37,054 bases of DNA from Candidatus Aminicenantota bacterium (lineage in GTDB: Bacteria > Acidobacteriota > Aminicenantia > Aminicenantales > UBA4085), in NCBI GenBank assembly GCA_026393895.1, contig JAPKZG010000064.1:1-37054 (forward strand), read 5' to 3'. The notes under the pieces are model-generated. The model was not told where the DNA came from and made no database searches. It saw nothing but the letters and a program-made list of their open reading frames with translations. Below, piece after piece: positions 1 to 37,054 of the stretch. Made by a program: the position numbers and the translations under genes. Numbering within the stretch: position 1 is the stretch's first letter; each line of letters starts with the position of its first letter.

Positions 1-1
1 T

Positions 2-556
2 GTGTTCAGCGGCGAACGCGAGGAAATGTTCCAGTCTTTCCGGAGCCTGATTTTCGCCCTCGCGTTGGCCATTCTTTTGACCTATATGATCATGGCCGCG
101 CAGTTCGAGTCGCTTCTCCATCCGTTTTTGATTATGATCACGATCCCGATGGGCGCGGCCGGGGCGTTTTTCGCGCTGTGGGCGACGGGTCAAACGATCA
201 ACGTCATCTCGATCATTGGAATGGTCGTCTTGGTCGGGCTAGTCGTCGATAACGCGATTGTCAAGATCGATTACACCCGGCAACTCCGCCGGGAAGGGGT
301 CGGGCTCCGGGCGGCGGTGGCCGAGTCCGGCCAGGTCCGGCTGCGGCCCATCCTGATGTCCACGCTGAGCACGCTCTTCGGCCTCGTCCCGATGGCCCTC
401 GGCCTGGAAGCCGGGGCCGAATTGATGCGGCCGCTGGCGATCACCGTAATCGGCGGGTTGACGTTTTCCACGTTTCTGACGCTGATCATCATCCCGGTCC
501 TGTACGAGGCCGTTGAAGCCCGAAAGGAACGGAAACAGAGCCGGAGCGCGGCGTGA
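2..556 (+). CDS. RND efflux permease, C-terminal part (cut by window edge)
   Basis: This is the last 184 residues of an inner-membrane RND proton-driven efflux permease; the gene starts before the window, so the first codon shown is not the true start. Visible are the TM segments after the second periplasmic loop: FRSLIFALALAILLTYMIMA, the typical AAQFESLLHPFLIM(I)T(I)P turn, the VGLVVDNAIVKIDY segment in the place of AcrB TM10, and the conserved VRLRPILMSTLSTLFGLVPM motif. It ends in a basic tail (RKERKQSRSAA). The stop overlaps the next RND gene by 4 bp (GTGA), so the two permeases are translationally coupled. A paired arrangement is known from MdtB/MdtC, which form one mixed trimer; that the pair here does the same is inference. 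Substrate unknown. Confidence 0.93.
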   Translation: MFSGEREEMFQSFRSLIFALALAILLTYMIMAAQFESLLHPFLIMITIPMGAAGAFFALWATGQTINVISIIGMVVLVGLVVDNAIVKIDYTRQLRREGVGLRAAVAESGQVRLRPILMSTLSTLFGLVPMALGLEAGAELMRPLAITVIGGLTFSTFLTLIIIPVLYEAVEARKERKQSRSAA

Positions 557-3500
557 AAATCCTCATCGAACGGCCCGTCGCCGTGTCCATGGTTTTCCTC
601 GCGCTCCTCGCTTTGGGCGTTTATTCCTACCTCCACACGCCGCTCGAACTTGAACCGAAGGAGGATTATCCCCAGGCCACGATTTCGGCTTCTTGGCCCG
701 GCAGCCCCCCCGAGGTCATGCAAACGCGGGTGACGGCTCCGCTCGAGGAGGCCGTATCGGCAGTCAAGGCTGTTCGGAAAGTCTCCTCGTCCTCGGAAAT
801 CGGGTTGTCTAGCATCGTCGTCGACTTCGACCCCAAGGCAGACGTGGAGTTCGTCCAGTTGGCTCTGCGCGAAGAACTCGCCAATCTGCGGACGGTTCTC
901 CCGGCCGGCGTTCGGCCGACGATCACGCCGTTCGTTCCCGAGGATTTCCGCGTCAATCCCTTCCTCCAATACACGATTTCGGGAAGCGGGTCCCTCCAGG
1001 CGCTCCGCGGCTTGATCAAGGACAAAATCGAATTCGGGCTCGGTTCGGTTAAGGGCGTTTCCCGGGTCGTTTTAACCGGCGGATCGGACCCGGAGTTCCG
1101 GATCGTCCTGGACAAGGCCAAGCTGAAGGCGTACGGCCTTCAACCGTACGCGATCATCCAGGCCGTATCCCGCCGGCTGGGGACTTATCCCTCGGGCCGG
1201 GTGTTGGACGGAACCCGGGAAATCCTCTTCAAGTACGGTGATAAGATCCGGGACAAGAATGAATTAGGTGAAACGATCGTCGGCTCCTCCGGAGGAGGCA
1301 ACGTGCTTCGGGTGTGCGACGTGGCCTCCGTTGAGACGACCTATGCCGATGTATCCTCCATCCATCGGATCAACGGCCGGCCGACCGTGAGTTTCATCGT
1401 CTCCAAAGAAAAGGGAATGAACACGGTCCAGACGGCCCGGGCGGTCAAGGCCAAGCTGGCTCTCCTCCGGAAAGAGGTGCCTGCGGACCTCGTCTTCCAA
1501 ATCGTGGACGACGAAAGCCGGGAAATCGCGAAAAACTTCGGCGACCTCTACCTCCTGGCGGGAATCATCACGGTCGTCGTCTTCCTGATGATTTTCGTCG
1601 TCCTTCGGCGATTTGCGCCGTCCCTACTCATCCTGACGTCGATCGCCTTTTCCGTCGTCATCACGTTCAACCTGATTTACTTTTTCAAGATTTCCCTCAA
1701 CATGATGACGCTTGGGGCGCTCGCCCTCGGCTTCGGGATGTTTGTCGACAATTCCATCGTCGTGTTTGAAAACATTCTCCGCCTGCGGGAAAGCGGTGTC
1801 CCGCCCAGAGACGCCGCCATCCGGGGCCCGAAGGAAGTCTTCATCGCCGTCCTGGCGTCCACGCTGACGACTGTCGCGGTCTTTTTCAGCTTCCCGTTTT
1901 TCCAAGGCCGCCTCAAAATGTATTATCTGCCGCTGGCGATCGTCATCGGTTCGGCCTTGATGGCGTCCCTGTTCATCTCGTTCACCCTGATTCCCGCCCT
2001 GAGCCCGCGCCTGGTTGACAAGCGTTGCAGGGATACCGGCTGCGGGCCGAGCTTGGTCTTCGGACGATTCCTGCGTTTCTGTCTCCGTCATCCGCTCGAA
2101 GTGATGCTTGTCGTTGCTGCGGTCATCTTCGGATCGTACCGGTGGTTCAAGGCTGAAGTCTCCACGGGGGAGTGGTTCTCGTTCACCTCCAGGGAATACC
2201 TTATTGTCTCTATCGGGCTTTCAGCGGGGACGGACATCGAACGGACGGACGCGACCATAAAGACCTTCGAGGACCTCGTCCTCGCCCATCCGTATCCGAA
2301 GGAAATGAACGTCTATGTCTATTCCGTGAACGCTTATCTCCGGATCGGTTTTCCGCCGGAGATCGAGCGTTCCTCCGTTCCCTACGTCCTTAAAGAAGAA
2401 TTGATCCGGACGGCCGCCCAATTCGCCGGCCTCAACATTTACGTCACCGGATTCGATCCCCAGTATTACAGCTCCAGTTTGAGCTCGGGGTCCTATCTCG
2501 ATTCCCGGATCAAATTTTTCGGATACAACCTGAAAAAACTCAAGGAGATCACCGCCGACGTGGAACAGACCCTCCGGCGGAATCCTCGAATCAAGGATGT
2601 CCGGATCACCTCGGATAAATACGGCAGGTGGAGGGGGGATTCGCTCGAGAACATCCTGAAAATCGACCAAGTCCGATTGCAGGCGTATGATGTTGATCCG
2701 GAATACCTTTATGGTTATCTTCAAACCCTGATCCGGGGTCGATTCGGAGCGCCGATGATCATTCGGACAGGGGGGAAGGAAATGTCCATCGCCGTGAAAT
2801 TTCCCGACGCGGACACTCTCGACCTCAGGGGGGTGAAGGAATCCCTGATTCAAACGCGGAGAGGCGAATATTTCCGCCTCGGCGAAGTGGCCGAACTGAT
2901 CGAGCGGCCTATCGCCGGGTCGATCGACCGGGAGAATCAACAATTCCAACAGACCGTCTCTTGGGAATTCCGCGGCCCATCGAAAGCCGCGGATCGCTAC
3001 CGGAAGAGCATCTTTGCCGGCCTCCACGTCCCGGCCGGTTTTTCGGCTTCGCTCGAGGACGACTGGCGGATGACCGGAAAAGAGCGGACCCAGGTCCGAC
3101 GGGCCGTCGCGATGTCGCTCATCCTGATTTTCATGATCATCGCAGCCCTGTTCGAATCCCTGGTCCAGCCGTTTTATATCATGTCGGCCGTGCCCTTGGG
3201 CCTGATCGGCGTGTTTGTCGCCTTCGTCGTGGCCGGAACATCCTTCGATTCCTCAGCGTATATCGGCATCATCCTGCTTTCGGGAATTGTCGTCAACAAC
3301 GCCATCCTACTCGTCGATCACATCAACCGGAAACGAAAACAGGGGCTCGCCTTGCTCGAGGGGGTAGTCGAGGGCGCTCGGGAGCGGGTCCGGCCGATCC
3401 TCATGACCGCCGGTACGACAGTCTTTGGGATTCTCCCGATGCTCTTCATCCCGGCCGGATCGGGCAGGATGAAAATCTGGTCGTCGCTGGCTTTATGTAC

Positions 3501-3627
3501 GGTCGGCGGGGTCACGTCGTCGACGCTCTTGCTCCTGATCGTCGTCCCGGTTGTCTACGTTTATGGCGAACGTCTCAGGAATTGGGCGGCAGCTATTTGG
3601 CATGAATTGCGGCGTCGTTCGTCTTGA
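553..3627 (+). CDS. RND efflux permease (AcrB/CzcA superfamily), full length
   Basis: A 1024-residue inner-membrane RND transporter, the usual length for the family. It starts at a GTG inside the stop of the upstream permease. The N-terminus has the standard IERPVAVSMVFLALLALGVYSY helix and the ATISASWPGSPPEVMQ porter-domain motif. TM4 carries GFGMFVDNSIVVFENILRLRE near residue 390, where AcrB has the proton-relay DD; here it is DN. The second half repeats the fold with AALFESLVQPFYIMSAVPLGL, SGIVVNNAILLVDHINRKR and RVRPILMTAGTTVFGILPM. The VNN in TM10 replaces the AcrB lysine, as in many HAE-1/heavy-metal RND relatives. The membrane-fusion partner is presumably upstream of the window. Substrate class cannot be told from sequence alone. 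Confidence 0.95.
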   Translation: MKILIERPVAVSMVFLALLALGVYSYLHTPLELEPKEDYPQATISASWPGSPPEVMQTRVTAPLEEAVSAVKAVRKVSSSSEIGLSSIVVDFDPKADVEFVQLALREELANLRTVLPAGVRPTITPFVPEDFRVNPFLQYTISGSGSLQALRGLIKDKIEFGLGSVKGVSRVVLTGGSDPEFRIVLDKAKLKAYGLQPYAIIQAVSRRLGTYPSGRVLDGTREILFKYGDKIRDKNELGETIVGSSGGGNVLRVCDVASVETTYADVSSIHRINGRPTVSFIVSKEKGMNTVQTARAVKAKLALLRKEVPADLVFQIVDDESREIAKNFGDLYLLAGIITVVVFLMIFVVLRRFAPSLLILTSIAFSVVITFNLIYFFKISLNMMTLGALALGFGMFVDNSIVVFENILRLRESGVPPRDAAIRGPKEVFIAVLASTLTTVAVFFSFPFFQGRLKMYYLPLAIVIGSALMASLFISFTLIPALSPRLVDKRCRDTGCGPSLVFGRFLRFCLRHPLEVMLVVAAVIFGSYRWFKAEVSTGEWFSFTSREYLIVSIGLSAGTDIERTDATIKTFEDLVLAHPYPKEMNVYVYSVNAYLRIGFPPEIERSSVPYVLKEELIRTAAQFAGLNIYVTGFDPQYYSSSLSSGSYLDSRIKFFGYNLKKLKEITADVEQTLRRNPRIKDVRITSDKYGRWRGDSLENILKIDQVRLQAYDVDPEYLYGYLQTLIRGRFGAPMIIRTGGKEMSIAVKFPDADTLDLRGVKESLIQTRRGEYFRLGEVAELIERPIAGSIDRENQQFQQTVSWEFRGPSKAADRYRKSIFAGLHVPAGFSASLEDDWRMTGKERTQVRRAVAMSLILIFMIIAALFESLVQPFYIMSAVPLGLIGVFVAFVVAGTSFDSSAYIGIILLSGIVVNNAILLVDHINRKRKQGLALLEGVVEGARERVRPILMTAGTTVFGILPMLFIPAGSGRMKIWSSLALCTVGGVTSSTLLLLIVVPVVYVYGERLRNWAAAIWHELRRRSS

Positions 3628-3660
3628 AACGCCCGACATTCGGGGATAAGATGAACGTCC

Positions 3661-3681
3661 TCCGCCCCGGAGAGGGGCGGA
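3661..3681 (+). other. Perfect hairpin after the RND operon
   Basis: TCCGCCCC, loop GGAGA, GGGGCGGA: an 8-bp GC-rich stem 33 bp after the RND stop. There is no T-run after it, so it is not a classical intrinsic terminator; it could stabilise the mRNA 3' end or be Rho-assisted. Confidence 0.5.
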
Positions 3682-3704
3682 ATCGAAAGCATTAAGGTAC
3701 GGCA

Positions 3705-4103
3705 ATGAATTCTCTTCGCCCGGAAATCCAAAAGAAAATCGGCGCGTTTAAACGGATTCCGCTCGTTCATCTCCCGACGCCGATGCGGAAGCTCGAGCGG
3801 CTGACCGCCGAACTCGGCGGGCCGGAAATCTGGGCTAAGCGCGACGATTTGACCGGTTTAGCGTTTGGCGGGAATAAATCCCGGAAGCTCGAATTCATCA
3901 TCGCCGACGCCCTGGCGAAGAAGGCCGATGTCGTGGTCACCTGGGGTGCCCTTCAGTCCAATTGGGCCATGCAGACGGCGGCCGCTTGCGCGAAATGCGG
4001 CCTCCCTGCGGTGTTGCAGGGAGCCCCTTCAATAAGAAGCTATTACGCGGTCTTTTTCCCCAGCCTTATAAAGCAGCCGAAGCCGACGGCGAAGAACAGG
4101 TAG
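3705..4103 (+). pseudogene. Truncated D-cysteine desulfhydrase / ACC deaminase-like PLP enzyme
   Basis: The first ~105 residues match the N-terminus of the D-cysteine desulfhydrase/1-aminocyclopropane-1-carboxylate deaminase family (PLP fold type II). Seen are [39 protein letters not shown] with the Schiff-base lysine in GGNKSRKLE, and the substrate-loop motif [20 protein letters not shown]. Family members are ~325-340 residues; here homology stops near base 4022 and the remaining codons read antisense through the end of the convergent membrane-protein gene. The large PLP-binding domain is missing, so the product cannot be active. The start has a weak AAGG ribosome site. The breakpoint falls in an 8-bp inverted repeat. 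It may be a real deletion remnant or an assembly join. Confidence 0.85.
4002..4023. repeat. Inverted repeat at the breakpoint of the truncated gene
   Basis: CTCCCTGC, 6-nt loop ggtgtt, GCAGGGAG. The hairpin lies exactly where similarity to the PLP enzyme ends and before the 3' end of the minus-strand gene. No T-run follows on either strand, so it is more likely a deletion-prone palindrome or join than a terminator. Confidence 0.55.
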
Positions 4104-4423
4104 ATCGCCGCGATGCCCCAGCCCAGCCAGTTTAGCACTCCGGTCAGCAGGAGCACCACCGTGGCGATGAGGGCGATCGCGTCATAGACGAAAAGGTCCC
4201 AGATGATCGCCCGGCGCGCCACGCTGTCTTCGGCGTTCCTGGCCAGCCAGGTCAGCAGGAGGTTGCCCACCAGCGTCGCCCCGTACTCCCTGGCAGTCAA
4301 CGCCGCCCCCGTGCTGAACGCGGTCCCGAGCAGACCCAGGATCCATGCCGGAAAAAACAGCAGCACGGGACCGAAGCCGAGGCAGATAACGGCTTTGATC
4401 GTCATCAAGGTTTTGAATTTCAT
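4043..4423 (-). CDS. Small integral membrane protein, about four TM helices
   Basis: A 126-residue protein beginning [13 protein letters not shown] chose this ATG over the longer frame because GAGGAGGGAAAA directly precedes it, a strong ribosome-binding site, while the upstream extension (MSRVPLTLLRRR...) has none. Four hydrophobic stretches are visible: residues ~5-31 ([20 protein letters not shown]), ~40-58 ([14 protein letters not shown]), ~68-92 ([20 protein letters not shown]) and ~95-118 ([20 protein letters not shown]). The size and layout resemble small DUF4345-like or DoxX-sized membrane proteins, but I cannot assign a family. It stands alone, convergent with the broken PLP-enzyme gene and divergent from the S10 peptidase operon. 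Confidence 0.72.
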
Positions 4424-4581
4424 TTTTCCCTCCTCGACGGGGACTCGATTTGCCTCCAGCATAAATCGCCGCCGGAGCAAAGTCAAAGGAACGCGGGACA
4501 TCCGTCCAAGACGTTAACAGGAGTTCACTCACCGCCCTCAAAGCTTGCCCGCTTCTTGTAAATAAAGAGGGGAACGCGTCA

Positions 4582-4632
4582 GACTTATTGACGAGGCTCG
4601 GGATTTCCCCGCGGGCCCGGGGCCGATAAGTC
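4582..4632 (+). promoter_or_regulatory. Candidate enhancer-type inverted repeat upstream of the sigma-54 promoter
   Basis: GACTTAT (4582-4588) and ATAAGTC (4626-4632) form a widely spaced inverted repeat 45-95 bp upstream of the -24/-12 element. That is the distance at which bacterial enhancer-binding proteins usually bind. The function is inferred from position only. Confidence 0.3.
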
Positions 4633-4676
4633 ATTGAAAAATCACGGGAAATAATCTCTCGTCGCTTATTTATCCT

Positions 4677-4692
4677 TGGCATGAGAATTGCT
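4677..4692 (+). promoter_or_regulatory. Sigma-54 (-24/-12) promoter for the S10 peptidase operon
   Basis: TGGCATGAGAATTGCT matches the sigma-54 consensus TGGCACG-N4-TTGCW at every position but one (T for C at position 6), with exact GG-to-GC spacing. The predicted start point is near 4703, giving a ~33-nt leader before the AAGGAG ribosome site and ATG at 4736. No good -35/-10 is visible in the same stretch. Confidence 0.7.
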
Positions 4693-4735
4693 GTGTTTCT
4701 TAGGGTAGGTTCCATACCTCGGGAAAGGAGCCGTT

Positions 4736-6460
4736 ATGCAACGTCGGTTGTTATTCCTCTCCGCGTTTTTATTCCTCGTCGTGTTCCCTCCTTGTCCGGC
4801 CTCGGGCAGCGAGGTCGTCCGCGCGCCGGGCCCCGAAGCAGGGTTTGAGACAATCGAACCCGTCACGGTCTATTTCCACTACGGCAGTTACTTTTCCCGG
4901 CTTCAGCTCACCTCGTCCGAAGCCCGGGTCTGGTACAGCTTCCATCCCGCCGACAATTCCGTCGAGAGCCGGCCTCTTTTTGTCTTTTTCAACGGCGGGC
5001 CGGGAAGCGCGACCAGCTGCGGATTGATGAGCATGTACACCAGCCGCTACACGCTGGATAACGGGATCGACAGCGGAGGCGGAGACGCCTTTCTGCCCAA
5101 TCCCCACTCCTGGACCAGGCTGGGTAATTTGCTTTACATCGACGCCCGTCAGGCCGGATTTTCCTACAATGTCACGGAAAACTTGAGCGACGAGTTAACT
5201 CGGTTCCAGGAATTCAACGCCCAAAATTTCAATCCTTTTTTCGATGCCGCGGATTTCATCCGCGTCCTACTCCGGTTCCTGGGCCGCCACCCCGAGCTGC
5301 AGAAAAATCCCGTCATCATCGTCGGCGAGAGCTACGGAGGGACGAGGGCGACGGCCATGTTCCACATGCTGCTCAATTACGACAGCTACGGAAACGGGCA
5401 GGAGATGTACCAGGACGCCGGGCTGAGAGATGAAATCCAGCAGCACTTCGACACGGTTTTCCCCGAAAGCGCGGGAACGGTCGTCCCGCCCGAAGTGATC
5501 ACCCGCCAGTTCAAAGGCCAGGTCCTCATCCAGCCGTCATTAGCCTGGGGCTACATGGAACAGATCGAGGACTCTCTCCTTCGCCAACCGGATTCCCTGG
5601 TCTATCGACTGGGCCAGGAAATCGGAATCCCTTATGACCCGGCCGTTCACGGCGCCCCCCTGACCTACGTCGAAAGCGTCGCCGGCCGGGACCTGTATAT
5701 CTACACTAAGCCCGCCGGCTGGCTGAACCAGTTCTTCCGGAACGCGGGACGCCTTCTCCGCTTTGTCGACCAGCTCAACCGGATCACGGAGACAAATTCT
5801 TTGGCCGTCAGCGAGCTCTATGCTTCGGCCCGGCAACGGGCTTATCGGGTGATCACGGCGGATTACCCCGATAGCTTGATGGACGGGTGGCCCGTTCCGT
5901 CTCCCGGCGTGGAACGACTGTTCATTAAACCGGCCATAGAGGAAGCTCCCGAAGTCAGCGCGGAGCCCGGAGACATGACTTCCGTCTTCGGCGCCCTTCA
6001 GCCTTGGGACCGGTATTTCATCTCGTCCAACGGCAACGCCAATTCGGCCTTCCACGTCTTCAACATCGCCCTGGTCAACGGCTACGAAGTGAGCTTCTCC
6101 ATGCCTCGCTACGGAAGAATGTTCCTCCAGAACGTCGTCCATGTGCCCACCTTCATCACCCACGCGGCCCTCGATCTCGTCGTCTATTCCGAAGCCCTTG
6201 CTCCCGCCCTGGCTCTTTACGACGACATTCTGGAATCGGTTACGCAGGAAAGGCAGGCCATCCACGGGGAAGCCCGTCCGGGATCCATCATCCTCGAATA
6301 TCGTCCGGATGCGTTTCCGGGCATTTCCGGCATCGGGAAGCGGACCATCCGGTTCCCCTTGTACAGTTCGAGCTGCCACGCCGTATCCCTGACCCAGCCC
6401 GAGGATCTGCTGGCCGATGTCACCGCCTGGCTCGCGGAGATCGGCATCGTCCTCGACTGA
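4736..6460 (+). CDS. Secreted S10 family serine carboxypeptidase-like protein
   Basis: A 574-residue alpha/beta-hydrolase peptidase of the carboxypeptidase Y family. It has a clear Sec signal peptide (MQRRLLFLSAFLFLVVFPPCPASG), so it acts in the periplasm or outside the cell. Family landmarks: oxyanion motif FFNGGPGSATS (~residues 84-94), nucleophile motif GESYGG with Ser199, catalytic Asp480 in THAALDLVVYSE, and His548 in SSCHAVSL near the C-terminus, where the classical motif is G-H-M-V-P; the glycine before His is Cys here. Length is normal for bacterial S10 proteins. The ribosome site AAGGAG sits 7 nt before the ATG. It is transcribed from a sigma-54-type promoter and followed 17 bp later by a beta-barrel gene. 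Probable role: trimming extracellular peptides for amino-acid scavenging. Confidence 0.9.
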   Translation: MQRRLLFLSAFLFLVVFPPCPASGSEVVRAPGPEAGFETIEPVTVYFHYGSYFSRLQLTSSEARVWYSFHPADNSVESRPLFVFFNGGPGSATSCGLMSMYTSRYTLDNGIDSGGGDAFLPNPHSWTRLGNLLYIDARQAGFSYNVTENLSDELTRFQEFNAQNFNPFFDAADFIRVLLRFLGRHPELQKNPVIIVGESYGGTRATAMFHMLLNYDSYGNGQEMYQDAGLRDEIQQHFDTVFPESAGTVVPPEVITRQFKGQVLIQPSLAWGYMEQIEDSLLRQPDSLVYRLGQEIGIPYDPAVHGAPLTYVESVAGRDLYIYTKPAGWLNQFFRNAGRLLRFVDQLNRITETNSLAVSELYASARQRAYRVITADYPDSLMDGWPVPSPGVERLFIKPAIEEAPEVSAEPGDMTSVFGALQPWDRYFISSNGNANSAFHVFNIALVNGYEVSFSMPRYGRMFLQNVVHVPTFITHAALDLVVYSEALAPALALYDDILESVTQERQAIHGEARPGSIILEYRPDAFPGISGIGKRTIRFPLYSSSCHAVSLTQPEDLLADVTAWLAEIGIVLD

Positions 6461-6477
6461 GGGGAGAGGAAGCGAAC

Positions 6478-7497
6478 ATGAGAACAGCCAGGAAGACAAT
6501 CCCGACGTGTTTCGGCCTCGTTATTTCGGCAACGGCTGTCTTCGCTCTCGTCTTGAGCGTCGGCCCGATAATCGTTCAAGCCGGCGAGACCGGCAATAGG
6601 GCCGGCCGGTTTCAGATCGAGATTTTTGGCGGGGCCATGAGACTCGACCCGAGGGACTTGAACCTGCGTTCCGAATACGACGCGACGCTTCAAGCGTTCC
6701 GGTTCGATTCGTTTCTCAATTATTGGCAAGCCCAGGGGAACATCCTGTCCTGGAGCAAGGGGGAACAAGATGAACGGGGAACAATCAAGGCCGGCTTCCC
6801 CCTGGGTTTGAGGGTCAGATACCGGCTCTCCGGCCCGGTTTCCATATCCGTCGGCGTCGTCGGCCTCCGAGCCGGTCGTTCGAAAAACCTCCTGATCGAA
6901 TACAACAGCCAATATTCCAACGGCTGGTACTACCGCGAGACCTTGGAATATTCTCCCTACACGCTCTCCCTGAGCGCCATCCTCCCTCAGGTCGGCGTTC
7001 ATTACGAGAAGCCCCTCTCCGGCAGGTTGGGGCTGGAGGGCAGTCTCTCCGCAGGCCCCATATTCGCCCGATGTCGCTATCTTTCGAATCTGGATTACTC
7101 CTGGCATATTACGGGGACGGGCTTTGATTGGCCGGCCTTCGATCAAAACGTCCGGCTCGAGGAAAACGGCTCGGGGACCGGCTTCGGCCTCGAAGCGGCC
7201 GCCCGGCTGAATTACCAGCCGGCCGAACGCTGGGGGCTCTTTCTCTCGGCCGGCTATGCGTATCGAAAAATCAAGGCGATCTCCGGAGAGGGAAGCGAAA
7301 TTCGGGATGACGTCCGGCAAACCTGGGAAGGAAGCTGGGCGGTTGGGAGCGAACAAATGGTCGCGCCCTGGGGAGAAGCCACCCTGGAATTCCCGACCGC
7401 TTATTGGCCGGACGGCTCGGCCGTGTCCCGGGTTCGCGATTTCGCCCTCGACCTGTCGGGATTTCAATTGAAAGCGGGGGTTTTCTACAAGTTTTGA
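6478..7497 (+). CDS. Predicted outer-membrane beta-barrel protein
   Basis: I start this 339-residue protein at the ATG following GGGGAGAGGAAGCGAAC, 17 bp after the S10 peptidase stop; a longer in-frame extension overlaps that gene and looks non-coding. The N-terminus is a signal peptide (residues ~1-36, hydrophobic core CFGLVISATAVFALVLSV, ending VQAGE). The rest alternates aromatic and polar residues in strand-like segments such as GWYYRETLEYSPYTLSLSA, RLGLEGSLSAGPIFARCRY and GLFLSAGYAYRKIKAIS. It ends FQLKAGVFYKF with a terminal phenylalanine, the usual BAM-recognition signature. No named family recognised. Cotranscription with a secreted peptidase suggests a role at the outer membrane in peptide use, but that is inference. 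Confidence 0.8.
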   Translation: MRTARKTIPTCFGLVISATAVFALVLSVGPIIVQAGETGNRAGRFQIEIFGGAMRLDPRDLNLRSEYDATLQAFRFDSFLNYWQAQGNILSWSKGEQDERGTIKAGFPLGLRVRYRLSGPVSISVGVVGLRAGRSKNLLIEYNSQYSNGWYYRETLEYSPYTLSLSAILPQVGVHYEKPLSGRLGLEGSLSAGPIFARCRYLSNLDYSWHITGTGFDWPAFDQNVRLEENGSGTGFGLEAAARLNYQPAERWGLFLSAGYAYRKIKAISGEGSEIRDDVRQTWEGSWAVGSEQMVAPWGEATLEFPTAYWPDGSAVSRVRDFALDLSGFQLKAGVFYKF

Positions 7498-7518
7498 CCG
7501 GAGAAAATATTTTGCGTC

Positions 7519-7573
7519 CGACTGGACAATCCAGGTATTGTCGGGTCGTAGTATCGTACCCGTCGTTTTTTTT
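7519..7573 (+). terminator. Intrinsic terminator after the beta-barrel gene
   Basis: A hairpin CGAC-tg-GACAAT, loop ccaggt, ATTGTC-gg-GTCG (7519-7548) is followed by a second overlapping stem CGGGT...ACCCG (7542-7562) and then eight consecutive T (7566-7573). The second stem plus T-run forms the terminator; the two stems are mutually exclusive. Confidence 0.65.
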
Positions 7574-7647
7574 CCGCGGCGACCGCTTCAGGAGTTGGGC
7601 AGCGGGCAAGTGGAATGTCCGTATTTCAGGCCGCCGCTGACTGCCCC

Positions 7648-8598
7648 TTACTTGATCTCCGAGCTTTTTAAGTACTTCAGAAATTCGCTGTCCGTGGTCA
7701 GGAGAAGCCAGGTGTCCTTGAGGAGGCTTACCCGGTACGTCTCGAGCGATTTCGTGAACTGGTAGAACTCGGGGTCGAGGTTGTAGGCGGCGGCGTAGAT
7801 TTTCGTCGCTTCGGCGTCGGCCTTGCCCTTGATTTCCTGGGCTATTTTGTAAGCTTCGGACTGGATCTTTTTCAGTTCCCGTTCCTTCTGGCCGCGGATT
7901 TCGGCGCTTTTCCCGTCGCCTTCGGAGCGGTACTTGGAGGCGATCCGCTGGCGTTCGGCGATCATCCGGTCGAAGACTTTTTTCTGGACCTCTTCGACGT
8001 AATTCACCCGTTTGATCCGGACGTCCTTGAGTTCGACGCCGAACTGGGGGGTGATTTTGGAGGCGTTTTCCAGGATGATCCGGGCCAGTTTCTCCCGGCC
8101 TTCCTCGATCTTGGTGGCGACTGCGGATAAATCCAGCAGGGCGGCGTCCTCGGAAATTTCGAATTCCCGGTTGGACGACCGGACGATTTCGATCAAATCG
8201 AATTTGGCGATGATGTTCCGCGTTTCGCCGTCGACGATGTCGTCCAGACGCGATTGGGCGTTCCGTTCGTCGTTGACGCGCTGGAAAAAGACGAGGGGGT
8301 CGGCGATCCGCCAGCGGCAGTAGGTGTCGACCCAGATGTATTTCTTGTCCCTGGTCGGGATCTGGTTCGGATCGCCGTCCCAGGCGAGCCAGCGTTTTTC
8401 GAAATAGTTCGCTTTCTGGATGAAGGGGAGCTTGAAATGAAGGCCCGGACGGGAGACCGTTCCGCCGATCGGGTCGCCGAATTGAGTGATGACGACTTGG
8501 TTGGTCTCGCTGACGATGTACACGGCGCCGCCGAGGAGGGCCAGGAGGACTAGGGCGGCGGCGACTATCAAAATGCGTTTTGTTGTCCGGGTTTTCAT
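7648..8598 (-). CDS. hflC: HflC, SPFH-domain regulator of membrane protease FtsH
   Basis: A 316-residue SPFH/band-7 protein with one N-terminal TM helix (ILIVAAALVLLALLGGAVYIV). It continues NQVVITQFGDPIGGTVSRPGLHFKLPFIQKANYFEKR, the HflC hallmark. The C-terminal half is a long charged helix (QRIASKYRSEGDGKSAEIRGQKERELKKIQ...) typical of the HflKC cage wall. Its ATG overlaps the hflK stop by 4 bp, so equal amounts are made. HflK and HflC form a large periplasmic-facing vault that encloses FtsH and limits its access to membrane substrates. Length is normal for the family. Confidence 0.95.
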   Translation of the reverse strand: MKTRTTKRILIVAAALVLLALLGGAVYIVSETNQVVITQFGDPIGGTVSRPGLHFKLPFIQKANYFEKRWLAWDGDPNQIPTRDKKYIWVDTYCRWRIADPLVFFQRVNDERNAQSRLDDIVDGETRNIIAKFDLIEIVRSSNREFEISEDAALLDLSAVATKIEEGREKLARIILENASKITPQFGVELKDVRIKRVNYVEEVQKKVFDRMIAERQRIASKYRSEGDGKSAEIRGQKERELKKIQSEAYKIAQEIKGKADAEATKIYAAAYNLDPEFYQFTKSLETYRVSLLKDTWLLLTTDSEFLKYLKSSEIK

Positions 8599-9596
8599 TT
8601 CTTCACCTCCTCGTTGAGATTGAGGAGCGGGAGAATGGATTTCAGCTTGTCGTCGGTGATGACTTTTTTATTGATTTTCGACATGACTTCGGTCATGGTC
8701 TCCAGGTACAAGCGCTTGCGGGTGACGGCGGGCGCCTTGACGTATTCGCGGTAGATCGAGATGAACCGGCTGGCGTCGCCCTGGGCGTTGTTCACCCGCT
8801 CGGCGGCGTAGCCTTCGGCCCCGCGGATCGCCTGTTCGGCCTCGCCCCTGGCCTTGGGGATTTCCTGATTGTATTCGGACCAGGCCTCGTTGATCTTCTT
8901 CTCCTTTTCCTGGAGGGCCTCGTTGACGTCGTTGAACGCCGGTTTAACAAGGTCGGGAGGGTTGACGTCCTGGAAAATCAGCTGGTTGACGTCGATCCCG
9001 ATTTCATAGAGGTCGCAGAGCTTTTGCAGCTCGTCCTTGGCTTCGGCCGCGATCCGGGCCCGGCCGGTCGTGATCGTCTCGTCGACGGCGTTGTCGCCGA
9101 TCACCTTGCGGACGACGGCCTCGTTCATGTCCCGAAACGTCTGCTCCGTGTCGCGCATTTTAAAAAGGAACTTGTACGGATCCTTGATCTTGTATTGGAC
9201 GATCCACTCGGCGACGACCACGTTGAGGTCGCCGGTTAGCATGACCGCTTCGGCCTTGGTTTCCTCGGAAGAGGAATATTCGCTTTTTATGCCGGCCCGG
9301 ACCGTCCGGAAGCCGAACTCGAGCTTCAACTGCCGCTGGACCGGAACCTTGGTCAGGGCCTCGATCCCGAAGGGAAGCTTGAAATGAAGCCCCGGGTCAC
9401 TTGTCCGGACGAACTTGCCGAATCGGAGGATCACCCCCATCTCGTCCGGGGCGACCTGGTAAAACGATCCGACCAGGACGGCCACGAGGATGATCCCGGC
9501 AATCATGTACAAGATGAAATTCTTGGGAAGCTTGGGAAGTTTCGGCAATTGGCCTTCCCATTGGCTGAAGGGATTATTGGGATTGCTTTGATTCAT
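8595..9596 (-). CDS. hflK: HflK, SPFH-domain partner of HflC
   Basis: A 333-residue SPFH protein. It has a short Pro/Gln-rich cytosolic N-terminus (NNPFSQWEGQLPKLPKLPK), one TM helix (FILYMIAGIILVAVLVGSFY), then VAPDEMGVILRFGKFVRTSDPGLHFKLPFG. Conserved SPFH segments include VVAEWIVQYKIKDPYKFLFKMRD and DVNPPDLVKPAFNDVNEA, and a coiled-coil region follows (EKEKKINEAWSEYNQEIPKARGEAEQAIRGAEGYAAERVNNAQGD, in parts). The start has an AGGAGG 5 nt upstream. It lies 36 bp downstream of thrC and overlaps hflC, so all three are probably cotranscribed. The pairing with threonine synthase has no obvious functional logic. Confidence 0.95.
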   Translation of the reverse strand: MNQSNPNNPFSQWEGQLPKLPKLPKNFILYMIAGIILVAVLVGSFYQVAPDEMGVILRFGKFVRTSDPGLHFKLPFGIEALTKVPVQRQLKLEFGFRTVRAGIKSEYSSSEETKAEAVMLTGDLNVVVAEWIVQYKIKDPYKFLFKMRDTEQTFRDMNEAVVRKVIGDNAVDETITTGRARIAAEAKDELQKLCDLYEIGIDVNQLIFQDVNPPDLVKPAFNDVNEALQEKEKKINEAWSEYNQEIPKARGEAEQAIRGAEGYAAERVNNAQGDASRFISIYREYVKAPAVTRKRLYLETMTEVMSKINKKVITDDKLKSILPLLNLNEEVKK

Positions 9597-9632
9597 GAGT
9601 TCCTCCTCTCCTTACGTTCTCCCTCATTATAC

Positions 9633-10832
9633 CTATTTCCAGGCCGACATGAGTTGTGGCAGGTCGGAAAGGTCCGCCTGGGCGATCCGGAGTTTGGACA
9701 GGTCTACGTCCCCGAGGGTTTTCAGCCCGGAGCCCGTGATGACGAGCACGGATCGGGCCCCAGGGGGAATCAGGCCCTGTTTCGTCATTTTCAAGTAGGC
9801 GGCGAGCACGGTGGCCGAAGCCGGGTCGCAGAAGATCCCTTCGTATTCGGCCAGGGCGCGCTGGGCCTTGAGAATTTCGGTTTCGCCGACGGCCGCCATC
9901 GCGCCCCGGTTTGCGGCCAACATCCGGAGGAGGACTTTTCCTCCGGGAGGTTGGGGGTTGGCGATGGCGTGGGCGACGGTCCGAGGATTCGTTACGGGAG
10001 AGATCGTTTTCTTGTGCCGGTCGAAAGCCCGGGCGATCGGAGCGCAACCCCGGGCTTGGACGCCGACGAATCGCGGCAACCTGGAGATCAGGCCGGCGCG
10101 TCTCAGGTCCAGGAAACCGCGCATGAGCCCGATGAGATGCCCGCCGGAACTGACCGGGACGAAGAGGTACTCCGGGGCTTTTCCGCCGAGCTGCTCGTAA
10201 ATTTCGTACGAAGTGACTTTGTATCCTTCGATCCGGTAGGGATCTACGGAATTGATGAAGTAGAAGCTGAGGACCCGCCCGATCTCGAAACTTTTCCAAA
10301 ACAGAGCCGCGTAATTCCCCCGCACCTTGATGACGTTCGCGCCGTGGATGCCCGCGGCCAGGATTTTTTCCCGGGGAGTGTCGTCCTTGACGAAGATGAC
10401 GCTCCGGAGGCCGGCTTTGGCCGCGTAGGCGGCCGTCGAGCCGGCCATGTTTCCCGTCGAAATCGTTCCCACCGTCTCAAACCCGAGGGCTTTGGCCATG
10501 TGGATCGCGATGACCGACCCGCGGTCCTTGAAACTGCCCGTGGGATTCATCGCTTCGTTTTTAGCGAAAAGCGGGGGAGTGTGAAATTTCGCCTGCAGCC
10601 GGTTGAGGACTTGAAGGGGGGTGCCGCCTTCGCCGAGCGAGAGCGACGTATCGAACTCGTCGAGGGGGAGGAAGTCGAGATAGCGGGAGACGCCCATCGG
10701 GCTCCGGCGGTGGATCGACGGAGACTTCGGGACGTAGGCCGAAAGCAGGGGGTCGCCGCAGATGGGACAGAACAAGCTCCGGACATCCGCGGGGTACGGC
10801 CGGCGACAGATCGGGCAGGAAAATGATTCCAT
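9633..10832 (-). CDS. thrC: Threonine synthase
   Basis: A 399-residue PLP fold-type-II enzyme converting O-phosphohomoserine to threonine in the cytoplasm. The N-terminus is a zinc ribbon (C6-P-I-C9 ... C22-P-I-C25), common in archaeal-type threonine synthases. GEGGTPL precedes the PLP motif NPTGSFKDRG with Schiff-base Lys102, and STGNMAGSTAAYAAKAG and SSGGHLIGLMRGF form the phosphate cup and active-site loops. I use the ATG at 10832, which has GAGG 8 nt upstream, not the GTG 9 bp earlier that would overlap the ribosome site. It is divergent from tadA with a 53-bp shared promoter region. Homoserine dehydrogenase, the other threonine-branch gene, lies ~1.1 kb away on the opposite strand. Confidence 0.93.
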   Translation of the reverse strand: MESFSCPICRRPYPADVRSLFCPICGDPLLSAYVPKSPSIHRRSPMGVSRYLDFLPLDEFDTSLSLGEGGTPLQVLNRLQAKFHTPPLFAKNEAMNPTGSFKDRGSVIAIHMAKALGFETVGTISTGNMAGSTAAYAAKAGLRSVIFVKDDTPREKILAAGIHGANVIKVRGNYAALFWKSFEIGRVLSFYFINSVDPYRIEGYKVTSYEIYEQLGGKAPEYLFVPVSSGGHLIGLMRGFLDLRRAGLISRLPRFVGVQARGCAPIARAFDRHKKTISPVTNPRTVAHAIANPQPPGGKVLLRMLAANRGAMAAVGETEILKAQRALAEYEGIFCDPASATVLAAYLKMTKQGLIPPGARSVLVITGSGLKTLGDVDLSKLRIAQADLSDLPQLMSAWK

Positions 10833-10867
10833 GATCCGCACCTCTTACGGACGCTGAGAGAATACCT

Positions 10868-10873
10868 TATAAT
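10868..10873 (+). promoter_or_regulatory. -10 element of tadA
   Basis: A perfect TATAAT lies 12 nt before the tadA ATG; the -35 is poor (TTACGG at 10845-10850, 17-bp spacer). The transcript would start about 6 nt before the ATG with no ribosome site, so tadA is probably nearly leaderless. Confidence 0.55.
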
Positions 10874-10885
10874 ATTTTCGCTTCC

Positions 10886-11365
10886 ATGAAAACCCTTCAA
10901 AATGATCCGGACCTGCCGTTGATGGCTTCGGCGATCAAGGAAGCCCGGGCGGCCGCGGCAAAAGGGGAGGTCCCGGTCGGCGCGGTGAACGTCCGCGAGG
11001 GGACGGTCGTCGCCCGCGGGGGCAACCGGCCGATCCGGAGCGGCGACCCGACGGCCCACGCCGAGATCGTCGCGATCCGGGCGGCGGCCAAAAAACTGGG
11101 AAATTACCGGTTGACCGGATGCGAAATCTACGTGACCGTCGAGCCGTGCGCGATGTGCCTGGGGGCGATTCTTCAGGCCCGGATCAGGCGATTGGTTTAC
11201 GGCGCGGCCGACCCCAAGGCCGGGGCGGTGAAATCCATCGTCCGGTTTCCGGTTCACAAGACGAACCACCGGCTCGAAATCCGCGGCGGATTGCTGGCCG
11301 AGGATTGCGCCGCCGTTCTCCGCGATTTTTTCCGGGAACGGCGTGCCGCTTCCCGCCGCCGGTAA
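10886..11365 (+). CDS. tadA: tRNA-specific adenosine deaminase TadA
   Basis: A 159-residue zinc deaminase that converts A34 to inosine in tRNA-Arg(ACG). Zinc-site residues are His58 and catalytic Glu60 in TAHAEIVAI and Cys88/Cys91 in EPCAMCLGAI. RIRRLVYGAADPKAGAV and the C-terminal LLAEDCAAVLRDFFRERR are diagnostic of TadA rather than guanine or cytosine deaminases. Length is as expected. One oddity is KSIVRFPVHKTNHRLEIRGG, where VGSLFNLL... is more usual. It is read from its own promoter, apparently without a Shine-Dalgarno site, and a miniature inverted-repeat element begins 3 bp after its stop. Confidence 0.92.
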   Translation: MKTLQNDPDLPLMASAIKEARAAAAKGEVPVGAVNVREGTVVARGGNRPIRSGDPTAHAEIVAIRAAAKKLGNYRLTGCEIYVTVEPCAMCLGAILQARIRRLVYGAADPKAGAVKSIVRFPVHKTNHRLEIRGGLLAEDCAAVLRDFFRERRAASRRR

Positions 11366-11367
11366 TT

Positions 11368-11506
11368 GGGGACAGGTCACTTAAACCCCGATTTCCCCTC
11401 ACCTTCCCCACGCCGAAAGTTAATTCCTTGGCGCTAAAACATTCCGCTTTTTTCCCCCCCCAAATATGATAGGAACAATAAATCGGGAAATGAGTGCCCT
11501 GTCCCC
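11368..11506. mobile_element. 139-bp miniature inverted-repeat element
   Basis: The ends are imperfect 27-bp terminal inverted repeats, 22 of 27 positions matching by eye. The left end begins GGGGACAGGTCACT and continues to CCCGATTT (11387-11394). The right end read in reverse begins GGGGACAGGGCACT and continues to CCCGATTT (complement of 11480-11487). The ~85-bp interior is AT-richer with no ORF. It resembles a MITE or a doublet of REP palindromes moved by a Y1/RAYT transposase. A related GGGGACA...TGTCCCC palindrome lies at 35718-35759. Confidence 0.6.
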
Positions 11507-11518
11507 GACTTCACCCTC

Positions 11519-11537
11519 CCGAATTCACCGAATTCGG
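11519..11537 (+). terminator. Hairpin with short T-run, possible tadA terminator
   Basis: CCGAATTC, loop acc, GAATTCGG, followed by cgTTTT. A perfect 8-bp stem directly upstream of the tRNA promoter. The same CCGAATTC/GAATTCGG arms occur in the palindrome at 35718-35759, so it may be part of the REP-like family instead. Confidence 0.45.
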
Positions 11538-11541
11538 CGTT

Positions 11542-11570
11542 TTGTCGTTTCCGACCGCTTCCGCTATAAT
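11542..11570 (+). promoter_or_regulatory. Sigma-70 promoter of tRNA-Ser(CGA)
   Basis: TTGTCG, 17-bp spacer, perfect TATAAT at 11565-11570; the tRNA begins 14 nt downstream. No other promoter is evident before hom, so the tRNA, the repeats and hom may share this transcript. Confidence 0.7.
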
Positions 11571-11584
11571 AAGGCTTCTCCCGC

Positions 11585-11671
11585 GGAGAGGTGACCGAGT
11601 GGTTGAAGGTGCCGCTCTCGAAAAGCGGTGTGCCCGTGAGGGTACCGCGGGTTCGAATCCCGCCCTCTCCG
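11585..11671 (+). tRNA. tRNA-Ser, anticodon CGA
   Basis: An 87-nt class II tRNA. Acceptor GGAGAGG pairs with CCTCTCC (11664-11670), with discriminator G. The anticodon stem-loop is CCGCT-CTCGAAA-AGCGG, giving anticodon CGA (reads UCG). A long variable arm (TGCCCGTGAGGGTA) and T arm GCGGG-TTCGAAT-CCCGC confirm serine type. CCA is not encoded. A structured repeat starts at the next base. Confidence 0.95.
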
Positions 11672-11777
11672 TTCCTTCAGGAGGAACGCCTACCTGCCGG
11701 CCTCCCCGAGTCCTAGGGGAGGTAGGAGAGGTAGAGAATTTAATACGAAGTCTTGAAGGTGTTCCGATCTTAAGATA
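11672..11777 (+). repeat. Structured repeat, copy 1 (after tRNA-Ser CGA)
   Basis: First of two tandem 106-bp units. Pairings: local hairpin TTCCT-tcagg-AGGAA (11672-11686); outer stem GGAACGCCT (11683-11691) with AGGTGTTCC (11757-11765); inner stems CTACC/GGTAG and CCTCCCC/GGGGAGG around gagtccta. The AGGAA strand is shared by the local hairpin and the outer stem, so the two are mutually exclusive. Covariation with the other copies supports an RNA structure. Confidence 0.8.
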
Positions 11778-11883
11778 TTCCTTCAGGAGGAACGCCTACC
11801 TGCCGTCCTCCCCGAGTCCTAGGGGAGGCAGGAGAGGTAGAGAATTTAATACGGAGTCTTGAAGGTGTTCCGGTCCTTAGAAA
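11778..11883 (+). repeat. Structured repeat, copy 2
   Basis: Nearly identical to copy 1 at an exact 106-bp period. GGGGAGGcagg replaces GGGGAGGtagg, allowing one more pair with the 5' CCTGCC. Outer stem 11789-11797 / 11863-11871 is intact. Confidence 0.8.
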
Positions 11884-11905
11884 TGCCTTCAGGAGGGACG
11901 CTTTT
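11884..11905 (+). repeat. Partial third repeat unit
   Basis: GCCTTCAGGAGGGACGC repeats the head of the unit in the same 106-bp register, then diverges. The true ribosome site of hom (GAGGAG, 11915-11920) follows. Confidence 0.6.
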
Positions 11906-11926
11906 CTGCGCCTCGAGGAGAACGCC

Positions 11927-12949
11927 ATGGTTATTCCTCTCATTCTGACCGGGTTCGGCAACGTCGGAAAGGCGTTTGTCCGGCTCCTGGCCGAAAAACA
12001 CGAGGATTGCCGGTCCCGCTACGGGCTGGATTTCGACCTCGTAGCCGTCGTCCGAAAGACCGGCGCTTGGATGGCGAACAAGGAGGGCGAATTTTTCAAC
12101 TTGGCCGCTCCGGCCGCGGAGCCGCTGGAGTCCAGGCCGGGATGGTTTCCCGGAATGTCTTTATCCGAAGTCCTGGTCCGTGCCCGGAGACGTGGGGCGC
12201 TCGTCGAATGCACGTCCTCGAATTGGCAGACGGGCGAGCCCCAACTCGAATTTCTTCACGCGGCCCTCAACCTCGGCTGGCACGTCGCCGCGGCGAGCAA
12301 GGGCGGGCTGATCGTTGATTTTAAAAATCTTCAGGCCAAGGCCCGGTCGAAAAAATTGTCCCTCAAGTTCAGCGGCGCGACGGCCGCCGCCCTTCCGACC
12401 CTCGATGTCGCGACCGTCTCCCTGGCCGGGGCGAAGATCCTCGGCTTCGAGGGGATTTTGACCGGGACGACCAATTATATTCTGAGCCGGCTGGAACAGG
12501 GGCTCTCCTTCGAGGCCGCGCTCAAGGAAGCCCAGGCCAAGGGGATCGCCGAGATGGATCCGTCGATGGATATCGACGGGTGGGACACGGCCTGCAAGGT
12601 CATCCTGATCGCCAATGCCGCGGCCGGCACGGACTTCACGATCAACGATGTCAACGTGGAAGGGATCCGTGTAGTCACGAGCGGGGCTTTAGCCGACGCC
12701 CGGGCCTCGGGGAATTCCCTCAAGCTCCTCGGTCGCCTCTTCGAAGAGGGGGGACGCTACCGGGCGGAAGTCAAAGTCATGCCCGTTCCCCCCTCTCATC
12801 CGCTTTTCCGGTTGACCGGAACGAGCAAGGGGATCGTCTTCCGGACCGATACGATGGGAACGGTCGCCGTCACGGACGGGAAATCCGACCCGCGCGGCAC
12901 CGCCGCCGCGGTCTTGAAGGACGTCATCAACATCTTCCGCGACCGCTGA
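11927..12949 (+). CDS. hom: Homoserine dehydrogenase (no ACT domain)
   Basis: A 340-residue NAD(P)-dependent enzyme reducing aspartate semialdehyde to homoserine, feeding threonine and methionine synthesis. The Rossmann motif LTGFGNVGKAFVRLL is at residues 7-21. Catalytic-domain signatures are AAASKGGL, FSGATAAALPTLD, GILTGTTNYILSRLEQG and MDPSMDIDGWDTACKVILIAN, which carries the conserved Asp/Lys pair. It ends after the catalytic domain, so it lacks the C-terminal ACT domain of allosteric bacterial forms. A separate ACT-domain protein is encoded convergently 34 bp downstream, which makes that protein a candidate for supplying regulation. The start has GAGGAG 6 nt upstream. It lies downstream of tRNA-Ser and two structured repeats, with no intervening promoter visible. 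Confidence 0.93.
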   Translation: MVIPLILTGFGNVGKAFVRLLAEKHEDCRSRYGLDFDLVAVVRKTGAWMANKEGEFFNLAAPAAEPLESRPGWFPGMSLSEVLVRARRRGALVECTSSNWQTGEPQLEFLHAALNLGWHVAAASKGGLIVDFKNLQAKARSKKLSLKFSGATAAALPTLDVATVSLAGAKILGFEGILTGTTNYILSRLEQGLSFEAALKEAQAKGIAEMDPSMDIDGWDTACKVILIANAAAGTDFTINDVNVEGIRVVTSGALADARASGNSLKLLGRLFEEGGRYRAEVKVMPVPPSHPLFRLTGTSKGIVFRTDTMGTVAVTDGKSDPRGTAAAVLKDVINIFRDR

Positions 12950-12983
12950 TTTTCCTCTCGCGGAGTCGCGACCGCCGAAGGCC

Positions 12984-13643
12984 TCAGCGCGTTTCGAACA
13001 ACCGCTTTATCAAGGTGAAGGCGGCGTCGATATTCCTGTCCGCCAGAATGATCGTGAATTCGTTGCTGGTGGAAACCACTTCGATCACCGGGATTCCGTC
13101 CCAGGCCAACGCTTTCAGGATATAGCTGTAAATTCCGGGGATGGTTGCCGAACCGGGAGGCAGGAGCACGCTTATGGAGGACAGATTGTCGAGCAGGGCG
13201 ATCCGCGCGGCTTCCTTGAAGGCCTTCAGGATGCGGTCGCGGAGTTCCCGGCCGGCGATGATCGTGGTTTCGTTGATGCCCTGGGTGATCGTCAGAAAGG
13301 GCGCCGTCCGTCCGCCCGTTTTTTCGAGCAGGAGTTTGGGGCGGTCGGCCTTTCGCGGAACGTTGGCATAGGTGACTTCGAAGAGGTTCGACCGGACCAT
13401 GAGGTCCGGCGCGGTTTTAAAAAAACGTTTCAGCGGTTTGGCCCGGGCGGCCCGCTTCCGGGCCAGCCGGTTGAGGGCGATCGTGATCGCTCCGTCCTTG
13501 ATTTTTTTCTGAACCTCCTCCTCGACCTCGGCCCGCAGCGACCGGGCGACCGCGGAGAGGTTGAGCCAGCCGCGGGCCATGGCTTCTTCAAGGAAGGGGG
13601 ACTTCCGGACAAGCTTGTCGACGGTTTCAGGAATCGTGATCAT
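12984..13643 (-). CDS. ACT-domain protein with helical (HTH-like) N-terminus, probable amino-acid-responsive regulator
   Basis: A 219-residue protein. The C-terminus (~residues 150-217) looks like an aspartokinase-type ACT domain: ISVLLPPGSATIPGIYSYIL, then LAWDGIPVIEVVSTSNEFTIILADRNIDAAFTLIKRLFE in consecutive segments. The N-terminal ~60 residues (FLEEAMARGWLNLSAVARSL ... IKDGAITIALNRLARK) are helical, with a layout suggesting a winged or HTH DNA-binding unit. ACT domains bind amino acids, so lysine, threonine or arginine is the likely ligand. The gene has no ribosome site. A strong promoter places transcription start at the ATG, and an 18-bp palindrome overlaps both, consistent with autorepression. 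It lies between hom and the LysW operon and is divergent from the latter. DNA binding is inferred, not shown. Confidence 0.7.
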   Translation of the reverse strand: MITIPETVDKLVRKSPFLEEAMARGWLNLSAVARSLRAEVEEEVQKKIKDGAITIALNRLARKRAARAKPLKRFFKTAPDLMVRSNLFEVTYANVPRKADRPKLLLEKTGGRTAPFLTITQGINETTIIAGRELRDRILKAFKEAARIALLDNLSSISVLLPPGSATIPGIYSYILKALAWDGIPVIEVVSTSNEFTIILADRNIDAAFTLIKRLFETR

Positions 13644-13689
13644 GTATAAAATTATACATATTCATATTAAATTGTAAATAATATGAATA
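13642..13689 (-). promoter_or_regulatory. Leaderless promoter with overlapping palindromic operator
   Basis: On the minus strand: TTTACA (13678-13673), 16-bp spacer, TATAAT (13656-13651), then 7 nt and the ATG of the ACT protein. The palindrome ATGTATAA-aa-TTATACAT (13642-13659) covers the -10 and start codon. A second inverted repeat TATTCATAT (13659-13667) / ATATGAATA (13681-13689) spans the -35. The block is strikingly AT-rich in a GC-rich window. Confidence 0.75.
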
Positions 13690-13768
13690 AATTTGACATC
13701 TCCAAACGGTTCCTTCGAAAATGGGCCCGAACCCGACGGTTCAGATTTATTCGTTCATGGAGGACCCG

Positions 13769-13969
13769 ATGTTGCTGCAAACAGTCCAAGCCGCCGCTTA
13801 CGGGGAATGTCCCGTCTGCGCGGCTCTGCTGTCCCGGCCCTCGTCGATCGAGGAGACCGAAATCCTGACCTGCGACGAATGCCGCTCCCCCCTGGTCGTC
13901 GACCGGCGCGTCGGCGTGAAATTGATTCTCGGCGAAGCGCCGAGAATCGAGGAGGATTGGGGGGAGTGA
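13769..13969 (+). CDS. lysW: LysW, amino-group carrier protein
   Basis: A 66-residue acidic carrier protein. The zinc-ribbon cysteines are C14-P-V-C17 and C35-D-E-C38, and it ends with the diagnostic EEDWGE. In the family the gamma-carboxyl of the C-terminal Glu (here Glu66) is joined to the alpha-amino group of 2-aminoadipate or glutamate. The carrier then shuttles the intermediate between LysX, LysZ, LysY and LysJ by charge contacts. I chose the ATG at 13769, preceded by GGAGG 5 nt upstream; an ATG 12 bp earlier lies inside the ribosome site. The C-terminal codons overlap the lysX start and contain an 11-bp perfect hairpin. It is slightly longer at the N-terminus than the typical ~54-residue LysW. 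Confidence 0.93.
   Translation: MLLQTVQAAAYGECPVCAALLSRPSSIEETEILTCDECRSPLVVDRRVGVKLILGEAPRIEEDWGE
13924..13948 (+). promoter_or_regulatory. Perfect 11-bp hairpin before the lysX ribosome site
   Basis: GATTCTCGGCG, loop aag, CGCCGAGAATC, followed at once by AGGAGG (13950-13955), the ribosome site of lysX (GTG at 13966). It sits in the lysW 3' coding end. It could protect a processed lysW mRNA or damp lysX translation so that carrier exceeds enzyme. Confidence 0.55.
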
Positions 13970-14826
13970 TACGTCTGGCCGTGCTCCATTCGACGATCCG
14001 GGCGGAAGAGAAACTTCTCGGAGAAGCCGCCCGGAACCGGAACGTCGAGGTGCTGTGGGTGGATATCCGTTCGGAGATTCTTGACCCGCGGCCTCCGCGT
14101 CCGGCGGCGGATGTCGCCCTCGAACGGTCGATCTCGACCGTCAAGGGCGATTACGCCGCGTCGTTTTGGGAGGCGTCCGGAATTCCCGTGATCAACCCGC
14201 CGGCGGTGGCCGCGCTGTGCCGGGACAAGTTTCTGACGTCCCTCGCTTTGGAAAAGGCCGGCGTTCCCGGGCCCCGTTTCGCCCTGGTCTTCGACCTCGA
14301 GCAGGCCCGGGCCTTGATCGATCGCTGGGGCGGATTCCCGGTCGTGTTGAAACCGGCCCAGGGGTCCTGGGGGCGTTTGCTGGCTAAGGTCAACGACGAT
14401 GACGCGCTCGCCGCGATCCTGGAGCACAAGGACGTCCTGGGAACGCCGCCGCAGAAAGCGTTTTATTTCCAGGAATTCGTCCGCAAACCCGGCCGGGACA
14501 TCCGCGCCTTTGTCGTGGACGGCCGGACGATTGCGGCCATCTACCGGGAATCGGAGCATTGGATCACCAATACGGCGCGCGGCGGCCGGGCGGTGAATTG
14601 CCCGGTCACCCCCGAATTGGAGGATGTGTGCCGGCGGGCTTCGGCGGCGATCGGCGGCGGCGTTTTGGCAGTCGATGTTTTCGAAACGCCCGACGGCTTT
14701 CAAATCAACGAAGTGAATCATACGATGGAGTTCCGGAATTCCGAAGCGCCGACGGGCGTGAGCATTTCCGGGGCCGTCGTGGATTACGCCCTCCGGGTCG
14801 CCCGGGAAAAAGGACCGGAACGATGA
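13966..14826 (+). CDS. lysX: LysX-type LysW ligase (2-aminoadipate/glutamate-LysW ligase)
   Basis: A 286-residue ATP-grasp enzyme that activates the LysW C-terminal glutamate with ATP and joins it to the amino group of 2-aminoadipate (lysine route) or glutamate (arginine route). Seen are FPVVLKPAQGSWGRLLAKV (ATP-grasp lysine and glycine loop), FYFQEFVRKPGRDIRAFVVD, and the metal-binding EVN of INEVNHTMEFRN at ~residues 249-251. It starts with GTG overlapping the lysW stop (GTGA). Length is normal. Substrate preference cannot be settled from sequence by eye; the homocitrate synthase gene two positions downstream favours lysine. Confidence 0.92.
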   Translation: MIRLAVLHSTIRAEEKLLGEAARNRNVEVLWVDIRSEILDPRPPRPAADVALERSISTVKGDYAASFWEASGIPVINPPAVAALCRDKFLTSLALEKAGVPGPRFALVFDLEQARALIDRWGGFPVVLKPAQGSWGRLLAKVNDDDALAAILEHKDVLGTPPQKAFYFQEFVRKPGRDIRAFVVDGRTIAAIYRESEHWITNTARGGRAVNCPVTPELEDVCRRASAAIGGGVLAVDVFETPDGFQINEVNHTMEFRNSEAPTGVSISGAVVDYALRVAREKGPER

Positions 14827-15881
14827 GCCCGGATCGGTTGAAAGTCGCGGTCATCGGGGCCGCGGGATACGGCGGCGGCGAGCTCCTGCGCCTGCTTCTC
14901 GCCCATCCCGGGGCGGACGTCCGCCAGGCCGCCAGCCGCAGGTTCGCCGGCGAGCCGGTCGCCTTAGTCCACCCGAATCTCCGGAGTTTGCGGCCGCTCG
15001 TTTTTTGCCGGCCCGAGGAAATTTCGCCCTGCGACGTCCTGTTTCTGAGCCTCCCCAACGGCGAGTCGATGAAATCCATGGACCGGTGGCTGAAAACGGG
15101 AACGAAGGTCGTCGACCTGGGAGCGGATTTCCGCTTGCGCCGAGCGGAGGATTGGAAACAATGGTATGAATCCGATCATCAGTGTCCCGACCTCCTGGAC
15201 CGGTTCGTTTACGGCATCCCCGAAATCAACCGCGCGGCGATCCGGTCCGCTTCCTGCGTCGCCGGCCCGGGATGCGAAGCGATCGCCTCGATCCTCGGTC
15301 TCCGCCCCTTGGTCCGCCACGGTCTCGTCCGCGGCGGCGCGGTCGTCATCGACGCCAAAATGGGAAGCTCCGCGGCCGGCGCCCGGCCGTCGGATTCCAC
15401 CCATCATCCGGAACGGGCCGGAGCCGTCCGGTCTTATCGACCGACCGGACACCGGCACACGGTTGAAATCAGCCGGATCTTGGAGGCGGAGGGCGCAAAC
15501 TTTTCCCTCTATGTAACGGCGACGGCGATCGATATGGTCCGCGGAATTCTAGTCACGATCCATGTGTTTCCCGACGCCGGGGCCGTCACCGAAAAGGACG
15601 TCTGGAAGGCCTACCGGGCGGAATATGGGGACTCGCCGTTTGTCCGGATCGTCAAAGAGAACCGCGGTTTGTACCGGTTCCCCGAGCCGAAAATTCTCCA
15701 GGGGACGAATTTTTGCGAAATCGGCTTTGAACTCGAAAATGGCGGACGGCGCCTGGTCGTCATGTCCGCTCTCGATAATCTCGTTAAGGGAGCGGCGGGA
15801 AACGCCGTTCAATGTTTCAACCTCATGGCCGGCTTTCCCGAGACGACGGGTCTCGAATTCCCCGGCCTCCATCCGGTGTGA
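14823..15881 (+). CDS. lysY: LysY/ArgC: LysW-aminoadipyl/glutamyl phosphate reductase
   Basis: A 352-residue NADPH-dependent reductase of the ArgC family, converting the LysW-bound acyl phosphate to a semialdehyde. Rossmann motif VIGAAGYGGGELLRLLLAHP is at ~residues 9-28; SLPNGESM and DLGADFRLR are family motifs. The catalytic Cys151 lies in GPGCEA (the usual form is NPGCY), and the catalytic His in PTGHRHTVEIS. The C-terminal VMSALDNLVKGAAGNAVQCF is diagnostic. It starts at an ATG overlapping the lysX stop (ATGA). The altered residues around the active cysteine (A-G-P-G-C-E) fit LysW-dependent forms. Confidence 0.9.
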   Translation: MSPDRLKVAVIGAAGYGGGELLRLLLAHPGADVRQAASRRFAGEPVALVHPNLRSLRPLVFCRPEEISPCDVLFLSLPNGESMKSMDRWLKTGTKVVDLGADFRLRRAEDWKQWYESDHQCPDLLDRFVYGIPEINRAAIRSASCVAGPGCEAIASILGLRPLVRHGLVRGGAVVIDAKMGSSAAGARPSDSTHHPERAGAVRSYRPTGHRHTVEISRILEAEGANFSLYVTATAIDMVRGILVTIHVFPDAGAVTEKDVWKAYRAEYGDSPFVRIVKENRGLYRFPEPKILQGTNFCEIGFELENGGRRLVVMSALDNLVKGAAGNAVQCFNLMAGFPETTGLEFPGLHPV

Positions 15882-15883
15882 TC

Positions 15884-16927
15884 ATGATCAATCATTCGTC
15901 CGTTCTGGCGCATTTCAAGGGCGTGGTCGATTCCACGCTCCGGGAAGGCTTTCAATTCGCCGGAGCGAATTTCAGTCTGGAGGACCAGCGGGAGATTTTC
16001 GACCGTCTGGTCCTCCTGGGCGTGGAAATCGTCGAGGTGGGCAATCCCGTCCAGCCCGAAATCCGGGAACGGATCGCCGCCCTCCGGCGGAGACGGGGGG
16101 ACGGCGACCGGCCGCGGTTGTTCGCCCACATCCGGAATCATGAGCGGGACATCCGGGCGGCGGCTGAATGCGCGGTGGATGGCGTGAGCGTCCTCTGCAC
16201 CGCGGACGTCGAGAGATTGGCCGCGATGGGGCTGACCCCGGATTCTTCGCGCGAGCGGCTCCGTCAAAACATCGCCCTGGCCCTGTCGTTCGGACTGGAT
16301 GTCCGCGTCGGCGTCGAGGATTTCTTCGGCCGTTCGTTCCGGGACTGCCTGGACATCTACGAGCAGGCCGAATCGGCCGGGGCGACGCGCGTGGCCCTAG
16401 CCGACACCTTGGGAAAAGCCCAGGGTTGGGAGGTCGCCCGGCGCGTCGGAGCACTCCGGCGGAGGACGCGTCTCGAGATCGAAGGACACTTTCACAATGA
16501 CCTCGGACAGGCCGTGAGCAACGCGGTCATCGCCGTCCGCGCCGGGGCCAACTGGATCAGCGCTTCGCTCCTCGGCATCGGCGAGCGCACCGGGATCACG
16601 CCCTTGTCGTCGTTCCTGGCCAATCTTTACGTTCTGGATCCGGACGTGGCCCGGCGGTACCGGATGGAGGAACTCACCGCCGCCGAAGGGTTGGTTTCGC
16701 ACCTGTGCGGGATCGACGTCCCGCTTCATTTGATCACCAGCCCGGCCAACGGATTCGCCCACAAGGCCGGAATTCATCTGGACGCGTTGATGAAATTCGG
16801 TCCGGGAAAATATGAGCCTCTGTCCCCGCGGATCGTCGGAAACGTCCGCCGGCTGGTCCTTCACTCGGTGATTTCGGGAAAAACGAGTGATGTCCAGGCG
16901 CGGGAATTCGAACAGAGATTCGGATGA
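15884..16927 (+). CDS. Homocitrate synthase-like enzyme (LeuA/HCS family)
   Basis: A 347-residue HMGL-like TIM-barrel enzyme predicted to condense 2-oxoglutarate and acetyl-CoA to homocitrate, the first step of aminoadipate lysine synthesis. Seen are VVDSTLREGFQFAGANF (catalytic Arg20-Glu21 and Gln24), HIRNHERD (the His that reads the distal carboxylate), metal-ligand GHFHND, LLGIGERTGITPLSSFLANL and NGFAHKAGIH. Compared with Thermus homocitrate synthase from memory, the REGEQ motif is REGFQ, an active-site serine after the second Arg appears to be glycine (VRVGVED), and the last ~35 residues are missing. Start: ATG at 15884; a GTG 6 bp upstream overlapping the lysY stop is equally possible. 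A citramalate- or isopropylmalate-type activity is the alternative. Confidence 0.8.
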   Translation: MINHSSVLAHFKGVVDSTLREGFQFAGANFSLEDQREIFDRLVLLGVEIVEVGNPVQPEIRERIAALRRRRGDGDRPRLFAHIRNHERDIRAAAECAVDGVSVLCTADVERLAAMGLTPDSSRERLRQNIALALSFGLDVRVGVEDFFGRSFRDCLDIYEQAESAGATRVALADTLGKAQGWEVARRVGALRRRTRLEIEGHFHNDLGQAVSNAVIAVRAGANWISASLLGIGERTGITPLSSFLANLYVLDPDVARRYRMEELTAAEGLVSHLCGIDVPLHLITSPANGFAHKAGIHLDALMKFGPGKYEPLSPRIVGNVRRLVLHSVISGKTSDVQAREFEQRFG

Positions 16928-16962
16928 ACGCCGTCCGGGTTTGAGAAAGCGGTGAGGAAACG

Positions 16963-17892
16963 ATGTTGGTCGTGAAAGCCGGCGGGGGCCGGAGCATCAA
17001 TTGGGACGGGCTGGCCGTCGACCTGGCCGAGGAACAAACGCGGTCCAAGATTGTTTTGATCCACGGCGGGAACGCCGCCCGAAACGACTTGGCGGCCCGT
17101 TTGAACGTGCCCGTCCGGAGGGTGATTTCTCCTTCCGGCATCTCGAGCGTCTATACGGACAAGGACGCCCTGGATGTTTTTCTGATGGCCTATCCCGGAC
17201 TGACTTCGACCGGGATCGTCGCCCGGCTCCGCCGACACGGTCTCAACGCGGTCGGGTTGAGCGGCGTCGATGGAGGGCTCTGGCGGGCGACGGCCAAACG
17301 GGAAATTCCGGTCCGCGACGGCGACAAAATCAAGCTCCTTCGCGGAAACCTGACCGGCCGGGTCGACGCCGTCGACGGTCGTTTTCTCGAAGTCCTGCTT
17401 GAGGCCGGATATCTTCCGGTTCTCTGCGCCCCGGCCCTCGACGAGGAGGGCAACATCGTCAACGTCGACAACGACCTGGCCGCGGCGGCCACGGCGATTG
17501 CCCTTCGCGCCGGGACGATGGTTTTTCTCTTCGAAGCCGCCGGCTTCCTGGCGGACCCGAACGACCCCGAAAGCCGGGTCGCCGAAATCCAGGCCGCCGA
17601 AATCGGCGCCTCCTTGTCCGGGGCGGCCGGCGGGATGGGGAAAAAGTTGATCGCCGTTTCGCGCGCGTTGGCCGGAGGCGTTCAAACCGTTTATTTCGGC
17701 GACGGCCGGGTCGAGCATCCGCTTCGGGACGCCCTGGCGGGGCGCGGAACGGTTTTAAAATCCCCTCCGCGGGATAACACGGACGTTCGTTTGCGGAGGG
17801 ATCACGAATCCCCGCTTCGGGGACGGGCGATCCAAAGACCACAGCCGGCAGATCTCACGGATGGAAGTCCGCAGAGCTTCCGAATGGAGTAA
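16963..17892 (+). CDS. lysZ: LysZ: LysW-aminoadipate/glutamate kinase
   Basis: A 309-residue amino-acid kinase of the ArgB/LysZ group that phosphorylates the side-chain carboxyl of the LysW-bound intermediate. The N-terminus MLVVKAGGGRSINWDGL, the IVLIHGGNAARNDLAARL loop, SPSGISSVYTDKDALDVFLMA and the nucleotide loop SGAAGGMGKKL are visible. The family usually ends near ALAGRGTVI, which falls here at ~residue 266. The last ~43 residues are low-similarity, Arg/Pro-rich, and encoded over a series of hairpins; a one-base deletion at GGTTTTAAAA would end the protein there. The ribosome site is GAGG 6 nt upstream. It is 35 bp after the homocitrate synthase gene and 5 bp before lysJ. Confidence 0.9.
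   Translation: MLVVKAGGGRSINWDGLAVDLAEEQTRSKIVLIHGGNAARNDLAARLNVPVRRVISPSGISSVYTDKDALDVFLMAYPGLTSTGIVARLRRHGLNAVGLSGVDGGLWRATAKREIPVRDGDKIKLLRGNLTGRVDAVDGRFLEVLLEAGYLPVLCAPALDEEGNIVNVDNDLAAAATAIALRAGTMVFLFEAAGFLADPNDPESRVAEIQAAEIGASLSGAAGGMGKKLIAVSRALAGGVQTVYFGDGRVEHPLRDALAGRGTVLKSPPRDNTDVRLRRDHESPLRGRAIQRPQPADLTDGSPQSFRME
17763..17823 (+). other. Hairpin cluster over the lysZ 3' extension
   Basis: CCCTCCGC (17763-17770) pairs with GCGGAGGG (17793-17800), and TCCCCG-ctt-CGGGGA forms a tight second hairpin (17809-17823). They lie between the conserved end of LysZ and the lysJ start, and may be an intercistronic regulatory or processing region. Confidence 0.45.
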
Positions 17893-17897
17893 TCCCG

Positions 17898-19109
17898 ATG
17901 ATCGATGTTCAAAGACTCGAAGCCCTGCGTCTCCTGAACGTCTATCCCCGCCGGGGCCTGGTGATCCGGCGGGGCGAGGGTGTTTTTCTGGAGGATGACC
18001 GCGGCGAACGTTACCTGGACATGATGTCCAATTACGGCGTCTCGATTCTCGGTCACAATCATCCGGCGGTAACCGCGGCTCTGTCCGAACAATTGCGCAC
18101 TCTGCCGAGTCTCCACGGAGGATTCACCTGCGATGTCCGGGCCGAAGCCGCTTCCGCTCTCGCGGCCCGGTGCGGCGGGGGGTTGACGAAAGTTTTTTTC
18201 GCGAATTCCGGCGCGGAGGCCAATGAAGCCGCCCTTAAATTCGCGGTTCTGGCGACCGGGCGGAAAAAATTCGTCGCTTTCCGGAACGGATTCCACGGGA
18301 AAACACTCGGAGCGCTTTCGGCCACCGACGGGGCGGCTTATCGCGCGCCGTTTGAACCGTTGTTGTGGGACTTTGTCTTCATCGAATACGGAAATCCTTT
18401 CGGATTGGCCGCAATCGACGATCAAACGGCGGGCGTGATCATCGAGCCCATTCAAGGCGAAAGCGGCGTTCGAGTCCCGCCGCCTTTATTTCTAGCTGAA
18501 GTCGGGAAGGCCTGTTCCGCGGCCGGGGCGGTCCTGATCGTGGACGAAATCCAGACGGGAATCGGCCGGACCGGCCGTTTTTTGGCGTCTTCCGATGAGA
18601 TTCCCGCTTTCGATATCGTGACCTTGGGGAAGGGACTGGCGGGGGGGATTCCGGCGGGCGCGGTTTTGATGTCGGAAAAAATCGCTCGGGCGATTCCGCG
18701 AAAAATTCACACGTCGACGTTCGGCGGAAACCCGCTGGCCGCGGCCGGAATCCTGGCCGTGCTTTCCGTCGTGTCCGAGGAAATGTTGTCCCATGTCGAG
18801 CGTCTGGGCCGGATTTTTCTCGAGCGGCTTCGAAATATCGATGCGGACGCGATTTTGGAAGTCCGGGGGAAAGGGATGATGATCGGCGTCGAGGTCGGGG
18901 CGGACGGGGACGAGATTCTTCGCCGTCTTCAGAAGGAGCGTGTCCTGGCGATTCCGGCCGGGCCGGGCGTTGTCCGTTTTCTGCCGCCTTATATCATCGA
19001 TGAAAACCATCTGGAAATCGCTCTTTCGGCCTTCCGGGCCGCCTTATCGGAACGCGGGTTGAGGCCGACCGCGTCGATTCCGGTGAATGGGCCATGTGCC
19101 GCTTCCTGA
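17898..19109 (+). CDS. lysJ: LysJ/ArgD-type aminotransferase (LysW-semialdehyde transaminase)
   Basis: A 403-residue class III PLP aminotransferase that converts LysW-aminoadipate semialdehyde (or glutamate semialdehyde) to the LysW-lysine (or ornithine) form. Seen are GHNHPAV, FFANSGAEANEAALKFA (PLP phosphate loop), FRNGFHGKTLGALSAT, VIIEPIQGESGV, IVDEIQTGIGRTGRF and the Schiff-base Lys245 in TLGKGLAGGIPAGAVL. Placement next to lysZ and lysW identifies it as LysJ rather than a free-acetylornithine ArgD. The ribosome site GGAG is 8 nt upstream. Its last 16 bp overlap the start of the class II amidotransferase-fold gene, so the two are coupled. Confidence 0.9.
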   Translation: MIDVQRLEALRLLNVYPRRGLVIRRGEGVFLEDDRGERYLDMMSNYGVSILGHNHPAVTAALSEQLRTLPSLHGGFTCDVRAEAASALAARCGGGLTKVFFANSGAEANEAALKFAVLATGRKKFVAFRNGFHGKTLGALSATDGAAYRAPFEPLLWDFVFIEYGNPFGLAAIDDQTAGVIIEPIQGESGVRVPPPLFLAEVGKACSAAGAVLIVDEIQTGIGRTGRFLASSDEIPAFDIVTLGKGLAGGIPAGAVLMSEKIARAIPRKIHTSTFGGNPLAAAGILAVLSVVSEEMLSHVERLGRIFLERLRNIDADAILEVRGKGMMIGVEVGADGDEILRRLQKERVLAIPAGPGVVRFLPPYIIDENHLEIALSAFRAALSERGLRPTASIPVNGPCAAS

Positions 19110-19759
19110 TGGTCGAAAGCCGGCCGGCGATCCGTCCGGCCGATCTTCTCCGGCGTTTTGCCGGAATGGCCGAACGCAGCCGGTCGGAGGATGGAGACCG
19201 CCAGGGCGACGGTTGGGGAATCTGTCTCCGGAACGAAAACGGCGGCTGGCGCGGATATTGGTCGCTGCGCCCCGTTTGGGAAGAGGAGGAAACGTTTACT
19301 TCATTCCCGGCGGCGCACCGCTTCGTGATTCACGCCCGAAGCGCATCCTTTCCGGGGCACAGGGGAAAACTGGAATTCAATCAACCTTATGTCGCCGACA
19401 AGCGGGCGTTTGTTTTCAACGGCCTCCTGAAAGGCGTTTCGGCCGGCCGGCCGCTCCCGGGAGAAATCGGCGCTCAAAAAATCTGGAGTCTTTTCGGAAC
19501 GCTGAATCCGGCCGGATCCTCCCGCGACCGGATGGAAGCCCTTCTGCGGAAGTTGGAAACGTCCTGCCGCGAGATCTCCGCGCTGAACCTGGGTCTGGCC
19601 TCCGCCGAAGGACTTTTCGCTTATTGTCGCTCGACGGCTTCGGGCGCTTACTATCGCCTCCAGGCCGCCGAAACGCCCGACCTGCGGATGGTCTGCTCCG
19701 AACCGTTTTTCGGATTCGATTTCCGGCCGCTGGAGACCGGCGTTATCGTCCGATTGTGA
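19094..19759 (+). CDS. Class II glutamine-amidotransferase-fold Ntn hydrolase; candidate LysW-lysine releasing enzyme
   Basis: A 221-residue protein beginning MCRFL, so Cys2 becomes the N-terminal nucleophile after Met removal, as in YafJ/EgtC-type class II amidotransferases. Further signatures: DGWGI (39-43), HARSAS with Arg82 (the arginine that holds the alpha-carboxylate of glutamine), FNQPY (95-99) and FNG (108-110, oxyanion Asn109-Gly110). No synthase domain is attached. The Asp that holds the free alpha-amino group in GlmS (motif TDTEVI) seems replaced in EIGAQKIW (124-131). The gene overlaps lysJ by 16 bp and closes the LysW operon, where lysK (M20 peptidase) is usually found. I infer that it hydrolyses the gamma-glutamyl bond of LysW-gamma-lysine. 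Alternative: an unrelated EgtC/YafJ-like gamma-glutamyl hydrolase. Confidence 0.75.
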   Translation: MCRFLMVESRPAIRPADLLRRFAGMAERSRSEDGDRQGDGWGICLRNENGGWRGYWSLRPVWEEEETFTSFPAAHRFVIHARSASFPGHRGKLEFNQPYVADKRAFVFNGLLKGVSAGRPLPGEIGAQKIWSLFGTLNPAGSSRDRMEALLRKLETSCREISALNLGLASAEGLFAYCRSTASGAYYRLQAAETPDLRMVCSEPFFGFDFRPLETGVIVRL

Positions 19760-19787
19760 AAGGGGAGCGGACTCCGCGCCTGTTTCG

Positions 19788-19817
19788 TTGACGCCGGGGG
19801 GGGATTTCTGGTAATTT
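19788..19817 (+). promoter_or_regulatory. Promoter of tRNA-Ser(GGA)
   Basis: TTGACG (19788-19793), 18-bp spacer, extended -10 TGG-TAATTT (-10 at 19812-19817). The predicted start is ~19824, 22 nt before the tRNA. Confidence 0.55.
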
Positions 19818-19845
19818 AAGTCTTCCTCAAACGCGTTCTTTTTGC

Positions 19846-19934
19846 GGAGAGGTGTCCGAGTGGCTTAAGGAGCGCGCTTGGAAAGCGCGTGTGCGCCGCA
19901 AGGTGTACCGCGGGTTCAAATCCCGCCCTCTCCG
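19846..19934 (+). tRNA. tRNA-Ser, anticodon GGA
   Basis: An 89-nt class II tRNA. Acceptor GGAGAGG/CCTCTCC (19927-19933), discriminator G. Anticodon arm CGCGC-TTGGAAA-GCGCG gives GGA (reads UCC/UCU). Variable arm TGCGCCGCAAGGTGTA; T arm GCGGG-TTCAAAT-CCCGC. CCA is not encoded. Same acceptor and T arm as the CGA tRNA, and again followed at once by the structured repeat. Confidence 0.95.
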
Positions 19935-20042
19935 TTCCTTCAGGAGGAACGTCTACCGGCCGTCCTCCCCGAGTCTTAGGGGAGGTAGGAGAGGTAGATA
20001 AATATAAGAAGGGAGTCTTAAAGACGTTCCGATGTTAAGATT
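19935..20042 (+). repeat. Structured repeat, copy A (after tRNA-Ser GGA)
   Basis: A 108-bp unit of the same family. The outer stem GGAACGTCT (19946-19954) pairs with AGACGTTCC (20022-20030). Relative to copy 1 (CGCCT/AGGTG) both strands changed so that pairing is kept. The inner CTACC...CCTCCCC gagtctta GGGGAGG...GGTAG is conserved. Confidence 0.8.
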
Positions 20043-20120
20043 GTCCTTCAGGAGGAGCGTCTACCAGCAGCCCTCTCCTAGTCCTAGGAGAGGCCGGAGA
20101 GGTAGGTACATATAAAGGAG
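20043..20120 (+). repeat. Structured repeat, copy B, fused to the rocD ribosome site
   Basis: Inner stem CCTCTCC/GGAGAGG replaces CCTCCCC/GGGGAGG, a two-sided compensatory change. The 3' outer strand is lost; the tail aligned with GGGAGTCTT of copy A is AAAGGAGTCCTTT, which supplies the AAGGAG ribosome site of rocD and can fold as AAAGG-agt-CCTTT just before the ATG. Confidence 0.75.
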
Positions 20121-20127
20121 TCCTTTC

Positions 20128-21336
20128 ATGAACACCAAACAGTACATCGCCGTCGAAGACAAGTACGGCGCCCACAACTACCACCCGTTGGACGTCGTCA
20201 TCGACAAGGCCAAGGGCATCTGGGTCTGGGACGTGGACGGCCGCAAATACCTCGACTTTCTCAGCGCCTATTCGGCCGTCAACCACGGCCACAACCACCC
20301 CCGCATCATCAAAGCCCTGATCGCCCAAGCCCGCAAACTGACCCTGACCTCGCGCGCCTTCCGCAACGACCAGTGGCCGATGCTGGCCAAGGAACTCTGC
20401 CAACGGACCGGCTATGACATGGTTCTGCCGATGAACTCGGGGGCCGAAGCCGTCGAGACGGCGGTCAAAACCGCCCGGAAGTGGGGTTATCAGAAAAAGG
20501 GTATTCCCCAGGACCAGGCCGAGATCATCGTCTGTGCCAACAATTTCCACGGCCGGACGGTCACGGTCATCAGCTTTTCAACCGAGCCGCTTTACCGGAA
20601 GGATTTCGGCCCGTTCACGCCGGGATTCAAGATTATTCCCTTCGGCGACGCGGACGCCCTGGAAAAAGCGATCACCCCCAATACTGCCGCCTTCCTCGTC
20701 GAGCCGTATCAGGCCGAAGCCGGCATTCTCATCCCGGCTTCCGGGTACCTCAAGAAGGTCCGGGAGATCTGCTCGAAAAACAACATCCTGTTCATCGCGG
20801 ACGAAATTCAAACCGGGCTGGGCCGGACGGGAAAATTGTTTGCCTGGGAACATGAAAAGGCGAAGCCCGACATGATCGTCATCGGAAAATCGCTCGGCGG
20901 CGGATGCTATCCGATCTCCGCCTGTCTGGCCACGGCCGACGTGATGAACGTCTTTCGGCCCGGCGAGCACGGCTCGACGTTCGGCGGGAATCCACTGGCC
21001 TGCGCCATCGCCCGCGAATCGCTCCGGGTGATCAAGGAAGAAAATCTCGTCGCCAACGCGGCCAAGATGGGTAAGTATTTCATGGCGAAACTGCGGACCA
21101 TCAAGAGCCGGCACATCAAGGAAGTCCGGGGACGGGGCTTGCTGATCGGCGTGGAGCTTTATCCCGAAGCCGGCGGAGCCCGCCGTTACTGCGAGGCGCT
21201 GGCGGCGGCGGGACTCCTGTGTAAGGAGACCCACGACAACGTCATCCGGTTCGCCCCGCCGCTGATCATCGGGACGAAGGACCTCGACTGGGCCTTCGAA
21301 AAGATCAAGGAAGTCTTCGTCCAACTCGATAAATAA
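20128..21336 (+). CDS. rocD: Ornithine aminotransferase (ornithine-oxo-acid transaminase)
   Basis: A 402-residue class III PLP aminotransferase. The N-terminus EDKYGAHNYHPLDVVIDKAKGIWVWDVDG (in parts YGAHNYHPL and VWDVDGRKYLDFLSAYSAVN) is diagnostic of ornithine delta-aminotransferase; the Tyr/His-rich YGAHNYHPL distinguishes it from ArgD/LysJ. Other motifs: LPMNSGAEAVETAVKTAR, NNFHGRTVTVISFS, FLVEPYQAEAGILIP, FIADEIQTGLGRTGKL and Schiff-base Lys254 in VIGKSLGGG. It makes glutamate semialdehyde from ornithine and 2-oxoglutarate, linking arginine and proline metabolism. It lies behind tRNA-Ser(GGA) and two structured repeats with no separate promoter seen, and its ribosome site comes from the repeat tail. 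Confidence 0.93.
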   Translation: MNTKQYIAVEDKYGAHNYHPLDVVIDKAKGIWVWDVDGRKYLDFLSAYSAVNHGHNHPRIIKALIAQARKLTLTSRAFRNDQWPMLAKELCQRTGYDMVLPMNSGAEAVETAVKTARKWGYQKKGIPQDQAEIIVCANNFHGRTVTVISFSTEPLYRKDFGPFTPGFKIIPFGDADALEKAITPNTAAFLVEPYQAEAGILIPASGYLKKVREICSKNNILFIADEIQTGLGRTGKLFAWEHEKAKPDMIVIGKSLGGGCYPISACLATADVMNVFRPGEHGSTFGGNPLACAIARESLRVIKEENLVANAAKMGKYFMAKLRTIKSRHIKEVRGRGLLIGVELYPEAGGARRYCEALAAAGLLCKETHDNVIRFAPPLIIGTKDLDWAFEKIKEVFVQLDK

Positions 21337-21415
21337 GGCGCCGGGCAGCGGCCTCCGGATTCCCCGGGAAAGGGGGAAACGCCTCCGCGCTTGATCGAAC
21401 AGAGGAGGTTTTCAC

Positions 21416-22663
21416 ATGAGCGCCCGCGCCTACCGTTCCATGCCCTCGGATAACACCGTCGAGCGCCGTGATTTTCTGAAACGCGGAGCGGCCGCGGCGG
21501 CGGCCGTCGCGGCTGTCGCATCGTCCGGCCTGGGAAACCGTTTCCTGTTCGCTCACGAATCGGGACAAGCCGCCCCGGCCGCGAAAACGCCGCCGCCCAA
21601 ACCGAAGACGAACATCGAAGACGCGCTGAAAATCCCCCGGACGAAAACCTCCCTGCCGGGGCTTTGTCCCGGCCGCATCGTCGAAGTCCATGACCCGGCG
21701 GCCATGCCGGACGGGAACCCCGATCCGGCGGTCGTGCGGGCCATGTTCGAGAAGGGGATTGCGGCCCTGACCGGGAAAAATTCGAAAGATAGTTTCGCTC
21801 TTCTCTTTACGAAAGACGACGTCGTCGGGCTCAAGGTAAACCCGGTCGGCCCGGGGCTGATCAGCACCCGGCTGGAATTGGTGGACGCCGTCGCCGCCTG
21901 GCTCGAAGCGGGCGGGATTCCCCGAAAAAATATCGTCATCTGGGACCGGTTCGATTACATGTTGACAGACGCCGGATTCACGGCGGAACGTTTCCCCGGG
22001 ATGTCGATCGAAGGGCTCCAGACGATGGACGAGGCGGCCCAGGAGGGGAAAACAACGGATAACAGCAAGTGGCTGAAGCCCGACGGCACGCACGTCAGCG
22101 TCCCGAATTTCGACCTCGATAAATATTACTGGGCCGACGTCGACGGCCCCAAGGACCTCGAATATCTCAACCAGCACGTGTTCAACGGGAAGCATTCCTA
22201 TTTCGGGAAGCTCCTGACGCAGCGGTTGACCAAGATCATCAATCTTCCGGTTTTTAAAAACAGCGGGAACGCGATCTCCATGGCCACCAAGAATATCGGT
22301 TACGGGGCGGTCTGCAACACCAACCGCCTCCACGCGCCGCTGTTCCTCGACGTTTGCGTCGAGGTGCTCGCATTTCCGGACGTGCGGGACAAGATGGTCC
22401 TCAACATCACCGACGGGCTCCGGTCCCAATACGACGGCGGCCCGGGGCCCAACGCCAAGTTCGCCTATGTCGACAACCGGATCTACCTGGCCACGGACCC
22501 GTTTGCCCTGGACATGCTCTGCTACAACCTCCTGACCGAAAAACGAAAAGCTATGGGTGTTTCGGTCAACGAAAATCCGCGGTTCACCGAATACCTGCGC
22601 TACGCCGAGAAACTCGGCCTCGGCGTTGTCGATCAGGAGAAGATGATCCACGTCCGAGCATAG
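21416..22663 (+). CDS. Tat-exported DUF362-domain protein
   Basis: A 415-residue protein with a twin-arginine signal (residues ~18-45: VERRDFLKRGAAAAAAVAAV), so it is probably exported folded, possibly with a cofactor. The body matches DUF362 proteins: VVGLKVNPVGPGLISTRLEL, NIVIWDRFDYMLTDAGF, and KIINLPVFKNSGNAISMATKN followed by IGYGAVCNTNRLH. DUF362 proteins are of unknown function, often Fe-S associated, but no CxxC ferredoxin motif is present here. The ribosome site AGGAGG is 7 nt before the ATG. It lies 79 bp after rocD and may be cotranscribed. A partial duplicate of its 3' end follows 240 bp downstream. Confidence 0.85.
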   Translation: MSARAYRSMPSDNTVERRDFLKRGAAAAAAVAAVASSGLGNRFLFAHESGQAAPAAKTPPPKPKTNIEDALKIPRTKTSLPGLCPGRIVEVHDPAAMPDGNPDPAVVRAMFEKGIAALTGKNSKDSFALLFTKDDVVGLKVNPVGPGLISTRLELVDAVAAWLEAGGIPRKNIVIWDRFDYMLTDAGFTAERFPGMSIEGLQTMDEAAQEGKTTDNSKWLKPDGTHVSVPNFDLDKYYWADVDGPKDLEYLNQHVFNGKHSYFGKLLTQRLTKIINLPVFKNSGNAISMATKNIGYGAVCNTNRLHAPLFLDVCVEVLAFPDVRDKMVLNITDGLRSQYDGGPGPNAKFAYVDNRIYLATDPFALDMLCYNLLTEKRKAMGVSVNENPRFTEYLRYAEKLGLGVVDQEKMIHVRA

Positions 22664-22906
22664 CCAGGCCTGCCCCGCCCTATAGAGCTTCGAATCGCAG
22701 GAAATTGTATTTTCCGTTTTTGTCGGCGGGGAGGGCTCGGCGTCGTCTCACCGGAGAAAACACGCTTTGTCAAGGTATAGCCTGTCCCAGCTCCCAAGGA
22801 TCGCATAGGACTGCCCTGACTCCGGACGAACCGTATCGTCCGTCGTGAAGGGTGGGAAAGGCCCACAAAGCCTGTGCCGTTCATGGCTTTAGCCATATAC
22901 GGCGGG
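22664..22906 (+). other. Non-coding stretch after the DUF362 gene
   Basis: No convincing gene on either strand. It probably contains eroded sequence of a second DUF362 copy: in the frame of the remnant, the bases before 22907 read FMALAIYGG, loosely matching the YLRYAEKLGLG of the intact gene. Confidence 0.45.
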
Positions 22907-22945
22907 GTTGTCGATCAGGAGAAGACCGTCCACGTCAGGGTTTGA
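22907..22945 (+). pseudogene. Remnant of a duplicated DUF362 3' end
   Basis: Reads VVDQEKTVHVRV-stop, against VVDQEKMIHVRA-stop at the end of the intact gene. The 18 bases GTTGTCGATCAGGAGAAG are identical at 22625-22642 and 22907-22924, 282 bp apart. This fits a tandem duplication largely deleted since. Confidence 0.65.
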
Positions 22946-22952
22946 GCCGGGC

Positions 22953-22957
<5 letters not shown>
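22941..22957. terminator. Palindromic hairpin between convergent genes
   Basis: TTTGAGCC-g-GGCTCAAA, a perfect 8-bp inverted repeat spanning the end of the DUF362 remnant and the stop codon of the histidine kinase. It is placed as a bidirectional terminator but lacks a long T-run. Confidence 0.4.
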
Positions 22958-25448
<2,491 letters not shown>

Positions 25449-25583
25449 GGAGGTTTCTTCATCGAGAGGTTCATGTTCTCCGATTTGACTACAGAATAAG
25501 CGCGCTTTACCGGGAAGTCAATCTTGCTTTGGCCGAGGGGGGGTCGGTCCGGGGTGGGGACAGGCCGCTCGTTGATGATTTCC

Positions 25584-25612
25584 TTGCGCAATCGCGGCAA
25601 AACGGATATTAT
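25584..25612 (+). promoter_or_regulatory. Promoter of the DUF5916 gene
   Basis: TTGCGC (25584-25589), exact 17-bp spacer, TATTAT (25607-25612). It gives a leader of ~12 nt to the ATG at 25631 with no Shine-Dalgarno site, so initiation is probably near-leaderless. Confidence 0.5.
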
Positions 25613-25630
25613 TACCGCCTTTATGCGATC

Positions 25631-27853
25631 ATGAAGAAATCACGGCCGGGCGGTCGCAGCCAAATCGCGAAACGTGCCTTACGGGCATTGCTGTCCGTTT
25701 TGTTTCTCGCCGCGTTCCTTCCCGCCGCCGGGGTCAAGGCCGTCCGCGTTGCGACCGGACCGGAAATCGACGGCCGCCTGGACGATCCCGTCTGGGCGGA
25801 AGCGTCCGCGACGGCCGATTTCCGCATGGTCGAACCCACGCCGGGGGCGGAGCCGACTGAAAAGACCGAAATGCGGATCGTCTACGACGAGGCCGCCCTT
25901 TACATCGGAATTCTTTGCCGCGACCGGGAACCCGGCCGGATCACGGCCAACACGATGGCCCATGATGAGGGCGGGTCGGCCTCCGGCGGCCACGGGTACT
26001 ACCACTTCGATTCAGCGTCTCCGAGCGACGATCAAGTCGTCATCCTCCTCGATCCTTTTCAGGATAAACGCACGGCCTATGTCTTTTTCGTCAACGCCCG
26101 CGGCGCCCGCGGCGAAGGCCTGGTTTATGCCGGAAGCGCCAGCCTGAATTGGGACGGGATCTGGGACGCCGCGAGCCGGATCGGGGAGGACGGCTGGAGC
26201 GCCGAGTTCCGCATACCCTTCAAGTCGATTTCCTTCAAACCCGGACTCACGGTCTGGGGGCTCAACGTCGAACGATACATCCCGCGTAAAATGGAAACGA
26301 TCCGGCTTTCCGGGATCTCCCGGGACAGCAATTTCAACAATCCCGGGGAATCGGCGCCGCTGGAGGGCATCGAAAACATCCGCCAGGGCAGGGGGATCAC
26401 CTTCCGTCCGTATGGCCTGACCGGGATCGAAAAGAATCATTCCGCCGGCACCGCCGCCGACTTCCGGATGGACGGCGGATTGGATATTTACAAGAGTTTC
26501 ACGCCCAACCTGGTTGGCGTCGTCAGCGTGAACATGGACTTCGCCGAGACCGAGGTCGACGAGCGCATGATCAACCTAACCCGTTTTCCGATTTTCTTTC
26601 CTGAAAAAAGAATGTTCTTTCTGGAGGGATCGGAGCCGTTCAGTTTCAGCTCGAGCGTGAGTTTTACGCCCTTCTTCAGCCGGACCATCGGGCTGGTGAA
26701 CGGGGAACAGATCCCCGTCCTCTTCGGGACCAAGCTCTACGGCAAAATCGGAAACACGAACCTCTCCCTGCTCAACGTCCAAACCGGCGCTTCGGAGGGT
26801 CAATCGGGACACAATATGCTGGCTGCCCGGATGACCCAAAATGTCTTTGCCCAGAGCAAGGTCGGCTGGATTTTCACCAACGGAAGCCCCACGGGGGAGA
26901 GGAATTCCATGATTGGGGCGGATTTCAATTACAGTTCCTCCACCTTTCTCGGCGATAAAAACGTCATGCTGGCCGCCTGGGGCGTTTATAACTGGAACGA
27001 GGAGAAGGAGGGCCGGCGCCACGGGTTCGGCTTCCGGGCCAATTATCCCAACGACCTCTGGAACGTTCAGTCGACCTATGCCTGGTACGGCGATGCCCTG
27101 AATCCCGGGTTGGGATTCATCCCGCGCAACGGCATCCAGACCGGCTACCTCAATATGTCCTTTCAGCCGAGGCCGGCCGGGGGATTTCTTGGCGGAATCA
27201 TCCGGCAAGTTTATTTCAACGCCAGCGCCGACTATTACTGGGATCTCTCCGGAAATTTGGAGACCCGCACGCTGACGCTTTCGCCCTTCGGATTTCAGGC
27301 CGAAAGCGGCGAAAGTTTCAGTTTCAATATCCAATCAGTCCGCGACGTCCTGCCGTATGATTTCGAAGTCGCCGAGGGAGTCGTCCTGCCCGCCGGGCCC
27401 TACGATTACACCAGCGAGCAGGTGAGCTTTTCCACTTCGGCCCGCCGGCCGGTTTCCCTTTCGGTCCATTACAATTTCGGCCCGTTTTATTCCGGCCGCT
27501 ACGACAATTTCCAGGCGAGCCTGGCGGTGAAGGTCGACGGGTTCGTCAACCTGTCGTTCAACACCAATATCGTCCGCGGCCGGATGGCCCAGGGTGATTT
27601 CAACGAGAACGTTTACCAGGTCAAAGCCGATGTCTACCTCTCGCCCGACTTCGGCCTGATGAATTACATCCAGTACGACGACGTCTCCCGGCTGCTGGGG
27701 TGGAGCAGCCGCCTGCGGTGGCGGATTTCCGCGGGGAACGAGATCTACCTCGTCTACAACAAGAATTGGGAACGGCGCTGGGATCCGACCTCGCGGTTCT
27801 GGCCGGCGGAGGAACGGGGCGTCCTGAAGCTTTCGCTCTCGATCCGGCCGTAG
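25631..27853 (+). CDS. Secreted/outer-membrane DUF5916 protein with CBM9-like domain
   Basis: A 740-residue protein. I start at the ATG before MKKSRPGGRSQIAKRALRALLSVLFLAAFLPAAGVKAV, a signal peptide, because upstream in-frame codons overlap the divergent kinase gene and promoter. Residues ~40-230 form a CBM9-like beta-sandwich (GPEIDGRLDDPVWAEASATADF, ALYIGILCRDREPG, VVILLDPFQDKRTAYVFFVN). Residues ~245-740 match DUF5916: FFPEKRMFFLEGSEPFSFS, TKLYGKIGNTNLSLLNVQTG, and repeating aromatic strands to the end (GVLKLSLSIRP), suggesting a C-terminal barrel. Such proteins are common in Bacteroidota and Acidobacteriota-type genomes, with unproven roles in surface glycan or peptide handling. Confidence 0.85.
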   Translation: MKKSRPGGRSQIAKRALRALLSVLFLAAFLPAAGVKAVRVATGPEIDGRLDDPVWAEASATADFRMVEPTPGAEPTEKTEMRIVYDEAALYIGILCRDREPGRITANTMAHDEGGSASGGHGYYHFDSASPSDDQVVILLDPFQDKRTAYVFFVNARGARGEGLVYAGSASLNWDGIWDAASRIGEDGWSAEFRIPFKSISFKPGLTVWGLNVERYIPRKMETIRLSGISRDSNFNNPGESAPLEGIENIRQGRGITFRPYGLTGIEKNHSAGTAADFRMDGGLDIYKSFTPNLVGVVSVNMDFAETEVDERMINLTRFPIFFPEKRMFFLEGSEPFSFSSSVSFTPFFSRTIGLVNGEQIPVLFGTKLYGKIGNTNLSLLNVQTGASEGQSGHNMLAARMTQNVFAQSKVGWIFTNGSPTGERNSMIGADFNYSSSTFLGDKNVMLAAWGVYNWNEEKEGRRHGFGFRANYPNDLWNVQSTYAWYGDALNPGLGFIPRNGIQTGYLNMSFQPRPAGGFLGGIIRQVYFNASADYYWDLSGNLETRTLTLSPFGFQAESGESFSFNIQSVRDVLPYDFEVAEGVVLPAGPYDYTSEQVSFSTSARRPVSLSVHYNFGPFYSGRYDNFQASLAVKVDGFVNLSFNTNIVRGRMAQGDFNENVYQVKADVYLSPDFGLMNYIQYDDVSRLLGWSSRLRWRISAGNEIYLVYNKNWERRWDPTSRFWPAEERGVLKLSLSIRP

Positions 27854-27939
27854 GTTGAACATCCGCCTTTTCCAGCGTTCCATTCACGGGTAAAATAGTC
27901 CCGGACCGGTCGAACCGCCGGTTTGTGATGAGGAGATCC

Positions 27940-28815
27940 ATGAAGCCCAAGCGCGTGTTCTCCATCGGCCTCGCCGTTTCGATGATCTCGACCTTCGGGG
28001 CGGCGTTCGCCCAAAACATCCTTCCGCCCGGCGGTTTCGTCCAGGGTTGGGAACCCGGCGGACCGCCGCACGTCTTTGTTGAAAAAGACCTTTTCAACCA
28101 TATCGACGGCGGGGCGGAGCTTTTCCTGGAATTCGGCTTCTCCAAACTTTTCGTGCAATCCTACGTCGGGGAAAAAGCGGAACTCGTCCTCGAGCTTTAT
28201 GAAATGACCGAGCCGGCCGCCGCCCTGGGGATTTATCTGATGAACGCGGGCCGGGAAACGCCCTGGCCGGAGATTCCCGCCCGGAATTCGAGCGAGGACG
28301 CCCAGATCATCGCGATCAAGGGGCGCTATTTTCTTAAAGTCGACAATTTCGAGGCGGGCTCGGCCCTCCGACCCGAGATGATCGCCCTGGCCCGGACCGT
28401 TCTGGCTCAAATTTTGGACCTACCGATCGATAATCCGTTTTCCGCGCTTCCGAATTCCGGCCGCGTCACGGGAAGCGAACGCCTGATCCGGGGCCCGGTC
28501 GGACTCCAACCGTTTTATTCGTTGGGGGAAGGGGACGTCCTGGAATTGAACGGGAAAATATTCGGCGTCCTGGCGGATTACCAATCCGGCGACGGCCCGC
28601 CGTTCAGCCGGTTGATCGTGTCTTATCCATCACCGGATGCGGCCGCCGGCGTCCTTAAGAATCTTCGGGCGAATCTCGACCGTTACATTGAAGTCGTCGC
28701 CGATCGTCCCGATGGTTTCGATTTCACCGACTTTCAGAAAAAATTCGGCCGGGTCGAACGGCGGGATTCTCAAATCGAATTCAGGTTCAAACTCGCGATC
28801 CTGGACCGGGAGTGA
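27940..28815 (+). CDS. Exported DUF6599-like protein of unknown function
   Basis: A 291-residue protein starting at the ATG with GAGGAG 5-10 nt upstream; a second ATG 15 bp earlier lies before that site. A signal peptide (KRVFSIGLAVSMISTFGAAFAQ) ends at ~residue 24. The mature part has WEPGGPPHVFVEKDLFNHIDGGAELFLEFGF and YEMTEPAAALGIYLMNAG (in consecutive segments), features I associate with DUF6599. No catalytic motif is recognised. It follows the DUF5916 gene by 86 bp on the same strand, and its 3' end overlaps the convergent EamA gene by 29 bp. Confidence 0.72.
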   Translation: MKPKRVFSIGLAVSMISTFGAAFAQNILPPGGFVQGWEPGGPPHVFVEKDLFNHIDGGAELFLEFGFSKLFVQSYVGEKAELVLELYEMTEPAAALGIYLMNAGRETPWPEIPARNSSEDAQIIAIKGRYFLKVDNFEAGSALRPEMIALARTVLAQILDLPIDNPFSALPNSGRVTGSERLIRGPVGLQPFYSLGEGDVLELNGKIFGVLADYQSGDGPPFSRLIVSYPSPDAAAGVLKNLRANLDRYIEVVADRPDGFDFTDFQKKFGRVERRDSQIEFRFKLAILDRE

Positions 28816-29677
28816 GCGGACGTTCCTTTTTCAGGTTCAGGAGCGAGAGAACGAAGACGGCGATCAGGATGACCAGGCCTCCGAGAATCGTCCGGGCGAC
28901 GGGCCATTCCCGGAGCAACAACGCGGCGAAGACGATCCCGTAGACCGGCTCCAGGGCGCTGATGATGCTGGCGGTTTGGGCCGAAAGCCGCCGCATCCCG
29001 GCGATGAAGAGCGTATGGGCAACGGCCGTGCACAGCAGTCCCAATATCGCAAGAAGCGCGATGTCCCGTCCCGATAAAGCGAAAGGTTTGAGGAATGCGA
29101 CGGGAAGGAGAAACAGAGCGGCGAAAGCGTCCTGGTAGAAAGCGACGACCGGGCTTGCGTACCGAAACGACAATTTCCGGTTGAAAATGCTCAAGAGGGA
29201 GAACGTGGCCCCGGCGCCCAGGCCGTAAATGACGCCCTGAAAGACGCGATCGGACCAGGCGAAGTGCGGGATGATGAGGAAGACCCCGGCCAGGCAGACG
29301 AAAGATAAAGCGACGTGAAGCCGGCTGATCCGGGCTCGAAAAAAGAGGGGTTCGAGGAATGCGGTGAACACAGGGAAACTCGAATAGGCCAGCAGCCCCA
29401 CGGCCACGGTCGAAACGCGGATCGACTCAAAAAAAAGGACCCAATGGACGGCCAGGATCAGTCCCTGGAGAAGAAAAAAAACGCCGTCGATTTTCCTGTG
29501 GACGGAAAAGCGGCCGCCGGCGGCGATAATAATGATAGCCAGGGCCGCGGCGGCGAAAACGACCCGTCCGAGGACGATGAGAAGAGGCGAAAGCTCCAGC
29601 CATTTGCCGAAAAGGCCGGCCAGGCCGAAAAGCACCGTCGCGGCGTGGACGGCGAGGAGACTTCGGGGACGGTTCAA
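28787..29677 (-). CDS. EamA/DMT-family transporter
   Basis: A 296-residue ten-helix drug/metabolite transporter, two EamA halves of about 145 residues. Typical motifs: AATVLFGLAGLFGKWLELSP, RVVFAAAALAIIIIA, ALNWVLFFESIRVST-like HWVLFFESIRVSTVAVGLLAY, and in the second half LCTAVAHTLFIAGMRRLSAQ and ISALEPVYGIVFAALLLRE. The open frame extends ~230 codons further upstream, but that part is antisense to dnaX and lacks membrane segments. I place the start at TTG (29677), 9 nt after a TATAAT, which would make the mRNA nearly leaderless; this choice is uncertain. Substrate unknown (amino acids or metabolites are usual for the family). It is divergent from dnaX. Confidence 0.83.
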   Translation of the reverse strand: MNRPRSLLAVHAATVLFGLAGLFGKWLELSPLLIVLGRVVFAAAALAIIIIAAGGRFSVHRKIDGVFFLLQGLILAVHWVLFFESIRVSTVAVGLLAYSSFPVFTAFLEPLFFRARISRLHVALSFVCLAGVFLIIPHFAWSDRVFQGVIYGLGAGATFSLLSIFNRKLSFRYASPVVAFYQDAFAALFLLPVAFLKPFALSGRDIALLAILGLLCTAVAHTLFIAGMRRLSAQTASIISALEPVYGIVFAALLLREWPVARTILGGLVILIAVFVLSLLNLKKERPLTPGPGSRV

Positions 29678-29788
29678 AGCGCCCTGATTATAACAAAAAA
29701 CCACTTTCCCGCGGGGGCCGGTTTGTGGTAAATTACTCTGTATCCCAAGGGGACGGGAATCCCCTTCACGATACACCCGGAAGACAGG

Positions 29789-31061
29789 ATGTCTAACCAG
29801 AATTTCACCGTATTGGCCCGCAAATACCGGCCTATGACCTTCGAGGAAATGGTCGGTCAGAGAGCGATCGTCCAGACTCTTCAGAACGCCGTCCGGAGCG
29901 ACCGGATCGCCCAGGCGTACCTGTTTTCGGGCATGCGCGGCGTGGGAAAGACGAGCGCCGCCCGGATCCTGGCCAAAGCGCTGAACTGCGAAAAAGGGCC
30001 GACGCCCACTCCCTGCGGCGTCTGTGAGTTCTGCACGGCCATCCAGGAGGACCGGCTGGTGGATGTCCTGGAAATCGACGGGGCCTCCAACACCGGAGTC
30101 GAAAACATCCGGGACCTGCGCGAGTTGGTCCAGTATAAGGCGATGCAGAGCCGGTATAAGGTCGTCATCATCGACGAAGTCCACATGATCTCCCGGTCGG
30201 CCTTCAACGCCCTGCTCAAGACGCTCGAGGAGCCGCCGGAAAAGACGATCTTCATCTTCGCCACGACGGAGTTGCAAAAGGTCCCGGCGACCATCATCTC
30301 GCGGTGCCAGTATTTCGAGTTCAAGAAGGTGTCTCAGAAGGACCTCATGGCCCATCTCGCCGAGATCGCCCATAAAGAAAACCTGATTCTGACCGACAAC
30401 GGTTTCGGCATCATCGCCCGGGCGTCCGATGGGAGTATCCGCGACAGCCTGACTCTCCTGGACCAGGCCGTGGCCTTTTCTCCAGGCCCTCCAGGACGGA
30501 GAGGCGCCGCTGAAGTATTCCTCGCAACCGCAAATCGCCTTCGAAACTCAACTGGTCAAGCTCTGTCATTTCAATAAATTGGTCGAGCTCAAGGACGTCA
30601 TCGCCGGGTTTGATGAAGAACATCCGCCGAGCGGCCCGGCGGCCGGTCTCCGTGTTCAGACCGGGACCGCCGTTCCGGCGCAGGCCAGACCGTCGATAGT
30701 GAGGCCGCCGATCGCGAGTGCGGCCTCAACGCCGCCGCCGGCGAAACCGTCGCCCGTCGAAGCGGCGAAAGCTTTCACCATGCGGCAACCGGCCGGCGCG
30801 GCTTCGCCGTCCGCAGGATTGAAAACCCCGGCTCCGGCGCCCACGGCGCCGCTCCCGTCACGTCCCGCGCCGGCGGTTCCGACACCCAAGGAGCCGATAA
30901 GCGCGGTGCCGTCCGCTTTGCGCGAGGCACATCGGGAACGCGAGGCCAATCGGGAGGCCGCTCTCAATACCGCGAACGTGAAATTGTTCCAGGATAAACT
31001 CAAGGGCCGGGTCATTTCCGTGGAAGACCCCGACCGGCCGCGGCCGAAAGAAGAGGAGTGA
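29789..31061 (+). pseudogene. dnaX: dnaX (DNA polymerase III tau/gamma) with internal deletion and frameshift
   Basis: The first ~240 residues are a normal clamp-loader ATPase: VLARKYRPMTFEEMVGQ, Walker A FSGMRGVGKTSAARILAKAL, zinc cysteines CEKGPTPTPCGVCEFC, DEVHMISRSAFNALLKTLEE, ATTELQKVPATIISRCQYF and SDGSIRDSLTLLDQAVAFS. Here (~base 30478) the frame breaks. In another frame the sequence continues LQALQDGEAPLKYSSQPQIA then FETQLVKLCHF, which is the very end of domain III, followed by a Pro/Ala-rich linker and a C-terminal KLFQDKLKGRVISVED motif. About 100 residues of domain III (oligomerisation) are absent. There is no A-rich slippery site, so this is not programmed frameshifting. dnaX is normally essential, so an assembly error or a second copy should be considered. 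It heads the usual dnaX-ybaB-recR operon. Confidence 0.85.
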
Positions 31062-31067
31062 AAGACG

Positions 31068-31379
31068 ATGAAGAGTTTCGGCGACATCCAGAAGATGCTG
31101 AAATCGGCCAAGGAGATGCAGGAACGTCTTCAGCAGGAAACGGCTGAAATGCGGGTCGAGGGCTCCGCGGGGGGCGGTATGGTGACGGTCGTTTTGGACG
31201 GACAGAAAAACGTCCTCGATCTCAACCTGGACCCGGAAGTCGTGAACAAAGACGATATCGACATGCTCAAGGACCTGATTTTGGCCGCCTTCCGTGACGC
31301 GTCGGCCAAAGTGGACGCCGCGCTTGCCGAAAAATTGGGCGGCCTGGGCGCGGGCCTGAAAATTCCAGGGATGTTCTGA
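31068..31379 (+). CDS. ybaB: YbaB/EbfC family nucleoid-associated protein
   Basis: A 103-residue DNA-binding dimer protein. The N-terminal helix FGDIQKMLKSAKEMQERLQQ, the strand region VEGSAGGGMVTVVLDGQKNVLDLNLDPE and the helix DMLKDLILAAFRDASAKVD are textbook, and a Gly-rich tail ends GLKIPGMF. The ribosome site GAGGAG lies in the end of dnaX. The stop overlaps the recR start (TGATG). Conserved synteny with dnaX and recR supports the call; the role is nucleoid organisation or replication-recombination support. Confidence 0.95.
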   Translation: MKSFGDIQKMLKSAKEMQERLQQETAEMRVEGSAGGGMVTVVLDGQKNVLDLNLDPEVVNKDDIDMLKDLILAAFRDASAKVDAALAEKLGGLGAGLKIPGMF

Positions 31380-31984
31380 TGAACGAATATGCCCCGCCGC
31401 TCGGCCGCCTGATCGAGGAACTCAAGAGAATTCCCGGGGTCGGCGGCAAGAGCGCCCAACGGATGGCCTTTCATCTTCTCGCCGGGAACCAGGACGACGC
31501 GGACCGTTTGGCCGAGGCGATCCGGGACCTGAAAAAGAACCTCTTCCATTGTTCGGTCTGCAACAACATCACCCAGGCCGATCCCTGCGCCTATTGCACC
31601 GACCCGAACCGCAGCGACGAGATCTTGTGCGTCGTCGAGGAACCCTTTCATATCGCCGCGATCGAAAAGTCAGGCGTTTACCACGGGCGGTACCACGTCC
31701 TCCTCGGCGCGTTGGCCCCTCTCAAGGGAATAGGGCCCGAGAACCTTCGCCTCGACAAGATCGAACGGCGCCTGAAAACCGGCCGTTTCAAGGAAATCAT
31801 CATCGCCACCAACCCGACATCCGAGGGGGAGGCGACGTCCCACTTCCTTGTGAAGACCCTTCAGGCGTATAATACGCGGTTCACGCGACTGGCCATGGGG
31901 CTGCCGGTGGGTTCGGACATCGATTTCGCCGACCAGGTCACCGTCCGCAAGGCCGTGGAAGGGCGGACGGAGCTTACGGATTAA
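31379..31984 (+). CDS. recR: Recombination mediator RecR
   Basis: A 201-residue protein of the RecFOR pathway that helps load RecA at single-strand gaps. The N-terminal HhH segment LIEELKRIPGVGGKSAQRMAFHLL is followed by the zinc finger CSVCNNITQADPCAYC and the Toprim domain (ILCVVEEPFHIAAIEKSGVYHGRYHVLLG in segments, then IIIATNPTSEGEATSHFL) with its acidic residues. The C-terminus TRLAMGLPVGSDIDFADQVT is diagnostic. It is translationally coupled to ybaB. Length is as usual. Confidence 0.97.
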   Translation: MNEYAPPLGRLIEELKRIPGVGGKSAQRMAFHLLAGNQDDADRLAEAIRDLKKNLFHCSVCNNITQADPCAYCTDPNRSDEILCVVEEPFHIAAIEKSGVYHGRYHVLLGALAPLKGIGPENLRLDKIERRLKTGRFKEIIIATNPTSEGEATSHFLVKTLQAYNTRFTRLAMGLPVGSDIDFADQVTVRKAVEGRTELTD

Positions 31985-32048
31985 ATAGCGGTTTTCCGCA
32001 ATTCATAAACGACACCGCCGTTTTTCGCGGCGACAAAGGAGTTTTCTT

Positions 32049-35000
32049 ATGAAGAAGACGTTTAAAACCATCGACGGAAACACGGCCGCAACCCATGTTT
32101 CCTACGCCTATTCTGAAGTCACGGCCATCTACCCGATCACCCCGTCCTCGACGATGGGCGAGTTGGCCGACGAATGGTCGGCCCAGGGCAAGAAGAATAT
32201 CTTCGGTCAGAAAGTGGACGTGGTCGAAATGCAATCCGAGGGCGGCGCGTCCGGCGCGGTCCACGGGGCCCTTTCGGCCGGCGCCCTGACGACGACGTTC
32301 ACCGCGTCCCAGGGCTTGATGCTCATGCTGCCCAACATGCACAAGATCGCCGGCGAAATGCTGCCGACGGTCTTCCTGGTCTCGGCCCGTTCGCTGGCTT
32401 GCCAGTCGCTGTCGATCTTCGGCGACCACAGCGATGTCATGGCCGCCCGAAACACCGGCTTCGCGATGACCTGCGCCGGCTCGGTTCAGGAAGCCCAGGA
32501 CCTGGCCATCGTCGCCCACCTTTCGACCCTCCGGACCCGGATCCCTTTCCTCCATTTCTTCGACGGATTCCGGACTTCCAACGTGGTCGAGAAGGTCGAC
32601 GTCGTTGATTACGAGACCCTGGCCGGCCTCTTCGAGCCCCAGTATCTGGAAGACTTCCGCAAGCGGTCCCTGAACCCTGAACGGCCGATGATGAAAGTCG
32701 GCCAGCAGAATCCGGACGTCTATTTCCAAGGCCGGGAAACGATCAACAAGGATTACAGCGCCGCCCCGGCGCTCGTCCAGCACTATATGGACAAAGTCGC
32801 TAAAGTGATCGGCCGGCAATATCATCTTTTCGATTATTTCGGGGCCCCCGACGCCGAAAATGTCATCATTATAATGGGCTCGGGCGCGGAAACCGCCGAA
32901 GAGACGATCAACTATCTCAACGCCGGCGGGGCCAAGCTCGGACTGGTCAAGGTCCGCCTCTACCGGCCCTTCGACGTGGACGCGCTCAAGGCCGCCTTGC
33001 CCAAGTCGGTCAAACGGATCGCCGTTTTGGACCGGACCAAGGAACCTGGGGCCATCGGCGAACCGCTTTACCTGGACATCGTCGTCGCCCTGTCCGGCCG
33101 CGACTATAAGATCATCGGCGGCCGCTACGGCCTGTCCTCCAAGGAATTCACGCCGGCCATGGTCAAGGCCGTTTACGACCACCTCGCCGGCAAGTGCACC
33201 CACGGGTTCACCGTGGGGATCGAGGACGACGTCACCCATCTTTCGATTCCGGTCGGCCCGGTCCTGGACACGGAGCTTCCTGGCACGGTCCGCTGCAAGT
33301 TCTGGGGCTACGGCTCAGACGGCACGGTCGGGGCGAACAAGAATTCGATCAAGATCATCGCCGACAACACCGACATGTACGGCCAAGGCTACTTCCAGTA
33401 CGATTCCAAGAAGTCCGGCGGCGTTACGATTTCCCATCTCCGGTTCGGCAAGCACCCGATCCAGTCCCAGTACTTCCTCAACACCGTCGATTTCGTCGCC
33501 CTGCACAAGCCGTCCTACATCGGCCGCCTCGACATCCTCGAGGGCATCCGGGAGGGCGGGATCTTCCTCATCAATTCCAGTTGGAAGGCCGGGGAGGTCT
33601 TCGAGAACCTGACCGCGGACATGCAGAAGACGATCATCGACAAGAAGGTCAAGGTCTACACGATCGACGCCTACAAGATCGCCGGCGAGCTCGGCCTGGG
33701 CCTCCGGATCAACTCGATCATGCAGGCCTGCTTCTTCAAGCTCTCGGGCGTCCTGCCCGGAGCCGAGGCGATCGCTCTCATCAAGAAAGCGATCGAGAAG
33801 ACCTACGGCCGGAAAGGGCCGGAGGTCGTGAAGATGAACTGGGACGCCGTCGACCGGGCCGCCGCGGGCCTGGAGGATGTCCCCATCCCGGCCCAACCCG
33901 GAAAATCCGTCCCCATGGCCAAGATCGTCCCCGACGATGCCTCCGCCTTCGCCAAGGACGTCATCGATCCGGTCACCCGGTTCAAGGGCGACCTGCTCCC
34001 GGTTTCCAAAATGCCCTTCGACGGGGCCATCCCAACGGCCACGTCCTGTCTGGAAAAGCGCGGGATCGCGGTCGAGGTCCCGGCCTGGATCCCGGAAAAC
34101 TGCATCCAGTGCAACCAATGCGCGCTCGTTTGCCCGCACGCCGCTATCCGGCCGAAACAGATCGCCCCGGCGGATTTGAAAGGCGCCCCGGCGACGTTCA
34201 CCGTGATCAAGTCCAATTCCAAGAACGACCGCGACCTCCAGTACCGTCTCCAGGTTTACGTCGAGGACTGCGTCGGGTGCGAAAACTGCGTGGAAACCTG
34301 CCCGAGCAAGGTCAAGTCGTTAAAGATGATCCCCATCGAGGAAGCCCGGACGGCCGGCGCAAACGCCAACGAGGCGTTCTTCGAAAAGGCGCCCTACGAG
34401 GTCATGGACGGCAACAAGCGCGACACGATTAAAGGCAGCCAGCTGCTCCGGCCCCTGTTCGAATTCAGCGGGGCCTGCTCCGGATGCGGGGAGACGCCCT
34501 ACGTCAAGCTGGCCACCCAGCTCTTCGGCGACCGGATGATAATCGCCAACGCCACGGGCTGCTCGTCCATCTACGGCGGCACGTTCCCGACCTCTCCGTA
34601 CTGCAAAACGGCGGAAGGGAAGGGGCCCGCCTGGGGTAACTCGCTTTTTGAGGACAATGCGGAATACGGGTTCGGCATGCGGCTGGCGGTCGACGTCAAC
34701 CGGAAGCTGCTTGCGGTCTCGATCGACGCCGCCGTAGCGGCCGGAACAACGCCGGCCCTGACGGACGCTTTCGCCAAGATGAAGGCGTCCTGGACGAACA
34801 CGGGCGACGAGGCTAAGGCCGCGGCTGCGGCGATTCGGGCCGCCCTTCCGGCCGCGCTCAAGGGCGCCAACGGGACCAAGCCGCACCTGGCCAAAATCGC
34901 CGAGCTCCAGGATTTCCTGGTTGAAAAAAGCGTCTGGTGCATCGGCGGTGACGGCTGGGCGTACGACATCGGCTACGGCGGCCTGGACCATGTCCTGGCC

Positions 35001-35564
35001 ATGAACCGGAACGTCAACGTCCTCGTCCTCGACACCGAGGTGTACTCCAACACCGGCGGCCAGGCCTCTAAGTCGACCCCGACCGGCTCGGTCGCCAAGT
35101 TCGCCGCCTCCGGCAAGAAAACGGCAAAGAAAGACCTCGGCAAGATGGCCATGACCTACGGGTACGTTTATGTGGCCGCGGTCGCCATGGGCGCCAACAT
35201 GAATCAGTGCATCAAGGCGTTTCAGGAGGCCGAGGCCTATGAGGGGCCGTCGATCATCATCGCTTATTCGCCGTGCATCAACCACGGGATCAACATGAAG
35301 AAGACGCAGGCCGAAGAAAAACTGGCTGTGGATACCGGCTATTGGATCCTCTACCGGTACAACCCGCTCCTGGCCAAGGAAGGGAAGAACCCGCTCCAGC
35401 TCGACTCCAGGGAGCCGAAACTCGAATATGGAGATTTCCTGAAGAATGAGGTCCGCTACAGGACGCTCACTCAGCAGTTCCCCGAGATCGCCACGGAACT
35501 GTTCGCCCAGGCGGCCGATGAAGCTAAGAAGCGCTACGCCGCTTATAAAAAGATGTCGGAGTAA
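32049..35564 (+). CDS. nifJ: Pyruvate:ferredoxin (flavodoxin) oxidoreductase, fused single-chain
   Basis: A 1171-residue homodimeric-type PFOR that oxidises pyruvate to acetyl-CoA and CO2, reducing ferredoxin. Domain I begins TFKTIDGNTAATHVSYAYSE with the YPITPSSTMGE motif. The ferredoxin-like domain has CIQCNQCALVCP (from residue 685) and CVGCENCVETCPS (from residue 741) for two [4Fe-4S] clusters. The proximal cluster cysteines lie in ACSGCGETPY and NATGCSSIYGG, and the TPP motif is GGDGWAYDIGYGGLDHVLAM (from residue 966) to DTEVYSNTGGQASKSTP. The ribosome site AAAGGAG is strong. It stands alone with its own terminator. It indicates anaerobic or low-oxygen central metabolism; the acetyl-CoA and reduced ferredoxin would also serve homocitrate synthesis and biosynthesis. 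Confidence 0.97.
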   Translation: MKKTFKTIDGNTAATHVSYAYSEVTAIYPITPSSTMGELADEWSAQGKKNIFGQKVDVVEMQSEGGASGAVHGALSAGALTTTFTASQGLMLMLPNMHKIAGEMLPTVFLVSARSLACQSLSIFGDHSDVMAARNTGFAMTCAGSVQEAQDLAIVAHLSTLRTRIPFLHFFDGFRTSNVVEKVDVVDYETLAGLFEPQYLEDFRKRSLNPERPMMKVGQQNPDVYFQGRETINKDYSAAPALVQHYMDKVAKVIGRQYHLFDYFGAPDAENVIIIMGSGAETAEETINYLNAGGAKLGLVKVRLYRPFDVDALKAALPKSVKRIAVLDRTKEPGAIGEPLYLDIVVALSGRDYKIIGGRYGLSSKEFTPAMVKAVYDHLAGKCTHGFTVGIEDDVTHLSIPVGPVLDTELPGTVRCKFWGYGSDGTVGANKNSIKIIADNTDMYGQGYFQYDSKKSGGVTISHLRFGKHPIQSQYFLNTVDFVALHKPSYIGRLDILEGIREGGIFLINSSWKAGEVFENLTADMQKTIIDKKVKVYTIDAYKIAGELGLGLRINSIMQACFFKLSGVLPGAEAIALIKKAIEKTYGRKGPEVVKMNWDAVDRAAAGLEDVPIPAQPGKSVPMAKIVPDDASAFAKDVIDPVTRFKGDLLPVSKMPFDGAIPTATSCLEKRGIAVEVPAWIPENCIQCNQCALVCPHAAIRPKQIAPADLKGAPATFTVIKSNSKNDRDLQYRLQVYVEDCVGCENCVETCPSKVKSLKMIPIEEARTAGANANEAFFEKAPYEVMDGNKRDTIKGSQLLRPLFEFSGACSGCGETPYVKLATQLFGDRMIIANATGCSSIYGGTFPTSPYCKTAEGKGPAWGNSLFEDNAEYGFGMRLAVDVNRKLLAVSIDAAVAAGTTPALTDAFAKMKASWTNTGDEAKAAAAAIRAALPAALKGANGTKPHLAKIAELQDFLVEKSVWCIGGDGWAYDIGYGGLDHVLAMNRNVNVLVLDTEVYSNTGGQASKSTPTGSVAKFAASGKKTAKKDLGKMAMTYGYVYVAAVAMGANMNQCIKAFQEAEAYEGPSIIIAYSPCINHGINMKKTQAEEKLAVDTGYWILYRYNPLLAKEGKNPLQLDSREPKLEYGDFLKNEVRYRTLTQQFPEIATELFAQAADEAKKRYAAYKKMSE

Positions 35565-35598
35565 GGCGGCTCGCGGCCGGTTTATTAGAATTCAGTCC

Positions 35599-35643
35599 CG
35601 CCCCGTCGCTCCCCAATCAAAGGGGACGGCGGGGCGTTTTTTT
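35599..35643 (+). terminator. Strong intrinsic terminator after PFOR
   Basis: CGCCCCGTCG-c-TCCCC, loop aatcaaa, GGGGA-CGGCGGGGCG (stem of about 15 bp with one wobble and one bulge), then seven T (35637-35643). Confidence 0.9.
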
Positions 35644-35676
35644 ATGTCGCGCCAAGCGCATCGAGATATGGGGCGA
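35644..35676 (+). pseudogene. Possible N-terminal remnant of a Y1 (RAYT/IS200-like) transposase
   Basis: The first codons read MSRQA, and with a 2-base gap the next would be RIE, matching the MSRQARIE-type start common in REP-associated tyrosine transposases. Similarity stops within 30 bp. A REP-like palindrome lies 40 bp away. Weak evidence. Confidence 0.22.
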
Positions 35677-35717
35677 ATGGGGACCGGATCAACTTTCACC
35701 TGCATCTTGATTCAAGA

Positions 35718-35759
35718 GGGGACATGTTCCGAATTCTCCGGAATTCGGTACGTGTCCCC
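35718..35759. repeat. REP-like 42-bp palindrome
   Basis: GGGGACATGTTCCGAATTC, loop tccg, then GAATTCGG-TAC-GTGTCCCC: a ~19-bp stem with one mismatch and one wobble. It shares the GGGGACA ends, the CCGAATTC/GAATTCGG arms and the trailing GACTTCA with the element and hairpin at 11368-11537. Confidence 0.65.
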
Positions 35760-35767
35760 TGACTTCA

Positions 35768-35890
35768 ATGGTCTGTCCCAAGTGCGGAGGCCGGATGAAG
35801 ATTGTTGCTTTCCTGACGCAGTATCCCGTCGTGGACCGGATCATCGATCACCTGAAGTTGACGTTCGTCGCGGAGAAGCCGCCGCCCTGA
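35768..35890 (+). pseudogene. C-terminal fragment of an IS91/IS801-type transposase
   Basis: A 40-codon frame reading MVCPKCGGRMKIVAFL, TQYPVVDRIIDHLKL, TFVAEKPPPP-stop. The CPKCGGRMK-[IV]-[IV]-AF pattern followed by V-[IV]-D-x-I-[IL]-x-HL and a Pro-rich end is what I know as the C-terminus of rolling-circle IS91-like transposases. The catalytic part is absent. It is a relic of an insertion next to the REP-like palindrome. Confidence 0.6.
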
Positions 35891-36468
35891 TTCGGATGCC
35901 TCATGTAGGACGATGAAGCATCGCCGGAAAGTGCTTTTCAGGATCTCCTCATGGTCGCCGATCCGCCGGTCGAATATTTTTCGTAATCACTCTCGAATGC
36001 GTATGGGATCGGTCCATGCGATTTTCGCCTCAACGGACCGCTGAGACGACTTCCGAGCCTCTCGGAGCAGGTGCTGACTCGATTTGACATCATACAAAAT
36101 GAAAACTATCATAATCCTCGGAGGCATTATGGGGTTTCCCTCGAAAATCCGGTCCTTGGACGGACCAAGCCAAAAAAGAAAATTCCTATTAATAAATCCT
36201 TATCGACGATGGATCGATTTTTCGTGAGAAAGCTTGGGGATTTTTCTCGAGAATGCGGTAGTATATCACGAAGTTTTTTCCCAGGCTTTCGCGGATGCTC
36301 CGGCAGGCCTTGCGTTTCTGATCGAGGCTGAACGATCCGCCACCGCAAATCTTGACAACTCCGGGACCGCCGATGGTTATTTTGATAAGGGAAGACGGCA
36401 TATGCCGGTGACACGAGGCGGCCGGCCCCGTCGCCGTCATCGAAGGAGCGTTGAGATAGGAGGATATC
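35891..36468 (+). other. Non-coding region, probable long leader of the PEGA lipoprotein gene
   Basis: No convincing gene on either strand; the short open frames lack ribosome sites and family features. The region turns AT-rich after ~36080 and contains the promoter at 36084-36112 and a second TTGACA at 36352-36357, whose -10 is unclear. Confidence 0.55.
36084..36112 (+). promoter_or_regulatory. Strong sigma-70 promoter in the non-coding region
   Basis: Perfect TTGACA (36084-36089), 17-bp spacer, TATCAT (36107-36112; 5 of 6). Transcription would start near 36119, ~350 nt before the next coding start, implying a long 5' leader or a small RNA. Confidence 0.6.
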
Positions 36469-37054
36469 GTGGCTATGCCAAAATCGTTCCTGAAAGCCGT
36501 GGCTTGGCTTGTCGCGTGTTCGCCGGCGATCTTCTCCATGCAGGGATGTCAAACCCTCTTCCGAGGAAGGACACAGCCTGTCCCGGCCACGAGCCGGCCG
36601 GTGGGAGTGATGGTCTTCGTCGACGGAACGGCCGTCGGGGAGACGCCCGTCAATCTCAAGCTCGCACGGCGGGACATTCATGTCGTCCGCTTCGAACTCG
36701 CCGGCTATCGTCCCGTCGAGATCCGCATAACGAAAAAAAGGCCTTCCCTGGGCGAATCGATCCCGACGAACATAATCTTGGCGCCGGTCGGAGGAGTTGT
36801 CTTGGGGCCTCTCGTCCGCACTGCCTGGAATATGATCCGCACTGCCTGGAATCCGCTCGACAGCCCGGAAGGTGAAGACGACCTCGGCAGGTACTTCGAA
36901 TCGATCCTTGCTGGAGCCATTTTGGGCTGGGTCGGTGGGATCGTCATCGACAGCCATAGCCCATCCAATTTCGACTTATCCCCTCAAACGCTTTTTGTCG
37001 AGATGGAGAAAGCGGACGGCACCGACGCGCCCGGCGTCATTGAAACCGACTACG
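36469..37054 (+). CDS. PEGA-domain lipoprotein (runs off window edge)
   Basis: The frame is open from a GTG at 36469 to the window end (195 residues shown). The GTG has AGGAGG 5 nt upstream; an ATG two codons later is too far from it. The N-terminus MPKSFLKAVAWLVACSPAIF then SMQGC is a lipoprotein signal; acylation is likely at Cys27, with Cys17 in LVAC as an alternative. Residues ~48-92 form a PEGA domain: VGVMVFVDGTAVGETPVNLK, RRDIHVVRFELAGYRPVEIR. Two hydrophobic glycine-rich segments follow (NIILAPVGGVVLGPLV; AGAILGWVGGIVID). A 21-bp tandem duplication gives RTAWNMI-RTAWN. PEGA proteins are usually envelope-associated; the specific function is unknown. Confidence 0.8.
   Translation, partial: MAMPKSFLKAVAWLVACSPAIFSMQGCQTLFRGRTQPVPATSRPVGVMVFVDGTAVGETPVNLKLARRDIHVVRFELAGYRPVEIRITKKRPSLGESIPTNIILAPVGGVVLGPLVRTAWNMIRTAWNPLDSPEGEDDLGRYFESILAGAILGWVGGIVIDSHSPSNFDLSPQTLFVEMEKADGTDAPGVIETDY

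Follow-up and report, generated by a model that had tools for sequence, protein, structure and literature searches.

The gene that closes the LysW operon of a Candidatus Aminicenantota bacterium, referred to here as gat, very likely encodes a cysteine hydrolase of the Ntn type that cleaves gamma-glutamyl amides at the C-terminal residue of the carrier protein LysW, with a reaction and a binding mode that we infer below. The protein is best read as an enzyme that would release lysine, and probably also ornithine, from the carrier and that would first deamidate LysW where this ends in Gln. In some soil and subsurface bacteria that synthesize lysine on LysW, the usual hydrolase LysK is missing, and its place appears to be taken by an unrelated glutaminase-fold enzyme from the LysW operon; in some species it also appears to convert the C-terminal Gln of LysW to Glu before the carrier is used. 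An earlier note, based on the 37,054-nucleotide stretch analyzed here (the window; assembly GCA_026393895.1, contig JAPKZG010000064.1; genome of 2.96 Mb, 93% complete), had proposed gat as a non-homologous replacement of LysK. This proposal, with gat as the putative catalyst, is supported by the mutual exclusion of gat and LysK, by the total linkage of gat to LysW clusters, and by the occurrence of Gln-ended LysW proteins in gat genomes alone.

Apart from LysK, the features of a LysW lysine cluster are present at the locus, namely a LysW ending in EDWGE, LysX, LysY, LysZ, LysJ, and homocitrate synthase (HCS) (Table 1). The NCBIfam and Pfam matches agree with the gene order lysW-lysX-lysY-HCS-lysZ-lysJ-gat given in the earlier note, and the ORF coordinates reproduce its 16 bp overlap of gat with lysJ, the gat ATG lying inside the lysJ end. 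Likewise, lysX (GTG start, 13966), lysY (14823), and hcs (15878) each start within the stop codon of the gene before. In the PDB, HCS matches the Thermus enzyme best, at E=7e-53, and IPMS at E=6e-31 or weaker. The gat ORF encodes a stand-alone protein of 221 amino acids that begins with MCRFL.

Table 1 Features of the LysW operon and codons of the putative gat active site (window coordinates)
Feature	Position	Strand	Evidence
lysW, amino-group carrier protein, C-terminus EEDWGE	13721..13969	+	NF041070 E=3e-9, TIGR01206 E=4e-5 (neither reaching its curated cut-off); C-terminal motif
Codon of LysW C-terminal Glu	13964-13966	+	
lysX, ATP-grasp ligase loading amino acid on LysW	13966..14826	+	TIGR02144 303 bits, over cut-off
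lysY, ArgC-like reductase	14823..15881	+	TIGR01850 372 bits
Homocitrate synthase (HCS)	15878..16927	+	PDB matches Thermus HCS 3a9i/2ztj; TIGR02146 225 bits, below its cut-off
lysZ, [LysW]-aminoadipate kinase	16963..17892	+	NF010659 258 bits, over cut-off
lysJ, class III aminotransferase	17898..19109	+	TIGR00707 362 bits, NF042418 335 bits (neither reaching its cut-off)
gat, class II amidotransferase-fold (Ntn) hydrolase, candidate LysW-gamma-lysine hydrolase and LysW C-terminal amidase	19094..19759	+	
Codon of nucleophile Cys2	19097..19099	+	invariant
Codon of Arg82, GlmS Arg73 equivalent (alpha-carboxylate reader)	19337..19339	+	invariant
Codons of Asn109-Gly110, oxyanion hole (GlmS Asn98-Gly99 equivalents)	19418..19423	+	invariant
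Codons of Gly126 (at the GlmS Asp123 place) to Lys129	19469..19480	+	Gly in 17/17 family members

Searches of gat against Pfam and NCBIfam returned no match, in Pfam even at E=10; no Pfam M20 model matched it, and its Ntn fold is unlike that of LysK. A single-sequence search of the PDB gave weak matches to EgtC, and a profile of the gat family matched 3mdn (3e-7) and EgtC (4e-6). The AlphaFold (AF2) model from the single sequence was unusable (pLDDT 37), and an alignment of 17 homologs was used instead, yielding a model with a mean pLDDT of 92.4 and the four-layer Ntn fold. Foldseek ranked EgtC first (E=1e-10, TM up to 0.79), followed by the class II proteins 1te5/3mdn, GlmS (E=7e-8), and PurF. 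EgtC (4zfj/4zfk/4zfl), which acts in ergothioneine biosynthesis, is thus the best structural match, at an identity of ~20%. It shares with the proposed gat hydrolase a stand-alone class II amidotransferase fold and the removal of a gamma-glutamyl group; its substrate, gamma-glutamyl-hercynylcysteine sulfoxide, is however a small molecule whose glutamyl alpha-amino group is free, whereas gat has Gly126, a shortened loop, and a place in LysW operons. The gat proteins form a single distinct clade (SH-aLRT 99). The closest named relative is an Acidobacteriota MAG (L012), with 61% identity over gat. The copy of genome G122 (L083:9371-10123) carries an insertion of ~30 residues and, close to residue 45, a stretch that is masked.

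The residues of gat suggest what kind of substrate this fold would accept. In GlmS, Arg73 reads the alpha-carboxylate of the bound Gln and Asp123 binds its free alpha-amino group. Across the 17 homologs, 25 alignment columns are invariant, among them Cys2, Arg3, Trp41, His80, Arg82, Ser83, Phe108, Asn109, Gly110, Gly126, and Tyr186, with MCR at the N-terminus of all and Lys or Arg at position 129 (Lys129 being nearly invariant). The retention of Cys2, Arg82, and Asn109-Gly110 and the loss of the Asp, both read from the window protein in the earlier note, therefore hold throughout the family, the GlmS Asp123 position being Gly in 17/17. As a control, we aligned 11 generic class II proteins of the same phylum, in which this position is Asp in all 11 (motif TDSE). 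The family also differs from this set in its oxyanion motif (FNG vs HNG or HGG), in having N[Q/M]P (I[Q]P in one) vs N[S/T/C]HP, and in a loop after the oxyanion Gly that is ~13 residues shorter. The glutaminase domain of GlmS (1xff, 3ooj) and the YafJ-like class II proteins (1te5, 3mdn) share the fold, the Cys, the Arg, and the Asn-Gly with gat but differ from it in the same Asp123-to-Gly, HNG-to-FNG, and loop changes, and gat lacks a synthase domain. This pattern would fit a gamma-glutamyl substrate with its alpha-amino group tied up in a peptide bond, the situation found at the LysW C-terminus. The shared fold and the retained catalytic Cys would also be expected if gat were an ordinary glutaminase or an ordinary amidotransferase subunit that feeds ammonia into the pathway; we consider such a role very improbable, since the Asp that reads the alpha-amino group is lost throughout the family, no synthase partner domain accompanies gat, the gene replaces LysK one for one, and the LysW pathway is not known to have an ammonia-consuming step.

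The genomic distribution of gat ties the family to LysW. In 59 relatives and in the MAG records L013 and L014, all gat genes lie in LysW gene clusters, including members only 29-30% identical, and at all loci the neighbors are LysW genes rather than genes of ergothioneine biosynthesis. A profile search of 396 genomes of the phylum identified 13 genomes with strong gat matches (>170 bits), the next matches scoring ~45 bits or less. LysX is over its cut-off in 44 genomes. Twelve of the 13 strong gat genes share a contig with LysX and lie within ~6 kb of it; in the remaining genome, G006, the contig begins inside the operon. The linkage anticipated in the earlier note is therefore total wherever the contig suffices. 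Within the order of the window genome (94 genomes), LysX occurs in 7 genomes and gat in the same 7 plus G006 (Fisher p=8e-10), and the pairwise distances of gat and LysX correlate (r=0.81, reached in 0/5000 permutations). The LysW operon occurs sporadically within the order, and gat accompanies it. The clusters of L013 (titled Roizmanbacteria) and L014 (Pacebacteria) are in MAGs labeled as CPR, reflecting either horizontal transfer or a binning error.

LysK, in turn, is absent where gat is found. The window contig contains no M20 protein, in agreement with the earlier note, and neither the window genome nor any of the 94 genomes of the order has LysK over the cut-off. The best match to the LysK models in the window genome is an M20 gene of a dapA operon on another contig (C72:4521-8285, L001; dapA, a DapD-type tetrahydrodipicolinate N-acetyltransferase, the M20 deacylase, and a class I aminotransferase); as a hidden LysK it was rejected, scoring about 97-101 bits against a cut-off of 163 for TIGR01902 and 117 against 363 for the [LysW]-lysine hydrolase model, and its operon setting explains it as an acyl-DAP deacylase. 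Among the 49 genomes of the phylum examined, 30 have LysK over the cut-off, always on the LysX contig and ending a lysW-X-Y-Z-J run; gat occurs in none of these 30, and LysK reaches the cut-off in none of 18 gat genomes. The expected anticorrelation is thus complete in this sample (p=1e-9 by genome, p=7e-4 by family), in which the genomes are not independent because the division into gat and LysK genomes tracks the LysX phylogeny, with a minimum of 3 changes. Two LysX genomes (G131, G186) have neither gene; both belong to LysK clades, and their contigs break soon after lysY. As most of the sampled LysK clusters have no adjacent HCS, product and release enzyme are partly confounded, although G265, which has LysK and HCS but lacks a confident lysA, speaks against this as a full explanation. 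Compared with LysK (TIGR01902/NF003367), gat occupies the same operon slot and pathway step and would catalyze the same reaction; LysK is a zinc-dependent M20 metallopeptidase and gat an N-terminal-Cys Ntn hydrolase, and the two never occur together in the sampled genomes.

Other M20 proteins are encoded in every gat genome checked and could moonlight; in G068 and G064 they match the models for carboxypeptidase CpsA, ArgE/DapE-like proteins, and glutamate carboxypeptidase as well as generic M20 models. An isopeptide hydrolase could also clear any LysW-gamma-X adduct, so that gat might edit misloaded or dead-end adducts or regulate the pathway; given that LysK clusters do without gat and that gat clusters have no other dedicated release enzyme, we hold out little hope for this idea and assign it a very low probability.

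The C-terminus of LysW provides a finding that is new here and independent of the view of the sequence taken in the earlier note. The known C-terminal motif of LysW is EDWGE, the final Glu of which carries the amino acid (PMC10433800). This ending is present in 22/22 LysK genomes and in 10/16 gat genomes, including that of the window; the other six gat genomes encode EDWGQ, vs 0/22 LysK genomes (p=0.003). The EDWGQ genomes (G063, G068, G060, G246, G406, and G458; LysW genes L075, L077, L080, L081, L082, and L126) belong to five families and use CAG or CAA codons. The Glu/Gln state switched about five times (at least 5 changes by the gat and LysX trees, with a bootstrap range of 4-5 for the former). 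LysX activates a gamma-carboxylate, and a Gln-ended LysW therefore needs deamidation before it can be loaded. If gat hydrolyzes gamma-glutamyl amides at the LysW end, Gln and Glu become equivalent there, and the switch would be tolerated only in the presence of gat. The confinement of Gln-ended LysW to gat genomes thus points to the same substrate group as does the replacement of LysK. The same confinement would be expected if gat were solely a maturation enzyme converting LysW-Gln to LysW-Glu, with lysine released by an unlinked M20 protein such as that of the dapA operon, for which the additional M20 genes offer candidates. We regard this as improbable: in the 10 genomes already encoding EDWGE a deamidase would be needless, yet gat is kept with an intact active site; LysK exceeds its cut-off in no gat genome; and the M20 proteins of G068 and G064 match the other models listed above. 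Each of the three rival explanations is weaker than the reading of gat as the release enzyme.

Which amino acid would be released probably differs between lineages. No confident lysA match was found in 10 of the 17 gat genomes tested, including the window genome (no match at all in 8, and ~90-bit arginine-decarboxylase-like matches in 2), leaving LysW as the apparent lysine route in most gat genomes. The window genome, without lysA but with the dapA operon, could still make DAP for its cell wall, but for lysine it needs LysW. In the single-contig genome G068, the cluster includes HCS, homoaconitase, and HICDH, and the genome lacks a LysK-like M20 protein; a separate ArgB in G060, G305, and G122 leaves their LysW cluster free for lysine. 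Our first assumption of a lysine-only pathway was abandoned after ArgB/ArgH searches, in which several gat genomes had ArgH but LysZ as the only kinase. In G246 and G406, the cluster has no HCS, lysA and ArgH are present, and LysZ is the only kinase, so that gat there most likely serves LysW-ornithine. Judging from gene content, an additional ornithine role of gat in some lineages is likely; what gat clusters have in common is the C-terminus of LysW rather than the amino acid. Among the lysA/argH matches of G058, G001, G060, and G090 (L122-L125), a selenoprotein reading of in-frame TGA codons was rejected, these being natural gene ends or lying before the start.

In the most likely mechanism, Arg82 would bind the C-terminal Glu or Gln of LysW by its free alpha-carboxylate, and Gly126, in place of the Asp that binds the alpha-amino group, would make space for the peptide bond linking this residue to the carrier. 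Cys2 would then attack the gamma-amide to form a gamma-glutamyl thioester in the Asn109-Gly110 oxyanion hole, which water would resolve, regenerating LysW-Glu. The leaving group in the window organism would be lysine from LysW-gamma-lysine, the step performed elsewhere by LysK, and in lineages without HCS in the cluster it would probably be ornithine. Where the LysW end is encoded as Gln, the same chemistry, with ammonia leaving, would first deamidate LysW, which LysX would then load.

A precedent for such a dual activity exists in Dop, which both converts the C-terminal Gln of the carrier Pup into Glu by deamidation and cuts the gamma-glutamyl isopeptide bond, Pup ending in Gln or Glu depending on the species (PMC8599861, PMC7947786). 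Dop resembles the proposed gat in being carrier deamidase and gamma-glutamyl isopeptidase in one, but differs in its glutamine-synthetase fold, its ATP/phosphate-dependent mechanism, and its target, which is the lysine side chain of a protein and not a free amino acid. We lean toward LysW and gat being a convergent counterpart of Pup and Dop, in which one Ntn hydrolase would mature a carrier often encoded with an inactive Gln end and later free lysine or ornithine, making Gln and Glu interchangeable in evolution; if true, this would be a second origin of the logic of a Gln/Glu-ended carrier with a deamidase-isopeptidase known from Pup. It would also fill the last step of the carrier-protein lysine/ornithine pathway in bacteria apparently without a release enzyme, correct predictions of amino-acid auxotrophy, and give a name to a family unannotated in Pfam and NCBIfam. 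For Caldithrix abyssi, whose genome has a LysWXZYJ-Hcs locus, the lysine pathway has been suggested to involve non-orthologous displacement (PMC5317091), for which the gat family is a concrete candidate. No link between LysW and an amidotransferase was found in the open-access literature searched.

Immediately upstream of the LysW operon lie threonine synthase and homoserine dehydrogenase (window 9633-13643), so that the region groups genes of the aspartate family of amino acids. Downstream, an ornithine aminotransferase (TIGR01885, 568 bits; 20128-21336) begins ~370 bp after gat, with a tRNA (19846-19934) in between.
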